A stretch of DNA of 64,000 nt, from assembly GCA_945877505.1 (NCBI GenBank), contig CAMDWT010000002.1, positions 35,453 to 99,452 of the forward strand. Direction: 5' to 3'. Positions 1-64,000 of this stretch are shown piece after piece; position 1 is the stretch's first letter, and each line of letters opens with the position of its first letter. A program made the translations under genes and the position numbers. Source of the stretch: Crenothrix polyspora. GTDB lineage: Bacteria; Pseudomonadota; Gammaproteobacteria; Methylococcales; Methylomonadaceae. A model generated the notes under the pieces. It made no database searches. It worked only from the letters and a program-made list of their open reading frames with translations, and was not told where the DNA came from.

Positions 1-42
1 ATGAAATTGCGCTCGAATCACAGGGTACATAGATTGTAAAAC

Positions 43-519
43 TCATGCCGATGCCTCAATTTCATTAATAGTTGTATCAAAACTCTCTGTTGATACTCGG
101 CCATAAATTTCAGTACCAATCTGCATAGCGGGTGAACATGCACAATTTCCTAAACAATAAACAGGTTCAAGAGAAAATTGACCGTCTGCGGTTGTTTCAT
201 GAAAATCAATACCTAAGCGAGATTTAACATGATTTTCTAGATGCTTACCGCCCATAGCTTGACAAGATTCGGCACGACAAAGGTGGATGGTATTTTTGCC
301 TGGCTTAGTATTTCTAAAATAATGATAAAAGCTGATAACACCATGAACTTCAGCGCGAGAAAGGTTCAAAGCCTTGGCGATGGTGGGAATGCTTTCATCT
401 GGGACAAAACCTAACGTATCTTGAATGGCATGTAAAATAGGCAATAAAGCGCCAGGTTTATCCTTAAGTGAGGTGGTTATATTTTGCACGGTCACTTGCA
501 TAGTGCTTGATTCGGTCAT
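43..519 (-). CDS. fdsG: NAD-dependent formate dehydrogenase gamma subunit / NuoE-like 2Fe-2S protein
   Basis: ORF translation has the thioredoxin-like 2Fe-2S pattern ([13 protein letters not shown] ... [12 protein letters not shown]) typical of NuoE/FdsG; the [10 protein letters not shown] form favours FdsG. Confidence 0.8.
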
Positions 520-834
520 ACTTAACTCTCAATAGCGATTCTGTTCGTTAAAACAACGCATAGCCTGTGCGTGTCTTAAAATGTTTCGCTAGCATAGCAC
601 AAGAAAATTTATGTGTAAAAGACACAATATGTAGGTTTTATTATGTAAATTAGAGGATTGAGAGGTTCAGAGAATACAGCGATAGATAAAGCTGATTTTA
701 ATGAACTAAAAATAAGTTTAAAGCGGTATTAAAAAAGATAATAAATCAAATAGAAGCTGGTTTTTTTGAAGGATTTATTTGAACAAAAAAAGCAGGGGGA
801 GGGCTGGATTGATAGGTTTTTCTAGGAGGTACAT

Positions 835-876
835 AAAAAAACAGCCGCCTTATTTAAAATAGGGCGGCTGTTTAAT
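835..876 (-). terminator. Rho-independent terminator of the cold-shock gene
   Basis: Perfect inverted repeat AAACAGCCGCC...GGCGGCTGTTT followed by a T-tract on the minus strand, just 3' of the csp ORF. Confidence 0.8.
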
Positions 877-881
877 AAGCA

Positions 882-1082
882 TTAGATGATAGTGACTTCT
901 TCTGCTTGAGGGCCTTTTTGACCTTGGGTAACAGTAAACTGTACTTTTTGGCCTTCATCAAGAGATTTAAAGCCTGAGCTGTTAATGTTACGGAAGTGAA
1001 CAAAAACATCAGGGCCATTCTCTTGTTGAATAAAGCCGAAACCTTTTTCTGCGTTAAACCATTTAACTGTACCAGTAGTCAT
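882..1082 (-). CDS. cspA: cold-shock protein, CspA family
   Basis: 66 aa, [30 protein letters not shown] cold-shock RNP motifs. Confidence 0.93.
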
Positions 1083-1300
1083 TTTAAGTCCTATGTAAAA
1101 TATGTAATTAAAGCCTTGAGAGGCTATTTAGCGCTGGGAAATTTAAGAATTACTTATGATAAACAGGACGAGCAATATGGTAAAAACTTCGTAAAGATAA
1201 GCATAACGGTAAAACAATTTACAAGCTAAAATAATTTTATAGTGATGCTTTAGTAAAGTCAATAATTTTAGTCCCTAGCAAATGGGGCATTTTAGAGCGG

Positions 1301-2851
1301 TTATTGGAAATAGATTGCCGCACTAATTAGTGTCGCACTAAGGATTACCGTCCATAAAGTTGAGCGGTGATTTGTTTCTAGTTGTTGGCGGAGTAATGCA
1401 ATTTCTCGTTGTTGTATGTCTGCTTGTTGATGAGTTTGAGCTGCATTATTAAGCGCTTTGTAAATTAAAGAAGGTATTTCTGGGAATTGTTCAGCAAATT
1501 CTGGAAATTGTTTTATTAGTTTATTAAATTTTGCTTTAGGCCCTAAACGTTCATGAAACCATTCTTCCAGAAAAGGTTTTGCGGTTTGCCAAAGATCGAG
1601 CTCAGGATATAGTTGTCGCCCTAAACCTTCAATATTGAGCAACGTTTTTTGCAAAAGGACTAATTGCGGTTGTACGTGCATATCAAAGCGACGTGCAGTT
1701 TGAAATAGACGTAATAATAATTGTCCAAAAGAAATATCTTTCAGCGGTTTTTCAAATATGGGTTCACAAACGCTACGAATGGCCGATTCAAACTCTTCAA
1801 TACGGGTAGTACTGGGGACCCAGCCAGATTCTACGTGCATTTCAGCAACTTTACGGTAATCTCGATTAAAAAAAGCAAGAAAGTTTTCGGCCAGATAACG
1901 CTGATCAGATAAAGATAAAGAACCGACAATGCCAAAATCAACGGCTATATACTTATCCGGTACTTCAACAAAAATATTACCGGGATGCATGTCGGCATGA
2001 AAGAAGTTATCTCTAAATACTTGCGTGAAAAAGATTTCTACACCACGTTCTGCGAGCAATTTAAAGTTGGCTCCCTTTTCTTTTAGTTGTTCTATTTCGC
2101 CAACGGGAATGCCATAAATTCTTTCCATGACCATTACTTTTTTTCGCGTAAGAGGCCAATGCACTTCTGGGATATAAATCAGTTCGGAGTTTTCAAAATT
2201 TCGACGTAATTTTGCTGCGTTCCCCGCCTCTCTAACGAGATCAAGTTCATCAAGTGTTGTTCTTTCAAATTCAGCAACTACATCAATCGCGCGTAATCGC
2301 CGTGCATCTGGCCAGAATTTTTCTGCAAAACGGGCTAATTCATAAAGTAAGCCAATATCAGAAAGAATTCTTTTTTCGATGTCTGGGCGGAGTACTTTAA
2401 CGATTACATTTTCTCCCGTATGGAGAATAGCGGTATGGACTTGTGCAACAGAAGCTGACGCTAAAGGAGAGGGATCAAACTCTGCAAAGGCTTCGGCAAT
2501 AGACATCCCCAGTTCTGTTTCAATGATGTTACGGGCAATTTCATTGGCAAAGGGAGGTACTCGGTCTTGTAGTTTTACCAGTTCATCTGAAATGTCTTCT
2601 GGTAACAAATCTTTACGCGTCGATAAAGCTTGGCCAAACTTAACATAAATCGGCCCGAGATCCTCTAAAGCGCGCCGTATTCTGAAGCCTCGTGAATCAG
2701 TTTGAGATTTAAGCCAGTAACTAGGGGTGATAAAAGCTAAATAGCGAATAGGTCGAAATAAATGAGTCTTTAAGACAATTTCATCTAAACCATGAAAAAT
2801 AAGAACCCAGTTAATATGGATCAGGCGAAATAATAATTTAGGTCGGATCAC
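1301..2851 (-). CDS. ubiB: ubiquinone biosynthesis protein UbiB (ABC1/ADCK kinase-like)
   Basis: LGPIYVKFGQALSTRKDLLP, HADMHPGNIFV motifs; adjacent to ubiJ/ubiE. Confidence 0.95.
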   Translation of the reverse strand: MIRPKLLFRLIHINWVLIFHGLDEIVLKTHLFRPIRYLAFITPSYWLKSQTDSRGFRIRRALEDLGPIYVKFGQALSTRKDLLPEDISDELVKLQDRVPPFANEIARNIIETELGMSIAEAFAEFDPSPLASASVAQVHTAILHTGENVIVKVLRPDIEKRILSDIGLLYELARFAEKFWPDARRLRAIDVVAEFERTTLDELDLVREAGNAAKLRRNFENSELIYIPEVHWPLTRKKVMVMERIYGIPVGEIEQLKEKGANFKLLAERGVEIFFTQVFRDNFFHADMHPGNIFVEVPDKYIAVDFGIVGSLSLSDQRYLAENFLAFFNRDYRKVAEMHVESGWVPSTTRIEEFESAIRSVCEPIFEKPLKDISFGQLLLRLFQTARRFDMHVQPQLVLLQKTLLNIEGLGRQLYPELDLWQTAKPFLEEWFHERLGPKAKFNKLIKQFPEFAEQFPEIPSLIYKALNNAAQTHQQADIQQREIALLRQQLETNHRSTLWTVILSATLISAAIYFQ

Positions 2852-3491
2852 AAGTTACCTTTGTTTGAAGTCGATCAATTCTACTTTGTAAGCGGTCAAA
2901 GTCAGTGCGAAGTAAATCAATCTGCTTATAAAAAATATCCATTTCAGGTGGAGCAGGAAGATCGCGTGTCTCTTCTTGCAAGAATTCTGAAGCATTAAGT
3001 CGAAAAGTTTCAATAGACTCTTGTCCCCAATTTTGACTGGCCCTGACAAATTGAATTATGTTATTTGCTAATGTGTCGCCTGTGTAACGCGCTAATTGTT
3101 GTTCAAGATTAATATCGAGTTTGGCGAATAAGGTTTGAAACTTTCTGCCTGTTTGCATATCGCCTTCAATGACAACCTTGCCAGAGAAAATTGACCTCAT
3201 AGGATTTGAGCTAAGCCCCATTAAGCCAAAAGCAAACGCTGAGCCAGTAAGTCGTGTACTGGGTTCATCACTGCTGTAATCAAGCAGTTGAATTGAGTCA
3301 ACACTAGGGCATAAATAAATAGTTTCATTAAAGGGTGTGATAGTGACGGCGATAGTTTTTCCTGCTATGGGCGTCAGAAACGTAGCAACATTCTGATCCA
3401 TAGCAAGAAACTTGTTTAGCGCAGTCTCTAAGATGCTCATTAATAATGGTTTGAGGGTCATACTAGATTTTGTAGCCTCTATGGACAGCAA
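2838..3491 (-). CDS. ubiJ: ubiquinone biosynthesis accessory factor UbiJ (SCP2 domain)
   Basis: SCP2-like N-terminus, C-terminal coiled coil, position between ubiE and ubiB. Confidence 0.85.
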
Positions 3492-4212
3492 CGATACCTT
3501 GGCTCATGTTGAAAAACTCACAGCGCTCTAAACCGGCATTCTCCATCATTTTTTTAAGCTCATCTTGTTTAGGGTGCATGCGTATTGATTCAGCAAGATA
3601 ACGATAACTGTCTTCATCTTTGGCAACAAATTTACCGATTTTAGGGAGTAGTTTAAATGAATAAAAATCGTATACTTTTTCAGTGATTTTATCGACAGGA
3701 TGAGAGAATTCCAAAACGATAACGCGTCCACCTGGTTTTAATACTCGATACATTGATCGTAACGCAGCATCTTTATCGGTAACGTTTCTAAGACCAAAAG
3801 CGATGCAAACGCAATCAAAAGTATTATCTTCAAACGGAAGGCATTCAGCATTAACTTGTGCATAGCGAATGTTACCAATCAAGCCTTTATCAATCAGTCG
3901 ATTACGTCCTGTGCGTAGCATCTCAGAATTGATGTCGGCTAAAACAACTTGACCGTCTTTTCCAACACGTTGTTCAAATAGCACGGTTAAGTCGCCAGTA
4001 CCTCCTGCCAAATCAAGTACTTGCTCGCCTTTTCGGACATTGCTTAATTGAACAGCAACCCGTTTCCAGATACGGTGTATTCCAAGAGACATCAAGTCAT
4101 TCATAATGTCGTACTGTCCTGCAACAGAATCAAATACACCGCGAACTAGATTAACTTTATCTTCAGTAGCGACTTGTTTAAAACCAAAATGGGTGGTGTT
4201 ATCTTTTGTCAT
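3463..4212 (-). CDS. ubiE: demethylmenaquinone/2-methoxy-6-polyprenyl-benzoquinol methyltransferase
   Basis: [40 protein letters not shown] motif. Confidence 0.96.
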
Positions 4213-4610
4213 ATTTGTTCCGTAATTTTTAGTGTTTCTTTGCGTTTATGTCCAGCGATTACAAGCTTATTAAGATAATTTGCCCATAAGGACTGATATT
4301 CAGAGCCTAATTTATAGAGTAGATCCCATGTGTAAATGCCACTATTGTGACCATCGCTAAATACGAGAGCGACCGCATAATTTCCAATAGGTTTAATCTC
4401 TATAATGCCCACATCTTCTTTATCTAGTTGCAGTATTTCTTGTCCTGGAGCATGGCCAACTGCTTCCGCCGATGGCGTATAGACGCGAAGATATTCACAG
4501 GGTAATTGGAAAGTGCTACCCTCTGCAAAACTTACATCAAGCCTATTAGAGGCTTGATGTAATTTAATTTCAGTAGGCCAAGTATTACAAGGAGTTACAA
4601 TTAAGCGCAT
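4209..4610 (-). CDS. DUF971 (gamma-butyrobetaine hydroxylase-like N-terminal) protein
   Basis: Small DUF971-type protein ([31 protein letters not shown]) between ubiE and hslU, a common gammaproteobacterial arrangement. Confidence 0.85.
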
Positions 4611-4668
4611 ATAATATAATAAAAATCAGCTATCACCGATAGTTGAGTGCTGTTAAGAGTATGTTTTG

Positions 4669-5994
4669 TTATAAAATATAACGACTTAAATCTTCATCTT
4701 CTGCAAACTCAGTTAAGTGCTGATCAACATAGTTAGCATCAATTATGATGGTTTTTTCGCTAAGGTCAGGTGCATTATATGAGATTTCTTCTAGTAATCT
4801 CTCTAGCATCGTGTGAAGCCGTCTTGCGCCAATATTTTCAGTCGTTTCATTGACTTGCCAGCCCAGTTCTGCAATACGTTGAATGCCATCTAAGGCAAAC
4901 GTTAGTGTTACGCCTTCAGTCGCTAATAACGCCTCATACTGTTCTGTTAATGACGCATTGGGCTCAGTTAGAATACGAACAAAGTCATCTGCAGTTAATG
5001 CACTTAACTCGACACGAATAGGGAAACGGCCTTGTAGTTCTGGTATTAAGTCCGATGGTTTGGCTACATGGAAGGCACCCGAAGCGATGAAGAGTATATG
5101 GTCGGTTTTGATAGCGCCATATTTTGTACTGACTGTACTTCCCTCTACTAAGGGTAATAAATCTCGTTGAACGCCTTCGCGGGAGACTTCGCCTCCGCCA
5201 CCACCCAATTCTGAGCGCTTGCAAATTTTGTCTATTTCATCAAGAAATACAATACCATTTTGTTCCACAGCATCAACGGCGCGACTACGAATATCATCTT
5301 CATTAACTAGCTTAGCGGCTTCTTCTTCTTGTAAAGCATGCAATGCTTTTTTAATGGACATTTTACGTGATCGAGTCTTGCTTGAGCCCATGTTTTGAAA
5401 CATGCCTTGTAACTGACTTGTCATTTCCTCCATGCCGGGAGGTGCCATGATTTCTACGCCCATCGGGGCTACATTGATTTCAATTTCAATTTCTTTAGTG
5501 TCTAAGTCGCCTTCGCGTAGTTTTTTACGCATTTTTTGACGAGTAGAATCTTCAGTGTCTGAAAGCATGCCGGCATCAGCTTTGGGTAGCAGAATATCGA
5601 GGATTTTTTCTTCAGCAGCGTCGTAAGCTTTAGTTTGAACTTTTTCCATCTCCGCCATGCGTGTCATATTGACGGCAGTATCAACTAAATCTCGAATGAT
5701 GGATTCAACATCTCTACCGACATAACCGACTTCAGTGAATTTAGTTGCTTCGATTTTTATAAAAGGAGCATTAGCTAAGCGAGCAAGGCGGCGAGCAATT
5801 TCTGTTTTACCAACACCAGTAGGGCCAATCATTAAAATGTTTTTTGGTGTAATTTCATCGCGCAACGTAGGGGCTACTTGCTGGCGACGCCAACGGTTTC
5901 TCAATGCGATAGCCACAGATCGTTTGGCGCTGGCTTGACCAACAATATGTTTATCTAGCTCACTTACAATTTCTTTGGGGGTCATCTGTGTCAT
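4669..5994 (-). CDS. hslU: ATP-dependent protease ATPase subunit HslU
   Basis: [50 protein letters not shown]-terminal DLSRYIL. Confidence 0.97.
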
Positions 5995-5998
5995 GCGA

Positions 5999-6544
5999 TT
6001 ACTCGTTGGGTTCGGCGTCTAATTCTTCTATGCGGAGATTGTGGTTGGTATAAATACAAATATCAGCGGCTATATTTAGGGACCTTTCGACAATTTCACG
6101 TGCGCTCAGATTGGTGTTTTCAAGTAATGCTCGGGCGGCAGCCTGTGCAAAAGCACCGCCTGAGCCTATAGCCATCAGGTCAAATTCAGGCTCGATAACA
6201 TCGCCGGTTCCAGAAATAATTAAAGAAGTTCTGGCATCGGCAATAGTGAGTAAAGCTTCTAGTTTACGGAGTGCTCTATCCGTACGCCAGTCTTTAGCCA
6301 TTTCAACAGCCGCTCTAGTTAAATTACCGCGATGCTTTTCTAATTTACCTTCAAAGTGCTCAAATAAAGTAAAGGCATCTGCCGTTGCGCCAGCAAACCC
6401 TGCAATAACTTTGTCGTGATATAATCGGCGAACTTTTCGGGCATTACCTTTCATGACAGTGTTACCTAAAGTGACCTGTCCATCACCGCCAATAACAACT
6501 TTGTTGCCTCTGCGAACAGAAAGTATGGTTGTTCCTCTAAACAC
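5999..6544 (-). CDS. hslV: ATP-dependent protease peptidase subunit HslV
   Basis: [41 protein letters not shown]-terminal catalytic Thr. Confidence 0.97.
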
Positions 6545-6826
6545 TTTAATATCCTAAGCTTTAAAAAATATAATGTTGATTTTACATGGTATCAATAGAA
6601 AATGTGGGAAAAAAACAGAAATGCTTCGGCCGGTAATGGTTATTGAGAACATTTATGAGAAAGCCGAATTAGGATCGAGACAGAGTAAAGTGATTAGTCT
6701 GTAGTTGGATATTGTTGTTAGGGGGCTTGAGTGGAAAATAAAGCATGACAAAAGCTCAGTATAAGCCCTATTATTTTAATTTTTTAAGTTGATTCTCCGT
6801 ATAACTTGCTGCATAAGGTTTAAAGC

Positions 6827-8713
6827 ATGTCGATCCATTATATTTTTAGTTTAATTATCATTGCATTTTTTGTGGGTTGTGCGCCGACTCGGCAAATTAC
6901 GGTTGATTACCCTTCTGCTCATGTTGCTGAGACGCAGTCAGCTCAGTTAACGCAGTCACATCCTTTTCAAGCACTACCTGGGTTTCAGGTTATTGATGGC
7001 GATGATTATTATGTAAGACTAATTTCTGAGTTCGACTTTAAGGGGGAGAATGTATTAAAAAGTGGTTGCAGTAACATTGCACCATCCTATGAGAAAGGTG
7101 ATTTGTCATCTACCCTTATATTTTCTGTGAAGAATGAAAGCCTCGTTTTTAATAATGAGGCGGTAGGATTTTTATACCAAGCGGGCTCGGGAAAGTGTAA
7201 TTTTAAATTTGATGCAAAGAAAATAACACTTACACCCTGGATGCGTTTGGATTTAGGTAAGGAAACTCAGGTTGATTATAGTTTTTTATCTAGTGCGAAT
7301 AGTGATGTTGATGTGTCCGGCTTAGTGGGTGATGTGACAACTGCCAGTAACATGCTAGCGTTAACAGGTGTTGGTATGGGCGTTTCTGTAGTGGGTCAGT
7401 TTGCGGGTCAATGGGCAAAGAATAATCCTCAAGCTCTCGCAAAATCAACGTCAGCAAAGCATAGTTCGGAGTCACATTCGCTTCCTACTTTTATAAGTTT
7501 TTCTGGTAAGACAGGCGCACTTAATCAAACGATATTTAAGGTATATGCAGTTGCCGAAGGTGGTATCAATATCTTTGCTTCGGATACGCAGCCAATAGGT
7601 GAGCTTAAGATTTACCCTGAAATTATTCCTTCTTTATTATTAAAGACGACTCCAGAGGGTATTCCTGATGCAAGAGATTTGTCTTTTGATGAAATTGGCT
7701 ATTTACCCATTAAGACGGCAACGGGTGAGATAAAATTATTGCAACTGATTGAACAATCGAAGCATCCAGCAAAGCCAAATCTAAAGCCAAACTGGAATAA
7801 TTATGAAGAGGTTGAAAACAATTGCCGAAAAATAAAATTGGTGATGAAGGATTTAGGGTTTAATAAGTTTGATCGTAATGCATTTCTGTATTATTTTTTG
7901 ATCAATGATAATAATTGGAAAAATTATAATATAACGCATCAGAAAGCACTAAGCGACGAGCTAAACTTGAAAGTGATGGAGTCTTATCGGAAAAAAGGTT
8001 TCGGGATGTGTCTAGCTACAGAAGATTATGCGGTTATGAAGGCGATTGGATTGCCTGTTAATTTATCCTCAGATTGGCAGGTGATTGAAGATACTGGGCA
8101 GAAAAAAGAACAATTTTTAACCCCACTTAAATCGATTGAGCGACAGTTAATCTCTGTACTAAAAAACTCAAATAGAGCTGAAATGGAGCGACAATTATAT
8201 CCTTTGCTAGCAACCACTAAGACGGGTGAGGGCAGTGTGTTATTGCAAAATCATTTGGGTGAGTTTGGTTTGGAGAAGTTATTGGCTAGTCCGGTGGTTG
8301 AGCCGGTTGCGACACCCCTTCCTGACGCGACAGCTCAGCCTTCAATAGTTCCTGTTACGCCTGCTTTACCTAATTCAGTGGCCAGTTCAATGCCAGGTGA
8401 GGGGCTTGTTGTAAGTGCGCGCCAATTGGTGCAGGTCTTTTCTGGTTTGTCTTTTGATGAGTTTAGCTGCGCACGTATTATTCCTAATCAATTAGGTAAG
8501 TCAACGGCAAATGAAGGTATCTTGTTGTTTACCACTAAAGAAGGAAGTCCACGAGCAAAAGGCGGCGCCATGGAGTTTGAGTTCTCAAATGGTAAAATAA
8601 ATAGAATTGCTTTTCAGTTATCGACTTTTCGAGATTTAGAACAGGATGTGGTTGAGCACCCTGAGTCGGGTGGTTGTCGAATAGACCCTTCTTTTGTAAA
8701 TAAATTACATTAA
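6827..8713 (+). CDS. uncharacterised putative lipoprotein
   Basis: 628-aa ORF; signal peptide with lipobox-like FFVGC; Pro-rich linker around residues 490-530; no family recognised. Confidence 0.75.
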   Translation: MSIHYIFSLIIIAFFVGCAPTRQITVDYPSAHVAETQSAQLTQSHPFQALPGFQVIDGDDYYVRLISEFDFKGENVLKSGCSNIAPSYEKGDLSSTLIFSVKNESLVFNNEAVGFLYQAGSGKCNFKFDAKKITLTPWMRLDLGKETQVDYSFLSSANSDVDVSGLVGDVTTASNMLALTGVGMGVSVVGQFAGQWAKNNPQALAKSTSAKHSSESHSLPTFISFSGKTGALNQTIFKVYAVAEGGINIFASDTQPIGELKIYPEIIPSLLLKTTPEGIPDARDLSFDEIGYLPIKTATGEIKLLQLIEQSKHPAKPNLKPNWNNYEEVENNCRKIKLVMKDLGFNKFDRNAFLYYFLINDNNWKNYNITHQKALSDELNLKVMESYRKKGFGMCLATEDYAVMKAIGLPVNLSSDWQVIEDTGQKKEQFLTPLKSIERQLISVLKNSNRAEMERQLYPLLATTKTGEGSVLLQNHLGEFGLEKLLASPVVEPVATPLPDATAQPSIVPVTPALPNSVASSMPGEGLVVSARQLVQVFSGLSFDEFSCARIIPNQLGKSTANEGILLFTTKEGSPRAKGGAMEFEFSNGKINRIAFQLSTFRDLEQDVVEHPESGGCRIDPSFVNKLH

Positions 8714-9047
8714 TTAATGATGAATAGCTAAAGGGGGCGCCAGATTAAAAGGTGTGGTACTGGAATAAGTTTTACGATAAATCTATTTATTGACAGCTCA
8801 TGGCTTTAAAGCGGGAGTTAATTTAGCGCAAAGGCGATCAAGTTTTCTTAATAATAAACGTCATATTTATGGGGTAAATTACAATTGATAATAAGGACAA
8901 CTGGTATAGATAAGCATCATAGGTTAAAATCATCTGGTTTTTTGTGATAATTATTACGTAAATGGAGTGAGGCTAAGTTTTTGGTCTTGAAGTTACGAAG
9001 ATATATTACTTGCAAGCATTTATAACTACTATCGAAGAGGCTGCTCA

Positions 9048-10169
9048 GTGAACAAAGCAAAGCAACTATTCGCAGGTCTGATCTTAATGGCTTCAGGGCT
9101 GGGAACAGTACAAGCGGACTATACGCTAAATTTAATGAAAGGGGTTACAAAGGTCAGTAATGACATTTATGACCTTCATATGCTGATTCTATGGATTTGT
9201 GTAGTCATAGGGGTTGGTGTTTTTGGGGCCATGTTTTACTCAATTTATCACCACCGTAAATCAAAAGGGCATCAAGCGGCTCAGTTTCATGAAAACACAA
9301 CAGTTGAAATCATTTGGACGATAATACCGACCCTGATTTTGGTTGCTATGGCTATTCCAGCAACAAAGACTATGTTGGAATTAAGTGATGTTGAGAAATC
9401 AGATATGACCATCCAAGTTACTGGGCGCCAATGGTACTGGGATTATAAATATCTGGACAGTGACATTCATTTCGAAAGTCATTTAGATGAAGCGAGTGAA
9501 AGAGTCCATAGAACGGTTGGTGCTGATCCTCGATCCGTTCCTCATTATTTATTAAACGTTGATAAGCCACTCGTCATTCCAGTAAAGAAAAAAGTGCGTT
9601 TTGTATTAACTTCAGTTGATGTAATTCACTCTTGGTGGGTGCCAGATTTAGGCTGGAAAAAAGATGCAAATCCTGGCTTTATTAATGAAGCATGGACATC
9701 TGTTGATAAGGCAGGAACTTATCGCGGCCAATGTACAGAGTTGTGTGGAAGAGACCATGCTTTTATGCCTATTGTCGTAATTGCCTTAGAGCAGCCTGAA
9801 TACGATGCATGGGTTAAAAAGACCTTAGAGCAACAAAAACAAAAGCCTGATTTAAGTGATCAAAGTCGCGAACAATTAATGGCACATGGAGAATCGGTTT
9901 ATTTGAAAAATTGTGTCGGCTGTCATCAAATTAATGGTGCCGGTGTTCCTGGGCTCATTCCTGCCTTAACAGGTAGCAAAATTGCGACAGGTAAATGGGA
10001 GTCTTTAGATGGCTTCTTACGCGCAGGTACAGCTAAAATGCCATCCTTTTCTAAATTAGATGGTAAAGAATATGCAGAGCTGATGACTTATGTTCGCAAT
10101 AATCTGGGCAATAAAGTGGGTGATGAATTACAACCCAAGCAAACGGCACTTCCAGACGATGATGACTAA
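9048..10169 (+). CDS. coxB: cytochrome c oxidase subunit II with fused C-terminal cytochrome c domain (caa3 type)
   Basis: CuA region GQCTELCGRDHAFMPI; C-terminal heme c site CVGCH. Confidence 0.96.
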   Translation: MNKAKQLFAGLILMASGLGTVQADYTLNLMKGVTKVSNDIYDLHMLILWICVVIGVGVFGAMFYSIYHHRKSKGHQAAQFHENTTVEIIWTIIPTLILVAMAIPATKTMLELSDVEKSDMTIQVTGRQWYWDYKYLDSDIHFESHLDEASERVHRTVGADPRSVPHYLLNVDKPLVIPVKKKVRFVLTSVDVIHSWWVPDLGWKKDANPGFINEAWTSVDKAGTYRGQCTELCGRDHAFMPIVVIALEQPEYDAWVKKTLEQQKQKPDLSDQSREQLMAHGESVYLKNCVGCHQINGAGVPGLIPALTGSKIATGKWESLDGFLRAGTAKMPSFSKLDGKEYAELMTYVRNNLGNKVGDELQPKQTALPDDDD

Positions 10170-10224
10170 GCTAATAGCGCGCTTGTCGACTCACACTTTT
10201 TTAATAATTTTCGAGGTATAACGT

Positions 10225-11865
10225 ATGTCTGCTGTTGTAGATGAACATGATCATCATGCTGATGATCATCACGATCACGGCCCTGAAAAAGGGTTGTTAA
10301 GATGGATTACTACTACAAATCACAAAGATATTGGCACATTGTATTTATTGTTTGCCTTAGTGATGTTTTTTGTTGGTGGATCAATGGCAATGGTTATTCG
10401 TGCAGAGTTATTTGAACCGGGTTTACAATTTGTAGATCCAGCGTTTTTTAACTCAATGACGACTATGCATGCTTTGGTTATGGTGTTTGGAGCGGTTATG
10501 CCGGCTTTCGTAGGTTTGGCTAACTGGCAAATACCTTTAATGATAGGCGCTGCTGATATGGCGTTGCCGCGCATGAATAACATGAGTTTTTGGATGTTGG
10601 TTGCGGGTGTATTATTGCTAGCAAGTACACTATTTATGGAAGGTGGCGCCCCAAATGGGGGTTGGACATTATATCCGCCCTTAGTGCTGCAACCGATTAC
10701 CGTTGGAAAAGCATTGCCATTCGCGGTCTTTTCGGTACATTTGTTAGGTATTTCTTCCATAATGGGTGCGATTAATATTATTGCTACTATATTTAACATG
10801 CGTGCTCCAGCCATGAAAATGATGGATATGCCCTTGTTTGTTTGGACTTGGTTGATTACTGCCTTTTTGTTGATTGCTGTTATGCCTGTATTTGCGGGCG
10901 CAGTTACTATGTTGTTAACTGATAAGTTTTTCCACACTAGCTTCTTTAATGCTGCGGGTGGTGGAGATCCAGTGCTGTACCAACATATATTCTGGTTCTT
11001 TGGACACCCAGAAGTTTATATTATGATTTTGCCAACTTTTGGTGTTGCTTCTACTATTATTCCAGTATTTGCACGTAAACCTTTGTTTGGTTATGCTTCT
11101 ATGGTTTGGGCGACTGCTTCCATTGCATTTTTGTCTTTTATCGTTTGGGCTCACCATATGTTCACAGTCGGTATGCCAGTCGCCGGTGAGTTATACTTTA
11201 TGTACGCCACCATGATTATTGCAGTTCCGACGGGTGTTAAAGTCTTTAACTGGACAGCCACCATGTGGAAAGGTGCGATGACTTTTGAAACCCCTATGTT
11301 GTTTTCAATTGCCTTTGTTGTCCTGTTCACTATGGGTGGCTTTACTGGTTTGATGATGGCTATTGCGCCTGCAGACTTCCAGTATCATGATACTTATTTT
11401 ATCGTTGCTCATTTTCATTACACCTTAGTGCCGGCTTCAATTTTCATTCTAATGGCTGCTGGTTATTTTTGGTTGCCTAAATGGACTGGACACATGTACA
11501 ACGAGAAAGTAGGGCAATTACATTTTTGGTTGTCAGCTATCTCCGTTAATATATTGTTTTTTCCACAGCACTTTTTAGGATTGGCAGGAATGCCACGTAG
11601 AATTCCCGATTACGCTGTGCAATTTGCAGATTGGAATATGATTTCCAGTATTGGTGGTTTTATATTTGGCGCCAGCCAGTTACTTTTTCTTTATATCGTT
11701 ATTGATACGATTAGAGGCGGTACGGGTGAAAAGGTCTCTGATGAGGTTTGGGAAGATGCGAGCAAGCATGGATTGGAATGGACATTGCCATCCCCCGTTC
11801 CTTATCATACTTGGACAATACCACCGACAAGTGTGCCAACTGAACATGTTTTAGATTCACATTAA
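10225..11865 (+). CDS. coxA: cytochrome c oxidase subunit I
   Basis: Full-length subunit I: WITTTNHKDIGTLYLLF, FGHPEVYIMILP, HHMFTVGMP. Confidence 0.97.
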   Translation: MSAVVDEHDHHADDHHDHGPEKGLLRWITTTNHKDIGTLYLLFALVMFFVGGSMAMVIRAELFEPGLQFVDPAFFNSMTTMHALVMVFGAVMPAFVGLANWQIPLMIGAADMALPRMNNMSFWMLVAGVLLLASTLFMEGGAPNGGWTLYPPLVLQPITVGKALPFAVFSVHLLGISSIMGAINIIATIFNMRAPAMKMMDMPLFVWTWLITAFLLIAVMPVFAGAVTMLLTDKFFHTSFFNAAGGGDPVLYQHIFWFFGHPEVYIMILPTFGVASTIIPVFARKPLFGYASMVWATASIAFLSFIVWAHHMFTVGMPVAGELYFMYATMIIAVPTGVKVFNWTATMWKGAMTFETPMLFSIAFVVLFTMGGFTGLMMAIAPADFQYHDTYFIVAHFHYTLVPASIFILMAAGYFWLPKWTGHMYNEKVGQLHFWLSAISVNILFFPQHFLGLAGMPRRIPDYAVQFADWNMISSIGGFIFGASQLLFLYIVIDTIRGGTGEKVSDEVWEDASKHGLEWTLPSPVPYHTWTIPPTSVPTEHVLDSH

Positions 11866-11914
11866 AGGTAAAAGATACATTGTGGGTTTTTACCTGCAAT
11901 GTATCGCTTAAATT

Positions 11915-12013
11915 ATGACAATAAAAAATAAAAATATTTTAACGGCCGTTGTTTTAGTGGCGATTACAGTCATTGTTTATATGTTTGCTGTCGCTCAAGC
12001 TGTTGCTCAATGA
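11915..12013 (+). CDS. 32-aa single-TM small protein, cytochrome oxidase small assembly protein-like
   Basis: Not in ORF track. Translation MTIKNKNILTAVVLVAITVIVYMFAVAQAVAQ*; stop overlaps the ctaG ATG (ATGA); located between coxA and ctaG. Confidence 0.7.
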   Translation: MTIKNKNILTAVVLVAITVIVYMFAVAQAVAQ

Positions 12014-12561
12014 CTGGAAATGCAGCAAAGAAAAATCTTAGATTAGCCAGGACATTGTTCTTGGTTGCAGTAGCTATGTTTGGTTTTGGATATGCATTAG
12101 TTCCTATTTACGATGTTTTATGTGAATGGAAATGGATAGAGAGAGATCGTCCTGACGACATTAAAAAAGTCCCAGAAACAGCTTACAAAGTAGATGTGAG
12201 TAGGGGTATTACCATAGAGTTTATGACCACTTTAAATGGGTCGACTCCGATGGAATTCAAAGCAGAAAAGAAACAATTAAAGGTTCATCCGGGTGAATAT
12301 TATACGGTGAACTTTTATGCAGAAAATAAAACTGACAAGGACATGCTCGCGAGGGCAATAGCTAGTTTTTCACCTGCCGTTATTAGTAGCTATTTTGAAA
12401 AGGTGGAGTGTTTTTGTTTTTCTGAACAAACATTTAAGCCTAGAGAAAAGAAAATCATGCCGATGCGTTTTGTAATAAATCCAGAGATACCTGAACAATA
12501 CAAAACTATTACGCTGTCATACACATTTTTCGATAATACTGAAAATTTAGTAAAAAAATAA
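12010..12561 (+). CDS. ctaG: cytochrome c oxidase assembly protein CtaG/Cox11
   Basis: VPIYDVLCEW, VECFCFSEQTFKPREKKIMPMRFVI Cu-binding motif. Confidence 0.96.
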   Translation: MTGNAAKKNLRLARTLFLVAVAMFGFGYALVPIYDVLCEWKWIERDRPDDIKKVPETAYKVDVSRGITIEFMTTLNGSTPMEFKAEKKQLKVHPGEYYTVNFYAENKTDKDMLARAIASFSPAVISSYFEKVECFCFSEQTFKPREKKIMPMRFVINPEIPEQYKTITLSYTFFDNTENLVKK

Positions 12562-12573
12562 AAGGGGAAGGAT

Positions 12574-13425
12574 ATGTCTACAAATACCGCTTATTACATT
12601 CCGCATAAAGCGACTTGGCCAGTTATTGGTACAGCTGGTTTGATGACGATGCTGGCTGGATTTGCAAATTATTTAAACGGCTCATCAATTGGTCCTGCCT
12701 TAATGGTAATTGGACTGCTTATTTTTGTTGTCATGTTAGTGGGTTGGTTTACTTTGCAGGCAAAGGAAAGCGAATCGGGTATGTATAACCATGAAGTTGG
12801 CATTTCATACCGTCATGGAATGATGTGGTTTATATTCTCGGAAATTGTTTTTTTTGCAGTATTTTTCGGTACCCTCTGGTACACACGTAATCTTTCAGTG
12901 CCATGGTTAGGTGAGGGGGCAACTAAAGAGTTGTTATGGCCTTCATTTGATGCAACTTGGCCAACAAATGGTCCTGGTAAAGTGGGCGGTGATTTTGAAT
13001 CTATGGGTGCGTGGGGATTGCCATTCCTGAACACTTTAATTCTTTTAACAAGCGGTGTTACCTGTACTTGGGCACATCATGGTCTACTTGCAAAAAATAG
13101 AGATCAATTGATTAAAGGATTAATAGCGACGGTTGCCTTGGGATTTTTGTTCGTTACTTTTCAAGCAATTGAATATCATGAAGCCTACACAGACATGGGT
13201 TTAACCTTAGGTTCTGGCGTTTATGGATCTACGTTTTTTATGTTAACAGGCTTTCATGGCTTTCATGTGTGTGTTGGTGCCATTATTCTGAGTGTTGTCT
13301 TATTTCGTAGTACACAAGGACATTTTAAGCCAGAAAATCATTTTGCTTTTGAAGCCGCTGCTTGGTATTGGCATTTTGTTGACGTTGTATGGTTAGGTTT
13401 GTTCGTATTCGTTTATTTAATGTAG
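12574..13425 (+). CDS. coxC: cytochrome c oxidase subunit III
   Basis: GFHGFHVCVGAI, FEAAAWYWHFVDVVWLGLFVFVYL. Confidence 0.96.
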   Translation: MSTNTAYYIPHKATWPVIGTAGLMTMLAGFANYLNGSSIGPALMVIGLLIFVVMLVGWFTLQAKESESGMYNHEVGISYRHGMMWFIFSEIVFFAVFFGTLWYTRNLSVPWLGEGATKELLWPSFDATWPTNGPGKVGGDFESMGAWGLPFLNTLILLTSGVTCTWAHHGLLAKNRDQLIKGLIATVALGFLFVTFQAIEYHEAYTDMGLTLGSGVYGSTFFMLTGFHGFHVCVGAIILSVVLFRSTQGHFKPENHFAFEAAAWYWHFVDVVWLGLFVFVYLM

Positions 13426-13440
13426 TGTGAATTTGCACTA

Positions 13441-13480
13441 AAAAAGCGCTACCTCATAATAGGTGGCGCTTTTTTTTTGT
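13441..13480 (+). terminator. Rho-independent terminator after coxC
   Basis: AAAAAGCGCTACCTC-ATAATA-GGTGGCGCTTTTTTTTT hairpin with U-tract (one mismatch/wobble). Confidence 0.8.
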
Positions 13481-13504
13481 CATCATGTTTTGTAAGGTAG
13501 ATGT

Positions 13505-13765
13505 TTATTTATTTGAAGGCTCTTCTAGGGCTGGTTTTTGCATGTGCATTGTTACACCTAAGCCATGAGGTTTAAATAGACCTGTTGCAAAGGCAATAAA
13601 AATAAAAATAAACAGCAACATTGAGAGTGTAATCCGAAAGGTAAGTGATCTAACCGTCTTTAGTGATTGTTCTTCATTTTTACGGTTGACTAAGTGAAAT
13701 AAGGCAGAGCCAAGGCTGATAATAATAAGGATAAAGGCAATAATAATGAGGCTTTTTATAATCAT
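13505..13765 (-). CDS. twin transmembrane DUF2909 protein
   Basis: Two predicted TM segments, small size, conserved position beside coxC/SURF1. Confidence 0.75.
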   Translation of the reverse strand: MIIKSLIIIAFILIIISLGSALFHLVNRKNEEQSLKTVRSLTFRITLSMLLFIFIFIAFATGLFKPHGLGVTMHMQKPALEEPSNK

Positions 13766-13868
13766 GAGAGAGTGGTATTTTATGGAATGTTTATATATTT
13801 TCGTTTATTAATGCATCTCTGCCAATAGGTTAAATGAAAAGGATGTATATTAACAAGAGTACTATTCA

Positions 13869-14582
13869 ATGAGATTTAAAAAAGTACCCACTATTACCTA
13901 TTTATGTTTGATGCCATTGTTGATTTCGTTAGGCTTTTGGCAATTAGGGCGCTCTGAAGAGAAAAAGATTATTCTTGAAAAGCAAAATCAAGCGTTTGCT
14001 TCTTCTGAAGTCCTACTGCTCTCAAGTTTGGGTGATTATGATATTAAGTTGATAAGATACATGAAAGCGCAGGTTGTTGGTTCATATGACAGCGCTCATC
14101 AATTTCTATTGGATAATCAGATTAAAGGGGGGAAAGTAGGTTATTTTGTATTGACACCTTTTATTTTTGAAAATAAATCACAGGCTATTTTAGTAAATAG
14201 AGGCTGGGTTCCTTTAAATCAAAATAGAGATATTCTCCCTGATATTACCATTAAGAATCAGCAATCCGTGATTACTGGAAGGATTAATCAATTCCCAAGT
14301 GTTGGCATAAAATTAGCCGGTGTCGAAATTCCAACGGAAGGCTGGCCATCCGTATTGCAGCTTATAGATACTCAAATTTTGACAAAAAAAATGGGATACA
14401 GCCTGTTACCTTTTCAGCTTGAGTTGGGCCAAAACCTACCAGAAGGGTTTAATCGAGATTGGCAAAAAACAACCGTCATGCTGCCAGAACAACACATAGC
14501 CTATGCGGTTCAATGGTTTTCGTTGGCATTGACCTTATCAATATTATTTATTTGGTACAGTAATAAAAAAAGTGATGAATAA
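13869..14582 (+). CDS. SURF1 family cytochrome oxidase biogenesis protein
   Basis: LGFWQLGRSEEKK, VLVNRGWVP motifs. Confidence 0.92.
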   Translation: MRFKKVPTITYLCLMPLLISLGFWQLGRSEEKKIILEKQNQAFASSEVLLLSSLGDYDIKLIRYMKAQVVGSYDSAHQFLLDNQIKGGKVGYFVLTPFIFENKSQAILVNRGWVPLNQNRDILPDITIKNQQSVITGRINQFPSVGIKLAGVEIPTEGWPSVLQLIDTQILTKKMGYSLLPFQLELGQNLPEGFNRDWQKTTVMLPEQHIAYAVQWFSLALTLSILFIWYSNKKSDE

Positions 14583-15312
14583 ACAACAAAAGAAAAACAG
14601 GCTAACAATACTGATTATTTTTGGATTAACTATTATTCCTTTTTTAATCGCGTTAGTTCTAAAGGAGAATCCCAGTTTGGTTAAGGGGACCACCAATACG
14701 GGTCAATTGATAGTTCCTCCTTTAGCGACACAATATAGCGATTTTATTGGCTTTGACGCATTCTCTGTTAAAAATATTAGTGAACTACTGGGGCATTGGT
14801 TAATTGTTAATGTAATTCCGGGCAATAACTGTAATGAGATATGTCTTGATGCATTACTTAAAACCAAGCAACTAAGGTTGATGTTAAATAAGGAGTTGCC
14901 ACGAACACGCCGTATCGCCATGATTTTTAAAGAGCCTCTTGAAGTTGATGCAAATGAATGGTGGCTAAAAGATACGCTTTTGTGGCGTCTACGTCGCACT
15001 GATAATAAGGAAGATAAGACGCTTTTATTGAGTTTTCTTCGGGAAGACCAGAAATTAGATGATAAGTTAATTGATAAGTTAATCGGTGAGGATAATCGCG
15101 AATTTTCTCTTAATTCAGATCTTATTAGAGTTAAACCTAGTTTAGAATTGAATAAGAAAATTGTCGCTATTCGGAAAGGAAATATACCAGATGGAATGTT
15201 ATTTTTGATTGATCCATTGGGTAATATAATGATGCAATATGAGGCAGGCTTTAATACTTATAAAGTGAAAGAAGATCTTATGCATTTACTTAAAATTTCA
15301 CAAATTGGTTAG
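14572..15312 (+). CDS. cox-cluster associated membrane-anchored protein, possibly thioredoxin-fold
   Basis: N-terminal TM anchor, C-terminal FLIDPLGNIMMQYEAG reminiscent of SCO/thioredoxin folds; position matches the PA0111-type hypothetical of Pseudomonas. Confidence 0.65.
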   Translation: MMNKQQKKNRLTILIIFGLTIIPFLIALVLKENPSLVKGTTNTGQLIVPPLATQYSDFIGFDAFSVKNISELLGHWLIVNVIPGNNCNEICLDALLKTKQLRLMLNKELPRTRRIAMIFKEPLEVDANEWWLKDTLLWRLRRTDNKEDKTLLLSFLREDQKLDDKLIDKLIGEDNREFSLNSDLIRVKPSLELNKKIVAIRKGNIPDGMLFLIDPLGNIMMQYEAGFNTYKVKEDLMHLLKISQIG

Positions 15313-17273
15313 TGGGAAATAACATGTTTAGAAAATTAACGTTATTTAGCTTTTTTTTAACGCTAATAATTATTGTATTAAGTTCTTGGTTTAGAACCTT
15401 GGTGGTTGATCAAACCTTAATTAGTGCAGGATTTATTGGTTTAGTAAAAGACACTATCTATGATTATTTACTGGTAACGTTAGCCTTATCAATATCGGTG
15501 GTGAGCGTACTTTCTTGGTGGCAAAAGTCAGGTAAAGTCCCAGCATTAATGACAACATTGCTTTTAGTTCTTTTGCTTGTCTTGCAAGCAACATTACTCG
15601 TTGTTACCAAAACGATAGCTGAAATGCCTCTTGTTATTGTGACTCATATTGTTTTGGGGCTGTCTACGTTTTGGTTGCTTTATTGGCTGTATTTAAGAGC
15701 TAATCCGTCTATAACGGGCTTAGTCAGTGCAAAAGAACCTGTTCGAACGGGTTTTGTAAATATGGCCCGATTGGCAATGTTTTTGTTAGGGTTACAAATT
15801 CTTTTGGGTGCTTGGGTTGGCGCTAATCATGCGGGTTTAGCGTGTAGCGGATTTCCCCAGTGTAATGGTCAATGGCTCCCTAGCGCTGATTACGAAAATG
15901 CGCTCAATTTAGTGAATGGAATAGTCTCTGGTTATACTGGCGTTATCTCTTTTGATGCTCAAGTAGCCGCTAACTGGTTGCATAGAATTGGCGCCTTATT
16001 AAGTTTTCTGTTGCTAAGTGCTGTAATGTTTAGTGCAACCAGTCTTTATTCTTCAAAACCAGTTAAAAAGGCTGGTTTATGGCTGGGTGGGTTACTGTTT
16101 TTACAAATTGGCTTGGCAATTATTGCTATTAATTTACAGATGCCTTTCTGGGCAGTCCCCGTTCATCAACTTTTAGCAGCCTTGCTAATGTTGCCGTTGA
16201 TTGCGATCAGTTTTTATAGTCGCTTTGCTTTTGAACAAACCAAGACCTCCGGCGAAATAAGGGTTACACCTGAGAAAAAGATTCCAGAGGCAAGCGGAGC
16301 ATCGGTTCCTGTAGAAACGACATTTGATGATATTTATGTTGAGCTTCCGGCTGAGTCTTTATATTTACGGCTTAAGTCACAGCTAAAACGCACTCGGTCA
16401 GGTTTAAGCGTTATTCTTGCTAGCTTGCCATTGGGGCAAAAAGGCATAAATGATGATTTACTGGAGGACATTGAGGCTGGATTGTTAATGGCTGATGTGG
16501 GCATTGATGCCACTACGGAAATTATCAATCGCTTAACAAAAAGCCTTGAACGACATCAGTTAAAAGATGGCTTGGCTGTATCAATAGCGTTAAAGCAGGA
16601 ATTGTTAAATATCCTCAAGCCTTGTAGCCTACCTTTACAGATACCAAAGCAAGATACTCCGTTTGTTATTTTGGTTGTGGGTGTGAATGGCGCAGGTAAA
16701 ACAACAACAATCGGTAAATTAGCCAAACGTTTGCAGGCTCAAGGCCATAGTGTAATGTTAGCCGCTGGAGATACTTTTAGAGCGGCAGCTGTTGAGCAGT
16801 TGCAAGTTTGGGGCGAGCGTAATGGCATTCATGTGGTTGCTCAGCATACAGGAGCAGATTCTGCTTCAGTTATTTATGATGGATTACAATCAGCAAAGGC
16901 TAAGGGTATTGATGTTCTCATTGCAGATACAGCAGGGAGACTGCACACGAAATCAAATTTAATGGATGAATTGAAGAAAGTAAAAAGGATTATGGGCAAA
17001 TTAGATGAACAAGCCCCGCATGAAGTATTATTGGTTTTAGATGCTGGAACTGGACAAAATGCGCTTTCACAGGCAAAGTTATTCAATGAGACTGTGGCTT
17101 TATCAGGATTGGTGTTAACTAAATTGGATGGTACGGCAAAAGGGGGCGTTATTTTTGCACTAGCTAAACACACAGGGATTCCTATTCGTTATATAGGGAT
17201 AGGTGAAGGCATCGATGATTTACAGGATTTTGATGCGGAATTGTTTGTTGATGCCTTGTTCGTCAAAGATTAA
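15312..17273 (+). CDS. ftsY: fusion: CtaA/COX15-like membrane domain (about codons 1-308) plus signal recognition particle receptor FtsY (about codons 330-653)
   Basis: Single uninterrupted ORF. N part: multiple TMs, GAWVGANHAGLACSGFPQCNGQWLP, NWLHRIGALLSF, VPVHQLLAALLM (COX15/CtaA C-half). C part: ADVGIDATTEIINRL, GVNGAGKTTTIGKLAKRL, AAGDTFRAAAVEQLQVW, ADTAGRLHTKSNLMDELKK, TKLDGTAKGG (FtsY NG). ATG at 15324 is an alternative start. Confidence 0.9.
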   Translation: MGNNMFRKLTLFSFFLTLIIIVLSSWFRTLVVDQTLISAGFIGLVKDTIYDYLLVTLALSISVVSVLSWWQKSGKVPALMTTLLLVLLLVLQATLLVVTKTIAEMPLVIVTHIVLGLSTFWLLYWLYLRANPSITGLVSAKEPVRTGFVNMARLAMFLLGLQILLGAWVGANHAGLACSGFPQCNGQWLPSADYENALNLVNGIVSGYTGVISFDAQVAANWLHRIGALLSFLLLSAVMFSATSLYSSKPVKKAGLWLGGLLFLQIGLAIIAINLQMPFWAVPVHQLLAALLMLPLIAISFYSRFAFEQTKTSGEIRVTPEKKIPEASGASVPVETTFDDIYVELPAESLYLRLKSQLKRTRSGLSVILASLPLGQKGINDDLLEDIEAGLLMADVGIDATTEIINRLTKSLERHQLKDGLAVSIALKQELLNILKPCSLPLQIPKQDTPFVILVVGVNGAGKTTTIGKLAKRLQAQGHSVMLAAGDTFRAAAVEQLQVWGERNGIHVVAQHTGADSASVIYDGLQSAKAKGIDVLIADTAGRLHTKSNLMDELKKVKRIMGKLDEQAPHEVLLVLDAGTGQNALSQAKLFNETVALSGLVLTKLDGTAKGGVIFALAKHTGIPIRYIGIGEGIDDLQDFDAELFVDALFVKD

Positions 17274-17278
17274 ATATC

Positions 17279-17935
17279 ATGATAAATTTCGTTAATGTAA
17301 GCAAGCGCTATCCTGAAACAGGGGATGTATTGCGTAATGTTAGTTTTCATTTGCGGCGGGGTGAAATAGCTTTTCTTACAGGGCATTCAGGTGCGGGTAA
17401 AAGCACCTTATTGAGATTGATTGCGGCCATGGAGAAATGTGGCCGCGGACAGATCTTAGTAGATGGGCAGGATCTTGGTCAGGCTAAAGAAAGTCAACTT
17501 CCCTTTATAAGAAGAAAAATGGGGTTTATCTACCAAGATTATAAGTTACTTCAAGATAGAACCGTTTTCGATAATGTTGCTTTGCCTTTAATAATAGCTG
17601 GCTTTGGGCATCATGAGATTACTCGTCGAGTAAGGGCTGCATTAGATAAAGTAGGTTTGGCCGGTAAAGAAAAAAAATATCCTTTTGCATTATCCGGTGG
17701 TGAGCAGCAAAGGGTAGGTATAGCAAGAGCGGTTGTTAATAAGCCGCCTATTATTATTGCTGATGAGCCTACTGGAAATCTTGATCCTGATTTGTCTGCA
17801 GAAATTATGTTTTTATTTGGGCAGTTTCAACAGGTTGGTGTCACCGTTTTGATTGCTTCTCATGATATTTCGTTAATTACACAATTAAATCATCGTGTAT
17901 TAAAGTTGGATCATGGGCAATTGATATCGAGTTGA
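17279..17935 (+). CDS. ftsE: cell division ATP-binding protein FtsE
   Basis: GHSGAGKSTLLRLI Walker A, LSGGEQQRVGIARA signature; precedes ftsX. Confidence 0.96.
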   Translation: MINFVNVSKRYPETGDVLRNVSFHLRRGEIAFLTGHSGAGKSTLLRLIAAMEKCGRGQILVDGQDLGQAKESQLPFIRRKMGFIYQDYKLLQDRTVFDNVALPLIIAGFGHHEITRRVRAALDKVGLAGKEKKYPFALSGGEQQRVGIARAVVNKPPIIIADEPTGNLDPDLSAEIMFLFGQFQQVGVTVLIASHDISLITQLNHRVLKLDHGQLISS

Positions 17936-17938
17936 ACT

Positions 17939-18958
17939 ATGAAGTATATTAATAAAAATCGTATTAAGAAAGACCCACCTATTAAGTCAGTAAAACAAGA
18001 GGTACGCCAAACTAAAACAGCGGGTGGAAATTTTGTCGATAAACTAATAGCTTATCGAGATCATCAAGTTCACGTTTTGTTTTCGAGTCTTAGTCGGCTG
18101 ATTGCTTCTCCCTTTACGACAGTAATGACTATTACTGTATTAGCTATCGCTATATCACTTGCGAGTGGTTTTTATATTTTAGTCGTCAATTTGCAACAAT
18201 TAACAGGCAATCTGGAAACTAGCAATCAAATTTCAATTTTTTTAAGAGATGATGTTTCTGATGCTCATGCGAAAAAATTAGTCGACACTTTTAAAGCCAA
18301 TGTTAATGTTCAGGAGGTTAAATTAATAACACGAGAGCAAGCATTAACTGAGTTTAAAAACTATAGTGGTTTTGGTGCTGCAATTAGTGTTTTGGAAACA
18401 AACCCTTTACCCATTGTCATTCAAGTATTGCCGAAGAATACCTTGGATGATAAGCAGGAACTGGGTAAGCTAATGGAAAGTTTTCAGCAGTCTCCAGAGG
18501 TTGATTTTGCTCAGATGGATTTGCAGTGGGTTGAACGTTTACAGTCTATTGTGGAGTTAGCTCGCTTGTTTGCAAATTTATTAAATATGCTATTAGGGGC
18601 CGCTGTGTTGTTTATTATTGGCAATACGATACGCTTAGAGTTACATACTCGAAGGGAAGAAGTGGTTATTGCAAAATTGGTAGGTGCAACGAATTCATTT
18701 ATACAGCGACCCTTTTTATACAGTGGTTTTTGGATAGGCTTTATTTCAGGTGTGTCGGCATGGTTTATAGTTGCTATAGGCATGTTGATCCTCAAACATC
18801 CAGTAGAAAAACTTTCTGGACTTTATGAAAGTGATTTTCAGTTAGTTTTTTTAAGTTTCGGCGAGACATTTATACTTATTTGTCTTTCATCGGCGCTCGG
18901 GGTTTTGGGTTCTTGGGCGGTACTTGTTTGTCAACTCCGCCACACAAGATTAGAATAA
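17939..18958 (+). CDS. ftsX: cell division permease FtsX
   Basis: Four TM FtsX architecture; downstream of ftsE. Confidence 0.94.
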   Translation: MKYINKNRIKKDPPIKSVKQEVRQTKTAGGNFVDKLIAYRDHQVHVLFSSLSRLIASPFTTVMTITVLAIAISLASGFYILVVNLQQLTGNLETSNQISIFLRDDVSDAHAKKLVDTFKANVNVQEVKLITREQALTEFKNYSGFGAAISVLETNPLPIVIQVLPKNTLDDKQELGKLMESFQQSPEVDFAQMDLQWVERLQSIVELARLFANLLNMLLGAAVLFIIGNTIRLELHTRREEVVIAKLVGATNSFIQRPFLYSGFWIGFISGVSAWFIVAIGMLILKHPVEKLSGLYESDFQLVFLSFGETFILICLSSALGVLGSWAVLVCQLRHTRLE

Positions 18959-18977
18959 AATTAGATGTAAAAAATTA

Positions 18978-19004
18978 TTAGCACTCTTATTTAGAGAGTG
19001 CTAG
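18978..19004 (+). promoter_or_regulatory. CIRCE element (HrcA operator) upstream of rpoH
   Basis: TTAGCACTC-N9(TTATTTAGA)-GAGTGCTAG; consensus TTAGCACTC-N9-GAGTGCTAA, one mismatch at the last base. Confidence 0.88.
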
Positions 19005-19039
19005 AATTAATACAAAGTTTATTTCTAAGGAGATACCAC

Positions 19040-19897
19040 ATGAGTAACGCTTTAGCTTTACCGGTAAATTTATCAGTTGGAACCTTTGATGCCTATTTAA
19101 ATTTGGTTCGGCAAATGCCCAGATTAACTTCTGAACAGGAGCGCGAATTAACCTTGAGATTTAAAGACGAAGGTGATTTAGAGGCGGCAAGAGAGTTGGT
19201 TATGACCAATTTACGTTTTGTTGTTCATGTTGCTAGAGGTTATAGCGGCTATGGTCTTTCTATGCCTGATATTATTCAAGAAGGTAATATTGGCCTTATG
19301 AAGGCTGTTAAACGTTTTGATCCTGATGTTGGTGTGCGCTTAGTTTCTTTTGCCGTGCATTGGATAAAAGCAGAAATTCACGAGTATGTGATAAAAAATT
19401 GGGGAATTGTAAAGGTTGCAACGACTAAGGCGCAGCGCAAACTTTTCTTTAATTTACGTAAATCTAAGAAAAACATTGGTTGGTTGTCGAATGACGAAGC
19501 CATGGCCATTGCAGCAGATTTAAATGTCGAGCTAAGTGATGTCTACGAAATGGAAAAACGTCTCGGTAGTCAAGATATGTCTTTTGATATGCCTGTCGAT
19601 GAGTCCACGGAAGAAAGTGGCACCTATCCAGCAAATTATCTTCATCAACACGGAACTGATCCCTCAATTTTGCTTGAAAATGCTGATTGGGAAGGACATG
19701 GACACGATTTATTGTCAGAAGCAATGGCGGAGTTAGATGCGCGCAGTTTTGATATTCTTTCAAGTCGTTGGTTGAGTGAGAAAAAAGCCACTTTGCATGA
19801 ACTTGCAGATCGGTACAATGTCTCTGCTGAGAGAATTAGGCAGTTAGAGCAAAATGCTATGAAAAAAATCAAAGCTGCCGTTGTTATGGCAGCCTAA
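19040..19897 (+). CDS. rpoH: RNA polymerase sigma-32 factor
   Basis: ALALPVNLSVGTFDAYL, LRFVVHVARGYSGYGLSMPDIIQEGNIGLMKAVKRFDPDVGVRL. Start placed at ATG 19040 (MSNALAL) with AAGGAG SD; the ORF-track start at 18998 lies inside the CIRCE element. Confidence 0.96.
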   Translation: MSNALALPVNLSVGTFDAYLNLVRQMPRLTSEQERELTLRFKDEGDLEAARELVMTNLRFVVHVARGYSGYGLSMPDIIQEGNIGLMKAVKRFDPDVGVRLVSFAVHWIKAEIHEYVIKNWGIVKVATTKAQRKLFFNLRKSKKNIGWLSNDEAMAIAADLNVELSDVYEMEKRLGSQDMSFDMPVDESTEESGTYPANYLHQHGTDPSILLENADWEGHGHDLLSEAMAELDARSFDILSSRWLSEKKATLHELADRYNVSAERIRQLEQNAMKKIKAAVVMAA

Positions 19898-19921
19898 TTT
19901 CCTATTAAAGTAGGCGATAAC

Positions 19922-19960
19922 AAAAAGGCTTATCGATTGTATTGATAAGCCTTTTTGTTT
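19922..19960 (+). terminator. Rho-independent terminator after rpoH
   Basis: AAAAAGGCTTATC-gattgtatt-GATAAGCCTTTTT hairpin with T-tract; symmetric, possibly bidirectional. Confidence 0.85.
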
Positions 19961-20029
19961 GTCTGTAACTCGTTAATCTATTCCCATTAAAAAGGGTGAT
20001 TGAGTTTTTGAGACTTGATGCGCTTAGTA

Positions 20030-20266
20030 TTAAGCCGGATCTAGTAAGTTTAAAACAGTTTGTGCTTGTTCAGCAGCTTCATGTCCCAAGTTCGTTAAGT
20101 AACCACCATCTTCCTGGGTTACTAAGCCTTTGTTGAACAGTCTTTTAGTTGCAGCAATAGATTCAGGTGCTGCGTTTTTATGTACCTTTATTCCTTCTTG
20201 AGTCGTGCTAAGGTTGTAGCGAACCAAAATATTAATTTCGTCTACAATGTCTTGAGTATAGGGCAT
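20030..20266 (-). CDS. TIGR02647-family small DNA-binding-like protein
   Basis: 78-aa YTQDIVDEINILVRYNL...GLVTQEDGGYLTNLGHEAAEQAQ. Confidence 0.75.
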   Translation of the reverse strand: MPYTQDIVDEINILVRYNLSTTQEGIKVHKNAAPESIAATKRLFNKGLVTQEDGGYLTNLGHEAAEQAQTVLNLLDPA

Positions 20267-20399
20267 GGGTAATCCTCACAATTTGTAATATTAAGTGGTC
20301 ATCATAAAGCTATTTACATTGGAACGCGCATCTTTTTTTACGAGTATTTATAGGATACGGAATATTTTTAAAACAAACAGCCGTAAGCGTTTCTTTTTG

Positions 20400-20723
20400 C
20401 TAGTAACGTTGGATCGAACTGTCACAATTACAAGACCAAGCATCAATGCCACCTATTAAATTGGTAACATTCTTAAAGCCTGATTGAATTAGAAAATTTG
20501 CCGCTTGTTGGCTACGCATGCCGTGATGACAAAGCACAACAATGTCTTGATTAGGATCTAATTCTGTCAATCTGTTGGGAAGTTGATTAAGAGGAATAAG
20601 TGTGCTGTTAGTGATATGTGCGTATTGGAATTCTTGGGGTTCTCTTACATCCAACAAGAACAAGGGTTCTTTTTGATCAATTTTCTTATAGAGTTCAGTT
20701 GCTGATAATTGTTTGACGGTCAT
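20400..20723 (-). CDS. rhodanese-like domain protein
   Basis: FLLDVREPQEFQYAHI, VVLCHHGMRSQQAANFL active site. Confidence 0.92.
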   Translation of the reverse strand: MTVKQLSATELYKKIDQKEPLFLLDVREPQEFQYAHITNSTLIPLNQLPNRLTELDPNQDIVVLCHHGMRSQQAANFLIQSGFKNVTNLIGGIDAWSCNCDSSIQRY

Positions 20724-21892
20724 AAGGATCTCTTGTTAATAAAATGTTCTAAGCGTTGCATTGCTACTTTCATTATAGCTATGGAGGTTGTATAAGAAAA
20801 ACGAAGCATGTGATGGGCTTCATGCTTGCCAAAGTCAATTCCCGGCGTTATTGCCAAGCCTTCAGACTCCAACAAATCTGAAGCAAATTGATGGCTGTCA
20901 TCCGTAAATTTTTTACAATTAGCATAAATATAAAAAGCACCTTCTGGTTTGATGGGGATTTCGAAACCTATTCGTAATAAATTCTCATAGAGAAAGTTAC
21001 GTCTGGCAGCAAATTCTGAGCGTCTGTATTCAAGTTCAGTTAAGGTGGTGTCATCAAAGGCGGCTAAAGCAGCGTATTGAGATTGCGTAGATGTGGCAAT
21101 ATAAATATTTTGCGCTAATTTCTCAGTGGCTTCAATAAATTCATCTGGCACAATTAACCAGCCAATACGCCACCCCGTCATGCCAAAATACTTAGAGAAA
21201 CTATTGATTATAAAAACATTGTCGCTGTATTTTAGTGCAGTTACAGCTTTTTGGTCATAAACTAGGCCATGATAGATTTCATCTGAATAAAAACAACCAC
21301 CTAGATTATTAACCGTGTTTATGGCTTTTTTTAATTCTTCAGGATTAATTAATGTACCTGTCGGATTGGAGGGTGACGCAATTAATGCACCTTTGGAAGA
21401 GGATGACCAATGCGCTTTAATTTGTTGTGCTGTTAATTGATAATGGGAATTTGCATCAACAGGAATACTTTTTGTTATACCGCCAAACAAAGTGCTGAAA
21501 TTACTATTGCAGGGGTAGCAAGGGTCCGCCATCAGGACTTCTTCATTTGGGTTGAGACTGACACCAAAAGCTAGTAAAAAGGCACCAGAAGCGCCAGGCG
21601 TTACAAATATGCGTCGTTGATCGACTGTAATGCCATGTTCTTGTAGATAGAAAGCGGCTATTTTGTTTTGTAGTTCGGGTAAGCCGGCTGCAGGCGTGTA
21701 TTTAACGGCTCCTGTCTTAAGATGCTTAATACCAGCTTCAATTATAGTTCTAGGTGTGGGAAAGTCCGGTTCACCAATTTCCATATGAATGACATCAATA
21801 CCTTGCGCCTCCAATTGCTTAGCTCGTCGTAGTAACTCCATGACATGAAACGATGAAATTTTTGAATTCCGCTCGGCCAATCGACGTTGCAT
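20720..21892 (-). CDS. pyridoxal phosphate-dependent class I/II aminotransferase
   Basis: SPSNPTGTLI, SFSKYFGMTGWRIGW PLP-lysine motif. Confidence 0.92.
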   Translation of the reverse strand: MQRRLAERNSKISSFHVMELLRRAKQLEAQGIDVIHMEIGEPDFPTPRTIIEAGIKHLKTGAVKYTPAAGLPELQNKIAAFYLQEHGITVDQRRIFVTPGASGAFLLAFGVSLNPNEEVLMADPCYPCNSNFSTLFGGITKSIPVDANSHYQLTAQQIKAHWSSSSKGALIASPSNPTGTLINPEELKKAINTVNNLGGCFYSDEIYHGLVYDQKAVTALKYSDNVFIINSFSKYFGMTGWRIGWLIVPDEFIEATEKLAQNIYIATSTQSQYAALAAFDDTTLTELEYRRSEFAARRNFLYENLLRIGFEIPIKPEGAFYIYANCKKFTDDSHQFASDLLESEGLAITPGIDFGKHEAHHMLRFSYTTSIAIMKVAMQRLEHFINKRSL

Positions 21893-22005
21893 TTGCTGTT
21901 TATCCTTAAATTAAAGGTAAATGATACCAATAATCCTTGCTAACTGGCGAGTATTCCGTTATAAATGCGCAGTTTTTATTTATATTGATCTATAGGAGTT
22001 AATGG

Positions 22006-22440
22006 ATGACCGATAGTGCTAAACCAACTGCATCACCTTTCAGTTTTAAGCCTTATAACGAAACAAAAGGCGAAGAATATATGAATGAAGCTCAATTAAA
22101 GCATTTTGCGACCATTTTAAAAAACTGGAAAGCAGAATTAATGCACGAAGTGGACCGTACCGTGCATCACATGCAAGATGATGCTGCTAACTTCCCTGAC
22201 CCAAATGATAGGGCTACTCAAGAATCAGAGTTTAGTCTGGAATTAAGGACACGAGACAGAGAGCGCAGACTAATTAAGAAAATTGATGAATCTCTTAAAG
22301 AAATTGAATCAGGTGATTATGGCTTTTGTGAGTCTTGTGGCATAGAAATAGGTATACGTCGCCTTGAAGCTAGGCCGACGGCTAGTTTGTGCATTGACTG
22401 TAAAACACTGGATGAGATTAGAGAAAAACAAATGGGCTAA
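22006..22440 (+). CDS. dksA: RNA polymerase-binding transcription factor DksA
   Basis: [35 protein letters not shown] zinc finger; [21 protein letters not shown]. Confidence 0.96.
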
Positions 22441-22450
22441 ATAGGTTAGC

Positions 22451-23323
22451 GTGATTGATAGACAGTCTTATGTTGGCCGGTTTGCTCCTTCACCTACCGG
22501 CCCTTTGCATCTAGGTTCGCTTTATACTGCACTAGCTAGTTTTTTAGATGCCCGTTCTAAGCAAGGCTTGTGGTTACTTCGGATTGATGATCTAGATACT
22601 CCCCGAAATATCATTGGTGCAGCTGATAATATAGTAAGAACCTTAGACACATTTGGTTTGCATTGGGATGGTGCGATTGCTTATCAGAGCCAAATGCTTG
22701 CAGATTATCAAGAAGCGTTGGAAAAATTATTAAACAAACATATTCTTTATCCGTGTACCTGTAGTCGAAAGGATTTGTCGACAGTTTATTCAGGACACTG
22801 TCGAGATCAACAGAAATCACCTGAAAGTGCTTACTCCTACCGAATTAAAACAGATGAAAAAGTTATTTCTTTTGTCGATGAATTACAAGGGTTAATCTCA
22901 TATAATCTTGCTGATTATGGCGATTTTATTTTAAAAAGAAAAGACCATGTTTTTGCCTATCAGTTTGCTGTTGTAATTGACGATAACAGGCAATTGATTA
23001 ACCATGTTGTGCGTGGCGCAGATCTCTTAGAATCAACTCCTCGACAGATTTATCTACAACAAAAATTAGCGTTAAATACGCCTAGCTATATGCATGTCCC
23101 TATTATTGTCGATGCGCAAGGCTATAAACTCAGCAAGCAAACACTCGCAACAGCCGTTGATTTAAGTCATCCAAACTTAGTTATTTTTGAACTGCTTACT
23201 TTATTAAAGCAAAACCCACCACGCACTATTCAGCAAGCCTCAGTAAGAGAGTTACTTGAATGGGGAATAGAGAATTGGACTCCATCAAAGTTAGAAAACT
23301 GTCTGTCTATTAGTCAAAGATAA
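22451..23323 (+). CDS. gluQ: glutamyl-Q tRNA(Asp) synthetase
   Basis: GRFAPSPTGPLHLGSLYTALASFLDAR, truncated GluRS, adjacent to dksA. Confidence 0.95.
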   Translation: MIDRQSYVGRFAPSPTGPLHLGSLYTALASFLDARSKQGLWLLRIDDLDTPRNIIGAADNIVRTLDTFGLHWDGAIAYQSQMLADYQEALEKLLNKHILYPCTCSRKDLSTVYSGHCRDQQKSPESAYSYRIKTDEKVISFVDELQGLISYNLADYGDFILKRKDHVFAYQFAVVIDDNRQLINHVVRGADLLESTPRQIYLQQKLALNTPSYMHVPIIVDAQGYKLSKQTLATAVDLSHPNLVIFELLTLLKQNPPRTIQQASVRELLEWGIENWTPSKLENCLSISQR

Positions 23324-23562
23324 AAAGTCCAATTAGACAATGCTATGACTATTCAATGGATAATTTCTTGAGTTTGGTGTTGACTAGGCAACTAAAGGTT
23401 TAACGGTTATTATATAGAAGGATGTACCTTAATGATTTATGAATCTGATGTACGTAATTGTCTTGAATAATTTTACGCTAACCCCATTATTAATCCGGGG
23501 TTATGTATATTTGGCGAGTCAATAGGACATAACTAACAATCTAATTAATAACGGAGATACTT

Positions 23563-24138
23563 ATGGCAATATCACTTAGTAAGGGCGGTAACGTTAATCT
23601 TAGCAAAGAAGCACCGGGACTAAATAAAATTGTGGTGGGCTTGGGCTGGGATTCTCGAGCCACTGATGGTGCGGCATTCGACTTAGATGCCAGTGCTTTT
23701 TTGATTAAGCCGGATGGTAAAGTAAGATCAGACAGTGATTTTTGTTTTTACAATAATAAAGTTGTTGGTGAGGGTGCTGTTCAGCATGCTGGTGATAATA
23801 CGACTGGCGTAGGTGATGGTGATGATGAGACTATAAAAGTAGAATTGTCAAAAATCCCAAGCGATGTCGATAAGTTGGTATTTGCTGTAACGATTCATGA
23901 AGCCGATTTGCGTAAACAAAATTTTGGTCAAGTTAATCATGCCTATATTCGAGTCCTCAATGAGCAAGGGGGTCAAGAAATAGCTCGTTATGATCTAAGT
24001 GAAGATGCATCGATTGAGACAGCGATGATCTTTGGGGAAATCTACCGTGTGGGTGATGATTGGAAATTTAAAGCCGTTGGTCAAGGTTTTGCAGGCGGGC
24101 TTGGGTCCTTGGCTTCCTCTTTCGGCGTTAGTATTTAA
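23563..24138 (+). CDS. TerD-family protein
   Basis: [30 protein letters not shown] ... [10 protein letters not shown] ... GDGDDETI Ca-binding motifs. Confidence 0.95.
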
Positions 24139-24231
24139 GCCGTTTACACAGCAATCTTTTTTCTTTGAGCGATAAAAGTTGGATGATGATACATCGTTCT
24201 GTTTTATCCTCATTATTCTAGCCCAACAATT

Positions 24232-24262
24232 GAGCAGATTTATTAAGTAAATAAATCTGCTC
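24232..24262. repeat. perfect inverted repeat between the two terD genes
   Basis: GAGCAGATTTATT-AAGTA-AATAAATCTGCTC, 13-bp arms, 5-nt loop. Confidence 0.85.
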
Positions 24263-24327
24263 TAGCCCTTATTTAAACAAAATGAGTGGTTATCAATATG
24301 GGTATTTAATTTAGGAGCAGTGTATTT

Positions 24328-24921
24328 ATGGCTATTAATTTGCAAAAAGGACAAAAAATCTCGTTATCGAAAGAATCGGGTGGTTCCTTAAGTAAAGTTG
24401 TTATGGGTTTGGGCTGGGATGCAAAAAAAAGCAGCGTAGGATTATTGAAAGGGATGTTTGGCGGAGGTAATACTAGCGCTATCGATTTAGATGCGTCTTG
24501 CGTTTTATTTAATGAACAAAATGCGGTGGTTGATACGGTATATTTTGGGCAATTAAAGAGCCGTGATGGGAGTATTCTGCATACAGGTGACAATCGTACT
24601 GGCGAAGGTGACGGTGATGACGAGCAGATTATTGTTGATTTAGATAAAATCCCCTTAACGGTTAAATCATTGGTTTTTACAGTGAGTTCTTATACCGGGC
24701 AAACGTTTGATACAGTTGATAATGCGTATTGTCGCATTGTTGATAACAGCAACAATAATGAAGTAGCCCGTTACACCTTAAGTGCGCAAGGCTCACACAC
24801 GGCTCAAATTATGGCTAAATTATATCGTCATAATGGTGAGTGGAAAATGCATGCCATTGGTGAAAATGGTACAGGTAGAACCATTGCTGATATCTTGCCG
24901 CAAATTGTTATTCATTTGTAA
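24328..24921 (+). CDS. TerD-family protein (TerZ-like)
   Basis: MAINLQKGQKISLSKESGGSLSKVVMGLGWD ... IDLDASCVLF ... GEGDGDDEQI. Confidence 0.95.
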   Translation: MAINLQKGQKISLSKESGGSLSKVVMGLGWDAKKSSVGLLKGMFGGGNTSAIDLDASCVLFNEQNAVVDTVYFGQLKSRDGSILHTGDNRTGEGDGDDEQIIVDLDKIPLTVKSLVFTVSSYTGQTFDTVDNAYCRIVDNSNNNEVARYTLSAQGSHTAQIMAKLYRHNGEWKMHAIGENGTGRTIADILPQIVIHL

Positions 24922-25937
24922 TGAGAATATGGTTTAACAAAACATTTTCAACTATAAGCGCTGTTTTTAGAGATCTTCGCCAATCAACGTCTGATGGCGA
25001 AGTCACCCTGATTTGCACCCACTCCCACCAAGCGGCATCCGCTTTCTTAGCCGCTGATGAAAGCTATCTTGAGCCCGATTTAATGGGCATGGCTTATGTG
25101 GAATGGTGCGTAGATTTTTGTCGGCAGCATCAAATTAATTTATTTTGGCCAGGTAAGGAAGCGGCCTTGATCAGTAAATTTCATATGTTGTTTCAGGCTA
25201 TTGGTGTAGAAGTCTTGTCGGTTGCAGAATATCAAACATTGATGTTATTGCATGATAAAGCACTTTTTTATACTGATTTGAGTCCAGATGTCGCCAAAGC
25301 AATGGATTTTATCGCCGTTAATAATGCCGATGACTTTGATAGTGCTATCGAACAATTATCAAAAAAGCATCAGAAGTTGTGTGTTAAGCCAGCGGTATCC
25401 GTTTTTGGTTTGGGATTTCGGGTTCTGGACACTCAGCGTGATAGCATCACCCAATTACTTAAAGGTGTTGAGTATCAAATTCCTTTACAAGAATTAAGGC
25501 GTGGCATGAATAATACCCCGCAATTTGAAACTTTATTAGTCATGGAGCATTTGGGTGGCCCTGAATGGAGTGTTGATTGTGCAGGCCAAAAAGGTGAGTT
25601 ACTGTGTGCGGTGCAGCGTAAAAAATCCCAATTAGCCGGTTATGGTCAAACCATAGATAACAATATCGCTTTAGAAGACATGGTGACTCGGTTAACCAAG
25701 CATTACAAATTAAACGGTTTATATAATATTCAATTTAAAGAGGGTGCTAATGGACCACGTTTATTAGAAATTAATCCAAGACCTTCGGGCGGTTTTGGTA
25801 TGGCTTGTTTGTCGGGTGCCAATTTGGCGTACATTGCCTTGCAAAGTATTAAAGGTGAAACCTTCCAAGTACCTACTATCAATTATGGCCTTAGGGTCGC
25901 TGAAGTCAATACGCCGGTTGTTTTGAATGGAATGTGA
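24921..25937 (+). CDS. ATP-grasp domain protein of the Ter-associated biosynthetic module
   Basis: ATP-grasp-like LVMEHLGGPEWSVDCAG ... LLEINPRPSGGFGMAC; start overlaps the terD stop. Confidence 0.85.
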   Translation: MRIWFNKTFSTISAVFRDLRQSTSDGEVTLICTHSHQAASAFLAADESYLEPDLMGMAYVEWCVDFCRQHQINLFWPGKEAALISKFHMLFQAIGVEVLSVAEYQTLMLLHDKALFYTDLSPDVAKAMDFIAVNNADDFDSAIEQLSKKHQKLCVKPAVSVFGLGFRVLDTQRDSITQLLKGVEYQIPLQELRRGMNNTPQFETLLVMEHLGGPEWSVDCAGQKGELLCAVQRKKSQLAGYGQTIDNNIALEDMVTRLTKHYKLNGLYNIQFKEGANGPRLLEINPRPSGGFGMACLSGANLAYIALQSIKGETFQVPTINYGLRVAEVNTPVVLNGM

Positions 25938-26014
25938 CCCTTATGGGGTACGTAATTAAACCACTCACTCCTATAGTTATTTTCTACTACGTCCAATAGT
26001 TCTCAGATTAAATT

Positions 26015-27214
26015 ATGCAAAAAAAAGTAACTGTCAACTTAGATACTGGAACACTTGAATTGAAAGTGGAATCAGGACATATTCCGCTTAAGCGTTTGTT
26101 GGGTTTTGCAGCACGGGTAAATAGTAAGCGTAAGTTTTTACTGGTCAGTAAAGTTTTGGGTAAGCATTATCCCGTATCACCTATAACGATGAGCTGGTCT
26201 TATCGTGCGTTAGCAAGAGCTGTTTTAAAGGACGGAATAGGTGAGTCTTCAGTGTGGATTGGTATGGCGGAGACAGCGACTGGATTAGGTTATGGTGTAT
26301 TTGAAGCAGCCAGCTTAGCAGGCATTAAAAGTGCCTTATTTATACAAACAACGCGCTATCATCTAGAAACTATTGAGCGCCTTGAATTCCAAGAAGCCCA
26401 TAGTCATGCGACTGACTTTTTCTTATATTACCCTCAACATCCTGAATATAGAGAACGATTTTTAAAGGCAGAAACGCTGGTATTGATAGACGATGAAATC
26501 AGTACAGGTAAAACTTTTTTACGACTTATCAAAGCTTATCAAGCCGTAAATCCTAGCCTGCGTAAAGTGTTTATTGTCAGCTTGGTTAATTTTGCTCATC
26601 CCGATGATCGAATAGCCTTAGAGACTCAAGCGGGTGTTGCAGTTGAGTGGGTATGTTTTAGGCAAGGTTTTATGGATTTCATAGCCTGTCAGAATGATGT
26701 CTTAGAAAATATGACTGTTAATGTCTTAGGTAATGGTGCTTGTAAGAAACATTTACTAGCGTGGCCTGGACGATTAGGTATGGCAGAACCGATCAGTTTG
26801 GATGCTGAGGTTATTGAACAATTATACATAAGCGGCTTTAAATGCAATTCGGAAGATACTAAACCTGTTTTAGTCCTAGGGACGGGTGAATGTATCGCTC
26901 CGGCCTACTTGTTGGGTCGCACGTTGGAACGTAATGGTTTTAAAGTAAAAGTGCAAAGTACGACACGTTCGCCGATTCATGTGGGTAATGATATTAAAAG
27001 TGCTTGCCAATTTGAAGATAACTACGAAGATAATATACCCAATTTTATTTATAATTTAGAGCCTGAAGCGTATCAGGATATTGTTTTATGTCATGAAACG
27101 CCACTTAATCAATCAATAATTAATCGATTGCATGCATGGCAAGCCATTAGTGCTCGATTTGAAATCTACCCAAATAATCCTCACCATGCAAAGTTATATT
27201 TTTTTAGACCTTGA
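26015..27214 (+). CDS. phosphoribosyltransferase (Ter-associated, likely with C-terminal TRSP domain)
   Basis: PRPP-loop-like LVLIDDEISTGKTF; C-terminal VLGTGECIAPAYLLGRTLERNGFKVKVQSTTRSPI. Confidence 0.85.
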   Translation: MQKKVTVNLDTGTLELKVESGHIPLKRLLGFAARVNSKRKFLLVSKVLGKHYPVSPITMSWSYRALARAVLKDGIGESSVWIGMAETATGLGYGVFEAASLAGIKSALFIQTTRYHLETIERLEFQEAHSHATDFFLYYPQHPEYRERFLKAETLVLIDDEISTGKTFLRLIKAYQAVNPSLRKVFIVSLVNFAHPDDRIALETQAGVAVEWVCFRQGFMDFIACQNDVLENMTVNVLGNGACKKHLLAWPGRLGMAEPISLDAEVIEQLYISGFKCNSEDTKPVLVLGTGECIAPAYLLGRTLERNGFKVKVQSTTRSPIHVGNDIKSACQFEDNYEDNIPNFIYNLEPEAYQDIVLCHETPLNQSIINRLHAWQAISARFEIYPNNPHHAKLYFFRP

Positions 27215-27941
27215 TGACACACTGTTTCAGACGATAAGAAAATGTGGATTAGGCGCGGATGATCCTCAATTACAGGTGCGAGCCTATTTGCCTGATGGAA
27301 CCCCTAATTCATTCGCGACGTATAAACAGCAATGGTTGTGGCATTGGCTAGAAAAAGGTTTCAAAATTGTGCCTGTTACTGGGCGCGATGGATTTGCTTT
27401 TGATCGTGTTACATTACCGTTTCAAGAGGAAATTGTCTTAAATCATGGTGCTGTTATTTTGGATAAAGACCGTAATATTGATCGTGTTTGGATGGCTAAA
27501 ATAATGCAAGAATTACCCAAGTATCATGAACTCTTACTTGAGTTATGGTCAGAAATAGAGGCTTATTGTCTTTGTAATAAGGGTTATAAAGTACGCTTAG
27601 TTAATGACTTCGATGTAACTTGGTACGGTGTAATTAAGCATGTCGAGGGTACTGAAGCGCCTTTAGAATTGATATTGAAGGGTATTATTAAAAAACACCC
27701 TTATATTCTCAATGGCAGTTTATATTGGCATTTGAATGGCAATAATTTAGCAGTGTTGCCCAAAATTATTAACAAAGAAAGTGCGGTGAGTTATTTAATT
27801 AATAATTATAAAAAACAGCATCCTGCCTTAGTAACTTTTGGAGCAGGAGACAGTAACACAGATGCGCCTTTTATGGGTTTATGTGATTACGCATTAATTC
27901 CAAAAAATACACAATTATATCAATCGCTGGCTTTAGCTTAA
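27186..27941 (+). CDS. HAD-family hydrolase (Ter-associated)
   Basis: FLDLDDTLFQT motif I, FGAGDSNTDAPFM motif IV; likely start ATG 27186, overlapping the PRTase 3' end by 29 bp. Confidence 0.88.
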   Translation: MQSYIFLDLDDTLFQTIRKCGLGADDPQLQVRAYLPDGTPNSFATYKQQWLWHWLEKGFKIVPVTGRDGFAFDRVTLPFQEEIVLNHGAVILDKDRNIDRVWMAKIMQELPKYHELLLELWSEIEAYCLCNKGYKVRLVNDFDVTWYGVIKHVEGTEAPLELILKGIIKKHPYILNGSLYWHLNGNNLAVLPKIINKESAVSYLINNYKKQHPALVTFGAGDSNTDAPFMGLCDYALIPKNTQLYQSLALA

Positions 27942-29044
27942 TGAAAGACACTTGGCCTTTTACGGGGAGTTACAAGCCTGACGATGTGCAATTTTTGCTA
28001 AAACCGATCAGTTTGATTGACACGCCCGTGCACCTAAAAGAAAGTCTGATCCAGTCAGGTCAGAAGCATTATTCTGAAATGCTGAGTCATGAGGCCTTGC
28101 CTTCGACTGATTATTTGTCATTGTTCTATGAGGCGATGGTGGCCAATCAGGATCGTATGGCCGAGCATTTGTTGCTGCTAGCGGAAGGCATTATCGCTAC
28201 TCGTCGGCATCCTATTACTTTAGTGTCGTTAGCCAGAGCAGGAACACCTATCGGGGTATGTCTTAAGCATATATTAAAGCGGTATTTTAATATTGAAGCT
28301 GAACACTATTCAATTTCTATTCTTAGAGATGTAGGTGTCGATACAAATGCCTTGCGTTATATTTTGAAAAGTCATGCCCCAGAATCGTTAGTCTTTGTAG
28401 ATGGCTGGACAGGAAAAGGCGTTATTGCAAGGCAATTAGCCAACAGTTTGCAAGCTTTTGCCAAGAGTGATGGCGTTCATATTGTTCCGGAGTTATATGT
28501 ATTAACTGATTTATCGGGGTGGGCTGCCGTTGCGGCCTCTACGGAAGATTATTTAATTCCCTCTTGTATTCTTAATGCAACTGTATCCGGATTGATCAGT
28601 CGATCCGTGTATGAAAAATCGACTGTCAGCTCGACTGATTTTCACGCTTGTCTTTATTATGAACACTTTGCCAGTGATGATTTATCGACTTATTTTGTTG
28701 ATGCACTATTGGCTAGAGTGGCGCTGATTAGACCTGTTTTTACGGGTAGGTTTATTGATCATTCTAGTCACTGCGAATCGTTACAAGCGATTTCTGACCA
28801 ACTTTTGACGTGGGTTTCTGAACGTTATGGTCTTAGCCAACACAATTATATTAAACCGGGAATTGGTGAAGCAACGCGGGTTTTATTGCGGCGTGAAGCC
28901 GCGGTATTACTTTTACAGGATTTACACGCTGATGCGACGCAACATTTGTGCTGGTTAGCACGCTCCAAGTCAATACCCATAGAAGTTTTTAGTGATTTAC
29001 CCTATCGTGCCGTTGCGTTAATTAAAGAGATCAGACATGAATAA
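27941..29044 (+). CDS. StiP-family (Ter-associated cysteine protease/PRTase-like) protein
   Basis: PVTLVSLARAGTPIGVCLKHILKRYF ... FVDGWTGKGVIARQL; position in the Ter-associated operon. Confidence 0.8.
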   Translation: MKDTWPFTGSYKPDDVQFLLKPISLIDTPVHLKESLIQSGQKHYSEMLSHEALPSTDYLSLFYEAMVANQDRMAEHLLLLAEGIIATRRHPITLVSLARAGTPIGVCLKHILKRYFNIEAEHYSISILRDVGVDTNALRYILKSHAPESLVFVDGWTGKGVIARQLANSLQAFAKSDGVHIVPELYVLTDLSGWAAVAASTEDYLIPSCILNATVSGLISRSVYEKSTVSSTDFHACLYYEHFASDDLSTYFVDALLARVALIRPVFTGRFIDHSSHCESLQAISDQLLTWVSERYGLSQHNYIKPGIGEATRVLLRREAAVLLLQDLHADATQHLCWLARSKSIPIEVFSDLPYRAVALIKEIRHE

Positions 29045-29972
29045 TAAGTTACAGTCATTTTCGCCTTGGATGTTAGGCGCGCCACTCTATATGCCAGGTA
29101 ATCGGCGCGATATTATGGAAATTGCTAATGGCGACAAATATTCTATGCTCCGATCAATGATTTTTTGTACAGAGGATGCTATATCTAAAACGGAGGTGGA
29201 TAGTTGTGTCCGGCATATAGGCTTATGCTTACAAGGTTTTAGAGAGCCCACTCATCAATTTCGGTTTATACGTGCAAGAAATCCGGAGATATTGGCTCGG
29301 TTATTGGCGTTGCCAAATATTGAAAAAATTGATGGCTTTGTGTTACCAAAGTTTACTGAAGCGGTATTTGATGCTTATTTTGATCAATTAAAAGGCACCT
29401 CATTTAAGGTTATGCCGACCTTAGAAACCAAAGAGGTTTTTGATGTCAATGCAATGATTCAATTACGTGAAGGCTTGTTACAGGATACTATTGCTCAACG
29501 CATCTTAATGTTAAGAATTGGTGGTAACGATTTAATGAATCTTTTAGGTCTGCGTAGATCACGATTGTCGACGATTTATGAAACGCCCATTGGTAATGTC
29601 ATCTCACAACTAGTCACTATTTTTAAGCCGTATGGGTTTTCATTATCGGCACCTGTGTTTGAGTTTTTGGATGACTCAGAAACATTACAAAAAGAAATAA
29701 AGCTCGATTTGGCTTATGGATTGTTAGGTAAAACAGCTATTCACCCTACACAAGTGTCGACGATTGAAGAAAATTACGCAGTAGATTTGGAAGATTATGA
29801 GATGGCGCTTAGTTTAAGTGACACAGAAGCACCAGCCGTTTTTAGAATGCATAATGCGATGTGCGAAGTCGCAACACATCATCAATGGGCAAGCAATATC
29901 ATCAATAGGCAACAATGTTATGGAATCAAAGACGCTTTGTTGTTACAAGAATACGCAGAGGTGTCTTTTTAA
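29037..29972 (+). CDS. HpcH/HpaI aldolase / citrate lyase beta-like protein (Ter-associated)
   Basis: GAPLYMPGNRRDIMEIANG, GKTAIHPTQVSTIEENY; overlaps the preceding ORF by 8 bp. Confidence 0.87.
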   Translation: MNNKLQSFSPWMLGAPLYMPGNRRDIMEIANGDKYSMLRSMIFCTEDAISKTEVDSCVRHIGLCLQGFREPTHQFRFIRARNPEILARLLALPNIEKIDGFVLPKFTEAVFDAYFDQLKGTSFKVMPTLETKEVFDVNAMIQLREGLLQDTIAQRILMLRIGGNDLMNLLGLRRSRLSTIYETPIGNVISQLVTIFKPYGFSLSAPVFEFLDDSETLQKEIKLDLAYGLLGKTAIHPTQVSTIEENYAVDLEDYEMALSLSDTEAPAVFRMHNAMCEVATHHQWASNIINRQQCYGIKDALLLQEYAEVSF

Positions 29973-30042
29973 TTATTTAACAATGTTAAAATAAGATAGC
30001 GTAAATTTATACTACCCCCCTACTTAAACAAGGAAAGCACTA

Positions 30043-30495
30043 ATGAGTTTCGATAATTTTTTGAGTCAATTAAAAAGTAAAGCTAATGAATTAAAAACAG
30101 AGGCCCTAAAGTTTAAAAATAAAGATTTTTTAAATGCCGCGATGGCCGGTTCTGCATTAATTGCAATGGCTGATGGCAGTATTAGCTCAATAGAAAAACA
30201 AAAAATGATTAAATTTATTGAAAGTAATGATGCGCTTTCAATCTTTACAACGAGTGATGTTATTAAAGCATTTCAGGACTTTGTTGGACAATTGGAGTTT
30301 GATAAAGATATTGGTGAGGCTAAAGCTTATCAAGCGATTGGTAAAATGAAATCTAATAGTGAGGCGTCACGCTTGTTACTTAGAATGATTATTTCTATTG
30401 CCTCATCTGATGGTGATTTTGATGGCGATGAGAAAAAGATAGCCGTTAAAATAGCGAAGGAATTAGGTATTAATCCTGCTGAATTTGAACTGTAA
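30043..30495 (+). CDS. TerB-family protein
   Basis: AAMAGSALIAMADGSISSIEKQKMIKFIE ... SIASSDGDFDGDEKKIAVKIAKELGI. Confidence 0.9.
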   Translation: MSFDNFLSQLKSKANELKTEALKFKNKDFLNAAMAGSALIAMADGSISSIEKQKMIKFIESNDALSIFTTSDVIKAFQDFVGQLEFDKDIGEAKAYQAIGKMKSNSEASRLLLRMIISIASSDGDFDGDEKKIAVKIAKELGINPAEFEL

Positions 30496-30525
30496 TTTGA
30501 TTAGCTTATCTCGTTAAAAGCTATA

Positions 30526-31317
30526 TTAATAACCTTCAGTCTTTATTTGCATACCGAATAAAGGTTCATCGAGTCGAGTCGTAGCGGTCTGAATGAGACC
30601 ATCAGGATATAAGTTGATGGTCCTATAGCCGGGGGATTTTGAGTCTAGGCTAAAGGTTTTGCTGTGCGGGGTAAACTGAAAGCAAGTCGATGGTGTACCT
30701 AAAAAGCGCAACGAGTCAATTGAGACGTCCATTTCTTGATGAATATGCCCCCAAGTAATTGCTTTTACTTGGGGGTGTTTTTTGATAAGGCTAAGCAACA
30801 CTTCATTATTTTCAATAATCATAGTATCCATCCAAGCACTTTTAGTTTCTAGGCAATGGTGATGTACAGCGATGAGCGTATGATGATTTGGGTTCTTAAG
30901 AAGACAATCCTCTAAAAATAATAACTCTTGCTTTGATAAGTTACCACCCGGTTTTCCAAGTATTTGGCTGTTGAGACAAATGAGTTGCCAGTTATTCAAT
31001 AAAGTTTGTTTATCGCAATTTACTAGGCGTGTGTTGAAAACTTGCTGCATGAGGTCGACATCATCATGATTACCTGGCAAGCAAATACTAGGTGTTTGTG
31101 TTGCTTCAAGTCTATGTAAAATATGCTTATAGCTGGCCTCACAAGGGTTTTGAGCTAAGTCTCCCGTAACCAGAATTAAATCAAAATGCTTGTTTTCAAT
31201 AAAAGCAAGATCAAGGATGGCTTTAAAGTAGTGAGCAGTATTGATACCTTGAAAAGTTTCATTTAAATCGGCCATGATGTGCATGTCCGTGATCTGTAAT
31301 ATAGAAAAAGGACTCAT
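30526..31317 (-). CDS. cpdA: 3',5'-cyclic-AMP phosphodiesterase
   Basis: Metallophosphoesterase motifs QITDMHI, VTGDLAQ, LPGNHDD, WGHIHQ. Confidence 0.88.
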   Translation of the reverse strand: MSPFSILQITDMHIMADLNETFQGINTAHYFKAILDLAFIENKHFDLILVTGDLAQNPCEASYKHILHRLEATQTPSICLPGNHDDVDLMQQVFNTRLVNCDKQTLLNNWQLICLNSQILGKPGGNLSKQELLFLEDCLLKNPNHHTLIAVHHHCLETKSAWMDTMIIENNEVLLSLIKKHPQVKAITWGHIHQEMDVSIDSLRFLGTPSTCFQFTPHSKTFSLDSKSPGYRTINLYPDGLIQTATTRLDEPLFGMQIKTEGY

Positions 31318-31325
31318 GAGAGGGG

Positions 31326-32648
31326 TTATTCGATATTTTTAAAAAGAATTTTAGAATTTCTTTGTGGGTTGTAGAGAATTTTAAGTGGCTCAGGAAGGCT
31401 ACCGATATCTGTCGATAAAAACCCCCGATCAATAAACCAGTGCATGGTTTGTGTTGATAAAACATAGAGTGTTTGTAGCCCTAGTTTTTTAGCTTGTACA
31501 TAAACATAATCAAGCAGTCGATTGCCACGGGCAGATTTTTGATAATCTGGATGGATGGCAAGGCAGGCAATTGCACCGAAGTGGCCATCGCGATTTGGAT
31601 GTAAAGCGGTACAGCCAATAATTAAACCATCTCTTTCGATGATAATGTAATCGGCTATTTCCATCTCAATTTTTTCCCTAGAGCGTTTGGCCAATATGCC
31701 TTGATGCTCTAATGGTTTGATTAATTCAAGAATGCCGCCAATGTCATTGAGAGTGGCGGGTCTTAATTCTTCATAAGGCATGGAGCTGATTAATGTACCT
31801 ACGCCATCACGACTAAATAGCTCTAGCAATAAGGCGCCATCAATTGTCCGGTTGATTAAATGAACACGTTCAATATTTTCCCGACAACTTTGAATAGCCG
31901 CTTTTAAAGGAAGGCTAATAGTCTCATCAATAGTTTGATTTTTTTTAAGGAAATCCTCGGCTTCCTGAATAGTCATTTGCCGAATTTGTTCATTAGTTTC
32001 TGGGTTGCAGCAACTTTTTTCGGTTAGCAGAATTAATTTTTCGGCTTTTAATGCGATTGAAACGGCTTTAGCAACTTGTTCTGCTGATAGATTGAAAATC
32101 TCACCACTGGGTGAGTAACCAATGGGAGAGATTAGCACGACATTGTTTTGATCGAGTTGTTGATGAATAGCAATATTATCTATTCGACGCACTTCGCCAG
32201 TATGTCCGTAATCAATACCATCGATAACACCGATCGGTTTAGCGGTTACAAAATTACCGGACGCCACTTTAAGACTGCTTCCCGCCATTGGTGAATTTGC
32301 AAGTCCCATTGATAATAATGCTTCAATTTCAACACGCACTAAGCCTGCGGCTTCTTTAACACATTGCAAGGCTAGATCATCGGTAATACGTAAATTATTA
32401 TGAAACAGAGCCGGAGCATTAAGTTTGTTAAGGCGCTGGTCAATCTGGGGGCGTATGCCATGAACTAAAACTAAACGAATGCCCAAGCTACTAAGAAGCG
32501 CAAAGTCGTGGACATGATGATCAAAGTCGTCAGCTAATACCGCTTCACCACCAAAAGAAATAACAAAAGTTTTATTCCGATGTGCGTGGATATAGGGCGA
32601 TGAGTCTCTAAACCAACTGACAAAAGCGTTTTGTGATTTCATAATCAT
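31326..32648 (-). CDS. argA: amino-acid N-acetyltransferase (N-acetylglutamate synthase)
   Basis: Amino-acid kinase domain plus C-terminal GNAT; FRDSSPYIHAHRNKTFVISFGGEAV. Confidence 0.95.
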   Translation of the reverse strand: MIMKSQNAFVSWFRDSSPYIHAHRNKTFVISFGGEAVLADDFDHHVHDFALLSSLGIRLVLVHGIRPQIDQRLNKLNAPALFHNNLRITDDLALQCVKEAAGLVRVEIEALLSMGLANSPMAGSSLKVASGNFVTAKPIGVIDGIDYGHTGEVRRIDNIAIHQQLDQNNVVLISPIGYSPSGEIFNLSAEQVAKAVSIALKAEKLILLTEKSCCNPETNEQIRQMTIQEAEDFLKKNQTIDETISLPLKAAIQSCRENIERVHLINRTIDGALLLELFSRDGVGTLISSMPYEELRPATLNDIGGILELIKPLEHQGILAKRSREKIEMEIADYIIIERDGLIIGCTALHPNRDGHFGAIACLAIHPDYQKSARGNRLLDYVYVQAKKLGLQTLYVLSTQTMHWFIDRGFLSTDIGSLPEPLKILYNPQRNSKILFKNIE

Positions 32649-32663
32649 TCGATTAGTGTATAG

Positions 32664-32729
32664 GGTGCGTTTAGGTAGATAAACGCACCAATTGCCGTTG
32701 AAGGATGGGCTTACTTACGACAGCCCATC
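32664..32729. repeat. two tandem REP-like palindromes in the ilvD-argA intergenic region
   Basis: GGTGCGTTTA-GGTAGA-TAAACGCACC (32664-32689) and GATGGGCT-N10-AGCCCATC (32704-32729). Confidence 0.75.
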
Positions 32730-32736
32730 TTACAAA

Positions 32737-34434
32737 TCAATCCAAATTATCAGTCACCGCACCTAACGACGCCGAACTCACCAATTTGGCATATTTTGCC
32801 AACACACCACGGGTATAGCGAGGTGCGGGTTGCGTCCAGTTTTCTAGTCGTCTGGCTATTTCATGTTCATTGATAACTAATTTAAGTTCATTATTTTCTG
32901 CATCAATGGTAATGGTATCGCCATTTTCAATAATTGCTAAAGGTCCGCCTACAAATGCTTCAGGGGTAATGTGACCAACGACAAAGCCGTGTGTGCCGCC
33001 GGAGAAACGTCCATCGGTAATTAATGCCACTTCTTTGCCCAAGCCTTTACCCATTATCGCGGAAGTCGGGGAGAGCATTTCGCGCATACCTGGGCCTCCT
33101 TTAGGGCCTTCGTAGCGAATAACAATCACATCGCCTTTAACGATATCGCCGTTTAATATACTTTGCAGGGCTTGTTCTTCAGCATCAAAGACTTTGGCAG
33201 TACCCACAAAACGCAGGCCTTCTTTTCCAGTAATCTTGGCTACTGAACCACCGGGAGCCAGGTTGCCATATAAAACAACCAAGTGGCTGTCTTTTTTTAT
33301 CGGATTATCCAGAGAATGAATAACGTCCTGATCATCAGGATACGGCTTAACATTGGCTAGATTTTCCGCTAGCGTTTTACCCGTAACGGTTAAGCACTCG
33401 CCATGAAGTAAGCCTTTATCTAGCAGGATTTTCATGAGCGGTTGAATACCGCCGATTTCAATTAACTCGGTCATTAAATAACGGCCACTGGGTTTTAAAT
33501 CAGCAACCAAGGGTACACGTTGACCAATACGAGTAAAATCATCTAAGGTAATGTCTACATTGGCTGCGTTGGCCATTGCAAGAATATGCAAAACAGCATT
33601 GGTTGAGCCGCCGAGCGCGATAACAATAGTAATGGCATTTTCAAAAGCCAATTTCGTCATAATATCACTGGGTTTTATGTCGTGTTTGAGTAACTCTAAT
33701 ACAGCAGCTCCCGCACGTTCACAGTCCAGTGTTTTATCGTTTGATATAGCGGCTTGCGCGGAGCTATTAGGTAAACTCATGCCCAAGGCTTCAATGGCTG
33801 AAGCCATGGTGTTTGCGGTATACATTCCACCGCATGAACCTGCGCCAGGAATTGCTTTAGCTTCGATAGCGGCGAGTTCGGCATCATCTATTTGATTATT
33901 GGCTCTGGCGCCCACCGCTTCAAAAACAGACACCACATCCAGTTTTTTATCTTTATGACAGCCCGGCATAATTGTTCCGCCGTATACAAAAATAGCAGGG
34001 CGATTTAACCGTGAAATTGCAATCATACAGCCAGGCATATTTTTATCACAACCACCAATGGCAACGACGCCATCAAAGCCTTGGCAGCCGACGACTGTTT
34101 CAATAGAATCAGCAATAACTTCGCGGGATACCAGCGAATATTTCATGCCTTCTGTACCCATTGAAATCCCGTCAGAAATAGTAATGGTATTAAAAATTAC
34201 GGCTTTACCATTGGCATTGTCAACACCTGATGCAGCTGAGTCAGCAAGTTTGTTGATGTGCATATTACAAGGGGTAACCATGCTCCATGTTGAAGCAATG
34301 CCAATTTGTGGTTTTTTGAAGTCTTCATTTTTAAAGCCAACAGCATGCAACATGGCTCGACTAGGTGCGCGCTCCATGCCGTCAACAACTTGAGAAGAAA
34401 AGGTGCGAGTGTTGTGGTCATCTGAATGAGCCAT
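32737..34434 (-). CDS. ilvD: dihydroxy-acid dehydratase
   Basis: [51 protein letters not shown]. Confidence 0.97.
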
Positions 34435-34533
34435 GTGCTTTATTCCTAGGTTTAAGGTGAAAAATTTAAAGATGAAAGCGGCAGGAATATGGCTTATTGC
34501 CTTTGTCCTGGTGTATTTTTTCTGGTGTTTTAA

Positions 34534-35202
34534 TTAATAAGAATCCCAGCGGCTTTTGCGACGCCAGCTAAGTTTGGGCAGGATAAAGCCCAATATAACA
34601 CCAACCAGTGACAGTAAGCCGCCATATAAAAACCAGTCTTGGCTGGCAGTGTCTTTTAATGCCTGATTTTCTAATTTGAACTGTTGTAAGTCTCTTTCGA
34701 CATTAACTACCCGCTCTTGCAGTTCATCCCGCTCATTTTTTAATTGGAAAGCGCTGGAGGCTGTTTTCTTAAGGTCGTTAAGTTCTCTTGCCAATTGATC
34801 TCGTTCTGTTGCTATAGACTTTTCTAAAGAGGTTCCAGGTGTCAGTGTATCTTTAAGCGCGCTTAATTCAGACATTAGTGCCGCATTGCTAGTCTGAAGG
34901 TGCATAATGGTATTGCCGGCAGTGTCCTTAGGATCAATAACAGGTACTTGTTTAGTCGTAAAGCGTGATTTGATATGACCTTCAGTGCCATCAATCAGAC
35001 GCACTTTAATGAAATCAAATTTGTTTTCATTTTCAATAACGGTCAGCGGTGTACCAATAGCCAGTAACTTTAAGGCTTTACCGTAAATGCTAGGAGAACT
35101 CCGTAAAGTTAAATTAACATCATCTGCAACATAGATAGTTTCCGCTTTAGCGATATCTAAGGTTAGTAGCAAGATAAAAAAAGCACTGAGTAATTTATTC
35201 AC
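34534..35202 (-). CDS. TIGR04211-type SH3 domain protein, membrane-anchored
   Basis: Signal peptide, SH3b domain, coiled coil, C-terminal TM; start taken at in-frame GTG (NKLLSAFFILLL). Confidence 0.75.
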   Translation of the reverse strand: MNKLLSAFFILLLTLDIAKAETIYVADDVNLTLRSSPSIYGKALKLLAIGTPLTVIENENKFDFIKVRLIDGTEGHIKSRFTTKQVPVIDPKDTAGNTIMHLQTSNAALMSELSALKDTLTPGTSLEKSIATERDQLARELNDLKKTASSAFQLKNERDELQERVVNVERDLQQFKLENQALKDTASQDWFLYGGLLSLVGVILGFILPKLSWRRKSRWDSY

Positions 35203-35240
35203 GGGTATCTTCCGTTGGTAGTGGTTTGTTAACGTCGATT

Positions 35241-36149
35241 TTAAGCTTCTTTTTTGCAAAGAAGAAATTCAAGCAGTGCTTTTTGTGCATGTAGGCGATT
35301 TTCAGCTTCAGCAAAGATCACACTTTGCGGGCCGTCAATGATGTCAGCGGTGACTTCTTCACCTCTATGGGCAGGTAAACAATGCATAAATAAGGCGTCA
35401 TTATTGGCGGCACTCATAATGGTCGCGTTAATTTGATAGTTTTTAAAAGCAACTTCACGAAGGTTTTGTTCTTCTTCTTGTCCCATGCTAGCCCAAACAT
35501 CGGTAACACAAAGGTCACTATTTCTTGCTGCTTCTAAAGCGGTATCAAATAATTTGACATGAGTACCGGCGGCTTCAATAAACGAGGGGAGTGGCTGATA
35601 ATCATGGGGGCAGGCAATGTTTAAAGTAAAATCAAGCAACATTGCGGCATGAATGTAGGAGTGACACATATTGTTGCCATCACCGATCCAAGTGACTGTT
35701 TTACCTTTAATATCACCGCGAAACTCAAAATATGTTTGCATATCAGCTAGTAACTGACAAGGGTGTTGCTGATCAGTTAAACCGTTGATGACCGGAACAC
35801 TTGAGTATTGGGCAAAAGTCGTTACTGTATCGTGCTTGTCAGTTCTAAGCATAATGCAGTCAACCATGCTAGAAATTACTTTGGCACTGTCATGTAAGGG
35901 CTCACCTCTACCTAGTTGAGTGTCTCTAGGCGATAAAAAGAGGGCGCTACCACCAAAATGAACCATCCCAGCTTCAAATGAAATTCGGGTGCGCGTCGAT
36001 GATTTTTCGAAAATCATCGCTAAAACTTGGCCTTTTAAGGGTTGGTAATGGGGGTCACGATTATTTTTAAGGGCTATGGCTCTATGTATTATATGGCGAA
36101 ATTCTTCGCTGGATAAGTCGAGTAAGCTAGTAAAATGTCTTAGATTCAT
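35241..36149 (-). CDS. argF: ornithine carbamoyltransferase
   Basis: [29 protein letters not shown]. Confidence 0.96.
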
Positions 36150-36160
36150 GGTTCGATTAT

Positions 36161-37342
36161 TTAAGCAGTTTGTACAGTGTAGTCATTAATAATGGCTGAT
36201 AAGGTTTCAACTAGTAACATAATTTCCTGCTCATCAATAATGAGTGGGGGTAGTAGACGAATAGTGGTGTCATTAGTTACATTAATTAATAAGTACTTAT
36301 CTAGCGCTATTTTAACTAATTCGGGGCAAGGCCTGTTAAGTTCTATGCCGATCATTAAGCCTTTGTTGCGGATATCAAGCACATGGTGGTTGTTTTTAAG
36401 GCGTTCTTTAAATCCAGCGCTTATGCGCTCGCCTTTTTGAGTGGCAAGTGCAATCAAATTTTCTTCATCCATTGTTGCTAATACGGCTAAGGCCGCACTG
36501 CAAGCTAAGGGATTGCCGCCAAATGTAGAGCCATGGGTTCCGGCTGTCAGAAGAGATGAGGCTTTGCCACTGGCTAGACAAGCGCCAATAGGCACGCCAT
36601 TGCCTAGTGCTTTTGCTAACGTGCAGACATCAGGAATAATATCATTGTGTTGAAAAGCTAGGAATTTTCCAGTGCGCCCTACACCTGTTTGGATTTCATC
36701 GAGCATCAGCAATAAGCCATGCTGATCACAAAGCGTACGCAATTGGTTTAGGTAATCAGATGCAGGAATATTGATGCCACCTTCACCTTGAATGGGTTCG
36801 ACTAATAGCGCAACGATATTTTTATTTTGCGCTATGGCTGTTTTTATAGCGTCTACATCGTTGAACGGTACGCGAACAAAACCTTCAACGAGGGGTTCAA
36901 AACCATATTGTACTTTTACATTACCTGTTGCGCTTAACGTCGCTAATGTGCGGCCATGAAAACTTTTTTCCATGACGATGATTGCGGGCTTATCTATGCC
37001 TTTTTCATGACCAAATTTGCGAGCCAATTTAATCGCGGCTTCATTTGCTTCTGCGCCAGAATTACAGAAAAAAACGTTATCCATGCCACTTTTTTCTGTT
37101 AATTGATCGGCTAAAATTTCTTGATTAGCTATTTTATAGATATTTGAAGTATGGATTAGTTTTTTACTTTGTTCGCAGATAGCTTTATGTATCGCCGCGT
37201 GAGCATGTCCTAAATTACACACAGCTATGCCGGATAGTGCATCTAGGTAGCGATTATTATTTTCATCGATCAACCAAACACCTTCGCCCCGGTCAAATGT
37301 GATCGGTAGACGGTTATAGGTTGGCATGATGTGGCTAGTCAT
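36161..37342 (-). CDS. argD: acetylornithine/succinyldiaminopimelate aminotransferase
   Basis: Class III aminotransferase; [28 protein letters not shown]; start [12 protein letters not shown] preferred. Confidence 0.93.
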
Positions 37343-37509
37343 GGTATTTGCCTGTAAACAAAAAATAGTTAACAACTATATTATAAAAAAATGTTCGATT
37401 ATAAGTACCAATCTAATCACAGGCAAGTGATCGATGATAAGATTTGCTTTAGTATGTAGCGTAAAGTTGATAAAATCAAAGAACATTAAGTTTATTTGAG
37501 TGAATATTT

Positions 37510-37833
37510 ATGAGCGTTATAGAAAGAATTAAAGATCAAATTGAAAATAATTCAGTTGTTTTATACATGAAAGGGACGCCTGATTTTCCACAATGTGGTT
37601 TTTCGGGGCAAACGGTGCAGATGTTAAATGCCTGTCATGCTAAATTTATGTATGTGAATATTTTTGAAGACCCAGAATTGCGTGAGGCGCTTAAGGAATA
37701 TTCAAATTGGCCTACTTACCCACAATTGTATATCGATGGTGAGTTAGTAGGGGGTTGCGATATTGTTATTGATTTGTATAAAAAAGGCGAGTTAGCAACC
37801 CTGTTGGTTGCTGTGGGTGGCGTCACCGATTAA
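37510..37833 (+). CDS. grxD: monothiol glutaredoxin, Grx4 family
   Basis: VVLYMKGTPDFPQCGFSGQTVQ, SNWPTYPQLYIDGELVGGCDI. Confidence 0.95.
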   Translation: MSVIERIKDQIENNSVVLYMKGTPDFPQCGFSGQTVQMLNACHAKFMYVNIFEDPELREALKEYSNWPTYPQLYIDGELVGGCDIVIDLYKKGELATLLVAVGGVTD

Positions 37834-37841
37834 TTTTCAAT

Positions 37842-37900
37842 ACACGGATGACTCGTTATCGCGTTTTTATGGTTTAAGCGTTGTTTTTCGTCATCCGTGT
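37842..37900. repeat. inverted repeat between grxD and rnt
   Basis: ACACGGATGAC ... GTCATCCGTGT, 11-bp perfect arms separated by 37 bp, between convergent genes. Confidence 0.65.
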
Positions 37901-37911
37901 AGCTTTAAATT

Positions 37912-38535
37912 TTAATGATCAAGCGCTTCAAGTTGTTTCCATCTATTAATAATCATACAAAATAATTCGGCTGTTTTTTCGGCATCATACAAAGCGGAAT
38001 GAGCTTTTTCATTATCCCAATCCAAGCCCGCAGCCTGAGCAATTTTTGCAAGCACTGTTTGTTGATAGGCCAATCCCCCTAAAGTAGCCGTGTCAAATGT
38101 GCTAAATGGATGGAATGGACTGCGTTTGATTTGTGTGCGTTGGATGGCAGCATTTAAAAAAGCAATGTCAAAAGCAGGATTATGGCCAACTAAAATGGCT
38201 CGCGTACAATTGTTGCGCTTTACCGCCAGCTTAATGGGCTTAAATAGCATGTCCAGCGCCTCTTTTTCATCAATAGCCATACGAAAAGGATGGTGTGGGT
38301 CTATGCCATTAAATTTTAATGCAGCAGGATCTAATTCAGAGTTTTTAAAAGGTACAACATGGGTTGTATAGCGCTCAGTGATTTCTAAGTTATTGTTGTC
38401 GTTAAGTTCAACAATGACAGCAGCAATTTCCAGCAAGGCATTTTTTTTAGGATTAAATCCGGCTGTTTCTATGTCAACGATAACAGGGAGATAGCCTCTA
38501 AAACGTTGATTTAAAGGAATTGCGGGTATGTCCAT
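37912..38535 (-). CDS. rnt: ribonuclease T
   Basis: LPVIVDIETAGFNPKKNALLEIAAV DEDD exonuclease motif; VGHNPAFDIAFL. Confidence 0.93.
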   Translation of the reverse strand: MDIPAIPLNQRFRGYLPVIVDIETAGFNPKKNALLEIAAVIVELNDNNNLEITERYTTHVVPFKNSELDPAALKFNGIDPHHPFRMAIDEKEALDMLFKPIKLAVKRNNCTRAILVGHNPAFDIAFLNAAIQRTQIKRSPFHPFSTFDTATLGGLAYQQTVLAKIAQAAGLDWDNEKAHSALYDAEKTAELFCMIINRWKQLEALDH

Positions 38536-38619
38536 TATGATGTGTTGTATCCTGAAAACGATTAAAAAAGTAGGGCATGTTACGCCAAGTTAGATGTAGA
38601 GACTTAAATTATTTCGTCT

Positions 38620-39651
38620 CTACTGTAATTGCCAATGTAATTCTTCACCTGCATTGACAGGTGTGATGATATTTTCAGGATCTCCATAAGTTGACGGTAT
38701 TGTCCATGTCGATCTTGTTAACGTGACCGTCTCTGTATTTCTGGGAAGGCGGTAAAAATCAGCTCCAAAAAAACTAGCGAAGCCTTCTAATTTATCTAGG
38801 GCATTGGCGGTTTCGAAGGCTGTCGCATAGAGTTCTAAGGCGGCATGCGCACTGTAACAACCGGCACACCCACAGGTGGTTTCTTTAAGGGTTGTAAGGT
38901 GTGGAGCGCTGTCTGTGCCTAAAAAGAATTTTGGATTGCCACTAGTCGCGGCTTCAAGTAATGCCAAGCGATGACGCTCTCGTTTTAGGATGGGTAGGCA
39001 ATAATAATGGGGGCGAATACCGCCTGCGAGAATGGCGTTACGATTATACAAGAGATGTTGAGGCGTAATAGTTGCTGCGATATTATTTCCTGAGGCATTT
39101 ACAAACTGAACGGCTTCAATCGTAGTGACATGCTCAAGCACGATGCGTAAATTAGGGAAGTTATTGACGATTTTGCTTAGGCTGGCCTCAATAAATACCC
39201 GTTCACGGTCAAAAATATCACAAGCTTGATCGGGAACTTCACCATGAATGAGTAAGGGAATGTCTTGTTCTTCGAGAGCGGTTAATAAGGGGTAAATGGC
39301 TTCAATATCAGCAACACCAGAATCAGAGTTAGTGGTGGCGCCTGCTGGGTAGAGTTTAAAGGCGTACACATGTTCAGCGTCAGCCGCTTTTTTTATTTCA
39401 GAGATTGGCGTGGATGCTGTCAAATATAAAGTCATTAGTGGGGTGAAAGTTACCCCAACAGGCAGTGCGTTTAAAATTTCTTCTCGATAAGCTAAAGCCT
39501 GGCTGACTGTCGTCACGGGCGGCTTAAGATTTGGCATGATAATCGCTCGGGCAAATTGCCTAGCAGTATGCGGTAATACGGTTTTTAAAATAGCGCCGTT
39601 TCGAACATGTAAGTGCCAGTCATCGGGGCGGGTTATGGTTAATGTTTTCAT
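38620..39651 (-). CDS. pyrC: dihydroorotase
   Basis: TITRPDDWHLHVRNGAIL, LIHGEVPD, LGTDSAPH. Confidence 0.96.
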   Translation of the reverse strand: MKTLTITRPDDWHLHVRNGAILKTVLPHTARQFARAIIMPNLKPPVTTVSQALAYREEILNALPVGVTFTPLMTLYLTASTPISEIKKAADAEHVYAFKLYPAGATTNSDSGVADIEAIYPLLTALEEQDIPLLIHGEVPDQACDIFDRERVFIEASLSKIVNNFPNLRIVLEHVTTIEAVQFVNASGNNIAATITPQHLLYNRNAILAGGIRPHYYCLPILKRERHRLALLEAATSGNPKFFLGTDSAPHLTTLKETTCGCAGCYSAHAALELYATAFETANALDKLEGFASFFGADFYRLPRNTETVTLTRSTWTIPSTYGDPENIITPVNAGEELHWQLQ

Positions 39652-39757
39652 TGTGGGCGGTGTGTCTGTAAAATAGACGGTTATTCTATAGTAAGAGCTT
39701 GGAAAAACTAAATTCAGTCCTTATAGTAGTTATTATTTTTTGTTGTCGGAGTGGTTA

Positions 39758-40018
39758 ATGCCAATTTACGAATATCAATGTCAGTCCTGTGGGCATGAGC
39801 ACGAAGCGTTACAAAAGTTGGGTGCAGACCCCATACTTATATGTCCTGCTTGTACGAAGCCGGAGTTAATGAAAAAAATTTCAGCGGCCGGATTTAGATT
39901 AAAAGGAACCGGTTGGTACGAAACTGATTTTAAAAGCGGCACTAAGAAAAATGTCGCAGGTGACGCCTCTACAGCAAAAGCCAGTAGTTGTCCGCCTAGT
40001 GGTTGTAAAAGCGATTAA
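39758..40018 (+). CDS. FmdB-family zinc ribbon protein
   Basis: MPIYEYQCQSCGHEHEALQK; upstream of aspS as commonly seen. Confidence 0.93.
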   Translation: MPIYEYQCQSCGHEHEALQKLGADPILICPACTKPELMKKISAAGFRLKGTGWYETDFKSGTKKNVAGDASTAKASSCPPSGCKSD

Positions 40019-40123
40019 CCAAACAAACATCAAGTTGATTAAAACGTTAATGATGCTTAATGTTTTTTATTTTTATCTTAATTTTTACTAAACAAACAAT
40101 TTTTTAATACACAGGGAAAATCT

Positions 40124-41917
40124 ATGCGTACCCACAAGTGCGGAGAATTAAATACACAACAGCTAGGCGAAACCGTTTCTATCTGCGGTTGGGTCCACAG
40201 ACGTCGTGACCACGGCGGCGTTATTTTTATCGACCTTAGAGATCGTGCAGGCTTAGTGCAAGTTGTGGTTGATCCTGATGTGGAGGACACTTTTGCTATT
40301 GCTGAACAAGTTCGCAGTGAATATGTATTGCAAATTACAGGCTTGGTACGTGATCGTCCTGCAGGAACCATTAATGCCAATATGCATTCTGGTGCCATTG
40401 AGATACTGGCCAAAAATATTGTCGTTTTAAATGAATCAGAAACTCCGCCGTTTCCGATAGAAAGTGAAATTGAAGTTAATGAAGAGTTACGTTTACGCTA
40501 TCGTTATATCGATTTGCGTCGAACTGCTATGCAAGAAAAAATGAAAGTGCGTCGTGATGTTACGCGAGTACTTAGAAATTTCCTTGATGATAATGAATTT
40601 TTTGAAATTGAAACACCCTATTTAACGAAAGCGACACCTGAAGGCGCGCGTGATTACATCGTGCCGAGCCGTACTCACGAGAATTCATTTTTTGCGCTGC
40701 CACAATCACCACAGCTGTATAAACAAATGTTGATGATTGCCGGTATGGATAGATATTATCAAGTAGTACGTTGTTTCCGTGATGAAGACTTACGTGCGGA
40801 TAGGCAGCCAGAGTTTACTCAGCTTGATATTGAAACATCCTTTATGGATGAAAATGAAATTATGACGGTCATGGAAGAAATGATACGTCAATTATTTGCG
40901 AAAGTGATTAATGTCGAGCTAGCGGCTACTTTTCCACGCATGAGTTATCAAGAATCGGTATCACGTTTCGGCGTCGATCGTCCTGATTTACGTATTCCAT
41001 TAGAGTTGATTGATATCGCTGACGAGATGAAAGCGGTTGATTTTAAAGTTTTCTCCGCGCCTGCTAATGACCCTAAAGGTCGCGTAGTGGCAATGCGTGT
41101 TCCCAATGCAGGGGATTTAAGCCGTAAAGACATTGATGAGTTAACTAAGTTTGTCAGTATTTATGGCGCTAAGGGTTTAGCCTATATTAAAGTCAACGAC
41201 TTAGCTGCTGGATTGGAAGGTTTACAGTCACCGATTGTTAAATTTGCACCCAAAGAAGTTTGGGATAGCGTTTTGGCTAAAACAGGCGCACAAACTGGCG
41301 ATTTAATATTCTTTGGTGCTGATAAAGCCAATATCGTTAATGAAGCCATGGGTGCTTTACGTGTTAAGTTGGGTCAAGACCTTAATTTAATGCAAGGTGA
41401 GTGGAAGCCGGTTTGGATCGTTGATTTTCCGATGTTTGATTGGGATGAAAAAGCGGGGCGATTTAATGCCATTCATCATCCTTTTACAGCGCCAAGTTGT
41501 TCTGTTGAAGACTTGGTTGCGAATCCGGGTGTTGCTTTATCACGGGCGTATGATTTAGTCCTAAATGGTACCGAAGTGGGTGGTGGCTCAATTCGTATCA
41601 ATCGCACCTCTATGCAACAAACGGTTTTTGAGATTTTAGGGATAGGCGAAGAAGAGGCTAGAGAGAAATTCGGCTTCTTATTGGATGCTTTAAAATATGG
41701 TGCGCCACCGCATGGCGGCTTGGCTTTTGGCCTTGATCGTTTAGTGATGTTGATGACGGGTTCAAGCTCAATTCGTGACGTGATAGCTTTTCCAAAAACC
41801 CAATCAGCAGCGTGTCCGTTGGTTAGTGCACCTGCTGTAGTGACCGATGAGCAATTAAAAGAGTTGGGCATTCGTTTAATTAAACCGGCAGGAAAAGAAA
41901 AAGTTAAGCAAGATTAG
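40124..41917 (+). CDS. aspS: aspartyl-tRNA synthetase
   Basis: [10 protein letters not shown] ... [24 protein letters not shown]; full length. Confidence 0.97.
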
Positions 41918-41929
41918 ATTTAATTAGGT

Positions 41930-41972
41930 GGTGTAGGTTGGATTAACACTGTTTTTATCCAACCTACATAAC
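41930..41972. repeat. REP-like palindrome downstream of aspS
   Basis: TGTAGGTTGGAT-taacactgttttt-ATCCAACCTACA, 12-bp perfect arms. Confidence 0.75.
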
Positions 41973-42072
41973 ACTAAGAGAAGATTTCTTGAGGCGGTCT
42001 AAGAACGACTACTTGATTTGCTAACTGCGGAATTATTTAAAACAGTTCAATTAGAATGCCAAAAAAATAATA

Positions 42073-42429
42073 ATGGCAGCAAAAAAAAAGAGTACTGAAA
42101 AAGAAACTAAAAAAATATCGACTAACCCAAAAAAAATGAGTTCTTTTTTTGCGTGGGATGACGATATTTTAATACTCAATGTGCTCGGTACGCCTGGTGC
42201 TAAACAAGATGTAATTGGCAAGGTTAAAGGTAATCAACTTAAAATCAGTGTTACGCAAGAACCGCGTGCAGGTAAGGCAACTGACCATATGGTGAGGTTC
42301 TTAGCTAAAGAATTTGATGTTTCTACGTCTGATATCGTTGTTGTTTTTGGACGCATGAATATAAATAAGCAATTGCGTATTAAAGCACCCAAGAAATTGC
42401 CCTCAATCATTGCACGGTTAGCGTCTTGA
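42073..42429 (+). CDS. DUF167/YggU family protein with Lys-rich N-terminus
   Basis: VLGTPGAKQDVIGKVKGNQLKISVTQEPRAGKATDHMVRFLAKEF. Confidence 0.85.
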   Translation: MAAKKKSTEKETKKISTNPKKMSSFFAWDDDILILNVLGTPGAKQDVIGKVKGNQLKISVTQEPRAGKATDHMVRFLAKEFDVSTSDIVVVFGRMNINKQLRIKAPKKLPSIIARLAS

Positions 42430-42529
42430 AAAACCTTTCTTAAAACGCCGTTTAGTTTTTTGCGTGCTCTCATCTCAAGCCTAATAAGTCCAACAGACTT
42501 TTTATATGTAACGTTTTAATGGTAAATAA

Positions 42530-43627
42530 ATGACTTCAACAAGCTTTCCTATTCAAGATTATGCCTTACTCGATGATGAAGAGTGTGACGCCCGGATTAT
42601 TGCAGCCAAAGCCAAGCTAGGTAAGCGTTGTGTAGTGCTTGGGCATCATTATCAGCGTGACGAGGTGTTTAAGCACGCCGATTTTTCTGGTGATTCATTA
42701 AAATTATCTAGGGATGCCGCACAATCCGAAGCCGAATACATTGTTTTTTGCGGTGTACATTTTATGGCGGAAGTTGCTGATATTTTGTCTAGACCTGAAC
42801 AAATAGCCATCTTGCCGGATTTGGCGGCAGGTTGTTCAATGGCTGATATGGCAAATTTGTTGAAGGTGCAGAAATGTTGGCAAGAATTAGCACAAGTTAT
42901 CGATGTGGATAATGAGGTTACCCCCGTCACTTACATTAATTCCGCTGCCGACTTAAAAGCCTTTTGTGGTAAACATGATGGGATAGTGTGCACCTCGTCT
43001 AATGCACAAAAAATATTGGAATGGAGTTTTGAACGGCGCGCCAAGGTATTGTTTTTTCCTGATCAACATTTAGGGCGTAATACCGGTTACCAAATGGGTA
43101 TTCCTTTAGAAGAAATGGTGACGTGGGACTTTAATAAACCGATGGGCGGTTTAAGCGAAGAACAAATTCGTAATGCCAAAATTATTTTATGGAACGGCTA
43201 TTGTTCGGTGCATCAAGTTTTTAAACCAGAACAAATTGATCAATTTCTTGAGCGTTTCCCAGAAACCCTTGTTATTTCTCATCCTGAAGCGTGTTTTGAA
43301 GTTTGTCAAAAAGCCGAATTTGTCGGTTCAACTGAATATATTCTTAAAACGGTTCGTGAGGCTGAGCCAAATACCCGTTGGTTAGTGGCTACTGAGCTAA
43401 ATTTAGTCAATCGCTTACATGATGAATGTAAAGCGCAAGGTAAAAACGTGCATTTTATGTCGCCCACACTCTGTATGTGTTCAACCATGTTTAGAACCGA
43501 TCCACAGCATTTAGCTTGGGTATTGGAAAATCTGGCTGCGGGTCATGTTATTAATCGTATCGTAGTACCTGCAGAAGAAGCAACGTTGGCTAGACGAGCG
43601 TTGGAAAATATGCTGTCGATTCATTGA
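42530..43627 (+). CDS. nadA: quinolinate synthase
   Basis: CVVLGHHYQRDEVFKHADFSGDSLKLS, SPTLCMCSTMFRTDP. Confidence 0.97.
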   Translation: MTSTSFPIQDYALLDDEECDARIIAAKAKLGKRCVVLGHHYQRDEVFKHADFSGDSLKLSRDAAQSEAEYIVFCGVHFMAEVADILSRPEQIAILPDLAAGCSMADMANLLKVQKCWQELAQVIDVDNEVTPVTYINSAADLKAFCGKHDGIVCTSSNAQKILEWSFERRAKVLFFPDQHLGRNTGYQMGIPLEEMVTWDFNKPMGGLSEEQIRNAKIILWNGYCSVHQVFKPEQIDQFLERFPETLVISHPEACFEVCQKAEFVGSTEYILKTVREAEPNTRWLVATELNLVNRLHDECKAQGKNVHFMSPTLCMCSTMFRTDPQHLAWVLENLAAGHVINRIVVPAEEATLARRALENMLSIH

Positions 43628-43805
43628 GTAAGCTAAGAAAAGGGTTTAAGTGAAGTTAGGTTTTTTCTTGAGAGTGCTAGGGCATTGAATATTAATTAAT
43701 AGTTTTTCAAAAATAGTGTGAAGTCTAATTGTTAAATCATTTTAAATAAATTTAAAAAGTAATTTACTTTCGATTCGATATTATATAATATTGAAATGCG
43801 TAAAT

Positions 43806-43842
43806 ATTACGGGGTGATGCCATTTCATGGCGTTACAGTAAT
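43806..43842 (+). other. putative structured RNA leader hairpin
   Basis: ATTAC-GGG-GTGATGCCAT-TTC-ATGGCGTTAC-A-GTAAT; 10-bp stem including two G-U pairs plus outer 5-bp stem, upstream of ORF 43872. Confidence 0.4.
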
Positions 43843-43871
43843 TTTTAAATTGACGGATTTTGGAGTAACAA

Positions 43872-44192
43872 ATGAATCGATTGAATGCATTTAAGTTTGT
43901 CAGCCTCAATAACCTAAAAATAGGGTTATCTTTTTTATGTTGCATTCCTCTTATTTCAATGGCTCAACCCCAAGAAACAGAGCTTTCTAAAATACAAACT
44001 TGCCACTATTTACAGACTGTTGAGGGGGGGTCAGGGTATGGAAAGAATGTTAATTGGCAAGTGCTTGCTAAATATTCGGCCTTAAGTAAAGCTGAAAAAT
44101 TGGGTGCTAGTCACCTTGTTTGGGAGCGTTTCGATCCTATTGGAACATTCAATGGTGTAGCCGTCGCAAAAATTTATGATTGTAATTCTTAG
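43872..44192 (+). CDS. small secreted protein of unknown function (possibly DUF4156-like)
   Basis: Signal peptide plus GYGKNVNWQVLAKYSALSKAEKLGASHLVWERF. Confidence 0.6.
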   Translation: MNRLNAFKFVSLNNLKIGLSFLCCIPLISMAQPQETELSKIQTCHYLQTVEGGSGYGKNVNWQVLAKYSALSKAEKLGASHLVWERFDPIGTFNGVAVAKIYDCNS

Positions 44193-44303
44193 TGCTAGAG
44201 CAGTTGACTACAGTAAAGAATGAGCTAAGCAATATCCAATGACTTAATTTTTAGTGATTGGGATTTGCTTAGCGTCCATTAGAAACGAGATATTGTAAGG
44301 TTG

Positions 44304-44630
44304 TTATTTAATACATAAAGACTCGGCTCGTGTTCCATCGGGTGTTATCACACCCTCTGCATTAACATGCCACCTAAATCGAAGTTGCATGCTTTTATTC
44401 ATTAAAAAAGCCCTTTCAACATCGAATTGATCATCCTCTTTGAAAACTTGCCAGCCTAAATCTCGTTGAGATCGTATTCTGATTTTGTCTTTTAACGTAT
44501 CATCAATTGATACATTATCAATACAAGGTGAATTTTTGACTATTTCCTCTGCTTTAGCTTCATCAATTTGAGCATAAGCATTATTGAGAGGGATAAGTAA
44601 GCTCAGAAGTGTAAAACAAAAAAATCTCAT
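44304..44630 (-). CDS. small secreted protein of unknown function
   Basis: MRFFCFTLLSLLIPLNNAYA signal peptide; start corrected from ORF-track 44702 to ATG at 44630. Confidence 0.6.
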   Translation of the reverse strand: MRFFCFTLLSLLIPLNNAYAQIDEAKAEEIVKNSPCIDNVSIDDTLKDKIRIRSQRDLGWQVFKEDDQFDVERAFLMNKSMQLRFRWHVNAEGVITPDGTRAESLCIK

Positions 44631-44676
44631 AGTTTTTCCCAACAGATTAAAAACGTCTACTGATAAAAAGTTTGGG

Positions 44677-45960
44677 CTAGATATTATACCCCTGCTGATC
44701 ATGTTGACTGATGTCTAGGCCGCCTGTTTCTGCTTCTTGTGAAACACGAATACCAAAAACTTTGTCGATCAACTTTAATAATATATAACTAATAAAAGCA
44801 CTCCAGATGATAGTCACAGCGATCCCGAATAATTGGATGACTAACTGATGGAAGATGCCGGTTTCACTTATTATTCCAATACCACCAAACCCTACATCAG
44901 CGAAAATACCTGTTAATAAGGCCCCTAGAATCCCGCTAATCCCATGCACAGGAAATACGTCTAATGCATCATCGATCAAAAGATGTTGTTTTATAAGATA
45001 AATGGAATAAAAACAGGCAATGCCGGCAATAATGCCAATTAAGATAGCGCCAAAAGGTGAGACAAAACCTGCTCCGGCAGCAATCATGCCGAGTCCCGCA
45101 ACCATTCCTGTCATTGCACCTAATACGCTGGGTTTGCCAAATTTTATCCAATCCATGATTATCCAGGTGATCGATGCAGACGAGGCACAAAGATGTGTTG
45201 ATAACATTGCCATGCCTGCAGAGCCATTGGCCATTAATGCGCTACCAGCACTAAAGCCATGCCATCCTACCCATAAAATACCGGCCCCCATTGCGGTCAT
45301 TGTTAAGTTGTGTGGCATTAAAGGTGTTCTTGGAAAGCCTTTTCTGGGACCTATTATGATGGCGCCTACCAATGCGGCAATGCCCGCACTACCATGAACA
45401 ACAATACCGCCTGCAAAATCCATAACACCTATTTCCGCTAGCCAGCCATTGCCCCAAATCCAGTGACATACGGGCACATAAACCAGCAATTCCCATAAGC
45501 CACAAAAAAGTAACAAGGGAAAGAATTTAACTCTTTCAACTAATGCGCCCACTATTAAGGCGGGTGCAAAAATAGCAAAAGTCATGTGGTACATCGCAAA
45601 GACAGACTCTGGTAAGTTGCCCACTAGCTTTTCTGCATGCATTTCCATTAGAAAAACCTGAGAAACCCCTCCAATTAAGGATTGCAAAGGTCCACCATCA
45701 GTCAGTGCAAGACTATAACCCGCTATGGCCCATATTAATGAAACGAGCGAGGTGATAGAAAAACAAGCCATGATGACGGACAGGACATTCTTGGTACGCA
45801 CCAAGCCGCCATAAAATAAAGCGAGACCCGGAAGAGTCATGAACAATACCAATCCAGCTGACGTTAATATCCATGCGGTATCGGCTGAATTTAATTGATC
45901 ATCTGCAAAACTCATAGGAGATATTCCATAGAGCATTATTAGTTGGGCTATTTTTTTCAT
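44677..45960 (-). CDS. amt: ammonium transporter
   Basis: Amt family: AWILTSAGLVLFMTLPGLALFYGGLVRTKNVLSV, DFAGGIVVHGSAGIAAL. Confidence 0.95.
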   Translation of the reverse strand: MKKIAQLIMLYGISPMSFADDQLNSADTAWILTSAGLVLFMTLPGLALFYGGLVRTKNVLSVIMACFSITSLVSLIWAIAGYSLALTDGGPLQSLIGGVSQVFLMEMHAEKLVGNLPESVFAMYHMTFAIFAPALIVGALVERVKFFPLLLFCGLWELLVYVPVCHWIWGNGWLAEIGVMDFAGGIVVHGSAGIAALVGAIIIGPRKGFPRTPLMPHNLTMTAMGAGILWVGWHGFSAGSALMANGSAGMAMLSTHLCASSASITWIIMDWIKFGKPSVLGAMTGMVAGLGMIAAGAGFVSPFGAILIGIIAGIACFYSIYLIKQHLLIDDALDVFPVHGISGILGALLTGIFADVGFGGIGIISETGIFHQLVIQLFGIAVTIIWSAFISYILLKLIDKVFGIRVSQEAETGGLDISQHDQQGYNI

Positions 45961-46112
45961 AATTTTCTCGGTATTTAGTGATTACTTATGGCTAAAAAAT
46001 AAGGCTGATGCAGGTCTTGTCTAGCTAACGGTTTCATTGAATGGAACTGTTAGCTGAATTATAACGCACTTAATATCGAATCACTATTGTTTAATGGGCG
46101 CTTTGAAATTCA

Positions 46113-47279
46113 CTAAAACGTCAGAACAACATCCATGGCTACTTCAAATTGCTGATTTTTAGTTTGATTATCATAAATATGATTATTGGGGTCCGTGCGG
46201 TCATAACGAATTTCTGGTCGTAGCGAAAACCATTCGAGGGGTTTCCAGTTTAGGCCTGTGGTTAATTCAAAATAATTCCCCGGCGTGCCTAAATTAACGC
46301 GTGTGCCATTATTGTCTCGGAACCATTCTCCACGAATACCCCCCGTAATGGTTTCGGTAAAGTCATAAAATAAATATTGATTAATGCCGTACCAGTAAGA
46401 ATTATCAATCCCTTGAGTCGCTTGAGACTGATAACCAAAATCTTGCTGGAAAGAATATTGAAATTTACTGGTTATGCTGTGAGAGATAACTAAGCTGTAC
46501 ATTGTCCTGTTATTGGGTGTGTTATTGTCTACATCGCCACTGATAACGGAGACTGACACGCTATCCGTTGCGTCATCATTAGTCCAGGATAAGCCGCCAA
46601 GAAAATTCCAATTCGTTAAGTTTTCGCTGAAGTTATCCCACCCCGTTACAGCGCCAGCATTAACCGAAAAAGCATCATTCAAGGCATAGTTAAGTAAAAT
46701 CCCTGTGTGAGTAAAAGGTTCGCCATATTGCATGGTGTAGGCGTGTGAGTAAAAAAAGTTATTGGGCGCGGTCACTACTTCTTCCCCTATGGTGGTATAG
46801 AAATGTCCAATTTTAGCGGATACACCGTTGCCGAAAGGGGCAAAGACTTCTAAATAGGCTTGGGGGAGTGCAATGTCGTATTGTTGTGTGTTGTTTCTAT
46901 TAATTAAATTTTTATCCCAACCAGTGGCTTGAGTAAAGTGACTATCTGCACCATACATAAAATCCATTCTTCCGCCAACATTCCAATTCTTCGATTCTAA
47001 ATCGATGGTTTTTTGCAAAAAAAGGTTGAGTTGGTTAAGTTGTAATTCACCGCTACGGTCGTTGAACGATATTGGGGCATTATTATGGTTGCTTGGATTA
47101 TTAGTGGAATAGGTTCCACCAGATGAAACCCAACCCCCTACGCTGATAGCTTTATCCTGAAGATAACTTAGTTGATTAGGGTCTGTGCCGGTAATGGCTT
47201 CAATGAGATTGCCTGCATTCGCAGCGAAGCTTGTTGTTAAGGAAAGAGCACTTAACAAAATAATCAATCGGCTAAGCAT
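46113..47279 (-). CDS. outer-membrane porin-like beta-barrel protein
   Basis: Signal peptide, alternating aromatic beta strands, C-terminal VLTF. Confidence 0.8.
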   Translation of the reverse strand: MLSRLIILLSALSLTTSFAANAGNLIEAITGTDPNQLSYLQDKAISVGGWVSSGGTYSTNNPSNHNNAPISFNDRSGELQLNQLNLFLQKTIDLESKNWNVGGRMDFMYGADSHFTQATGWDKNLINRNNTQQYDIALPQAYLEVFAPFGNGVSAKIGHFYTTIGEEVVTAPNNFFYSHAYTMQYGEPFTHTGILLNYALNDAFSVNAGAVTGWDNFSENLTNWNFLGGLSWTNDDATDSVSVSVISGDVDNNTPNNRTMYSLVISHSITSKFQYSFQQDFGYQSQATQGIDNSYWYGINQYLFYDFTETITGGIRGEWFRDNNGTRVNLGTPGNYFELTTGLNWKPLEWFSLRPEIRYDRTDPNNHIYDNQTKNQQFEVAMDVVLTF

Positions 47280-47739
47280 GTGCTTGCCGTGGTGAGTTAA
47301 AAAAAACAGTCAAGCTATTATCTTTATTGTATTTTTTGGTTAAAAAATCAGTGGTCGGCAGAGTGATCATTGAGTGGTCTTATGGTTAACCTTACGCCAA
47401 GGCTATAGTTACTATGTGGTGAATAAAAGCCGTTGAGACCGTTAATTTTAGACTTTACGCTATTTTATAGCGGCATTTTCTAGTTTAGTTTAAGGATTAT
47501 TCCCTCAGTACTTGCGATAATAACTGAATGTAGAAGGCATTTGCAAAACTTGGCTGTGTAAACGGGCGTGATTTTTAGTTATGTCTGCCAAAACCGATTT
47601 TCTTGATGATCAATTAGGCTTCGCCTTAAAGTTTACTATTAATAACTATAAGGTAATTTTGCTGGTTATGCGGGGTAGTATTTATGCTAATCTTAGCCTG
47701 TAACCGATTTATAAATGATCGCTATTAATAAGGCAGAAA

Positions 47740-50052
47740 ATGAATTCCCCTATTGAACAAAAAGAAGAAATCAGTCAGCACTTACGCGAAGCGGCCCTTG
47801 ACTATCATCAATTTCCTACGCCGGGCAAAATAAGTGTTACCCCGACCAAGCATTTGACTAATCAGCGCGACCTTGCCTTGGCTTATTCACCGGGTGTAGC
47901 GGCGGCTTGTGAAGAGATTGTTGCTGATCCAGCTAATGTTTATAAATATACTTCTCGAGGTAATCTGGTTGCCGTCATATCTAATGGCACGGCGGTACTT
48001 GGTTTAGGCAATATTGGGCCGCTGGCTTCCAAGCCTGTTATGGAAGGAAAAGGGGTTTTATTCAAAAAGTTTGCCGGTATTGATGTATTTGATATTGAAA
48101 TTAATGAATTGGATCCGGATAAGCTTTGCGACATTATTGCTTCTTTAGAGCCGACGTTTGGAGGAATTAATTTAGAGGATATTAAAGCCCCGGAATGTTT
48201 TTATATTGAACGAAAATTACGTGAAAGGATGAAAATACCGGTTTTCCATGATGATCAACATGGCACGGCAATTATTACTAGTGCGGCTATTTTAAATGGC
48301 TTGAAAGTAGTTAATAAAGATATTAAGAGCTGTAAATTGGTTGTTTCTGGCGCTGGTGCAGCCGCTTTGGCTTGTCTTGATTTGATTGTTGAGCTGGGTT
48401 TTCCGCTTGAGAATATTTATGTCACCGATCAAGCGGGGGTTATTTATAAAGGTCGTGTTGAAAAGGACCAAAATAAAGCCCGTTTTGCTCAAGAAACTTC
48501 TGCACGAACCTTGGCAGAGGTTATGGCGGGGGCCGATATTTTTTTAGGGTTATCGGCAGGCGGTATTTTGAAACAAGAGATGGTTAAATCCATGGCGATT
48601 AATCCATTAATTCTGGCTTTGGCTAATCCAACACCTGAAATTTTACCGGAAGAAGCTAAAGCGGTTCGTAACGATGTTATTATTGCGACGGGGCGTTCTG
48701 ATTATCCTAATCAGGTCAATAATGTACTCTGTTTTCCTTATATTTTTAGAGGGGCCTTAGATTGTGGTGCAACGACCATTACACGAGCAATGGAAATGGC
48801 CGCTGTAATTGCTATTGCAGAACTTGCACAGGCAGAGCAATCCGATATAGTCGCTAGTGCCTATGGGATTGCTAATAGGTCCTTTGGGGCAGAGTATTTA
48901 ATTCCCTTGCCCTTTGATCCTCGACTAATGACTAAAATTGCACCAGCTGTTGCCAAAGCGGCAGCGGAGTCAGGTGTTGCTGTTCGGCCTATTCAGGATA
49001 TGGACGCTTATGTAGATCGATTACAGCAATTCGTTTATCACAGCGGTACATTTATGAAGCCGATTTTTCAGGTGGCTAAACAAGTGCCTTCGGACAAAAA
49101 ACGCATCGTATTTGCAGAGGGTGAAGAAGAGCGGGTCTTAAGAGCCGTTCAGGTGCTAGTTGATGAAAAGGTCGCAACACCTATATTGATAGCTAGACCC
49201 GCAGTGCTGCAATCTCGTATTGAAAAATATGGCTTACGTATTCGCCCAAACGTTGATTTTGAAGTCATTAATCCAGAGTTTGATGAGCGATATCGTGATT
49301 TTTGGCAGACTTATTTAGCCATGACTCAGCGTAAAGGGGTTACTGAGCAATATGCTCAACTTGAGATGCGCAGACGTTCTACCTTAATAGGTGCAATGTT
49401 AATCCATAAAGGAGATGCGGATGGAATGATTTGCGGCACTTTTGGTGATAATGCGTTGCATTTAAATTACATTGATCAGGTATTGGGTCTGCGAGTAGGT
49501 GCTAATGTTTATGCGGCAATGAATGTTCTCATGTTACCTGAGCGGCAAATTGTATTGGTTGATACACATGTCAATGAAAATCCAACGGCTGAGCAGTTAG
49601 CTGAAATAACCTTGTTGGCCGTAGAAAAAATGCGTCAATTAGGAATGGTGCCGCGAGTTGCTTTGCTATCCCATTCTAGTTTTGGTTCAAGAAATAGTGA
49701 GTCGGCCGTAAAAATGCGGGTTGCCTTGGCGATGATTCAAAAACAAATGCCGACTTTAGAAATTGAGGGTGAAATGCACGGCGATGCGGCCTTAAACTAT
49801 GATATTTTAAAAACCATCATGCCCGATAGTCGATTAAAAGGTAGTGCTAATTTATTGGTTTTGCCTAATATTGAGGCGGCAAATATTGCTTATAATCTAC
49901 TTAAAGTAGCGGCTGGAAATGGGGTGGCAATAGGCCCAATTATGTTGGGATGTGCCAATCCTGTGCATATACTCACACCCTCGGCGACTGTGCGTCGTAT
50001 TGTCAATATGACAGCCTTGTGTGTATTGGATGCAAAAATGCTTCAAAAATAA
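47740..50052 (+). CDS. maeB: NADP-dependent malic enzyme with phosphotransacetylase-like C-terminal domain
   Basis: [35 protein letters not shown]-terminal PTA domain. Confidence 0.96.
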
Positions 50053-50093
50053 CGTGGTTTTTAAGTGGAGTTTGTTATTACTTAGGGAGCAAT

Positions 50094-50630
50094 TTAGCCA
50101 CTTTTTTGGATTAAATTAAGTGTTTTTTGAGGCAATACATCAGTGCTGACGCCCTCTAAATAGTGGCGCGTATCTTCATGAAGCGTGGTCATGAAGTTGA
50201 TGAGTTGCATCTCATGGAGCATTCTTTGTTCAAAGTCTTGGGCTTCCCACATTTGGTTTAACAAATGTTTTGCATGATGATGGAGTGTAAAGGCAACGGC
50301 TTCAGGTAGCTGTTTATAGCTTAGTTGTAGAGAGTGCTTGAGCTGATCTAAGGCGTTTAGATATTGTTTGTAGTCCTTAATATCTTGCTTACACTTGGTT
50401 TTTAGCATGATCAGTTCAGTATCATTTTTGGTTCTAAGCAGGCTAATTTCATGCTCTAACTGGACGCTTTTCTTTTTTAATTCGGCTTCAATTTTTTTCG
50501 TGGCTAAAATACGGGAATGCTTGAGTTGGGTTTGTTGCGCTTGGTTGTTTTTTTGCCAATACAGCGTCTCATCTTTAACAGAGTGAAAAAGATTAAGCAA
50601 AGAAAGTACCCAATTTTTAAATGTAGTCAT
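50094..50630 (-). CDS. coiled-coil protein of unknown function
   Basis: 178 aa, helical/coiled-coil composition; pairs with the upstream minus-strand ORF (3-bp gap). Confidence 0.6.
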   Translation of the reverse strand: MTTFKNWVLSLLNLFHSVKDETLYWQKNNQAQQTQLKHSRILATKKIEAELKKKSVQLEHEISLLRTKNDTELIMLKTKCKQDIKDYKQYLNALDQLKHSLQLSYKQLPEAVAFTLHHHAKHLLNQMWEAQDFEQRMLHEMQLINFMTTLHEDTRHYLEGVSTDVLPQKTLNLIQKSG

Positions 50631-50633
50631 TTG

Positions 50634-51158
50634 TTAAACAATGTTAGCTATTTTGACTTGTAATTGTAATAAAGCATTAATATCCCTTTTTCTCAGATGT
50701 TTAATGTTTTCATGATGTAAGGCTTGGTAATGCGTCCTGGATAGTTGGTCTTTTAAGGTGCTTAATTCTTTATCTATGGCTTTGGATAGTGCGTGTATGT
50801 GTTGTTGGTTATTGGCCATTAAGAGTTTTTTTCTCTTGGCTTCAACAAAATAATTAAGCTGTACTTTTTTAAAAAAGTATAGTTGCTTAACCTGTTGTTG
50901 TCGAACTTGGTTGAACAGTAACCGCCTATGAGCACGATTCTCTGCCGATAAATAATCAACGCAAGCGCGCATGATAAGTTTGATTAGGGCGAGTAAGCCA
51001 TAAATCAAAAGAATAGAAAATGCACTAAAGAGTGTGGCTAAGCCTAATGGCGTTAATAGTTGTGGCAGGCCAGGTATGGCAAGCCATAGCAATAGGTCTA
51101 CTGATGAAAACAAAGCAAAAGCAGCAAACAATAATAACAGAGCTATTCTAATAATCAT
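50634..51158 (-). CDS. two-TM plus coiled-coil protein of unknown function
   Basis: Two N-terminal hydrophobic segments then a long basic helical tail. Confidence 0.6.
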   Translation of the reverse strand: MIIRIALLLLFAAFALFSSVDLLLWLAIPGLPQLLTPLGLATLFSAFSILLIYGLLALIKLIMRACVDYLSAENRAHRRLLFNQVRQQQVKQLYFFKKVQLNYFVEAKRKKLLMANNQQHIHALSKAIDKELSTLKDQLSRTHYQALHHENIKHLRKRDINALLQLQVKIANIV

Positions 51159-51312
51159 GGGGGATAGGTGTTGTTGCGTTACTCAAAGCTATTGTACTCA
51201 ATTTTGCTCAATACCAATAATCATTCAAAAGGTATATCAGCATTCATCCAGCAAGTTTAAATGGATGTAAGGTATAATAAAAGTCTATTTAATAAACCTT
51301 TAACATGTAAAG

Positions 51313-51933
51313 ATGTCTCAGTTTTTTGAAATTCATCCGGAAAATCCTCAGTTGCGTTTGATTAGTCGAGCCGTTGATATCATTCGTAAAGGCGGTGTTA
51401 TTGTTTACCCAACAGATTCCTCTTATGCACTGGCTTGTCATGTGGGTGATAAACAAGCCTTGGATAAAATTCGGCGTATCAGGCAATTGGATGATAAGCA
51501 TAATTTTACGTTAGCGTGTAAGGATCTGACACAAGTCTCTACGTTTACTAAAATCAGTAATGAGGCTTATCGGCTTATTAAAGCGTTAACGCCTGGGCCT
51601 TATACTTTTATCTTAGATGCGACACGTGAAGTCCCAAAAAGATTGCAACATTCTAAAAAGAAAACCATCGGCATAAGAATTCCTGATCATCCGGTTGCGC
51701 AATTATTGCTAGAAGAGTTGGGTGAGGCGTTATTTAGCACTACCTTAATAATGCCTGGTGACAAAGAGGCGATGACAGATCCTTATGATATTAGAGATAG
51801 ACTTGAACATGAGCTTGATTTGATTATTGATGCCGGCGTTATTGACTACGAGCAGACGACCATTATCGAATTTTCTAGTAATGGAACAGAGATAATCAGA
51901 CAGGGCAAGGGTCTTGCTCCCATGTTAGATTAA
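51313..51933 (+). CDS. L-threonylcarbamoyladenylate synthase-like protein (YciO/Sua5/YrdC family)
   Basis: GGVIVYPTDSSYALACHVGDKQALDKIRRIRQLDDKHNFTL. Confidence 0.92.
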   Translation: MSQFFEIHPENPQLRLISRAVDIIRKGGVIVYPTDSSYALACHVGDKQALDKIRRIRQLDDKHNFTLACKDLTQVSTFTKISNEAYRLIKALTPGPYTFILDATREVPKRLQHSKKKTIGIRIPDHPVAQLLLEELGEALFSTTLIMPGDKEAMTDPYDIRDRLEHELDLIIDAGVIDYEQTTIIEFSSNGTEIIRQGKGLAPMLD

Positions 51934-51950
51934 GAGAGGTTTAAAATATA

Positions 51951-52607
51951 ATGGATGAATTGACACTAGTTCAACGCATAGTTGTTTGGATATTGCCTGT
52001 GATTTTTGCGATTACGGTTCATGAGGTTGCCCATGGTTGGGTCGCCAAAAAATACGGTGATCCTACTGCCTCAAAATTGGGTCGCTTAACCTTAAATCCA
52101 ATTAAACATATTGATTTGTTCGGAACAATAATTCTCCCTGGGTTATTGTTGGTGACAGGAACAGGTTTTATTTTTGGATGGGCAAAGCCTGTTCCAGTTG
52201 ATGTCAGGAATTTTAAAAAACCCTTGCAGGATATGGCTGTAGTGGCATTAGCGGGGCCTGTTTCAAATTTATTGATGGCTGTATTTTGGGCATTAATCGC
52301 TAGAGTAGGGGTCACTATTGGCGCCGGTAATGAAGCCATTGCACACCCTCTGATCTATATGGGCGTTGCGGGTATTTCAATTAACTTGGTTTTGGCGTTG
52401 ATTAATTTATTACCCATTCCACCTTTAGATGGTAGTCGTATCTTGACGGGTATTTTACCGAGTTACTGGGCGTGGCAATATAACCGTTTGGAGCGCTACG
52501 GCTTTTTTATATTATTGGCCTTGTTGTATTTCAAGGTATTAAATATTGTTTTAGAGTACCCCTTGTTTTATGCTCAACAAGTGTTTTTTACCCTTGCTGG
52601 ATTGTAA
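51951..52607 (+). CDS. site-2 protease family (M50) membrane metalloprotease
   Basis: FAITVHEVAHGWVAKKYGDPTA (HExxH), NLLPIPPLDGSRIL. Confidence 0.93.
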   Translation: MDELTLVQRIVVWILPVIFAITVHEVAHGWVAKKYGDPTASKLGRLTLNPIKHIDLFGTIILPGLLLVTGTGFIFGWAKPVPVDVRNFKKPLQDMAVVALAGPVSNLLMAVFWALIARVGVTIGAGNEAIAHPLIYMGVAGISINLVLALINLLPIPPLDGSRILTGILPSYWAWQYNRLERYGFFILLALLYFKVLNIVLEYPLFYAQQVFFTLAGL

Positions 52608-52677
52608 TCGATTAATATTTTGATAAGCTTCTTCGTATCCGCTGTGTAACGATGCTGTAAAACAGAGTTCAATAATA

Positions 52678-53505
52678 ATGACTGAAAACGTAGTTGAAGT
52701 TTTTGATGTGGCGCCCACTTTGGCAACCGTTAATGGTGAAGCCTTTAAGCAATTGCCACTCGATCTCTATATACCTCCGGATGCGATGGAAGTATTTCTA
52801 GATTTGTTTGAAGGTCCTCTAGATTTATTACTGTATTTAATTAGGCGACAGAATTTGGATATTGTTAATATCCCCATCGCCCAAATTACGCATCAATACA
52901 TCGCTTATATTCAAATGATGGGTGAATTGAATTTGGAGTTGGCGGCGGAGTACTTAGTTATGGCCGCATTATTGGCAGAAATTAAGTCGCGAATGCTCTT
53001 GCCAAGACAGTCTGAACAGGAAGACGACGAAGAAGATCCAAGGGCAACGCTAATCCGTAGATTACAAGAATATGAATGTATTAAAGCGGTAGCTGAAGAG
53101 ATTGATTTATTACCCAGAGTTGAACGTGATATATTTGCCATAGAAGTTGATATATCACCTTTAAGTATTGAGCAACAGTTACCCGATATCCAGTTAAAGG
53201 ATATGTTATTGGCATTTCAGGATGTCCTTAAACGGGTTGACCAGCTTAGTCATCACCAAATTACCAAAGAAGCTTTATCTGTCCGTGAACGAATGGCAAC
53301 CATTTTGGCAAAACTTAAAGGAGAAAATAGTCTCCTTTTCTCGCAATTATTTATCCGACAAGAAGGTAGACACGGAGTCGTTGTCTCGTTTTTGGCCATC
53401 CTCGAACTCGGAAAAGAAGGGCTCATCGAAATCATCCAGCCAGAGCCCTTTGCCGATATACGAGTCAGAACCGCAGGTTTTGGTTCCTTTAAAGAAAGTT
53501 ACTAA
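52678..53505 (+). CDS. scpA: segregation and condensation protein A
   Basis: LDLFEGPLDLLLYLIRRQNLDIVNIPIAQITHQY. Confidence 0.96.
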   Translation: MTENVVEVFDVAPTLATVNGEAFKQLPLDLYIPPDAMEVFLDLFEGPLDLLLYLIRRQNLDIVNIPIAQITHQYIAYIQMMGELNLELAAEYLVMAALLAEIKSRMLLPRQSEQEDDEEDPRATLIRRLQEYECIKAVAEEIDLLPRVERDIFAIEVDISPLSIEQQLPDIQLKDMLLAFQDVLKRVDQLSHHQITKEALSVRERMATILAKLKGENSLLFSQLFIRQEGRHGVVVSFLAILELGKEGLIEIIQPEPFADIRVRTAGFGSFKESY

Positions 53506-54277
53506 AAAAAAGATAAAGCGTAATATTGATGAAATAACGGTTGCATCCAATATTGAAGCGGATGCCTCTAACCCAATAGGTTATGTTGAGGAACAAAATA
53601 ACCGACCTATTAGACTTAGGCGCTTTGGTAAATTTAGAGAGCGATCTAAGCAGTTAACCTCAATAACAGTAAGCGCATCCATTTCAACAGTCACAGAGCA
53701 ACTTGAAATCAACGTGAATATACAGCGTATAGTTGAGGCAATTTTATTTGTTGCCAAGCGTCCCATGACAGCTAAGCAAGTATTGCAAACTTTTCCTGAG
53801 TTGGAACAGCCAGCATTACAGGAAATAGAGTTTGCAATAGCGGCTATTATTGAGGATTATAAAACAAGGCCTATTGAGTTAAAGCAGGTCGCTAGTGGCT
53901 ATCGATTTCAGATTAAACAGGACTTATCTTATTGGGTATCTCGGTTGTTTGAAGAAAAGCCACCGAAATATTCCCGTGCCTTGCTGGAAACCTTGTCCAT
54001 TATTGCTTATAGGCAGCCAGTGACGCGTGCAGATATTGAAGACATAAGAGGTGTCAGTGTTAGTTCGGGTATTATTCAGACCTTGCTTGAGCGTGAATGG
54101 GTCAGAGTTGTTGCGCATAAAGAAGCGCCAGGAAGGCCCGGTTTATATGGTACGACTAAGCAATTCCTTGATTATTTTAATATTACATCATTAAATCAAC
54201 TGCCGACTTTAGAAGAGATTAAAAATCTTGAAGGGTCGATAGATAATACGAAACAATCCCATGTAGGTAACGAGTGA
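53480..54277 (+). CDS. scpB: segregation and condensation protein B
   Basis: IQRIVEAILFVAKRPMTAKQVLQTF ... ALLETLSIIAYRQPVTRADIEDIRGVSVSSGIIQTLLEREWV. Start uncertain: the only ATG-type start is 53222 deep inside scpA; TTG at 53480 tentatively chosen. Confidence 0.8.
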   Translation: MVPLKKVTKKKIKRNIDEITVASNIEADASNPIGYVEEQNNRPIRLRRFGKFRERSKQLTSITVSASISTVTEQLEINVNIQRIVEAILFVAKRPMTAKQVLQTFPELEQPALQEIEFAIAAIIEDYKTRPIELKQVASGYRFQIKQDLSYWVSRLFEEKPPKYSRALLETLSIIAYRQPVTRADIEDIRGVSVSSGIIQTLLEREWVRVVAHKEAPGRPGLYGTTKQFLDYFNITSLNQLPTLEEIKNLEGSIDNTKQSHVGNE

Positions 54278-55275
54278 AAAGCAAGAAACCAAGTAGTGAT
54301 TCATCAAAAAAGTCCGATAATTCGTCGAGCAGAATAAATAAATCGCCTAAGCAGCAACGTAAAAATCAAGAAAGACATGCGCCTAAAGACGGCGGAAATA
54401 AACAAACAAGTCGTTCAATAAAGCCGTCTTTAGGGTTGCAGGTGGGCAAAAAAAATGCCGGCACTCAGGTAACTGATGGAGAGCGGATACAAAAAGTCTT
54501 AGCACGCGGTGGTGTTGGCTCAAGAAGAGAGATCGAAGGTTGGATTAATGAAGGTCGGTTTAAGCTGAACGGTGAAATTGTTAAGTTGGGTGATCGATTA
54601 AAGGTGGGCGATTATTTGCAGCTTAATGATAGGGTGGTTCATTGGGAGAAGTTTGCTATCCAGCCAACGCGAGTGTTGCTTTATCACAAACCGACGGGCG
54701 AAGTGGTAACGCGTCGTGACCCTGAAGGCCGACCAGTCGTTTTTTCTCAATTGCCCGTCCTTACGACAGCCCGTTGGATCTCAGTAGGTCGTTTGGATAT
54801 TAATACCTCTGGATTGTTATTGGTTACCAATAACGGTGAGTTAGCCAATCAATTAATGCATCCATCAACTCAGGTAGAGCGCGAGTATGCCGTAAGAATA
54901 TTGGGGGATGTATCTGAGGCTACGCTTGAAAAGCTAAAGCAGGGTGTTGAGCTTGAAGATGGAAAAGCGCATTTTGATGCCATTCGATTTTTTGGTGGAG
55001 AAGGTGCTAACAAATGGTATCACGTCATTGTTAGTGAAGGGCGTAATCGATTAGTTCGGCGCTTGTGGGAGTCACAGGAAGTTATTGTGAGTCGTTTAAT
55101 GCGAGTCCGTTATGGGCCTGTTGTGTTGCCAGAGCGTTTAAAGGCTTCAACATTCTATGAATTGACTGAAAAAGAGCTTGATTTATTATTTGAGTTTGCA
55201 GGTTTAGTTCGAAATGAGCCGCTCGTTTCAAAAAGCCAGTCTGAGCCTAAAAACACAGCACCAAGAAAAAGATAG
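54274..55275 (+). CDS. rluB: 23S rRNA pseudouridine synthase RluB
   Basis: S4 domain ERIQKVLARGGVGSRREIEGWI, catalytic VGRLDINTSGLLL. Confidence 0.93.
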   Translation: MKSKKPSSDSSKKSDNSSSRINKSPKQQRKNQERHAPKDGGNKQTSRSIKPSLGLQVGKKNAGTQVTDGERIQKVLARGGVGSRREIEGWINEGRFKLNGEIVKLGDRLKVGDYLQLNDRVVHWEKFAIQPTRVLLYHKPTGEVVTRRDPEGRPVVFSQLPVLTTARWISVGRLDINTSGLLLVTNNGELANQLMHPSTQVEREYAVRILGDVSEATLEKLKQGVELEDGKAHFDAIRFFGGEGANKWYHVIVSEGRNRLVRRLWESQEVIVSRLMRVRYGPVVLPERLKASTFYELTEKELDLLFEFAGLVRNEPLVSKSQSEPKNTAPRKR

Positions 55276-55401
55276 GTAGTGCAGAGGTGCTATTCTTGTG
55301 CCACAAAAAAATTATTAAGTTATCCTTGTAAAAAATATTTAAGGGTTGCGTAAGTTGAATGTATTGGTATAATACACGGCTATTGAAGTAACTAATACTT
55401 C

Positions 55402-55478
55402 AGGCGCGTAGCTCAGCTGGTTAGAGCACCACCTTGACATGGTGGGGGTCGTTGGTTCGAGTCCAATCGTGCCTACCA
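55402..55478 (+). tRNA. tRNA-Val (GAC)
   Basis: Cloverleaf: acceptor AGGCGCG/CGTGCCT, anticodon stem CCACC-TTGACAT-GGTGG, T-arm GTTCGAG, encoded CCA. Confidence 0.96.
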
Positions 55479-55484
55479 TACATT

Positions 55485-55513
55485 AAAGCACTGCAATAGC
55501 GGTGCTTTTTTTA
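55485..55513 (+). terminator. terminator after tRNA-Val / upstream of thrS
   Basis: AAAGCAC-TGCAATAGCG-GTGCTTTTTTT. Confidence 0.75.
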
Positions 55514-55537
55514 TTGTAGCAACTCATAAAAATTAAA

Positions 55538-57445
55538 ATGCCCGTAATTACGCTTCCTGATGGTTCTAATCGTGAGTTTGACCACGCTATAACAGTGATG
55601 GGCGTGGCGCAATCCATAGGATCAGGATTAGCTAAAGCCACGCTAGCTGGTCGAGTTAATGGTGTTTTGGTTGATGCCAGCACGCTATTGTCTGAAGATG
55701 TTTCTTTGCAAATTATCACAGCAAAAGATGATGAGGGTGTTGACGTGATTCGTCATTCAACCGCGCATTTATTAGCTCAGGCGGTTAAACAGTTATTCCC
55801 AGAAGCACAAGTCACCATCGGTCCCGTTATTGAAAATGGTTTTTATTATGATTTTGCCTATCAAAGACCTTTTACACCTGATGATTTAATAGCTATTGAA
55901 GCAAAAATGCAGCAGCTAGTTGCAGAAGATTATGCTATTAGTCGTTCAGTTTTAAGTCGAGATGACGCTGTTAAGTTTTTTAGAGGGTTAGGCGAGAATT
56001 ATAAAGCAGAGCTTATTGAGTCAATCCCTGCTGAGCAAGATTTATCTTTGTATGAACAAGGTGGCTTTACCGATCTTTGTCGTGGCCCCCATGTGCCTAG
56101 TACGGGCAAGCTAAGTAGCTTTAAATTGATGAAGATTGCTGGTGCATACTGGCGTGGTAACTCTGAAAATGAAATGTTACAGCGCATATACGGTACGGCT
56201 TGGAGTGATAAAAAAGAATTACAAGCTTATCTGCATCGTTTGGAAGAAGCTGAAAAACGCGACCATCGTAAACTTGCAAAAACACAGGATTTATTTCATA
56301 CCCAAGAAGAAGCCCCAGGAATGGTGTTTTGGCATGAAAAGGGCTGGGTTATTTATCAACAAATAGAGCAGTTTATACGCGAAAAATTACGTGTGAATGG
56401 CTATGGCGAAGTTAAAACGCCACAACTCGTTGATCGCTCTCTTTGGGAGAAATCAGGGCATTGGGATAAGTTTGGTGCAATGATTTTTACGACCCATTCG
56501 GAAAATCGTGATTACGCGATTAAGCCAATGAATTGTCCTTGTCATGTGCAAATATATAACCAAGGCATTAAAAGTTATCGTGACTTACCTATTCGAATCG
56601 CCGAATTTGGTTCTTGTCATCGAAATGAACCGTCTGGCACACTGCATGGCTTGATGCGAGTTAGAAATTTTGTCCAAGATGATGCACATATCTTCTGTAC
56701 AGAAAGTCAAATTCAAGATGAAGTATCGACTTTTATTGATATGTTGTTCTCGGTTTATAAAGACTTTGGCTTTGAAGATGTCATTATGAAATTATCAACC
56801 CGACCTGAAAACAGGGTAGGTGATGATTCGGTTTGGGATAAAGCAGAGACAGCATTAGAATTGGCGCTTAATAATAAAGGTCTTAAATGGGATCTTCAGC
56901 CGGGTGAGGGCGCTTTTTACGGGCCTAAAATTGAATTTTCTCTAAAAGATTGTATTGGGCGAGTATGGCAATGCGGCACAATCCAAGTTGATTTTTCCAT
57001 GCCAGGTCGTTTAGGCGCAACTTATATAGCGGAAGATGGTTCAAAGCAAGTTCCCGTAATGTTGCACCGTGCTATATTGGGTTCGCTAGAAAGATTTATC
57101 GGTATTTTAATCGAACAATATGCTGGAACATTTCCAGTTTGGTTGTCGCCAGTACAAGTTATGGTCCTCGATATTGCCGATCGTCATGCTGAATATGCGT
57201 CTCAAGTTATGAAATTCTTAGAGCAACAAGGCGTTAGAGTAAAAATTGACTTGAGAAATGAGAAGATCGGGTTTAAAATCCGTGAGCATTCAATGCAACG
57301 GATACCGTATCTTGTCATTATTGGTGATAAAGAATTAGAAGAGCAAAAAATTACGGTACGTACGCAAAAAGGTGAAGATTTAGGTAGTCTGTCAATCGGT
57401 GACTTTGCCGAACGTATTAAGCAAGAGATTGCGGATAGAAAATAA
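55538..57445 (+). CDS. thrS: threonyl-tRNA synthetase
   Basis: Full-length Thr[39 protein letters not shown]. Confidence 0.97.
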
Positions 57446-57468
57446 TAGTATTTTTGGAGGAATAGGGT

Positions 57469-57993
57469 ATCGCTGCTAAAAAAGATGAAACGCGCCTGAA
57501 CGATTCGATCACCGCTAGACGAGTGAGAGTAACAGGGGCAGAAGGTGAAGTATTAGGTATTATCTCGCTGGATGAGGCCAAACAGATTGCTTATGCGGCA
57601 GACTTGGATTTAGTAGAAATATCACCAAACGCGGATCCCCCGGTTTGTAAGATAATGAACTACGGAAAATACCAGTTTGAATTAAATAAAAAGCTTCAGA
57701 TTGCTAAAAAGAAACAAAAGCAAATACAAGTTAAAGAAATTAAATTCAGACCGGGTACTGATGAGGGAGATTATCAAGTTAAGTTGAGAAGCTTAACTAA
57801 ATTCCTAAACGAAGGCGATAAAACAAAAGTCACCGTTCGCTATCGTGGTCGAGAAATGGCCCATCGTGAAATTGGTATGGATTTGTTGAAGCGCATCGAA
57901 AAAGACTTGGAAGAAATAGCCATCGTTGAACAGTTTCCAAAAATGGAAGGTCGTCAAATGATTATGGTTATGTCGCCTAAAAAGAAAAAGTAA
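57469..57993 (+). CDS. infC: translation initiation factor IF-3, non-canonical ATC start
   Basis: IF3 motifs [48 protein letters not shown] at 57469 preceded by GGAGG (57456-57460); in-frame TAG at 57463-57465 immediately upstream. Confidence 0.9.
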
Positions 57994-58195
57994 CGAATAA
58001 CAGAATTTCATCGTCACTGAATGGTGGCGATGCAATTTGTAGGTCGACCTAATACAGGTTTATCTGCAATCAGCGGCACAGGAAGTGCTGTAAAAGCATC
58101 ATTTTATTGATGTTAGTAATTCTTCAGGGCCATGCATTTTGCCTTGCTGGGTTATGTCTCAGGGATACTTATTTTTATATTATTGGAGCAAACAA

Positions 58196-58393
58196 ATGCC
58201 AAAGATAAAAACTAACCGTGGTGCTGCCAAACGTTTCAGACGTACTGGTAATGGCGGTTTCAAATGTGGACAGTCACATCGTCGTCACATTTTGACTAAA
58301 AAATCGACTAAGAGAAAAAGACAGTTACGTTCACCCGCAACTATTCATCCATCAGACGTGCGGATGGCTGCACGTATGATGCCATACAGTTAA
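58196..58393 (+). CDS. rpmI: 50S ribosomal protein L35
   Basis: [45 protein letters not shown]; start corrected to 58196. Confidence 0.96.
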
Positions 58394-58406
58394 GAGGTGA
58401 ACATCA

Positions 58407-58772
58407 ATGCCTAGAGTTAAACGCGGCGTAACTGCCAGAGCAAGACATAAAAAAGTATTAAAACAAGCTAAAGGTTACTATGGCGCTCGTAGCCGAGTCT
58501 ATCGTGTAGCTAAACAAGCGGTCATTAAAGCGGGTCAGTATGCATACCGCGATCGCAAACAAAGAAAACGTCAATTCCGCGCCTTGTGGATTGTCCGTAT
58601 AAATGCAGCGGCACGCATGTATGGAATTTCATATAGTCGTTTGATTAATGGTTTAACAAAAGCGAATGTAAAAATTGACCGTAAAGTATTAGCGGATATT
58701 GCAGTTCGTGACATTGAATCATTTGGTAAAATAGCAGAAATTGCTAAAGCCAATCAAAGTCCTGTTTCTTAA
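58407..58772 (+). CDS. rplT: 50S ribosomal protein L20
   Basis: [55 protein letters not shown]. Confidence 0.97.
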
Positions 58773-58783
58773 GGAATAAAAAT

Positions 58784-58813
58784 CAACCTGCTTCTTAATT
58801 AAGAAGCAGGTTG
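58784..58813 (+). promoter_or_regulatory. 30-bp perfect palindrome between rplT and pheS (possible RNA hairpin/attenuator)
   Basis: CAACCTGCTTCTTAATTAAGAAGCAGGTTG, followed by second small hairpin TCAGG-TTTTAG-CCTGA. Confidence 0.7.
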
Positions 58814-58844
58814 TTCAGGTTTTAGCCTGAGCCAAATAGCTTAA

Positions 58845-59897
<1,053 letters not shown>

Positions 59898-59925
59898 GTT
59901 GTCGTAACACAGGAAAACTTGAATC

Positions 59926-62301
59926 ATGCAAATTAGTGAAGCTTGGTTAAGGTCGTTTGTAAATCCAGCCATTAGTACAGAAACGTTGGTAGAGCAATTA
60001 ACAATGGCTGGTTTAGAAGTGGGTTCTGTAGAGCCCGCCGCTGCTAAATTTAGTGGCGTAGTTGTTGGCGAAGTTATTTCCCTCCAGCAACATCCTGATG
60101 CAGATCGACTCCGTATTTGTCAGGTAAATGTAGGTGCAGAACAGCCCTTGCAAATTGTCTGTGGCGCCAGCAATGTCAGAATCGGCTTAAAAATCCCTGC
60201 GGCCCTTTGTGGCGCTGTTTTACCAGGTGATTTTAAAATAAAAAAATCAAAGCTGCGCGGTGAAGAATCCTTTGGCATGTTGTGCTCAGAAAAAGAACTT
60301 GGCTTGGCAGTGGACGCGCATGGCTTAATGGAATTGTCAGCTGATGCGCCCGTAGGACTTGATATTCGCGAATATTTATCGCTCGATGATAGCATTATTG
60401 AAGTTGATTTGACCCCGAATAGAGCTGACTGTTTAAGTGTTGAAGGGTTAGCGCGTGAAGTTGCGTTATTGAATAAAATGGATTGGACGCCTGTCCAGAT
60501 TGACAATAAATCGATTACACAGCAACAAGTAGTCAACGTAACAGTAGATGCCGTGGAAGCGTGCCCCCGTTATTTTGGGCGGCTGATTACAGGCGTAGAT
60601 GCTAAAGCCGTTACTCCTTTATGGATGCAAGAACGTTTACGTCGCTCAGGATTAAGAACGCTTGGACCTTTAGTTGACGTTACTAATTACGTACTTTTAG
60701 AGCTAGGGCAACCCTTGCATGTATTTGATGCACAGAAGTTATCGGGTGATATATCGGTACGTTGGGCAACTGCAGATGAAACAGTCACCTTATTAAATAA
60801 TGAAACGATTAAACTGACATCTGACGCATTAGTTATTGCTGATCAAAAACGAGTGCTCGCGCTGGCAGGTATCATGGGCGGTAATGACACAGCTGTTAAC
60901 GAGCAAACTCAGTCAGTCTTCTTGGAATGTGCGTTTTTTACCCCACGAGCAATGGCCGGAAAGGCGCGTAATTTTGGTTTACATACTGACTCATCTCATC
61001 GATTTGAACGAGGTGTGGATGCAACTATACAAGCTAGAGCTATTGAACGCGCCACTCAACTCATTATAGATATTGCGGGTGGCCAAGTAGGTCCTATTAC
61101 AGAAGTCACGACACAAGCAACGTTACCACAAAGACCCCCCATTTTATTAAGACGAGTTAGTATTCAAAAAACATTGGCTATTACGTTAGCTGATGATGCA
61201 GTATTGGATATTTTTACGCGATTGGGGATGGCGGTAAGCGCTCAAACTGACGGCTGGCAAATTACGCCCCCTGGTTTCCGTTTTGATATTGCAATAGAAG
61301 CAGATTTAATCGAAGAAATAGCGCGGATCTTTGGTTATAATAACCTTCCTAGCAGTCGCTTGTTAATGCGTTCTGAATTAAGTTCGGCAACGGAAGCTTT
61401 GTTACCTATTGATCGTGTTAAAGATTTACTGGTTGATAGAGGCTATCAAGAGGCCGTCACTTATAGCTTTGTTGATGAAGACATACAAAAAGCGGTAGCG
61501 CCAGAAGACGAAGCTATTCGCTTACAGAACCCGATATCCTCAGAGTTAGCCGTCATGAGAACTACGTTGTGGTGCGGACTTCTTAAGGCAGCGCTTTATA
61601 ACACCCATCGTCAGCATACTCGAGTTAGATTGTTTGAAACAGGACTACGTTTCATCAAAAAAGAGGGTGAAGTACAGCAACAGAAAATGTTGGCTGGTTT
61701 GGTTTTAGGTGATGTTTACTGCGAACAATGGGGCGAAAAAACACGTAAAGTTGATTTTTTTGATATAAAAGCTGATTTGCAAGCCATATTCACCTTAAAG
61801 GGTTGTGAGGCTCATTTTTTATCAGGGTCACAAGTTGCGCTACATCCAGGGCAGACAGCGGAAATATTATCGTCAGAAGGTAAGAAAATAGGCTGGATAG
61901 GTATGTTGCATCCTCTTTTAGAGAAACAATTAGGATTTGATACGCAGGTTTATTTATTTGAACTGGATCAAGACTTGTTGCTCAATAAAAGAATTCCAGT
62001 TTTTAAATCATTATCTAAATATCCATCAGTTAAACGTGACTTAGCGTTGATTGTAAATGAAAATATTACGGCTAATGAAATAATTAACTGTATAAAAAAT
62101 AGTGAAGAACCCACGCTACAAGATGTTATTATCTTTGACATTTATCGGGGTAAAGGTATAGAAAATGGCAGTAAAAGTATTGCCTTAACGTTAGTCATGC
62201 AAGATGATGCGCAAACACTAACAGAATCTGAAATTGACGCCATCGTCAACAGACTGTTAAATAAATTGACCAATGAAAAAAATGCAAAGCTGAGGGATTG
62301 A
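59926..62301 (+). CDS. pheT: phenylalanyl-tRNA synthetase beta subunit
   Basis: Full-length PheT; PNRADCLSVEGLAREVA, HRFERGVD. Confidence 0.97.
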   Translation: MQISEAWLRSFVNPAISTETLVEQLTMAGLEVGSVEPAAAKFSGVVVGEVISLQQHPDADRLRICQVNVGAEQPLQIVCGASNVRIGLKIPAALCGAVLPGDFKIKKSKLRGEESFGMLCSEKELGLAVDAHGLMELSADAPVGLDIREYLSLDDSIIEVDLTPNRADCLSVEGLAREVALLNKMDWTPVQIDNKSITQQQVVNVTVDAVEACPRYFGRLITGVDAKAVTPLWMQERLRRSGLRTLGPLVDVTNYVLLELGQPLHVFDAQKLSGDISVRWATADETVTLLNNETIKLTSDALVIADQKRVLALAGIMGGNDTAVNEQTQSVFLECAFFTPRAMAGKARNFGLHTDSSHRFERGVDATIQARAIERATQLIIDIAGGQVGPITEVTTQATLPQRPPILLRRVSIQKTLAITLADDAVLDIFTRLGMAVSAQTDGWQITPPGFRFDIAIEADLIEEIARIFGYNNLPSSRLLMRSELSSATEALLPIDRVKDLLVDRGYQEAVTYSFVDEDIQKAVAPEDEAIRLQNPISSELAVMRTTLWCGLLKAALYNTHRQHTRVRLFETGLRFIKKEGEVQQQKMLAGLVLGDVYCEQWGEKTRKVDFFDIKADLQAIFTLKGCEAHFLSGSQVALHPGQTAEILSSEGKKIGWIGMLHPLLEKQLGFDTQVYLFELDQDLLLNKRIPVFKSLSKYPSVKRDLALIVNENITANEIINCIKNSEEPTLQDVIIFDIYRGKGIENGSKSIALTLVMQDDAQTLTESEIDAIVNRLLNKLTNEKNAKLRD

Positions 62302-62304
62302 TTT

Positions 62305-62604
62305 ATGGCATTAACAAAAGCAGATTTTGCTGAAAAATTGTTTGACGATTTAGGTTTAAACAAGCGCGAAGCAAAAGAAATGGTAGAAATATTTTTTGAA
62401 GAAATTAAAGCGTCTCTAGAGCAAGGTCAGCAAGTAAAAATTTCCGGATTTGGAAAGTTTGAGCTTCGCGATAAAACCAGTCGCCCAGGACGTAACCCAA
62501 AAACAGGCGAAGAAATACCCATTACAGCCAGACGTGTGGTAACTTTTCGCTCAGGTCAAAAACTTAAAGCCCGAGTAGAAGCTTATGTTGGAACCGAGCA
62601 ATAA
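62305..62604 (+). CDS. ihfA: integration host factor alpha subunit
   Basis: [34 protein letters not shown] ... [27 protein letters not shown]. Confidence 0.97.
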
Positions 62605-62935
62605 TAATGAACTACCCGTTATTCCTGAAAAACGTTATTTTACGATAGGTGAAGTAAGCGATTTATGTGGTGTTAAACCGCATGTACTTCGTTATTGGGA
62701 GCAAGAATTTACTGAGCTAAGTCCGGTAAAAAGACGCGGTAATCGGCGTTATTATCAACGACATGAAGTTCTGTTAATACGACAAATAAGAACCTTATTA
62801 TACGAACATGGCTATACCATTAGTGGCGCTAAAGCCCATATAATGAATAGCAATACTAAAGAACAATCGACCAGTGCAAAGCAAATACACAAAATGTTGG
62901 CTGAGCTTGAAGAAATATTAAATTTACTTAAATAG
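62585..62935 (+). CDS. MerR-family transcriptional regulator
   Basis: [42 protein letters not shown]. Confidence 0.94.
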
Positions 62936-63030
62936 ATTCCCCCAGCTTAATCTCTTTATGTAGTATAATTGTGCATTAGTTGTTTAAGAATTGTATTCGC
63001 AATTCTTTCTGTTAAATACCAATTCAATAT

Positions 63031-63107
<77 letters not shown>

Positions 63108-63433
63108 ATGAATTCGGGGGTTGAGGTTTTTAGTAATGGGTTTAAATTTTAAAAAATGGGTTTCGTGATAACTCTCGTGATAACAAATTTAAACGCTGTA
63201 GCTATTACTTAATTCAAATCCTCTCACCAATGCTTGTCGATCTCTACGCATAAACAACCCACAATTTTATTTACCACTGAACCACACCATCTACCATTGC
63301 TGTAACTATGGTATTGAGCGGCAGTTCTTGCTGAAATGCTAGAAGGCGGTGTTTTAAATGATACTGGATCTCCCCAAGAAAAATAACTACATTCCAAATT
63401 CAAATCTTTAGATCAAATACAGACGTATCTATT

Positions 63434-63552
63434 TCTCGCCTTGTTTCAACTTTATTTCAATAACTAATACAAGTTCATTTGGCGTGGTTTTCAATGCCTT
63501 CGCTAATTTAAATAATGTTGCTACTATTGGTTGGTGATGACCTAGTCCATCA
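63434..63552 (-). pseudogene. remnant of an XRE-type HTH regulator
   Basis: Minus-strand frame reads GLGHHQPIVATLFKLAKALKTTPNELVLVIEIKLKQGEK*, the XRE helix 4-5 pattern, with a stop and a frame break upstream. Confidence 0.55.
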
Positions 63553-64000
63553 AACTAATGTAATTTCTCTGTAAATCTGACTCAAACCGTTACAACCATA
63601 ACTAATTGCAACAGCAATTTTTCCAAAATTTGGGCTTTAGCAATCCGAAATTTTTTCCAAGCTATTCGTGCAATATTTTAAGAAAACATCAAAACCGATT
63701 CGCAATAGCTGGCGCAAACATTAGTTGTGCGTAACATTAAGTCTCTTATTCCGATGGTTTAAATATTCACTTTAAAAACCTTACAAACATACCATTTGTG
63801 CAGATTTTGCAGTATCACCCCATTCATCCCCAAAAAGTTTCCTATCCCGTTAAAATAACAAAACCGTAACTGGTTCCGCCAAGTAGATAACCATCCGTAT
63901 CCTAATGTTTTACTTATGGTACTCTTTATGTTGTTTCTAGCTATGAGGCTTTGCCTAGTAACATTACTATCAATAACTTTAAGGATTGAAAAATGAAATT

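Follow-up and report, generated by a model that had tools for sequence, protein, structure and literature searches.

We observed that a near-consensus CIRCE, a putative operator of the repressor HrcA, lies directly upstream of the sigma-32 gene rpoH in the window (the whole 64,000-nucleotide stretch of DNA analysed). HrcA very probably controls sigma-32 in this organism, repressing rpoH by denying RNA polymerase access to the promoter. Textbooks generally present HrcA and sigma-32 as alternative strategies against heat shock. An earlier note on this DNA had placed rpoH under HrcA and had called for a look at hrcA, at other CIRCE sites and at conservation upstream of rpoH in relatives. The presence of hrcA, order-wide conservation of the site, and its decay after hrcA loss with the -10 element kept all support that reading.

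The full element reads TTAGCACTC-TTATTTAGA-GAGTGCTAG (Table 1). Its arms match the CIRCE consensus used for scoring (TTAGCACTC-N9-GAGTGCTAA) at 17 of 18 positions, with one mismatch, and 35 bp separate its end from the rpoH ATG at 19040. This is the sole site in the 64-kb window with at most three mismatches to CIRCE (0.02 expected from shuffles). Direct reading and the shuffle control thus confirm the match and spacing first given in the earlier note. The TAGAAT described there as overlapping the right arm is present (19002-19007), and the program-listed rpoH ORF does begin inside the element, at GTG 18998 in the right arm. Because ATG 19040, and not GTG 18998, has a ribosome-binding site, the CIRCE is non-coding.

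Table 1. Features of the rpoH locus (window coordinates)
Feature	Position	Strand	Remarks
ftsX, upstream gene	17939..18958	+	stop 19 bp before CIRCE
A/T-rich block AAAATTA, directly 5' of CIRCE	18971..18977	+	per-base conservation 91-100%; possibly a proximal UP element
CIRCE (putative HrcA operator)	18978..19004	+	arms 18978-18986 and 18996-19004, N9 spacer; kept in 80/80 named relatives
Weak -35-like TTAGCA (putative)	18978..18983	+	18 bp from TAGAAT
Extended -10 TGC-TAGAAT	18999..19007	+	TGC and TAG are CIRCE right-arm bases; motif kept in 23/23 hrcA-less or hrcA-pseudogene genomes
Ribosome-binding site AAGGAG	19028..19033	+	G-rich motif alike in relatives
rpoH (sigma-32), 285 aa	19040..19897	+	RpoH box QRKLFFNLR present

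The rpoH product scored 392.6 bits against TIGR02392 (cut-off 323.1, profile search). The closest named RpoH loci belong to Methylococcales MAGs and Methylobacter species (best identity 95%), and the host is a Methylobacter-like methanotroph. pqqB, pqqC and pqqD (gene names by sequence reading) lie close to groESL, which is compatible with a methylotroph. Elsewhere in the window, a 653-aa ORF (15312-17273, + strand) carries a COX15/CtaA (heme A synthase) domain at residues 56-294 in frame with FtsY (SRP54 helical bundle and GTPase, residues 375-650). This fusion is real and conserved, because every one of the 65 relatives with a locus spanning the junction has it open; we found no report of it in the literature searched.

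An intact hrcA is present in the genome (2.46 Mb, 99.75% complete); it scores 314 bits against TIGR00331 (cut-off 197, profile search) and has the Pfam HrcA and HrcA_DNA-bdg domains. The same search gave no hrcA match in the E. coli control genome. The exact inner CIRCE palindrome occurs three times genome-wide, compared to no occurrence of a reversed control pattern. At three mismatches or fewer there are likewise only three CIRCE-like sites, one each upstream of hrcA-grpE-dnaK-dnaJ, groESL and rpoH. groESL has a separate near-consensus promoter (TTGACA-16-TATCAT) followed by its CIRCE, and so does hrcA (TTGACA-17-TATTTT); these two sites come after the -10, unlike the rpoH CIRCE, so the rpoH operator appears to be laid out differently from both sister operators. 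Within the hrcA operon (L005), sigma-32-like promoters precede grpE and dnaK (CTTGAAT-N13-CCCCAT and CTTGAAC-N13-CCCCAT), so that dnaK may be reachable by both regulators.

To assess conservation, we took the closest CIRCE match lying no more than 300 bp from the rpoH start in each named Methylococcales locus, with five shuffles per leader. All 80 loci carry a CIRCE with at most three mismatches, ending 29-38 bp before the start codon; 30 have no mismatch and 43 have one (range 0-3). Methylobacter tundripaludum SV96 and M. luteus are among the carriers. The best match in the shuffled leaders always had at least five mismatches. Where hrcA is intact, the arms are nearly fixed in relatives (97-100% conserved) and the N9 spacer varies freely, the pattern that would be expected of a protein-binding site.

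We scored 151 genomes of the family for hrcA and for the rpoH leader, counting a site as kept if it had no more than a single mismatch, or if its inner arms were exact and lay at the usual distance. The rpoH CIRCE was kept in 115 of 119 hrcA-positive genomes, compared to 7 of 26 genomes without intact hrcA (Fisher P = 2e-14, uncorrected for kinship). Three of these seven also lack grpE and hence reflect assembly gaps, which corrects the count to 4/23. Of the 21 hrcA-less genomes that have a grpE locus, 20 offered 680 bp or more of readable sequence 5' of grpE, and an intact hrcA was absent from every one of them. The losses fall in at least six genera, five of which (g3, g8, g9, g20 and g26) also include members that retain both hrcA and an intact site. 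In genus g13, hrcA is gone from 11 of 11 sampled genomes, and no rpoH CIRCE remains there. These data suggest that the CIRCE depends on hrcA in evolution.

Four genomes (G008, G057, G058 and G100) have a well-preserved CIRCE despite having no intact hrcA, which recent loss of the gene would explain. Remnants of hrcA, as expected of recent loss, were found in G008 (with stop codons), G100 (tail only) and G058 (a short C-terminal match). Among the hrcA-positive exceptions, G019 has no rpoH CIRCE and G025 (L191) has an 8-base spacer instead of 9, either a sequencing error or a genuine variant. In the g13 genomes (G013, G040, G063, G081, G096, G109, G119, G128, G137, G143 and G149), nearly all CIRCE-like sites have apparently gone along with hrcA, and rpoH and grpE are kept.

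The same genomes point to the position of the promoter. In relatives, the right arm is usually followed by A and then nearly always by AT, giving TGC-TA[A/G]AAT, an extended -10. Across the 23 hrcA-less or hrcA-pseudogene genomes, identity falls to 57% in the left arm and to 59% in the right-arm GAG. All 23 nevertheless have TGnTAnnnT 29-41 bp 5' of the start codon, and this 23/23 is the informative figure since the 100% values of the TG and TA columns in this alignment arise by construction; G091 is probably out of register there. The motif occurs in 8% of shuffled leaders (22-60 bp before the start). Survival of the extended -10 while the arms erode argues that the operator lies inside the rpoH promoter, and its conservation suggests that rpoH is transcribed from this extended -10. 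The -35 is poor. The earlier note had named a start site downstream of the element, with no effect of HrcA, as counting against HrcA control. The start-site part does not hold, because with the operator lying across the -10, transcription is expected to begin immediately 3' of CIRCE. Read-through from ftsEX or promoters within ftsX could also feed rpoH, and repression need therefore not be complete.

In Bacillus subtilis, a CIRCE in the 5' UTR influences mRNA stability. The rpoH element, being an inverted repeat, could similarly act mainly as a stem-loop in the mRNA leader, affecting RNA stability or translation, if transcription began near 18963 or in ftsX; a promoter-like pair (10/12) is in fact present at 18928-18956. 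Such pairs occur 5' of CIRCE in just 3 of 80 relatives, however, and an upstream sigma-70 promoter with CIRCE in the leader was rejected as not conserved. An RNA role would also not depend on hrcA, whereas after hrcA loss the stem disappears and the right-arm extended -10 stays, so that the maintained promoter appears to lie inside CIRCE. We regard a leader function as very improbable. Chance or close kinship as the source of the palindrome is close to negligible. Shuffling the 64-kb window does yield one this near to the consensus about twice in 100 trials, but fixed arms beside a freely varying spacer, recurrence before RpoH proteins only 48-60% identical, and recurrence in 41 families of the class refute such an origin.

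E. coli sigma-32 is controlled chiefly post-transcriptionally. If the same were true here, HrcA might bind the rpoH CIRCE without material effect, leaving a vestige or decoy, with sigma-32 set by translation and stability; rpoH evidently functions without the operator in the hrcA-less relatives. Yet the arms erode only after hrcA is lost, which implies selection on function, and no structured leader was found by folding, consensus folding or Rfam search. We consider this reading very improbable. RNA folding of 19013-19240 was no better than for shuffles (z = -0.08), a consensus fold of 21 sequences was weak and lay within the coding sequence (2 of 22 pairs with double changes), and Rfam gave no match above the gathering score. 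Folding thus lends no weight to an RNA thermometer of the E. coli type, although one may still act here, as that type sits in the coding sequence. Autoregulation of rpoH by sigma-32 was rejected: no sigma-32-like promoter lies within 440 bp upstream of rpoH, whereas grpE and dnaK do have such sites in front of them.

Beyond the family, we searched the class with a strict pattern that required exact inner arms, an ATG and LRFVV codons. The rpoH CIRCE was found in at least 60 of 369 sampled gammaproteobacterial genomes and at least 41 of 182 families. These are lower bounds, as within the family, whose hrcA-positive members nearly all carry CIRCE, the strict pattern recovers just 67 of 151 genomes. 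All 30 class loci checked (30/30) encode RpoH, at the identities to the window protein given above. hrcA was present in 55 of the 60 genomes with an rpoH CIRCE, compared to 215 of 309 others (P = 2e-4, class sample). In the phylum sample, the strict combined pattern had no match outside Gammaproteobacteria; its LRFVV part is presumably blind to alphaproteobacterial RpoH, and this result therefore says nothing on Alphaproteobacteria.

Overall, we favour a model in which rpoH transcription would start at an extended -10 promoter of sigma-70 type that interlocks with CIRCE. The right arm would supply the TGC-TA of the -10 and the left arm would occupy the place of the -35, so that HrcA on CIRCE would shut out RNA polymerase. 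On heat or protein-folding stress, unfolded protein would titrate GroEL and HrcA activity would fall, a mechanism of HrcA inactivation established for B. subtilis and others (review PMC6032397). The groESL, hrcA-grpE-dnaK-dnaJ and rpoH promoters would then be released together, and the extra sigma-32 would raise the remaining heat-shock regulon. The sigma-32-like sites before grpE and dnaK suggest that sigma-32 also reinforces the dnaK operon, and the resulting circuit would be a feed-forward arrangement. The site, the hrcA gene, the three-site regulon, conservation and joint loss are seen directly in the sequences, whereas that HrcA binds, where transcription starts, and which way and how strongly rpoH responds are what we infer from them. 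We are highly confident in the model as a whole, from the interlocked promoter through HrcA repression to joint release of the three operons on stress.

The arrangement shares the repressor gene, the operator and two of three targets with the classical HrcA/CIRCE regulon (B. subtilis type; groESL and dnaK operons), but its third target is a sigma factor gene and that operator appears to be embedded in the promoter. As in E. coli, rpoH lies downstream of ftsX and encodes an RpoH box. E. coli rpoH is controlled by multiple promoters, an RNA thermometer, and chaperone- and FtsH-dependent turnover; hrcA is absent there, whereas here CIRCE occupies the bulk of the space between ftsX and rpoH, and folding revealed no conserved structure in the leader. 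We found no paper on CIRCE at rpoH in Gammaproteobacteria in the literature searched. A 2003 study by Permina and Gelfand reportedly covers the HrcA regulons of beta-, gamma- and epsilon-proteobacteria and may already list such sites. In Helicobacter pylori, HrcA sites likewise overlap core promoter elements (PMC6032397). H. pylori has no sigma-32, and its HrcA works with HspR on chaperone operons. The CIRCE-rpoH link drawn in the earlier note stands but is not new: a motif search in Geobacter sulfurreducens had already predicted a CIRCE before rpoH (Rodionov et al. 2004, PMC545781). The consensus CIRCEs reported there at rpoH, groESL and hrcA-grpE-dnaK-dnaJ form the same three-operon regulon, albeit in one species of a different phylum (current taxonomy) and by motif search. 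In the parts available to us, that account describes neither promoter overlap nor co-loss with hrcA (PMC545781). CIRCE at rpoH is thus not unique to this genome; its joint loss with hrcA, its apparent placement inside the promoter and its wide distribution go further than anything we found in print.

These results mean that the repressor HrcA very probably sits above the sigma factor in this organism. Tentatively, and at somewhat less than even confidence, HrcA may be the transcriptional master of sigma-32 across much of Gammaproteobacteria, in which case the two textbook systems would form one hierarchy and the E. coli scheme would have been derived after hrcA loss. The repeated natural loss of hrcA offers a ready comparison for the contribution of the HrcA layer. 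With the pattern present in 41 sampled gammaproteobacterial families, models of sigma-32 control built on E. coli may not apply generally.
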